Source: Bacteroidales bacterium
Lineage (GTDB): Bacteria; Bacteroidota; Bacteroidia; Bacteroidales; Bacteroidaceae
NCBI GenBank assembly: GCA_022784065.1
Contig: JALFUO010000068.1
Location: forward strand, 1 to 40,308
DNA length: 40,308 bases
Reading direction: 5' to 3'
The position numbers and the translations under genes are program-made. Shown piece by piece: positions 1 to 40,308 of the stretch. Numbering within the stretch: the first letter of the stretch is position 1; every line of letters starts with the position of its first letter. Under the pieces are notes generated by a model. The model worked only from the letters and a program-made list of their open reading frames with translations. It made no database searches and had not been told where the DNA came from.

Positions 1-9261: not shown

Positions 9262-9351
9262 CCAGACGTTAGGTTGCATGTCCCCAAAGGCTCGGCCGAG
9301 GCTTACCGTAATGCTGAGTGGTGGAAAGCCCTCACGGTGGTTGAAGATTGA
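9262..9351 (+). pseudogene. remnant of the C-terminus of a BspA-like leucine-rich-repeat surface protein
   Basis: Frame at 9262 reads PDVRLHVPKGSAEAYRNAEWWKALTVVED*, matching the usual end of BspA-type LRR proteins (LxVPKGs...Y..a..Wk.f..Ive). No repeats or start lie upstream in frame. Confidence 0.6.
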
Positions 9352-9441
9352 AGTCCGGATTTCGAAAGAAAATCATTGTAAAAATTGAATTTTGGGGGCG
9401 ACGTTACAATATTATATATGTAACCGCTAAACACTAAAAAC

Positions 9442-9933
9442 ATGCACAACGAAGAAACGAATCAAAGCATCGAGACTTTTTGCGAGCAGCAAGGATTTGT
9501 GTTCCACGGCAGAGGGCGCGGGCGGTATGGAATATATCCTTATTGGACGTGGCAGGACAGTATTGAGTATATGCCTCAAACAGGCCACCTCAAAATAACG
9601 GCCCGCTGCGGCACCTATACGGGAACGGTGGAGAGCGTGGAGCATTTCCTCGCGCTCCAGAAAGCGATGCAGATAGACCCGGCCGAAATCAACAATCCCG
9701 AGCAGGCGCACAAGAATTCCCACCTTAGAATGGAGCGAAAGATGGAACTGGCCAACAGGATAGCATCGAGAATAAGGCTGCGCTATGGTTTTCGCCCCGA
9801 GAAATGCCTCCACATGGCTATGCAAGGAGATTGGTGGCACGCCACAAACCATCTTTCTCAAATGACCTTGAAGTTAGTGGACCGAGCAGCCGAGGCCGTG
9901 ATCAGGGATATCGAGAGCAATAAGATAATGTAA
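9442..9933 (+). CDS. hypothetical protein, 163 aa
   Basis: Intact ORF MHNEETNQSIETFCEQQGF...DIESNKIM; no family recognised. Confidence 0.7.
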   Translation: MHNEETNQSIETFCEQQGFVFHGRGRGRYGIYPYWTWQDSIEYMPQTGHLKITARCGTYTGTVESVEHFLALQKAMQIDPAEINNPEQAHKNSHLRMERKMELANRIASRIRLRYGFRPEKCLHMAMQGDWWHATNHLSQMTLKLVDRAAEAVIRDIESNKIM

Positions 9934-9975
9934 GGACGTTTTTTGCGCTTAAAACAAAACTTTTATGGCAAATCG

Positions 9976-10006
9976 TTTGCATTTTGCTTGGAATGTGCTA
10001 CATTTG
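9976..10006 (+). promoter_or_regulatory. promoter of the pheA aromatic operon
   Basis: TTTG (9976-9979), N19, TACATTTG (9999-10006), a consensus Bacteroidetes promoter. Confidence 0.75.
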
Positions 10007-10048
10007 CAAGCGAAAAGCAATTGTCGCACCAATAGCATAGGCTTATTT

Positions 10049-10099
10049 ATGGCACACAACGCACAGTTTTTCGGCTTTTACTTTTACTTTGCTCAGTAA
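10049..10099 (+). CDS. Phe/Tyr-rich leader peptide MAHNAQFFGFYFYFAQ
   Basis: ATG GCA CAC AAC GCA CAG TTT TTC GGC TTT TAC TTT TAC TTT GCT CAG TAA; 5 Phe and 2 Tyr in 16 residues, between promoter and attenuator hairpins. Confidence 0.8.
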   Translation: MAHNAQFFGFYFYFAQ

Positions 10100-10151
10100 A
10101 GCGAAGCGGGAAAGCGCGTGCCAAACATAACATTTGACCATACAACAATTC

Positions 10152-10190
10152 AGTCCCGCTTCCAACGAAGAAGCGGGACTTTTTGTTTTG
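10152..10190 (+). terminator. intrinsic terminator (attenuator) in the pheA leader
   Basis: AGTCCCGCTTC (10152-10162), loop CAACGAA, GAAGCGGGACT (10170-10180), then TTTTGTTTTG; 11-bp perfect stem, 22 nt before the pheA ATG. Confidence 0.9.
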
Positions 10191-10202
10191 AAAAAGCACA
10201 GC

Positions 10203-11033
10203 ATGAAAAAGATAGCCATTCAGGGCATTCGCGGTTCGTTCCACGACATTGCCGCCCATCAGTATTTCAAAGGAGAGGAGCTCAGGCTCGTGTGCTGCGA
10301 CACGTTCGAGGACGTGTTCCGGCAGATGCGCATCGACAGCGCCTGCCTCGGTATGGTGGCGATAGAAAACACCATCGCCGGCAGCCTGCTCTACAACTAT
10401 GAGCTTCTGCGCGAGAGCGGCATGAGCATCGTGGGCGAGCACAAGTTGCACGTAGAGCATAGCCTGATGTGCCTGTCCGAAGACACAGTCGATGACATTC
10501 GCGAAATAAACTCTCACCCCGTGGCCCTTGCGCAGTGCCGCCGCTTCCTCTCGGAAAAGCGCGGGGTGAAGCTCGTGGAAACCGACGACACGGCCGGCGC
10601 GGCAGAACAGATAGCCCGAGAGCAGCTGCGCGGGCACGCCGCCGTGTGCCACGCCGATGCAGCCGGCATCTACGGTCTGAAAGTCCTGGCGCGGGGCATT
10701 GAGGACAACAAGCACAACTTCACGCGCTTCCTCGTACTGGCCGATCCCTGGCAGGCCGAAGCCGTGAGGCAGCAGGAAGAGGCCGACAAGAGCAGCATCG
10801 TCTTTGCCCTGCCCCACGAGGAAGGCTCGCTCTCGCAGGTGCTCAGCATTTTCAGTTTCTACAAGATCAACCTCACCAAAATCCAATCTTTGCCCATCAT
10901 AGGCCATGAGTGGGAATACCTGTTTTATGTGGACGTGGTGTACAGCGACAGCCTCCGCTTCCGGCAGAGCGTCGACGCGCTGCGCCCGCTGACCCGCGCG
11001 TTGAAGATTTTGGGAGAATATAAAGGCAAGTAA
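10203..11033 (+). CDS. pheA: prephenate dehydratase
   Basis: MKKIAIQGIRGSFHDIAAHQYF; 'GMVAIENTIAGSLLYNYELL'; C-terminal ACT-like 'SIVFALPHEEGSLSQVLSIFSFYKINLTKIQSLPI'. Confidence 0.93.
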   Translation: MKKIAIQGIRGSFHDIAAHQYFKGEELRLVCCDTFEDVFRQMRIDSACLGMVAIENTIAGSLLYNYELLRESGMSIVGEHKLHVEHSLMCLSEDTVDDIREINSHPVALAQCRRFLSEKRGVKLVETDDTAGAAEQIAREQLRGHAAVCHADAAGIYGLKVLARGIEDNKHNFTRFLVLADPWQAEAVRQQEEADKSSIVFALPHEEGSLSQVLSIFSFYKINLTKIQSLPIIGHEWEYLFYVDVVYSDSLRFRQSVDALRPLTRALKILGEYKGK

Positions 11034-11035
11034 TT

Positions 11036-12211
11036 ATGGACGCATTACGCAAACCCCAGCCCGCCGACCGCCTGAGCGGCGTGAGCGAATACTATTTTTC
11101 AAGAAAACTCAAGGAGGTGGCGCAGATGAGGGCGCAGGGCGCAGACATTATCTCGCTCGCCATAGGCAGCCCCGACCTGCCGCCTTCGACTGAAACGGTG
11201 GAAACGCTCTGCCGCGAGGCGAAACGCCCCGAAGGGCACGGCTACCAGCCCACGATGGGCACGAAAGAACTGCGCACGGCCATGGCTGGATTTTACAGCC
11301 GCTGGTTCGGCGTGACGCTCGACCCCGACCGCGAAATCCAGCCGCTCATCGGGTCGAAAGAAGGCATCCTCCACGCCACGCTCGCGCTGGCCAACGTGGG
11401 CGACAAGGTGCTCGTGCCAAATCCCGGCTACCCCACTTACACCTCGCTCTCCAAACTGCTCGGCTGCGAGGTGGTGCCTTACGGCTTGCGCCCCGAAAAC
11501 GGCTGGCAGCCCGACTTTGAAGAACTCGAACGCCTCACCGACGACAGCCGCGTGCGTATCCTGTGGATGAACTACCCGCACATGCCCACCGGCGCGGCGG
11601 CGCAGCGCACCACGTACGAGCGGGCGGTGGAACTGGCACGGCGCAAAGGCTTTGTCGTCATCAATGACAATCCTTACAGCTTTATCCTCTCCAGCGAACG
11701 GCTCAGCATCTTGCAAGTGCCGGGTGCAAAGGAATGCTGCATCGAACTCAACTCCATGAGCAAGAGCCACAACATGCCGGGCTGGCGCGTGGGCATGCTT
11801 GCCTCGAACGCCGAGTTTGTAAGTTGGGTGCTTAAAGTGAAGAGTAATATAGACTCGGGCACCTTCCGCGCCTTGCAGCTCGCGGCAGCCACGGCCTACG
11901 ACAATGCCGACGCCTGGCACGAGGAACACAATATAAATATATACGCGCGGCGCCGCCGTTTGGCGGAAGCCATCATGGCTGCCCTCGGCTGCACCTTCGA
12001 CCCCGCGCAGGTGGGCATGTTCCTATGGGGGCGTATACCCGAAGGCATGGACAATGCCGAGCAGCTAACGGAGCGCGTGCTGCACGAGGCGCACGTGTTT
12101 CTCACGCCCGGTTTCATCTTCGGCAGCAATGGCAACCGCTACGTGCGCATCTCGCTTTGCGCTTCCGAAGAAAAATTGCAAGAAGCCCTGCAACGCATCA
12201 AGGCTCTCTAA
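11036..12211 (+). CDS. pyridoxal-phosphate aminotransferase, class I/II
   Basis: 'ISLAIGSPDLPPSTETVETL', 'GYQPTMGTKELRTAMAGFY', 'LVPNPGYPTYTSLSKLLGCEVVPY', 'NSMSKSHNMPGWRVGML' (PLP lysine region). Confidence 0.93.
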   Translation: MDALRKPQPADRLSGVSEYYFSRKLKEVAQMRAQGADIISLAIGSPDLPPSTETVETLCREAKRPEGHGYQPTMGTKELRTAMAGFYSRWFGVTLDPDREIQPLIGSKEGILHATLALANVGDKVLVPNPGYPTYTSLSKLLGCEVVPYGLRPENGWQPDFEELERLTDDSRVRILWMNYPHMPTGAAAQRTTYERAVELARRKGFVVINDNPYSFILSSERLSILQVPGAKECCIELNSMSKSHNMPGWRVGMLASNAEFVSWVLKVKSNIDSGTFRALQLAAATAYDNADAWHEEHNINIYARRRRLAEAIMAALGCTFDPAQVGMFLWGRIPEGMDNAEQLTERVLHEAHVFLTPGFIFGSNGNRYVRISLCASEEKLQEALQRIKAL

Positions 12212-12270
12212 ACCCCGTTCGCTTATTAACCCGTATACTACTAAAACCCATCAACAAAAATCTCAAAAAT

Positions 12271-13341
12271 ATGGAACTAAATATTACACCCTTATCGCTT
12301 CCCGGCATAGAAACGCAGCGACCGATAATCATAGCCGGCCCTTGCTCCGCCGAAACCGAAGAACAAGTAATGAGCACGGCGTGCCAACTGGCAGGCAAGG
12401 GCGTGCGCATCTTCCGCGCAGGCATCTGGAAACCGCGTACCAAGCCCGGCGGCTTTGAGGGCGTGGGCGAACCGGGGCTGCCGTGGCTCACGCGTGTCAA
12501 GAAGGAAACGGGTATGCTTGTGGCTACCGAAGTGGCTACGCCGCAGCACGTCGAGGCTGCGCTCGCGGCAGAAGTGGATATCCTTTGGGTAGGCGCGCGC
12601 ACCGTGGCCAATCCCTTCGCGATGCAGGCCCTGGCAGATGCCTTGAAAGGCATAGATGTGCCTGTGCTTGTGAAGAACCCCGTCAACCCCGACCTTGAAC
12701 TTTGGATTGGCGGCATAGAACGCCTTAACGGCGCAGGCATCACGCGACTGGCCGTTATACATCGCGGCTTTTCCTCTTACGAAAAACGCCTCTACCGCAA
12801 CACGCCGATGTGGCATATCCCCATTGAACTGCGCCGCCGCATATCGAACCTCCCTATCTTCTGCGACCCGAGCCACATAGGCGGCGCGCGCGAACTCATC
12901 GCCCCGCTCTGCCAGCAGGCCATGGACCTCGGTTTCGACGGCCTGATGGTGGAAAGCCATTGCACGCCCGACTGTGCTTGGAGCGACGCGAAGCAACAGG
13001 TAACGCCCGACGTGCTCGACTTTATCCTCTCAAAACTCGTAATCCGCGAGCTTGCCCCCACGACGGAAAGCCTTGAAACCCTGCGCCGCCACATCGATGA
13101 AATCGACAACAACCTTATGGAACTCCTTGCCAAGCGTATGCGCATCAGCCGTGAAATAGGTCAATATAAATTGGAGCACAACATGACCGTCGTCCAAACC
13201 CGCCGCTACAACGAAATCCTCGACAAGCGCGGTGCGCAAGGCGTGCTCTGCGGCATGGCGCCCGAGTTTGTGAAAAGCGTGTTTGAGGATATTCACGAAG
13301 AAAGCGTGCGCCAGCAGATTGAATTGATGAATAAGAAATAA
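12271..13341 (+). CDS. bifunctional 3-deoxy-7-phosphoheptulonate synthase / chorismate mutase type II
   Basis: Start MELNITPLSLPGIETQRPIIIAGPCSAETEEQV; 'FRAGIWKPRTKPGGFEGVGEPGLPWL'; C-terminal 'ESLETLRRHIDEIDNNLMELLAKRMRISREIGQYKLEHNMTVVQTRRYNEIL' is chorismate mutase. Confidence 0.95.
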   Translation: MELNITPLSLPGIETQRPIIIAGPCSAETEEQVMSTACQLAGKGVRIFRAGIWKPRTKPGGFEGVGEPGLPWLTRVKKETGMLVATEVATPQHVEAALAAEVDILWVGARTVANPFAMQALADALKGIDVPVLVKNPVNPDLELWIGGIERLNGAGITRLAVIHRGFSSYEKRLYRNTPMWHIPIELRRRISNLPIFCDPSHIGGARELIAPLCQQAMDLGFDGLMVESHCTPDCAWSDAKQQVTPDVLDFILSKLVIRELAPTTESLETLRRHIDEIDNNLMELLAKRMRISREIGQYKLEHNMTVVQTRRYNEILDKRGAQGVLCGMAPEFVKSVFEDIHEESVRQQIELMNKK

Positions 13342-13347
13342 AGCCCG

Positions 13348-13378
13348 ACTACTCGTCTACTCGTTTACTCGTTTACTA
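13348..13378 (+). repeat. degenerate octamer tandem array ACTCGTYT, copy 1
   Basis: actcgtct (13351) actcgttt (13359) actcgttt (13367) acta (13375) in the gap between the DAHP synthase gene and tyrA. Confidence 0.75.
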
Positions 13379-13397
13379 AATAAAGGCTATTGCAACC

Positions 13398-14183
13398 ATG
13401 CGCATACTTATCCTCGGAGCCGGCAAGATGGGCTCTTTCTTTACAGATGTCCTTAGTTTCGACCATGAAACGGCGGTGTTCGACACCGACCCAAAGCGGT
13501 TGCGCTTCATGTACAACACGCAGCGGTTTACCGCCGAGGAAGAAATTAAGGCGTTCCGCCCCGAACTCGTGATCAACGCCGTGTCGCTCAAGCATACGTT
13601 AGACGCGTTCCGCCGCGTGCTGCCGCTCTTGCCGCAAGACTGCATCTTGAGCGACATTGCCTCAGTCAAGACCGGGCTGAAAGGCTTTTACGAAGCCTGC
13701 GGTCGCCGCTACGTTTCTACCCACCCGATGTTTGGCCCCACCTTTGCCAACCTCGGCGCGCTCCACGATGAGAACGCCGTGATTATCACCGAGGGCGACT
13801 ATATGGGGCGCATCTTTTTCCGCGACCTGTATAAGAACCGTCTCGGGCTGAACGTGTGTGAATACACCTTTGAGGAGCACGATGAAACGGTGGCCTATTC
13901 CCTGAGCATTCCCTTTGTTTCCACGTTTGTATTCTCGGCGGTGATGAAGCATCAGGACGCGCCTGGCACAACTTTCAAGCGGCATTTACGCATTGCCCGC
14001 GGCGTGCTCGGCGAGGACGACTGCCTGCTGCGCGAAATCCTGTTCAATCCTTACACCGTAGGGCAGGTGCGTAAGATCGGCAGCGAAATGGAAACGCTCG
14101 CCCGGCTTATTGAGCAGAAAGACGAAGAAGGGCTCAACGCCTTTATCCATCGCATTAGGAAAAATGTGTGCGAAGGCAAATAA
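13398..14183 (+). CDS. tyrA: prephenate dehydrogenase
   Basis: MRILILGAGKMGSFFTDVLSFDHETAVFDTDPKRL, 'LSDIASVKTGLKGFYEACGRRYVSTHPMFGPTFA'. Confidence 0.9.
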   Translation: MRILILGAGKMGSFFTDVLSFDHETAVFDTDPKRLRFMYNTQRFTAEEEIKAFRPELVINAVSLKHTLDAFRRVLPLLPQDCILSDIASVKTGLKGFYEACGRRYVSTHPMFGPTFANLGALHDENAVIITEGDYMGRIFFRDLYKNRLGLNVCEYTFEEHDETVAYSLSIPFVSTFVFSAVMKHQDAPGTTFKRHLRIARGVLGEDDCLLREILFNPYTVGQVRKIGSEMETLARLIEQKDEEGLNAFIHRIRKNVCEGK

Positions 14184-14204
14184 GGGCGATATTATGCAAA
14201 AAAA

Positions 14205-14233
14205 GAGGAATGCCGAGCGGCATTCCTCTTTTT
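14205..14233 (+). terminator. intrinsic terminator after tyrA
   Basis: GAGGAATGCC gagc GGCATTCCTC TTTTT. Confidence 0.9.
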
Positions 14234-14273
14234 AATGGTAAATAAACTTGGGGTGTAGTCCCCTTAATGCGTT

Positions 14274-14537
14274 TTAGGCTTCTGCCTGAGGCTCCACGGA
14301 GACAACGCTGCGGTCGCGGTTGCCGCGGTGGAAAGTAACCGTGCCGTCAACGAGGGCGAAGAGCGTGTGGTCCTTGCCCATGCCGACGTTCTTGCCGGGA
14401 TAGTGTACAGTGCCTCTCTGGCGAACGATGATGTTGCCTGCGATGCAGGACTGTCCGCCCCAGATTTTAACGCCTAATCTTTGTGAAGCTGATTCGCGGC
14501 CGTTCTTAGAACTACCGACACCTTTTTTATGTGCCAT
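14274..14537 (-). CDS. rpmA: 50S ribosomal protein L27
   Basis: [69 protein letters not shown]. Confidence 0.98.
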
Positions 14538-14558
14538 GTTTTCTTCTGATTTTTTAGA

Positions 14559-14876
14559 TTAAGCAATAACTTGTTTGATTGTGAGTTCCGTGAACTGCTG
14601 ACGGTGACCGTTCAGCTTGCGATAGCCTTTGCGGCGCTTCTTGTGGAACACGAGCACCTTGTCGCCCTTTACGAGCACGGTCTTAACCTCGCATACTACC
14701 TTTGCACCCTCTACCACGGGAGCACCTACTTTAACTTCGCTGTCTGTGTCGAGCAGCAGCACTTTCTCAAATTCAACAGTCTGACCGGCTTCGGCTTGAG
14801 GCATGTGGTTCACGAAGAGCTTTTTGCCTTCTTCGGCCTTGAACTGCTGACCGTTAATCTCAACGATTGCGTACAT
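14559..14876 (-). CDS. rplU: 50S ribosomal protein L21
   Basis: [25 protein letters not shown]...[33 protein letters not shown]. Confidence 0.98.
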
Positions 14877-15114
14877 TGTTGTTTTGATTGTGTATAAACG
14901 GTTTATTCCGGGAGGCGTGCAGCACCCGCTGCCCCTTGTCCAGCCCCTTCGGACTCTAAAAGCGCGGCAAAGTTACTAATTCTTCTTGAATTAAGATGCC
15001 TTGCCGCGCTTTTTCTTATAAGGAAAGTGCTTTTTTAACGCTTTTCTGACGTAAGTAAATGATGAATTGGCGGATATATAGTCCAAACCGAACTGATTAT
15101 TATTTTCCACAACG

Positions 15115-15149
15115 GTGCCAAATGTGTGTAAAAATATGCGATTTGGCAC
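15115..15149. repeat. CCAAAT...ATTTGG hairpin repeat, copy 1
   Basis: GTGCCAAAT-GTGTGTAAAAATATGCG-ATTTGGCAC, 9-bp perfect arms. Confidence 0.8.
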
Positions 15150-15223
15150 TCTCGCGCGATTCTCGATTTATTGTGTAAACGACTTCGGTTGTCTACGGCT
15201 GTTGTATCATGCAGCTGTCGCGC

Positions 15224-15257
15224 TTCCAAATGTGGTGTAAAAACATTAGATTTGGAA
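15224..15257. repeat. CCAAAT...ATTTGG hairpin repeat, copy 2
   Basis: TTCCAAAT-GTGGTGTAAAAACATTAG-ATTTGGAA, 8-bp perfect arms; loop similar to copy 1. Confidence 0.8.
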
Positions 15258-15311
15258 ACGTGATGGATGAGTGTTGCATTTGCAATACTCCAAAGAATAC
15301 CTTGCCACTAA

Positions 15312-15351
15312 TTTGGTTTTTGTCGCAAAAATGTTGTATATTTGCGACAAA
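15312..15351 (+). promoter_or_regulatory. promoter and overlapping inverted-repeat operator of the AbiE-like cassette
   Basis: TTTG (15312-15315), N21, TATATTTG (15337-15344); inverted repeat TTTGTCGCAAA (15319-15329) / TTTGCGACAAA (15341-15351) flanks and overlaps the -7 box. Confidence 0.75.
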
Positions 15352-15368
15352 ATTACTCCTTAATTCAA

Positions 15369-15974
15369 ATGCAATCTCTTGAAGATAGAATAATTACGAA
15401 TATATCTAAACGCGGTAGGGGTACAATAGTATCGCCTCTTGATTATGCGGGATATGGAGATTCAAAGGCAGTCCAAAAAGCCTTTGAACGACTTACTGCA
15501 GCCGAAAAGCTGATAAGAGTGGCACGTGGTGTCTATTGTTATCCAAAAATTGATAAGGTTTTGGGGTTAGGTATTCTTTATCCGACCATTGAGGAGGTTG
15601 CCGCCGCTATTGCAAGGCGCGACAAGGCTAAGATAGTTCCGACCGGGACGTATGCACTTAATAAGCTTGGGTTATCAACACAGTTACCGATGAATGTGGT
15701 ATATCTGACTGATGGATCGCCACGTAAAGTAAAGTTGGAAGGTAACAGGGGCATTCAGTTCAAACATACAGCTAAAAAAAATCTGGCTTTTCAGAATGAA
15801 ATCGCAATGCTTCTCACATTTGCTCTGCGCGAAATCGGAGAAAACAATATTGCCGATACTCAACTTGCCCATATCCGTAATCTGGTCAAGTCTATACCAT
15901 TTGAAACAATAAAAAAGGATTTTGCCCTGATTCCGGCATGGATCCGTAAAATTATACTCGATTCCTATGGATAA
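15369..15974 (+). CDS. DUF6088 / AbiEi-like antitoxin (type IV toxin-antitoxin)
   Basis: Start MQSLEDRIITNISKRGRGTIVSPLDYAGYGDSKAVQKAFERLTAAEKLIRVARGVYCYPK (wHTH), immediately followed by an AbiEii-like gene. The listed start 15342 is a TTG inside the promoter. Confidence 0.85.
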   Translation: MQSLEDRIITNISKRGRGTIVSPLDYAGYGDSKAVQKAFERLTAAEKLIRVARGVYCYPKIDKVLGLGILYPTIEEVAAAIARRDKAKIVPTGTYALNKLGLSTQLPMNVVYLTDGSPRKVKLEGNRGIQFKHTAKKNLAFQNEIAMLLTFALREIGENNIADTQLAHIRNLVKSIPFETIKKDFALIPAWIRKIILDSYG

Positions 15975-16974
15975 ATTTCTGACGCTTACCGAGGCTCAAA
16001 GAAGAACAGTGTTTGAGCAGACAGCCGCAAAGATAAAACTTCCTGTAGCTGCCATTGAGAAAGATTTTTGGGTAACGGAGATACTCAATATTCTTTTCTC
16101 ACTGCCATACGCAGACAAGATGGTGTTCAAAGGAGGTACATCACTCAGCAAAGTCTGGGGTGTCATCCGACGGTTCTCAGAAGATATTGACATTGCCATA
16201 GATCGCAATATGTTCGGGATTGAGGGTGATGTAACCAAGAGGCAATTAAAGAAGTTGCGTAAAGCGTCGTCGATATTTGTCCGGGATACTCTTGCCAATG
16301 ACCTGACGCTGGCGGTAAAACAAGCAGGATTAAGTGAATTTGTGACGATTAAGGCGGACCCCGATGGAGAAGGAGACGCGACATACCCTGAGCCTCGACA
16401 GATTCACATAATCTATAAGTCGGTACTACCCTCTGGAACTAATCCATATCTCCGTGATGAGGTACTGCTGGAAGTTGGAGCACGTTCTCTGTTTGAACCG
16501 ACGGCCAAAGCGAAGGTTGAATCCTTTGTAACTGGGGCGTTTCCGCATCTTACATCAAATGACAGTGATGTTCAGATTGTTGCCGCAGTTGCAGAAAAGA
16601 CATTTCTTGAAAAGGCATTCCTGCTTCATGAGTTATTCACAACCAATGGTTGCCGAAATGCCGATCGTAAATCACGACACTTGTATGACCTATGCAAGAT
16701 GTATGAGGCTGGAATTGCCGACAAGGCTATTCCTGATGATGAACTGTGGGAAACCATTCGCCATCATCGGGAAGTATTCACTTCAATACGCGATGTTGAC
16801 TACACACCGGACATTCGCAAACGGATTACCCTCACTCCCCCTGAAAGCGTCATCGAAGAATGGAAAAACGACTATGATACTATGGTCAAAAATATGATAT
16901 ATGAAGATAATGTCCCCTCATTTGCGGACATCCTCGGAGTTGTGGTAAAAATAGAAAATATGTTCAAGGCTTAA
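15967..16974 (+). CDS. nucleotidyltransferase, AbiEii/AbiGii toxin family
   Basis: 'VAAIEKDFWVTEILNILFSLPYADKMVFKGGTSLSKVWGVIRRFSEDIDIAI' is the AbiEii nucleotidyltransferase motif; overlaps the AbiEi-like gene by 8 bp. Confidence 0.92.
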   Translation: MDKFLTLTEAQRRTVFEQTAAKIKLPVAAIEKDFWVTEILNILFSLPYADKMVFKGGTSLSKVWGVIRRFSEDIDIAIDRNMFGIEGDVTKRQLKKLRKASSIFVRDTLANDLTLAVKQAGLSEFVTIKADPDGEGDATYPEPRQIHIIYKSVLPSGTNPYLRDEVLLEVGARSLFEPTAKAKVESFVTGAFPHLTSNDSDVQIVAAVAEKTFLEKAFLLHELFTTNGCRNADRKSRHLYDLCKMYEAGIADKAIPDDELWETIRHHREVFTSIRDVDYTPDIRKRITLTPPESVIEEWKNDYDTMVKNMIYEDNVPSFADILGVVVKIENMFKA

Positions 16975-16998
16975 TATTCAAGTTTATGCTAACAAGCT

Positions 16999-17769
16999 AT
17001 GGAAAAGTCTTTTAAACAAAGCGTAATAGAGGGACTGAAATGTTATGTATATGTGCTTGTTGATCCTCGCAACAATTGTATTTTCTATGTGGGGAAAGGT
17101 TCAGGAAACCGTGTTTATCAGCATGCACAGGACGCACTTGTAGAAGACCCTCCAAGTCTAAAGTTATCTACTATAAGAGAAATCAAGGGGTTGGGGTTGG
17201 ATGTAAAGTATTACATCATTCGGCATAATTTGTCAGATCAAGAGGCATATCTAGTTGAGTCTTCTATCATAGACTTACTGACTTATCCTGCTTTCAATAA
17301 GGGAAATATACTTACTAATATTGTTAGTGGACACCATCAGTGGAACGAGGGTATTAAAACGGATGAAGAAATCAATATCCTATATGACTGTCCAAAGATT
17401 GAGCCGATTCCGGGAGATAGACTTCTTTTAGTCAGTCTTAATAAAAGTTATCAGCAATCAAAGGCAACCGGAGTATATCGCCGAGCCAACGATTATGAGA
17501 GTGTCCGTAAATACTGGCAACTCTCAAGCGACAAAGCAAATAAGGTAACACATATCTTGGGTATATATAGAGGGATTGTTCGTGTTGTAATTGACGTTAA
17601 AGGTAACTCCCTTTGCTCAGTAGCAGACGACGGAACGGTTTTTAAGAAGCCACGATTCGCGTTTGAGGGTGATATAGTTCCAAATTCACCATACCTTAAT
17701 AAAGACGTAACTGACTATCCTTTTGGTAGAGGTGGCGCGATAACTTATATTCCACGGACCAATTTTTAG
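16999..17769 (+). CDS. GIY-YIG (LEM-3-like) nuclease domain protein with a C-terminal EVE/PUA-like region
   Basis: 'CYVYVLVDPRNNCIFYVGKGSGNRVYQHAQDAL...AYLVESSIIDLL' is GIY-YIG. C-terminal 'LLLVSLNK...YESVRKYWQLSSDKANKVTHILGIYRGIVRVVID...RFAFEGDIV' resembles EVE-like domains found with such nucleases (lower certainty). Confidence 0.78.
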   Translation: MEKSFKQSVIEGLKCYVYVLVDPRNNCIFYVGKGSGNRVYQHAQDALVEDPPSLKLSTIREIKGLGLDVKYYIIRHNLSDQEAYLVESSIIDLLTYPAFNKGNILTNIVSGHHQWNEGIKTDEEINILYDCPKIEPIPGDRLLLVSLNKSYQQSKATGVYRRANDYESVRKYWQLSSDKANKVTHILGIYRGIVRVVIDVKGNSLCSVADDGTVFKKPRFAFEGDIVPNSPYLNKDVTDYPFGRGGAITYIPRTNF

Positions 17770-17794
17770 CACACTCTTTAATATTCGTATTGGT

Positions 17795-18358
17795 ATGAAT
17801 GATATAAAGCGTAGCTACGTAATCCAATGGGTCGGACCATTCAAATCCGACAATGATGTTGCCAAATATGTAAAAAGAGGCGATAATAATGAGGTTTGTC
17901 ATTCTTCTTGCTTCACATTCTATTATCTTACAGGCATAAATAAGGTAGGAAGGCCCAAAATTCATCGCTATTTTGGTGTTCATCATAAACTAGATGGAAT
18001 TCGTAATAGATTGAATCTAAGACATTCAATTCTGTCAACATTGAAAGAAGATTCCTTATTGGAAATTTGGATAGGATGTTTTGGCGATTTAAGATGGCAC
18101 TCAAACACAAAGGTAGAGGAAGTTGAAACTTTCTTTATCAGATATTATCGAGATTTACTGACAGATAATGATAAGAAAAAGAAAACGCGTTTAGTCAAAT
18201 TGCCTTCTATTAGTGTTGTGAATCTATGGTATGACAAAAATGAGAACCCATGGATAAGGAAGCCAAGGTCTGCCTGTTTTATACAAGATGTGATGGTCTG
18301 GGAGAATGATTATGAAAGACTCCTTACCGCCGCAAAATTATCTGAACGTGAAGAATAA
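17795..18358 (+). CDS. hypothetical protein, possible divergent GIY-YIG-like fold
   Basis: 187 aa; 'FTFYYLTGIN...RYFGVHHKLDGIRNRLNLRH...LEIWIGCFGD...VEEVETFFIRYYRDLL' recalls GIY-YIG ordering but is degenerate. Confidence 0.6.
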   Translation: MNDIKRSYVIQWVGPFKSDNDVAKYVKRGDNNEVCHSSCFTFYYLTGINKVGRPKIHRYFGVHHKLDGIRNRLNLRHSILSTLKEDSLLEIWIGCFGDLRWHSNTKVEEVETFFIRYYRDLLTDNDKKKKTRLVKLPSISVVNLWYDKNENPWIRKPRSACFIQDVMVWENDYERLLTAAKLSEREE

Positions 18359-18381
18359 GCATTAGATTAAAATCTAATGCT
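18358..18381. terminator. hairpin closing the AbiE/GIY-YIG cassette
   Basis: AGCATTAGATT aa AATCTAATGCT begins at the last base of the stop codon. Confidence 0.6.
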
Positions 18382-18482
18382 CTTCTATCTTGAATGTTCA
18401 CTTTTTTAACGCTAATAGGCTCATCTTCCTCCTTTCTTCCGCCCGTTTCGCAGCAAGCCATGCTTGTCAGGGAAAACAAAAT

Positions 18483-18517
18483 AACGGGTGCGCAGCGAAG
18501 CGTGCTGCGCACCCGTT
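18483..18517 (-). terminator. intrinsic terminator of the GH20 gene
   Basis: AACGGGTGCGCAGC gaagcgt GCTGCGCACCCGTT; minus-strand continuation is T-rich (TATTTTGTTTTC). Confidence 0.8.
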
Positions 18518-18544
18518 GGGGATAATTCAAAGATTGCGTGGTTG

Positions 18545-21500
18545 TTATTTCACCAATACCTTGCGGCCGTTTACGATGTAGATGCCGCTGTGGCTGATGC
18601 CGCCGAGGCGACGGCCGGAAAGGTCGTAAATCGTGGCGGGCGCGTCGGCGTTGCCGCTTTCTACCTTTTCGATGCCCGTATCGTTGGCGGCGTAGGTTAG
18701 CGTTACGGTGGTGTTGTCGGCCACTGCCGTGAGGCCTTCGTCGCCTTCGGTGGATTTGAGGAAGTAACCCTCAATCGTGGGCGCAACCAGCGTGTAGGCT
18801 TCGCCTGCCTTGACCCACTCGGCCGTGGTGGCAAGAACGGCGGAAGTCTTCTCGTTCACGGCGTTCACCGTTACGGTGAAGTAAGGCTGAGCATAGTATT
18901 CGTAAATGCGGTAAGGGTGGCCCGGGTCGTTCCAACCTACGAGCGCGCCGGCTGCAAGGCCGTCCCAGCATACGTTGTTAGAGCCTTTGATCTTCCAAGT
19001 GCCGTCGGCGTTGCGCGTGAAGGCGAAGTTGTCGCCCGTGTCGCTAAGGAAGGCGGCGGTGGAGTTTTTCAAGGAAGGCACATATTTGCCTGCGCCGTTG
19101 TTGAGCACCTTGAATTTCGTGCCGCTTGCCTCGAGCGTCCAGGTGTAATAGGGCGTGGTGTCCTCGATGTTGTTGTCCTTCACCACGGCACCGGTCTTGG
19201 CATTGGCCATGCGGTAGCCCTTGCGTGCGGCTTCGGTGGTGCAGTCATCGTAGATAACGTAAGACTTGCCTGCCTCCACGGCCGTCACTTCCTTGCCGAG
19301 GCGTTTCACGCCGTTGACGGCGTTGGTGGTGTAAACGGCGTTGATGGTCATGTCGGCTGTCGGGCCAAATTGTGCCTCGCCCGTATAGTCGGACGACTCG
19401 TAAGTGTAATAAGGCAACTCGGGATAGGCGATGCTGAAGCTTTCGCCGACGGGGCAGCTCGTTTCGCTTTCATCGATAATCGCTCCGTACTGGTCGCGGC
19501 TGACAATCGAGATGCTGTAAGCCGAACGCTGGTAGGTGACGTTTACGGTCTTATTCTCTGCCAGATTTTCAAACTCGGGAGCGGCGGCAGTGCCTGTGAG
19601 TTCGTAGGTCTTTACGCTGTGGTTCTTGATTTCGGGAGCGGCGCAGGTGTAGGTCTTGCCAGCGGGTGCGCTCTGCACGTAAGTGCCGATAGTGTTGCCC
19701 TCGGTGTCTTTGCAGACATAAGCAACGGTGTAAACCTGTTCCACGTTCCAGGCTGCGCCCTGCGGGCGGATAGCGTTGCGGGAGTCGTCGATTGTAGAGC
19801 CGGAGCTGATGATACTGGGGAGCGTGCCCGAGGTGGCGGCCACGGGGAAGAAGTTGCGTGCCGTGAGCGCGAGGGTGTAGTCGCCGTAAGCGGGGTTGAA
19901 CGTCAGGGTGACGTTGCCTGCCGTTGTGCCCATATAGACGGGATATGCCACGCTGCCGCTCTTGGTGGCGTTGGTGGAGATGAAACGCTCGGTGGCGGCG
20001 TTCTTGAGTTGCACGCTTTGCGTGCCGTCGGTTGCCAGCGTGCTCTTCGTCACGAGCCAGGCATCGCTCTGCCAGGTTTCGCCGGCGTGGCGCAGCATGG
20101 TGCTTTCGCCGTCGTCGACAATCGCCGTGCCGGCAAAGGCTTCAACGGCGTTGGCGAAGCGGTAAGCCTTGCCCTCTTCGAGATAGCCGAAGGAAGCGAG
20201 GAAGGCGGCGTATTTGGCATCGAGTTGCTGCACGAAGGTTTCGAGTTCGGCGGCAGTGAGTGCTTCGGGATCTACGTTCTTGATGAGGTCTTCAAGTTCC
20301 TGCTTCTCGGTTGCGCCGTAAAGTCCCGGTGCTTTTGCCTCAGCCGTGGCGTAAGTCTTGGCGTTGGCCAGATGCGCCTTGATGGTGTTGAGCTTAGCCT
20401 TGGCATCGGCTGCGCCGTCGGCGGCCTGAAGCATGGCAAATTCCCAAAGGCCGCCATTGCCGTCGGCTGGGTCGCCATAGAGATTGACAGCGTAGCCCTG
20501 ACCGCCCAGAGAGGCATTCATCCAAAGGTTCTCGGTCTGGTCGCAGCGGATAGAATAATAATAGTTGCCGTTGTCGAGGCGGCCGTAGCCGGAGGTGTGG
20601 TCGGCAAGCACGAAGTTGTAGTTCTTCGCAGCAACATCGTAGTTCCAGCGACCGGTGTTGTTCTGCGCCGTGGCGTTGGGGTTGACAGAACCTGCGGGCA
20701 CGGCCTTGCAGACGAGGGCGTAGTGGCCGGGATTGGTGGCATCTTCTTCCAAGGCCCAGAACTGATAGTCGTAGGCAGCGTCGCCCTCGGCAGCCTGCGC
20801 GTTGGTCCAGAGGCGGTTGGCGGCAGCGTTCTTGCCGGAATACTGGCTGATGAGCGGAGAGCCCTCGCGGAGCAGTTCGATGCACTTGGCGGCGCGTTCG
20901 CCCGTGGCGCGGGTGATGAGGCGATACCAAGTCTTGCTTTCAGCGGTGGAGACTTTCGGCATTACCTGCCCGGTTTCGCCGCCGCTCTCTTCACCCGAGA
21001 GGATGTAGTGGCGGCCGTAGTTGTAGCCGCCGTAGTTGAGCAGGAGCGTGTCGGCGGTGATGCGCTTCTGGAAATCGGCGAAGTCCTTGCGGGCTTTGGG
21101 TGTCCAGCCGGCTTCGGCAATGGCCATGAGGCGCGGCAGGGCGAGGTATTCCATGAGGTTGCGGTCGGCTACGTGTTCCGTCCAGAACGTGCCTTGCACG
21201 CCCGTGTAGTGGGCGGCTTGCGCGGTGGTGATATCGGTGGGCACGGCTTCTTGCGAATACGTGCTCTGCACATTGTCCGAACCGTTGCCGGGAAGGGTGG
21301 CCTCGGCTGCGTCGGTGCTTTGCTTGCGGTTGATGTAGTAAGGGCCCCAAGGCGTGAACACGTTGTCCAGACCGAGTTCGGCTGCTTTGCGTGCGCCGGC
21401 TGCGGCAGGCTGCCAGCAGAACACGGTTGCGCCCGTTTCCTTAATCAATTCGGTGTCGGCGTTGCCGGCAGTAATCGCCTCGTTCCACACGACGGTCTTC

Positions 21501-22651
21501 TTGCCATTTTCTTTCAAGAAGTCGGCCATTTCCTTGATGAAGTGGCTTTGCAACTGGCGATAGTTTGTCAATCCCAGTTCCCGGTATTTGGCTTGACATT
21601 CTGCGTTGCTCTCCCATTGCGAGGTGGGGCATTCGTCGCCGCCGATGTGGAAGTAGTCGTAAGGGAAGAGGGGAATGAGTTCGGCAAGAATGTTCTTGGC
21701 AAACTGCACAGCGGCGGGGTTTGCCACGTTGAGCACGTCGGAGGAAATGCCGCCGTTGATCCACACAGAGGGAGCGGATTCGGGGTGGCAGCAATATTCG
21801 GGGTAAGAAGCCATGGCGGCAACGAAGTGGCCGGGCATATCCACCTCGGGAATTACCTCGATGTGGCGTTCCTTGGCATAAGCCACCACGTCCCTAATCT
21901 GCTCTTGGGTGTAGAAGTAAGGGCCGTAAACCTGATTGGTCCAATAGGGGCCGTACTCGAGGTCGGTGACATAGGTGTTAGATGCCGTTGCGCCGATGGT
22001 GGTGAGCTTTGGATATTGCTTGATCTCCACGCGCCAGCCTTGGTCGTCGGTGAGGTGCCAGTGGAAGCGGTTCATTTTGTAATAAGACATCACGTCGAGC
22101 ATTCGCTTCACCTCTTCAACGGTGAAGAAGTGACGGGCCACGTCGAGCATGAAACCGCGATAGGCAAAGCGCGGCTCGTCCTGAATGGTAACGCAAGGCA
22201 GGGCGTACTTGGTGACGGCGGCGTCCTGCTTGCCGGCCATGACGTTGGCGGGCAAAATCTTCTTGACCGACTGGAAGGCATAGTAGAAACCAAGCACGCT
22301 CTTGGCACGAATGGTTACCTTACCCTCGTTGACCGTCAGGTTGTAAGCGCCTTCGTTCATCGTGCCGCCATAGAGCGCAACGTCGAAAAGAGGAACCTCG
22401 GCATCGGCCTGCGCCACGGCGTTGTAACCAGTGGCGGCGTTGAAGTCGAGCACGAAGCGTTGCACCTCTGCCACCATATCGGCGGAGAGCGAACTGCTGT
22501 AACCTACCACAAAGTCCTGCGGCAGAACAACCTCGCCCGAGAGCACGGTCATGGCCTTGGGTCTCGGCGTGAGGTTTACGAAATTGTCGGCGGACGCAAT
22601 GCCCGTAGACAAAATCAAGGACATTAAAATCCAGAGAATTTTGTTTTTCAT
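18545..22651 (-). CDS. secreted GH20 beta-N-acetylhexosaminidase with long C-terminal accessory region and T9SS-type sorting domain
   Basis: Likely start MKNKILWILMSLILSTGIASA at 22651. GH20 core 'RGFMLDVARHFFTVEEVKRMLDVMSYYKMNRFHWHLTDDQGWRVEIKQYPKL', 'DYFHIGGDECPTSQW'; ends 'IYDLSGRRLGGISHSGIYIVNGRKVLVK'. Confidence 0.95.
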   Translation of the reverse strand: MKNKILWILMSLILSTGIASADNFVNLTPRPKAMTVLSGEVVLPQDFVVGYSSSLSADMVAEVQRFVLDFNAATGYNAVAQADAEVPLFDVALYGGTMNEGAYNLTVNEGKVTIRAKSVLGFYYAFQSVKKILPANVMAGKQDAAVTKYALPCVTIQDEPRFAYRGFMLDVARHFFTVEEVKRMLDVMSYYKMNRFHWHLTDDQGWRVEIKQYPKLTTIGATASNTYVTDLEYGPYWTNQVYGPYFYTQEQIRDVVAYAKERHIEVIPEVDMPGHFVAAMASYPEYCCHPESAPSVWINGGISSDVLNVANPAAVQFAKNILAELIPLFPYDYFHIGGDECPTSQWESNAECQAKYRELGLTNYRQLQSHFIKEMADFLKENGKKTVVWNEAITAGNADTELIKETGATVFCWQPAAAGARKAAELGLDNVFTPWGPYYINRKQSTDAAEATLPGNGSDNVQSTYSQEAVPTDITTAQAAHYTGVQGTFWTEHVADRNLMEYLALPRLMAIAEAGWTPKARKDFADFQKRITADTLLLNYGGYNYGRHYILSGEESGGETGQVMPKVSTAESKTWYRLITRATGERAAKCIELLREGSPLISQYSGKNAAANRLWTNAQAAEGDAAYDYQFWALEEDATNPGHYALVCKAVPAGSVNPNATAQNNTGRWNYDVAAKNYNFVLADHTSGYGRLDNGNYYYSIRCDQTENLWMNASLGGQGYAVNLYGDPADGNGGLWEFAMLQAADGAADAKAKLNTIKAHLANAKTYATAEAKAPGLYGATEKQELEDLIKNVDPEALTAAELETFVQQLDAKYAAFLASFGYLEEGKAYRFANAVEAFAGTAIVDDGESTMLRHAGETWQSDAWLVTKSTLATDGTQSVQLKNAATERFISTNATKSGSVAYPVYMGTTAGNVTLTFNPAYGDYTLALTARNFFPVAATSGTLPSIISSGSTIDDSRNAIRPQGAAWNVEQVYTVAYVCKDTEGNTIGTYVQSAPAGKTYTCAAPEIKNHSVKTYELTGTAAAPEFENLAENKTVNVTYQRSAYSISIVSRDQYGAIIDESETSCPVGESFSIAYPELPYYTYESSDYTGEAQFGPTADMTINAVYTTNAVNGVKRLGKEVTAVEAGKSYVIYDDCTTEAARKGYRMANAKTGAVVKDNNIEDTTPYYTWTLEASGTKFKVLNNGAGKYVPSLKNSTAAFLSDTGDNFAFTRNADGTWKIKGSNNVCWDGLAAGALVGWNDPGHPYRIYEYYAQPYFTVTVNAVNEKTSAVLATTAEWVKAGEAYTLVAPTIEGYFLKSTEGDEGLTAVADNTTVTLTYAANDTGIEKVESGNADAPATIYDLSGRRLGGISHSGIYIVNGRKVLVK

Positions 22652-22884
22652 AGTAAAAATATTGGTTATAATTTGGTTTTTCATCTTCAGGCAGAGGCGA
22701 AGCCTGGTACGAGGCCTTTGTCCGCCGTGTGGGCCAAAGTGCGCCGTAGAGCCTTTCAGACAGCGCCTTTGCGATTACTTCATCAAAAAAGGAACAATCT
22801 CTTGCAAAAGTATGAAAAATAAAGTATCTCTGCAAACCTTTTCCCTTTTTCCTTAGCAGATAATGGGCTTTTGTGGAAAATGCG

Positions 22885-22892
22885 TAATTTTG
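22885..22892 (+). promoter_or_regulatory. -7 box (TAATTTTG) directly before the flippase ATG
   Basis: TAATTTTG ends 4 nt before the ATG at 22897; no good -33 TTTG seen at standard spacing. Confidence 0.4.
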
Positions 22893-22896
22893 CAGT

Positions 22897-24345
22897 ATGT
22901 CCGAACAAAGCCTGAAAGACAAAACCGCCAAGGGGCTGCTGTGGGGAGGAATTAGCAACGGTGCGCAGCAGTTGCTCAACCTCATCTTCGGCATCTTCCT
23001 CGCCCGCCTGCTCACGCCGGCCGACTACGGCATGGTGGGGATGCTCACCATCTTCTCCCTCATCGCCAACGCGCTGCAAGAGAGCGGCTTTATCTCCGCG
23101 CTCAACCAGAAAAGCGAGGCGACGCACCGCGACTTCAACGCCGTGTTCTGGTTCAACGTGCTGTGTTCCTCTGCCATATATATAATATTGTACTTCTGCG
23201 CCCCGCTCATCGCGCTGTGGTTTCGGCAGCCCGAACTCACGCCCCTCGCGCGGCTCTCGTTCCTCACGTTCGTCATCTCATCTTTCGGAACATCGCCCCG
23301 AGCCTACCTCTTCCGCAACCTGCGGGTCAAGGAAACGGCCTATATGTCGTTTGTCGCGCTGGTCGTCTCCGGCCTTACTGGCGTGACGCTCGCCTTTCTC
23401 GGTTATGCGTATTGGGGCATCGCCATACAGAGCCTCACTTATTGCCTGTGCATGACCGTGACCGCGTGGTACTTCTCCGGCTGGCGGCCTACGCTGCACA
23501 TAGATTTCAGTCCCTTGAAAGGAATGCTGTGGTTCAGTTCAAAACTGCTGATTACAAATATCTTCACCCACATCAACAACAACCTCTTCTCCCTCTTCTT
23601 CGGCAGGCTCTACGGCGAGAAGATGGTGGGCTACTACAACCAGGCAAACAAATGGACAGGCATGGGCTACACCACCCTTACGGGTATGCTTTGGAGCGTG
23701 GTGCAACCCGTTTTTGCCCGGCTCGCCGACGACAGCCGCGAGCGTCAGTGCCGCGCATTCCGTAAGATGCTGCGCTTCACGGCCTTCCTTTCCTGTCCCG
23801 CGCTCTTCGGGCTCGCGCTCATCGCGCCCGAATTCATTGTAATCGCCATCACCGACAAATGGTTGCCTGCCGCCCGACTGATGCAGGTGCTCTGCGTGGG
23901 CGGCGCGTTTATGCCAGTGGCGAGCGTGTTTTCCAACTTTGTGATCGGCAGGGGGCGCAGCGATGTGTATATGTGGAGCACCATTGCGCTCTGCCTCTTG
24001 CAGACGCTGCTGCTCGTGCTGCTGCACCCCTACGGTGTAGAGGCGATGGTGTGGGCGTACGTCGCGCTCAACACGCTTTGGATAGGCGTGTGGTATCGCT
24101 ACGTGCGCGGCATGACCGGGCTGAAATTCAGGGAATTGCTCAAAGATCTCCTGCCCTTTGCCTTGCTCGCTGCAGCGGCGGTATGCGGCGGCGGCGCGGT
24201 GGCCATGGCATTTGCCTCAGGCACGCTTCCCTCGCTTTGCATCAAGATTGTTGTCACGGCCAGCATCTATCTCGGCACCCTCTGGCTGCTCAAAGCGGCT
24301 ATCTTACGGGAAAGTTTGGAATACCTTTTGCATAAGAAAAAATAG
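22897..24345 (+). CDS. lipopolysaccharide/polysaccharide flippase (Wzx/WzxC-type)
   Basis: 482 aa multi-TM; 'SLKDKTAKGLLWGGISNGAQQLLNLIFGIFLARLLTPADYGMVGMLTIFSLIANALQESGF'. Confidence 0.92.
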   Translation: MSEQSLKDKTAKGLLWGGISNGAQQLLNLIFGIFLARLLTPADYGMVGMLTIFSLIANALQESGFISALNQKSEATHRDFNAVFWFNVLCSSAIYIILYFCAPLIALWFRQPELTPLARLSFLTFVISSFGTSPRAYLFRNLRVKETAYMSFVALVVSGLTGVTLAFLGYAYWGIAIQSLTYCLCMTVTAWYFSGWRPTLHIDFSPLKGMLWFSSKLLITNIFTHINNNLFSLFFGRLYGEKMVGYYNQANKWTGMGYTTLTGMLWSVVQPVFARLADDSRERQCRAFRKMLRFTAFLSCPALFGLALIAPEFIVIAITDKWLPAARLMQVLCVGGAFMPVASVFSNFVIGRGRSDVYMWSTIALCLLQTLLLVLLHPYGVEAMVWAYVALNTLWIGVWYRYVRGMTGLKFRELLKDLLPFALLAAAAVCGGGAVAMAFASGTLPSLCIKIVVTASIYLGTLWLLKAAILRESLEYLLHKKK

Positions 24346-24447
24346 AAGCCCGCACGCCCCGATTGCAATAGCATAGAAACCATACAATATTATATATATA
24401 TACACGCGCGGGTATATTTGCTAATCACTATCAATTCATTAACAATT

Positions 24448-25128
24448 ATGATTTACTGGATTTTATTTATCGGCATTGCCCTTGTGAGCTATCTTGTTCA
24501 GGCGCAACTAAACTCAAAGTTTGAGAAATACTCCAAAGTGCCCAACGAGTCAGGCATGACGGGGCGCGAAGTTGCAGAGAAGATGCTGCGCGATAATGGC
24601 ATCTACGACGTGAAGGTGACCAGTACGCCCGGTATGCTTACCGACCACTACAACCCCGCCAGCGGCACGGTGAACCTTTCAGAAGGCGTGTACAACAGCC
24701 GCTCTGTTGCCGCTGCCGCCGTGGCGGCGCACGAGTGCGGCCATGCCGTGCAGCATGCCTTGGCTTACGGACCGCTGCAACTGCGCACTGCGCTCGTGCC
24801 CGTCGTTCAGTTTGCCTCTTCTTGGGTGCAATGGGTGCTTTTGGCAGGCATTCTGTTGGTGGAAAGCTTTCCTTCGTTGCTGCTCATCGGCATTGTGCTC
24901 TTCGCAATGACCACGCTCTTCAGTTTCGTCACCCTTCCCGTCGAGATAGATGCCAGCCGCCGCGCCACGGCATGGCTGTCCAACGCCGGACTGACCACGG
25001 TGCGCACACATTCCATGGCGGCCGATGCATTGCGCTCCGCCGCTTATACTTACGTGGTGGCCGCTCTCAGCTCTCTTGCCACGCTCGTTTATTACATCAT
25101 GATATTTATGGGACGCAGTAGGGACTAA
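24448..25128 (+). CDS. zinc metallopeptidase, YugP-like
   Basis: Start MIYWILFIGIALVSYLVQAQLNSKFEKYSKVPNESGMTGREVAEKML; HExxH-like 'VAAHECGHAVQH'. Confidence 0.93.
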   Translation: MIYWILFIGIALVSYLVQAQLNSKFEKYSKVPNESGMTGREVAEKMLRDNGIYDVKVTSTPGMLTDHYNPASGTVNLSEGVYNSRSVAAAAVAAHECGHAVQHALAYGPLQLRTALVPVVQFASSWVQWVLLAGILLVESFPSLLLIGIVLFAMTTLFSFVTLPVEIDASRRATAWLSNAGLTTVRTHSMAADALRSAAYTYVVAALSSLATLVYYIMIFMGRSRD

Positions 25129-25146
25129 GCATTATCTATTTAGAAA

Positions 25147-26508
25147 ATGGATAAGTTCAATGTTCTCGGAGAAGCCCCCGTGGGGCGGCTGTTGGCGCAG
25201 TATGCCTTCCCTGCCATAGTGGCCATGGCGGCTTCCTCGGTTTACAACATCATCGACGGCATCTTCATCGGCCAGGGCGTGGGTGCAGAAGCCATTATGG
25301 GCTTGGCGCTGACGGCTCCCGTGATGTCGCTCACCGCGGCATTCGGTGCAATGGTCGGTGTGGGCGCGTCCACGCTGATGAGCGTCAAGCTCGGGCAGCG
25401 CGACTACGGCACGGCGCAGCGTATCCTCGGCAACGTGGTTATTATGAACGTCGGTATGGGGCTTTCGCTCGGCCTGCTGCTGCTACTTTTCCTCGAACCC
25501 ATCCTCCGCTTCTTCGGCGCAAGCGATGCCACGCTGCCTTATGCCTACGATTTTATGAGCATCATTCTTTTGGGCAATGTGGTGACGCATCTCTACCTCG
25601 GGCTCAACGCCCTGCTGCGCTCCACCAACCGTCCGCAGAAGGCCATGCTCGCCACCTTCGGCACCGTGGGTCTTAACTGCGTGCTCGCCCCGATTTTCAT
25701 CTTTGTGCTGGATTGGGGCATACGCGGCGCGGCATTTGCCACCATTCTCTCGCAGCTGGCGATGCTCTGCTGGCAGTTAAAACTCTTTTCAGATAAGTCA
25801 GACCTTATCCACCTGCATCGGGGCATTATGCGCCTGCAGCGCAAGATTGTGTGCGAGTCGCTGATAGTGGGCTTGCCGCAATTTCTCATCAACCTGTGCG
25901 CCTGCATGGTCACGGTAGTCGTGACGCGCAGCATGGCAAAATTTGGCGGCGACGTTTCAGTGGGCGCGTTCGGCATTTGCAACCGCTTGGTGCTCTTTGC
26001 CGTGATGGTCATCATAGGCCTGAACCAAGGCATGCAGCCCATTGCCGGTTACAACTATGGGGCGCAGCGTTACGACCGCGTGCTGCAAGTGCTCAAGCTC
26101 GCGCTCATAGCTGGCGTGTGCATCATGAGCATCGGCTTCTTGGTAGGCACGTTCTTTGCCGAACCCTGCGTGTCGCTCTTTGCCAAGGATTCGCCCAATC
26201 TGATTGCCGGCGCGGCGCACGGCCTGCGCATCATGGTGATGTTTTTCCCGATAGTAGGCATTCAGATTGTATCAACCGCATTTTTCCAAAGCATCGGCAT
26301 GGCCGGCAAGAGCATATTCCTTTCGCTCACGCGCCAGCTGCTTTTCCTTTTGCCTTTGCTCCTGATATTGCCGCACGTGATGGAGAATCCGATCGACGGC
26401 GTGTGGTATGCCTCGCCTTTCTCCGATCTCATAGCCTCCATCCTCGCCATCGTGCTCTTGACGGTGGAAGTAAAGAAATTCCGCAAACGCATTTCTGCAA
26501 ATAAGTAA
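25147..26508 (+). CDS. MATE family efflux transporter
   Basis: 453 aa; 'LGEAPVGRLLAQYAFPAIVAMAASSVYNIIDGIFIGQGVGAEAIMGLALTAPVM', 'GLNQGMQPIAGYNYGAQRYDRV'. Confidence 0.95.
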   Translation: MDKFNVLGEAPVGRLLAQYAFPAIVAMAASSVYNIIDGIFIGQGVGAEAIMGLALTAPVMSLTAAFGAMVGVGASTLMSVKLGQRDYGTAQRILGNVVIMNVGMGLSLGLLLLLFLEPILRFFGASDATLPYAYDFMSIILLGNVVTHLYLGLNALLRSTNRPQKAMLATFGTVGLNCVLAPIFIFVLDWGIRGAAFATILSQLAMLCWQLKLFSDKSDLIHLHRGIMRLQRKIVCESLIVGLPQFLINLCACMVTVVVTRSMAKFGGDVSVGAFGICNRLVLFAVMVIIGLNQGMQPIAGYNYGAQRYDRVLQVLKLALIAGVCIMSIGFLVGTFFAEPCVSLFAKDSPNLIAGAAHGLRIMVMFFPIVGIQIVSTAFFQSIGMAGKSIFLSLTRQLLFLLPLLLILPHVMENPIDGVWYASPFSDLIASILAIVLLTVEVKKFRKRISANK

Positions 26509-26567
26509 GCGGGTAGAAGAGTAAGCGAGACAAGTTTCTTTTGCCCTTCATTATATAAAGTAATCTT

Positions 26568-26615
26568 ACTCGTCTACTTGTTTACTCGTACACTCGTCTA
26601 CTCGTCTACTAAAAC
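26568..26615 (+). repeat. degenerate octamer tandem array ACTCGTCT, copy 2
   Basis: actcgtct acttgttt actcgtac actcgtct actcgtct actaaaac, six consecutive 8-mers, ending 9 nt before the ATG at 26625. Confidence 0.8.
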
Positions 26616-26624
26616 TATAATAAT

Positions 26625-27254
26625 ATGACTACCCCCTTCGTAATCACCATAGGCCGCCAGCTCGGCAGCGGCGGCAGGCAAATCGGTAGGCTGATAGCCG
26701 ACAGATTGGAGATTGACTATTTCGACAAGGAAATTCTCGACCTCGCCGCCCGCGAGAGCGGCTTCCGCCCGGAGATTTTTGAGGAGAGCGATGAGAAGAA
26801 CGGCTTCCTGCGCTCTATTTTCGGTAACATCATTCCCTTTTTCGGCAGTCCTTCCGAAAAGATTTACCCCGACGCATTGAGCCGCGAGAATCTCTTTCGT
26901 TTGCAGTCCGATGCCATTCGCAAGGCGGCGGGCGAACGCTCTGCGGTCTTCATAGGCCGTTGCGCCGACTATGTGTTGCGCGAGCACCCGCGTTGCCTCA
27001 ATGTGTTCCTTACTGCCAATATGGAAGACCGCATCGCCCAAGTGATGCGGCGCGAGGGCATTGACCGTGCGGCAGCCGAGCGGCGCATCGAAAGCGGAGA
27101 CCGCCAAAGGGCCGCGTTCTACAACTTTTATAGTTCCGGCACGTGGGGTGCAGCAGCCACCTACGACCTTTGCGTCAATACCTCCCTACTTGGCATAGAG
27201 GCAACGGCGGAACTGATTATCGGCTTTGCCCGCAAACGGCTTGGAACCTTATGA
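26625..27254 (+). CDS. cytidylate kinase-like family protein
   Basis: 'FVITIGRQLGSGGRQIGRLIADRLEIDYFDKEILDLAARESGF', 'SAVFIGRCADYVLREHPRCLNVFLTA'. Confidence 0.9.
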   Translation: MTTPFVITIGRQLGSGGRQIGRLIADRLEIDYFDKEILDLAARESGFRPEIFEESDEKNGFLRSIFGNIIPFFGSPSEKIYPDALSRENLFRLQSDAIRKAAGERSAVFIGRCADYVLREHPRCLNVFLTANMEDRIAQVMRREGIDRAAAERRIESGDRQRAAFYNFYSSGTWGAAATYDLCVNTSLLGIEATAELIIGFARKRLGTL

Positions 27255-27745
27255 AGCGCATCGGACTGCTATCAGATACCCACAGTTGCTGGGACGAGCG
27301 TTTCGCTGAATATTTTGCCGACTGCGATGAAATTTGGCACGCCGGCGATGTTGGTTCTATGGAGGTTGCCGACAAACTGGCGGCGTTGCACCCCCTGCGT
27401 TGCGTGTGCGGCAACTGCGATGGCGGCGACTTGCGCATTGTATATCCGCCCTTGGCGCGTTTCCGCGTGGAGGAGGTAGAGGTGATGATGACGCACATCG
27501 GCGGCTATCCCGGCCATTATGCGCCTCATATTCGCGAACGGCTGATGAGCCGCCCCACCGACCTTTTTGTGTGCGGGCATTCCCATATCCTGAAAGTGGT
27601 GCGCGACCCCTCTCTCGGCCTTCTGCACATCAACCCCGGCGCGGCAGGGCATCAGGGTTGGCACTTGGTACGCACCCTCGTGCGTTTCAGCATTACGGGC
27701 AAGCGTATCCACGACCTCGAAGTCGTGGAATTGGGAGGAAGATAA
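27251..27745 (+). CDS. YfcE/MJ0936-type metallophosphoesterase
   Basis: Start MKRIGLLSDTHSCWDERFAEYFADCDEIWHAGDVG (ATGA overlap with the upstream stop); 'CGNCDGGD', 'FVCGHSHILKVV', 'INPGAAGHQG'. Confidence 0.92.
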   Translation: MKRIGLLSDTHSCWDERFAEYFADCDEIWHAGDVGSMEVADKLAALHPLRCVCGNCDGGDLRIVYPPLARFRVEEVEVMMTHIGGYPGHYAPHIRERLMSRPTDLFVCGHSHILKVVRDPSLGLLHINPGAAGHQGWHLVRTLVRFSITGKRIHDLEVVELGGR

Positions 27746-27754
27746 TCGTATATC

Positions 27755-27796
27755 ATAACGAGGGAGGCACGCCCATCGGCGTGCCTCCCTCGTTAT
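27755..27796. terminator. bidirectional terminator between convergent genes
   Basis: ATAACGAGGGAGGCACGCC catc GGCGTGCCTCCCTCGTTAT, 19-bp stem. Confidence 0.9.
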
Positions 27797-27819
27797 TGTA
27801 TGCCTTTAAGACTTAGGGG

Positions 27820-28284
27820 TTAGGCAATCGTGAGCAGCGTGGTGCCTTCCATCACGCTGTCGCCTGCTGCCACGCATACGGCGGATACTGTGCCGGCAGA
27901 TTCGGCGCAGATGTTGTTTTCCATCTTCATGGCTTCGAGCACGAGCACCACGTCGCCAGCCTTCACGGCCTGGCCTGCTGCCACGTTGATTTTCGTCACC
28001 ACGCCGGGCAGAGGTGCTTTCACGGGCGTGCCGCTGCCCGGTGCGCTCTTGCCTGCTGCGGGTGCGGGGGCTGCGGCAGGCATTTCGGCTGCCGGCTGCG
28101 CAGCGGGTGCGGGAGCGGCTGCGCCGGTGGCGCTTTCGGGCAGGTCTTCTTCGAGCAGCGAAGAGCCGTGCATCTGTACCTCAAAAGGCAGGCCGTTCAC
28201 CTCAACCTGTGCCTTGTCGCCCTGGATGCCGCAAATAGTAACATCGTACTCGGCACCGTTAATGGTATATTTGTATTGCTTCAT
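27820..28284 (-). CDS. biotin carboxyl carrier / biotin attachment subunit
   Basis: C-terminal 'VKAPLPGVVTKINVAAGQAVKAGDVVLVLEAMKMENNICAESAGTVSAVCVAAGDSV' with EAMKM biotinylation motif; Ala/Pro linker. Confidence 0.95.
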   Translation of the reverse strand: MKQYKYTINGAEYDVTICGIQGDKAQVEVNGLPFEVQMHGSSLLEEDLPESATGAAAPAPAAQPAAEMPAAAPAPAAGKSAPGSGTPVKAPLPGVVTKINVAAGQAVKAGDVVLVLEAMKMENNICAESAGTVSAVCVAAGDSVMEGTTLLTIA

Positions 28285-28329
28285 CTTTTGAAATCGTTTT
28301 TTTTAGAAATTATTGTTTACGGAGCAGCA

Positions 28330-28593
28330 TTAAAGCCTGTTCATCAGCTGCGAAGGGTGGTTCCAGCTGCTTTCGTGCTGTTGGAGGGTAATGACGCCGG
28401 TTTCGTCGTCGTGCACCACTTCTACCTCGTGCTCAATCAGCGCAAGGGCAATGGCCGCAGCGTAGGCGGGCATGCGTTCCTCGCTCACTTCCGGGTGCTC
28501 GCCGTCGACGAGGAAGTCGGCAATCGTGCCTTCGCGGTCGTCGAGGCGGATGCTCACGGCGTGTCCGTTGATTTGATATTGGAATGTTTTCAT
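28330..28593 (-). CDS. small hypothetical protein (87 aa) in the carboxylase operon
   Basis: MKTFQYQINGHAVSIRLDDREGTIADFLVDGEHPEVSEERMPAYAAAIALALIEHEVEVVHDDETGVITLQQ..., between biotin carrier and carboxyltransferase genes on the same strand. Confidence 0.7.
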   Translation of the reverse strand: MKTFQYQINGHAVSIRLDDREGTIADFLVDGEHPEVSEERMPAYAAAIALALIEHEVEVVHDDETGVITLQQHESSWNHPSQLMNRL

Positions 28594-28614
28594 TGCTTGC
28601 TTTTTGCCTATGGT

Positions 28615-30168
28615 TTACAAGGGGATATTGCCGTGCTTCTTGGCGGGGCGCGTTTCGCGCTTGTTGGCCAGCTGCGCGAGGGCGCGGCAGATGCGGAAGC
28701 GCGTGTTGCGCGGTTCGATCACATCGTCCACATATCCGAACTCGGCTGCCTTGTAGGGGTTGGTGAAGAGGTCGTTGTATTCCTTTTCCTTTTCTGCGAG
28801 GAACGCCTTGGGGTCTTCCTTCGTCTTGGCTTCCTTACCGTCGAGGATTGCCACGGCGCCCGATGCGCCCATCACAGCGATTTCGGCAGAAGGCCAAGCG
28901 TAGTTGAGGTCGGCACGGAGCTGCTTGCAGCCCATCACGATGTGCGAGCCGCCGTAGCTCTTGCGGAGCGTCACGGTCACCTTGGGCACCGTAGCTTCGC
29001 CGTAGGCATAGAGCAGTTTTGCGCCGTGGTCGATTACGGCGTTGTATTCCTGTCCCGTTCCAGGGAGGAAGCCCGGCACGTCCACGAGGCTCACGATGGG
29101 AATATTGAAGCAGTCGCAGAAACGCACGAAGCGAGCAGCCTTGCGCGAGGCATTGCAGTCGAGCACGCCGGCGTAAACGCTGGGCTGGTTGGCCACGATG
29201 CCCACGCTCTCGCCGTTGAAGCGGGCGAAACCGATGATAATGTTGCGGGCAAAGGAGCGCTGCACTTCCATGAACTCGCCATTGTCCACAACGGCCGAGA
29301 TAACCTTATACATGTCGTAGGCCATGTTGGGGTTGTCGGGGATAATCTCGTTGAGGCTGTCTTCCTTGCGGTCGATGGGGTCGTTGCAGGCGATGCGCGG
29401 TGCGCGTTCCATGTTGTTCTGGGGCAGATAGGAGAGCAGGCGGCGGATAAGGGCTGAGAACTCCTCTTCCGTCTTGGCCGTGAAGTGGCACACGCCGCTC
29501 TTTGTGGAGTGAACGCCTGCGCCGCCGAGGTCTTCCTGCGTCACGTCCTCGCCCGTCACGGTTTTCACCACCTTCGGGCCGGTGAGGAACATGTAGCTCA
29601 CGCCTTCGAGCATCACCACGAAGTCGGTGAGGGCGGGGGAGTAGACAGCGCCACCGGCGCACGGGCCGCAGATGCCTGAGATTTGGGGCACCACGCCGCT
29701 GGCCTCGATGTTGCGCTGGAAGATGTTGCCGAAGCCGGCGAGGGCGTTGATGCCTTCCTGTATGCGCGCGCCGCCCGAGTCGTTAAGGCCGATGCAGGGC
29801 ACGCCCATCTTTATGCTCTGGTCCATCACTTTGCAGATTTTCTCTGCCATAGTTTCGGAGAGCGAGCCGCCGTTTACGGTGAAGTCCTGTGCAAACACGT
29901 AGACGAGGCGGCCGTTAATCGTGCCGCTGCCGGCTACCACGCCATCGCCGAGGAACTGCTTCTTCTCCATGCCGAAATAGTGGCAGCGGTGGAGCTTGAA
30001 CATGTCCATTTCCTCAAACGAGCCTTTGTCGAGCAGCATGTCGATGCGCTCGCGTGCTGTGGCCTTGCCTTTTTCGTGTTGCTTCTCAATCGCTTTCTCT
30101 CCGCCGCCGAGGCGTGCCTTCTGGCGGAGTTCCACGAGTTGCTTGATTTTCTTTAATTGTTCACTCAT
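28615..30168 (-). CDS. acyl-CoA carboxylase carboxyltransferase (propionyl-CoA carboxylase beta / methylmalonyl-CoA decarboxylase alpha type)
   Basis: Likely start [55 protein letters not shown] at 30168; '[22 protein letters not shown]', '[53 protein letters not shown]'. Confidence 0.96.
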
Positions 30169-30378
30169 AATGTGTAGTTGTGTGATGATTTCTATTCGGG
30201 CGAGACACACAATATTATATATATGTATCTCAAAGCGGGGCAAAGTTATGAAAAAAACGGCACACTTATAGGGCGTTTTGTGCGATTTCGTGCATTTGCT
30301 GCGCAGAAAGTCTGCAAAAAGTGACATAAGTTTAGATTATTTTTGTGTGGAAATGGTTTCAGAAAGCTGGGAACATTG

Positions 30379-30386
30379 TATTTTTG
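30379..30386 (+). promoter_or_regulatory. -7 box (TATTTTTG) for the Cys/Lys-repeat gene
   Basis: TATTTTTG at 30379-30386, 68 nt before the ATG; -33 element weak. Confidence 0.4.
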
Positions 30387-30453
30387 CAGTCGAGAGGTTT
30401 TCCTCTTGTCAATAAGTAAAGAATTATCCACCAAAAACTTAAACTTATCCATT

Positions 30454-30729
30454 ATGAAGAAGTTAATGATGCTTGCCGCAATGGCAATTTTCTGCGTCAG
30501 CATGAACGCTCAAGAACCCCAGAAGAAAGAATGCTGCAAGAAGGCAAAGACCGAATGCTGTGAAAAGAAGGACAAGAAAGATTGCAAGAAGGACTGCAAA
30601 AAGGATTGCAAGAAGGTTTGCGACAAAGCCAAGTGCGGCGATTGCAAGAAAGACTGCAAAAAGGATTGCAAGAAGGCTTGCGACAAGGCCAAGTGCGGCG
30701 ATTGCAAGAAGGCTTGCGACAAGAAATAA
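30454..30729 (+). CDS. exported Cys/Lys/Asp-repeat small protein (91 aa)
   Basis: MKKLMMLAAMAIFCVSMNAQ signal peptide, then EPQKKECCKKAKTECCEKKDKKDCKKDCKKDCKKVCDKAKCGDCKKDCKKDCKKACDKAKCGDCKKACDKK; encoded by a 60-bp tandem repeat starting at 30580, 30640 and 30700 (partial). Confidence 0.85.
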   Translation: MKKLMMLAAMAIFCVSMNAQEPQKKECCKKAKTECCEKKDKKDCKKDCKKDCKKVCDKAKCGDCKKDCKKDCKKACDKAKCGDCKKACDKK

Positions 30730-30755
30730 TTCTTTCTTGAAATCCATTCCATATA

Positions 30756-30786
30756 AAGAGGGGAGGCTTTTGCCTCTCCTCTTTTT
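30756..30786 (+). terminator. intrinsic terminator after the Cys/Lys-repeat gene
   Basis: AAGAGGGGAGGC tttt GCCTCTCCTCTTTTT-like hairpin with T tract. Confidence 0.8.
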
Positions 30787-30904
30787 CGTTGCACCCGCCA
30801 GCGTGTTTTGCCTGCTCTCCTTACCCCAACAAGCCTTTTAGAATGCTTCAAAAGTCTTTTACAGTCCCCAAAAACAAAGACTTTTCAAAAAAACACACAC
30901 TTTT

Positions 30905-30935
30905 TTTGCTTTTTCATAAAAACACTATATCTTTG
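30905..30935 (+). promoter_or_regulatory. promoter for the susC-like gene
   Basis: TTTG (30905-30908), N19, TATCTTTG (30928-30935). Confidence 0.65.
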
Positions 30936-31036
30936 CCTTGTGAATTATCTGCGCAGAAAAGTGACAAAGGGTTTGACTCCCTGCGCAGAAAGCACATCAA
31001 TATTTTTACGGACTCATCCTTAAATCTATTTTCTAT

Positions 31037-34000
31037 ATGCTTAAACCCATTAAATCTGTCAGCATGGCGCTTATGGCGGCTGCAGTAACGGGCATGCCCT
31101 TGTTTGCTGCACCGATTGAAGCCCATGCCGAGGTTGCCGCTGTGCAACAGACAGGCGTTGTTAAAGGCGTTATCAAAGATGATGCCGGGCAGCCGGCTAT
31201 CGGTGCCGTTGTCTTTGTAGTGGGCACGAAAAACTCAACCACTACCGACGTTGACGGCTCGTTTACATTAAAGAATGTGCAGAAAGGCGCAACCATCCGC
31301 GTGTCCCTTATTGGTTACAAACCTCAGGACATCAAGTGGCAAGGGGGCGCCCTTAATGTTATCCTTGAGAGCAACGACAATTCCTTTGAAGAAGTAGTCG
31401 TTACGGCCATGGGTATCGCGCGTAAGGAGAAATCGCTTACCTACGCTACGCAGCAGATTAAGAACGACGAGTTCATGAAGGTGCAGGACCCCAACCTCGT
31501 CAACTCTATCGAAGGTAAGGTCTCTGGCGTTACCATCACCCCCAGCGCAGGCGGTGCGGGCGGTGCTTCCAAGATTATCCTGCGCGGTAACAAGTCCATT
31601 ATGGGTAACAACCAGCCGCTTATCGTTGTGGACGGTATACCTATGACCAACAATACGCGCGGCCAGATGGACGGTACGGGCGATATCGCAGTGCTCAACT
31701 CCACCGCCGTGAGCGAAGGCTCCGACCCCCTCTCCCAGATTAACCCCGACGATATCGAGTCGATGAATATCCTGAAAGGCGCAAACGCCGCCGCCCTCTA
31801 CGGTTCGGCTGCCGCCAATGGTGTTGTGATGATTACTACGAAGAAGGGTAAGGAAGGCCGTCTCGACGTGAACTTCACCTCCAACGTTACCTTTGACACG
31901 CCACTCCTTACGCCTGAAATACAAAACCGTTACGGCGCATCGATCAACGGCACAAGCATCAGTAAGGACAGCTGGGGGCCCGCTCTTGGCAATACGGGCA
32001 ACCACTATACGCTGCAAAGTTCCGACGGCAAGAAGGTGTATCTGCGCGATCAGGCTTACGACGACATCAAGGATTTCTACCGTCTCGGCGTAACCACCAA
32101 CAACTCAATCTCGCTTTCTGGCGGTACAGAAAAGATACGCACTTACGTGTCGTATGCCAACTCGCACGCCAACGGTATGATCCGCACGAACAGCTACAAC
32201 CGTAACACCTTTGCTTTCCGCCAGTCTTACAAGCTCTTCAAGCGCGTTACCATCGATGTGAACGCCAACTACGTTCAGACGGTTACCCGCAACCGTACCT
32301 CTGGCGGTCTCGTGCTCAACCCCATCTACGACCTCTATACCGCACCGCGCAATGTAGATATGCGTTATTATAAGGACAATTATCAGGGTTACGGCACCTG
32401 GGAGTCTAATCCCCAACATGGCTGGCTCATGGATCCAACAAAGGGTGCCAACTACGTGTGGGGCAGCAAGACCTATCAGCTCACCGGCCCCATGCAGCAG
32501 TGGGCTATCAACAACGCCGGCAACAACAACCCCTATTGGCTCATGAACATGAACCAAGGCAAGGACAAGGAAGACCGCTTCTATGGCTACTTCCAAGGCA
32601 AGATCGACATCTACGACGGTCTCTCCTTCCAAGCCCGTGTGTCGCTCGACCACACGAAGTTCAACTCCGAAAGCCACCGCTACGCCACTACGCAGTTGCC
32701 CAGCTCGATGGACGACTTCGGCCGTTACTGGCTCAATAACCAGAAGACGAATGAACTCTATACCGACTACCTCCTCAGCTATAACAAGAAGTTTGGCGAC
32801 TGGAGCGTATCGGCTACTGCTGGCTACGTAGGTCACACTCTGAAGTCTGAATATGTTTCTACCGACGTGACCGCTACGCAGTTCGACGGACAGCGCAAGT
32901 TCCTCTCTGATGATAATGTGGTTATCAACCGTTTCGAACCGAACTCCGGCGGTGACGGTGCAACTTCCAAGTCCGAAGGCTCCAACTGGGACAAGGCTGC
33001 TCTCGTTACGGCGCAGATAGGTTGGAAAGACTACGTTTATGTGGACGGTTCTTACCGTCGCGACTGGTATCGTGCCTTCAAGCAGTTTGCATACATGGGC
33101 ACGCCCGACAACTATGGCTATTTCGGCTTCGGTGCCAACGCCATTCTTTCCTCGCTCTTCAAACTGCCCGAATGGTTCAACTATGCCAAGTATCGTCTGA
33201 GCTATTCAGAAGTAGGTAACTCCATTCCCAACAGCGTCTACAACCTCGCTGTCAGCAACAACGTGCGCGGTACGACCACGCTCTCCGGCTACAATAGCTT
33301 CTGGCCCATTCCTGAAAAGACCAAGTCGTTTGAAACGGGTCTGGAAATGCAGTTCTTCAACAACCGCCTCAATGCCGACATTACTTATTATAACTCGGCC
33401 ATGCACAACTCCTATCTTGAAATCTCCGGTACCAACGGCCGCACGCAGCCTGTCAATACCGGCGTTATCCGCAACCAAGGTGTTGAACTGACGCTTGGCT
33501 ATGACTGGAAGATTTCTAAGGACTGGCGTTGGAAGACTTCTGTTAACTTCTCGTTCAACAAGAATAAGATTGTCGAAACCTACCGCGACGAGCAGGGTAA
33601 TCCCAAGATGCTCACGCAGGGCCTCGCCGGCGTTCAGGTACGCTATGTCGAAGGCGGTTCTTACGGCGATATGTACGTGAGCGACTTCCGTCGTTGGCAG
33701 ACCGACGTTTATCAGTATGAAGTGCCCGACGTGAATGGCGGTGCTCCTACCGTTTACTACACTAATTCGCCCACGGCCGATGCAGCCGGCAACCCCCTCG
33801 CCGACGGTATCACAACAACTAAGATTCACAATGCAGGCGACATCTACGTCAACTCAGAAGGCAAGCCGACTATAGACGGTAGCTTCGCCTACGTGAAGCC
33901 CAGCGGCACGATCAGCAACACGCCGAGCAATCCTTACGGCAAGTACATCGGCAACATGAACTCCAAGTTCCAGATTGGTTGGTCGAACTCATTCCACTTT

Positions 34001-34489
34001 AAGGACTTCACGCTCTACTTCCTCATCAACGGTCGCATCGGCGGTAAGGTGATTTCTATGACCGAAGGCTACCTTGATGCACTCGGACAGTCGCAGCGCA
34101 CGGCCGATGCCCGCATGTATGCAGAAAACAACGGCATCTACGCCGACAACGGTCAGCTCGGCATGTACGTGCCCGACGGCAGTGGGCAGATTGTTCCCAT
34201 TCAGACTTGGTATGAAACAGTGGGTCGCAACAATCCCGCCGACTACGTTTACGATGCCACCAACTTCCGCCTCCGTGAGCTCTCCTTCGGCTACACGTTC
34301 CGCAACCTCCTCGGCGATGGCAAGAACCTCACCATCTCGTTCATCGGACGTAACCTCTTCTTTATCTACAAGGATGCTCCCGTTGATCCCGACATCTCCC
34401 TCTCCAACGGTAACGGCCTCGGCGCATTTGAAATCTTCAACCTCCCGTCCGCACGTTCCTACGGTCTGAATCTCAAACTTAATTTCTAA
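31037..34489 (+). CDS. SusC/RagA family TonB-linked outer membrane protein
   Basis: 1150 aa; carboxypeptidase-like N-domain 'VKGVIKDDAGQPAIGAVVFVVGTKNSTTTDVDGSFTLKN', plug 'IEGKVSGVTITPSAGGAGGASKIILRGNKSIMGNNQPLIVVDGIPM', 'ESMNILKGANAAALYGSAAANGVVMITTKKG'. Confidence 0.97.
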   Translation: MLKPIKSVSMALMAAAVTGMPLFAAPIEAHAEVAAVQQTGVVKGVIKDDAGQPAIGAVVFVVGTKNSTTTDVDGSFTLKNVQKGATIRVSLIGYKPQDIKWQGGALNVILESNDNSFEEVVVTAMGIARKEKSLTYATQQIKNDEFMKVQDPNLVNSIEGKVSGVTITPSAGGAGGASKIILRGNKSIMGNNQPLIVVDGIPMTNNTRGQMDGTGDIAVLNSTAVSEGSDPLSQINPDDIESMNILKGANAAALYGSAAANGVVMITTKKGKEGRLDVNFTSNVTFDTPLLTPEIQNRYGASINGTSISKDSWGPALGNTGNHYTLQSSDGKKVYLRDQAYDDIKDFYRLGVTTNNSISLSGGTEKIRTYVSYANSHANGMIRTNSYNRNTFAFRQSYKLFKRVTIDVNANYVQTVTRNRTSGGLVLNPIYDLYTAPRNVDMRYYKDNYQGYGTWESNPQHGWLMDPTKGANYVWGSKTYQLTGPMQQWAINNAGNNNPYWLMNMNQGKDKEDRFYGYFQGKIDIYDGLSFQARVSLDHTKFNSESHRYATTQLPSSMDDFGRYWLNNQKTNELYTDYLLSYNKKFGDWSVSATAGYVGHTLKSEYVSTDVTATQFDGQRKFLSDDNVVINRFEPNSGGDGATSKSEGSNWDKAALVTAQIGWKDYVYVDGSYRRDWYRAFKQFAYMGTPDNYGYFGFGANAILSSLFKLPEWFNYAKYRLSYSEVGNSIPNSVYNLAVSNNVRGTTTLSGYNSFWPIPEKTKSFETGLEMQFFNNRLNADITYYNSAMHNSYLEISGTNGRTQPVNTGVIRNQGVELTLGYDWKISKDWRWKTSVNFSFNKNKIVETYRDEQGNPKMLTQGLAGVQVRYVEGGSYGDMYVSDFRRWQTDVYQYEVPDVNGGAPTVYYTNSPTADAAGNPLADGITTTKIHNAGDIYVNSEGKPTIDGSFAYVKPSGTISNTPSNPYGKYIGNMNSKFQIGWSNSFHFKDFTLYFLINGRIGGKVISMTEGYLDALGQSQRTADARMYAENNGIYADNGQLGMYVPDGSGQIVPIQTWYETVGRNNPADYVYDATNFRLRELSFGYTFRNLLGDGKNLTISFIGRNLFFIYKDAPVDPDISLSNGNGLGAFEIFNLPSARSYGLNLKLNF

Positions 34490-34498
34490 AAAGCAGAA

Positions 34499-40308: not shown

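Follow-up and report, generated by a model that had tools for sequence, protein, structure and literature searches.

A putative pheL-like transcription attenuator with phenylalanine and tyrosine codons upstream of the pheA aromatic operon in Bacteroidota

Introduction

Ribosome-mediated attenuation requires tight coordination between the ribosome and RNA polymerase, and it is best known in Proteobacteria. In Bacteroidota, translation starts mostly without Shine-Dalgarno sequences. Among the closest described systems is the enterobacterial pheL-pheA pair (Rfam Phe_leader; PMC11802643), in which a Phe-rich leader ORF and a 1:2/2:3/3:4 pairing logic control pheA. The C. glutamicum leader AroR, reviewed in the same work, carries Phe-Tyr-Phe codons ahead of a DAHP synthase operon (aroR-aroF) and responds to Phe limitation only, not to Tyr (PMC11802643). 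In a survey from 2010, Proteobacteria and Actinobacteria were the only groups with leader-peptide systems known until then, and Firmicutes were added to them (PMC2965389).

For Bacteroidota, the bacteroid-trp motif, named for trp, was listed in 2010 as a candidate structured RNA of Bacteroidetes (PMC2864571), and leader-like sORFs were noted in B. thetaiotaomicron (PMC7366714). As far as its main text goes, a study of 2021 described a structured 5' element that precedes pheA, is conserved among Flavobacteriaceae and has no Rfam match, together with "strong clues" for leader-peptide attenuation before amino acid operons of this family (PMC9723704); that main text gives no anatomy, wider distribution or covariation, mentions no tandem form and does not analyse Phe/Tyr specificity. 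On the strength of these four reports (the 2021 study as far as its main text), this type of mechanism is not new and there were already hints of it in the phylum, a record that the earlier note on this DNA had underestimated with regard to the pheA element of 2021 and the bacteroid-trp motif. Our literature search for ribosome-mediated attenuation in Bacteroidetes, or for leader peptides with Tyr codons, found nothing, and the searchable literature appears to lack a description of the anatomy, the breadth, the covariation and the match between codons and operon that are presented below.

The element studied here would work like pheL and lies outside the Phe_leader RNA family; the enterobacterial covariance model gave no match in the window, neither at the gathering threshold nor at E<=10. 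It shares with pheL-pheA the Phe-rich leader, the pairing logic and the target gene, but its segments are unrelated in sequence, Tyr codons are interleaved with the Phe codons, it has a Bacteroidota-type promoter, and the operon behind it also makes Tyr and the common precursor. It resembles aroR-aroF in its Phe/Tyr leader before a DAHP synthase gene, whereas phylum and gene order differ and the aromatic run of AroR is much shorter. The Flavobacteriaceae element, as reported in the main text of that study, precedes the same gene in the same phylum, and the flavobacterial-type leaders that we recovered (e.g. L183-L207) are probably that element.

Results

The aromatic operon and its host

The window, that is, the whole stretch of 40,308 nt that was analysed, is contig C22 of a MAG of 2.2 Mb and 85% completeness. 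The nearest relatives of this MAG in named collections are Alloprevotella and Prevotella, and the host is a gut-type Bacteroidota. HMM searches agreed with the operon content proposed in the earlier note (pheA, an aminotransferase, DAHP synthase/chorismate mutase and tyrA), as follows:

10203-11033, + strand: pheA, prephenate dehydratase without a fused chorismate mutase (NCBIfam NF008865, E 2.8e-62); start codon ATG at 10203
11036-12211, + strand: PLP-dependent aminotransferase (HMM; DapC/aspartate aminotransferase-like, below curated cut-offs)
12271-13341, + strand: DAHP synthase fused to chorismate mutase, DAHPS-CM (HMM)
13398-14183, + strand: tyrA, prephenate dehydrogenase (NF006409, E 7e-17)

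Among 80 loci fetched by protein similarity this gene order was intact in 72; in the remaining 8 it could be followed only up to the aminotransferase or DAHPS-CM, a truncation probably due to contig ends. A YhcG/DUF1016 PDDEXK nuclease (8125-9195) and a LEM-3-like GIY-YIG domain protein (16999-17769) are encoded near the operon. At 15342-16974 the window encodes a DUF6088 protein and, after it, an AbiEii nucleotidyltransferase, which together resemble a type IV toxin-antitoxin pair; a separate match to the TTTG/TAnnTTTG promoter pattern lies at 15312-15344 for this pair. Family searches of the window's own genome found no HisG and no TrpE-like gene, its single chorismate-binding enzyme resembling isochorismate synthase; this may denote His/Trp auxotrophy or the incompleteness of the MAG.

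Leader, RNA segments and promoter

The leader ORF with five Phe and two Tyr codons, the segment coordinates and the pairings of the earlier note proved correct to the base, and the promoter that it had placed ahead of the ORF is of the Bacteroidota type and is kept upstream in relatives. The features are, in order:

9976-9979, + strand: -33 promoter box TTTG (pattern TTTG-N17-21-TAnnTTTG)
9999-10006, + strand: -7 promoter box TACATTTG (same pattern), with a 19-nt spacer from TTTG
10049-10099, + strand: leader peptide ORF MAHNAQFFGFYFYFAQ, 16 codons, 5 Phe and 2 Tyr (sequence)
10067-10090, + strand: control codons Phe-Phe-Gly-Phe-Tyr-Phe-Tyr-Phe (sequence; stall modelling)
10087-10093, + strand: segment 1, CTTTGCT, overlapping the last Tyr, Phe and Ala codons; pairs with segment 2
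10100-10111, + strand: segment 2, AGCGAAG (10100-10106) plus GAAGCGGGA (10103-10111); pairs with segment 1 or 3
10108-10120, + strand: pause-like element GGGAAAGCGCGT|G (G-11, G-10, Y-1, G+1), by YRTG enrichment; putative function
10152-10162, + strand: segment 3, AGTCCCGCTTC, common to antiterminator and terminator (sequence; conserved helices)
10170-10180, + strand: segment 4, GAAGCGGGACT, 3' arm of the terminator; pairs with AGTCCCGCTTC at 10152-10162
10180-10189, + strand: terminator T tract TTTTTGTTTT (sequence)

The ORF reads ATG GCA CAC AAC GCA CAG TTT TTC GGC TTT TAC TTT TAC TTT GCT CAG TAA. Segment 1 pairs with AGCGAAG in a 1:2 helix of 7 bp with one G-U, and GAAGCGGGA is fully complementary to TCCCGCTTC (10154-10162) in the 2:3 helix. 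The terminator stem has a folding energy of -19.6 kcal/mol (z = -6.1), and the 139-nt leader also folds with z = -6.1; in both cases none of 200 shuffles was equally stable. Counting against an attenuator, the free, untranslated leader RNA of the window contains a competing CUUU/AAAG hairpin that leaves 2:3 unblocked. The minimum free energy fold also paired the leader start with a region past segment 2, a pairing that we dropped as it was not found by RNAalifold. Searches of the window against Rfam at gathering and permissive thresholds (E<=10) returned chance matches only, with no T-box among them.

The Bacteroidota promoter pattern had 6 matches in the window against 0.38 expected, and transcription of the leader would start near 10012-10014. 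Among relatives, TAnnTTTG lies at most 110 nt 5' of the leader ATG in 126 of 154, while mono-shuffled controls gave a mean of 9. A longer in-frame ORF from near 9965 was rejected, as its start precedes the predicted transcription start.

Ribosome geometry and a possible pause site

In a footprint model with some 15 nt protected, counted from the A site, a ribosome stalled at Tyr10079, Phe10082, Tyr10085 or Phe10088 masks segment 1 and leaves all nine 2:3 pairs free. Six pairs are left at Ala10091, three at Gln10094 and one at the stop codon (10097), so the model would place the switch after the last aromatic codon and ahead of the stop.

The pause-like element sits 13 nt 3' of the 1:2 hairpin. 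In 82 of 143 relatives, YRTG closely follows the segment 2 G-run (200 shuffles: mean 16, maximum 26), mostly 5-7 nt past the last G. With this spacing the 3' end has Y-1/G+1 and a G stands at -10, as in the pause consensus of E. coli RNA polymerase, and the element may act here as a polymerase pause.

Conservation and covariation

We collected 189 distinct pheA upstream regions, sampled at every rank from genus to phylum, and defined an aromatic leader as an ORF with at least 5 Phe/Tyr in ten residues. Such leaders were found in 174/189 natural regions versus 48/945 dinucleotide shuffles, and a strict scan for leader plus intrinsic terminator gave 154/189 versus 2/945. Several strict-scan misses (e.g. 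L111, L112, L072) carry the element with an imperfect stem, and the true leader-less pheA genes include some directly behind another gene (L025, L195, L206).

The alignment of orthologous leaders that had been proposed as a check showed conserved codons and covariation in the three mutually exclusive helices, all of them conserved with compensatory changes. Across 38 aligned relatives, the 1:2 helix was paired in 99.6% of cells, with 5 cells changed on both sides; the values were 95% and 6 cells for 2:3, and 92.3% and 20 cells for 3:4. Slid controls brought pairing down to about 35-63%, and RNAalifold recovered 1:2 and 3:4 unprompted. At order level segments 2 and 3 vary between species with their complementarity retained: it was strong in 83% of loci, versus 3% when shuffled and 28% with segment 3 swapped between species (72%, 3% and 24%, respectively, in the wider phylum).

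The peptide tail is not conserved. It runs over segment 2 in differing frames (..AGQAKRDVVC in Alloprevotella, ..ASNCEAGSCV in Prevotella), and in some relatives, as in the window, the leader stops before segment 2; segment 2 is therefore kept as RNA and not as peptide. One leader of the collection (L015, genome G011) seems frame-altered, MTQNNVFYFYFTSLPNKRSG..., with only its first aromatic codons in frame and segments 1-4 retained.

Distribution

A covariance model built in this analysis (R1) matched 46/58 genomes of the genus and 127/151 of the family (20/22 genera), nearly always in single copy, and all but three weak matches in the genus lie directly upstream of pheA. Within the class, Flavobacteriales-like genomes have leaders as well, and so do some genomes outside it; the putative attenuator is found across the phylum Bacteroidota. 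The bacteroid-trp RNA (RF01692) was not detected in the window or its own genome, nor above the cut-off in the genus. At order level a pheA match was present in 68/148 and 185/393 genomes, with about half lacking one, which suggests that Phe auxotrophy is widespread or that the enzymes have diverged.

Phe and Tyr codons follow the content of the operon

In a first set of 42 loci, the five leaders of solo pheA genes (those with no DAHPS-CM or tyrA behind) had little or no Tyr, and operon leaders were mixed. We then drew a prospective set of 80 new order-level loci to test the Tyr-codon prediction. All 67 operon leaders had at least 2 core Tyr codons and all 3 solo-pheA leaders at most 1 (Fisher p = 1.8e-5, counting related genomes as independent; solo leaders are few, and 2 of the 3 come from genera already solo in the first set). 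Overall, at least 2 core Tyr codons were present in all 94 scored operon leaders, and the solo pheA cases are spread over five families.

Detached operons in solo-pheA genomes have a leader of their own followed by a terminator (MIKNISVFAYFYYYFYFSNK, MNNTFGYYAFYYYFFYNN, MENSHKISGIYTASFSFFYFYFYYFTDRTGVLCC). In one family-level relative (G435), solo pheA carries the Phe leader MYNTSASFFSNFFFVFTWRR and the aminotransferase-DAHPS-CM-tyrA operon the Tyr-rich leader MQQLNAYVYSYYYFTLTR. The median core Y/(F+Y) was 0.0 for solo pheA, 0.44 for the blind full-operon set and 0.6 for detached DAHPS/tyrA (p = 6e-7 and 1e-4, with related genomes again taken as independent). At 0.29, the window leader stands at that end of the operon range which favours Phe.

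Tandem leaders

The window has a single leader module. An automatic scan found two aromatic leaders in series upstream of pheA, each with its own terminator, in ten loci (L120, L125, L163, L171, L152, L155, L158, L162, L170 and L180); one further automatic call (L102) was judged false and discarded. By eye we identified two more tandem pheA loci (L113 and L114), and in L379 and L380 two leaders precede a detached aminotransferase-tyrA-DAHPS operon. These serial leader-terminator modules, carried by some Bacteroidales, are candidate tandem attenuators. The tandem attenuators of Salmonella mgtCBR, with two short ORFs in one leader, are a precedent for a serial arrangement; their ORFs and signals are other ones and belong to a magnesium-transport operon, whereas here both modules are aromatic leader-terminators.

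Discussion

We are highly confident that the element of the window would be a ribosome-mediated transcription attenuator reading the charging of both tRNA-Phe and tRNA-Tyr. The leader and its competing hairpins appear to switch off the operon when Phe and Tyr are both plentiful. In the proposed mechanism, transcription would begin at the TTTG/TACATTTG promoter, and the polymerase probably pauses just past the 1:2 hairpin while the ribosome begins the leader peptide. When Phe-tRNA or Tyr-tRNA is scarce, the ribosome would stall in the FYFYF run and mask segment 1, allowing 2:3 to pair and the polymerase to read through into pheA-aminotransferase-DAHPS/CM-tyrA. With both tRNAs charged, it would reach the stop codon, which abuts segment 2; segment 2 would then be masked and 3:4 would form the intrinsic terminator. 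Sequence and comparison establish the anatomy, the three covarying helices, the geometry, the conservation across the phylum and the agreement of codons with operon content; from these we infer that ribosomes stall and transcription terminates in vivo, that the polymerase pauses, and that the switch answers Tyr besides Phe.

The attenuation of the classical kind that the earlier note had proposed is supported, at the level of sequence comparison, by the codons, the three covarying helices, the geometry, the promoter and the single copy per genome. Three other readings of the RNA itself fare poorly against this evidence. A plain upstream terminator with a conserved small protein and no switching would fit the strength that the terminator has on its own; it is very improbable, given that changes in segments 1 and 2 are matched in their pairing partners and that the peptide tail changes frame, and such a terminator, placed between the operon's own promoter and pheA, would silence the operon. 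Control through Rho, or purely at translation via the leader ORF, seems to us just as improbable: many leader ORFs of other systems do work through Rho and coupling in Bacteroidota is little studied, but a canonical intrinsic terminator, with a covarying stem and a T tract, is conserved and, in the window, ends just before the pheA start. A structured RNA upstream of biosynthesis genes could also be a ligand-binding riboswitch, a T-box or a protein-controlled leader, a reading to which we give the least credence of all, as there was no Rfam match of any kind in the window, conservation falls on aromatic codons and on simple stems that compete, and codon identity follows the products of the operon.

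The alternative of more weight concerns what is sensed. The attenuator might respond to Phe only, with Tyr codons as tolerated fillers, and Tyr sensing is not to be assumed, since AroR of C. glutamicum, with its Phe-Tyr-Phe codons, answers Phe limitation only. Leaders also have more Phe than Tyr codons (5 versus 2 in the window, 4.9 versus 3.9 on average). Against this, the cores of solo-pheA leaders are almost without Tyr while every scored operon leader has some, and detached DAHPS/tyrA leaders are Tyr-rich, as MQQLNAYVYSYYYFTLTR illustrates. We regard a Phe-only response as unlikely. That the Tyr codons may sense the second product, as had been suggested for the window, is supported by the comparison, in which they are almost absent from solo-pheA leaders and enriched on detached DAHP synthase/tyrA; the simplest reading is that the codons suit what the downstream enzymes finally make, so that both tRNAs would be sensed. 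The comparative evidence points to a real attenuator in the window, very probably a dual Phe/Tyr sensor.

With less certainty, although we consider it probable, the elements would form a phylum-wide family of combined Phe-or-Tyr sensor attenuators, with codons rewritten as operons split or fuse (pure-Phe on solo pheA, mixed on full operons, Tyr-rich on detached ones) and with two stacked in series in several lineages. The element represents a new RNA family, missing from Rfam, within a classical mechanism. A conserved switch present once per genome across the phylum is strong indirect evidence of ribosome-polymerase coordination in Bacteroidota, and offers a ready reporter for it. Furthermore, the split operons are a natural experiment on evolving regulatory specificity, in which leader codons shift to fit the enzymes behind.

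Two further leaders were observed away from pheA. A second strong R1 match (L229:448-594; G474:C51) has a Phe-rich leader, MTAMYTIFFSFFFFYFSNKVKREFVCVQE, and a terminator, followed by genes for a porin-like protein, a thioesterase, an AMP-binding enzyme resembling phenylacetate-CoA ligase, and an ACT protein; these may form another route to Phe that starts from phenylacetate. In L231:323-476 (G363:C56), a Leu/Ile-rich leader, MNLSSLHTILLSSILLNGIIIILLAKCKWSEYRV, with a terminator lies upstream of leuA-leuC-leuD, which suggests that branched-chain synthesis in this family is also under leader-peptide attenuation.
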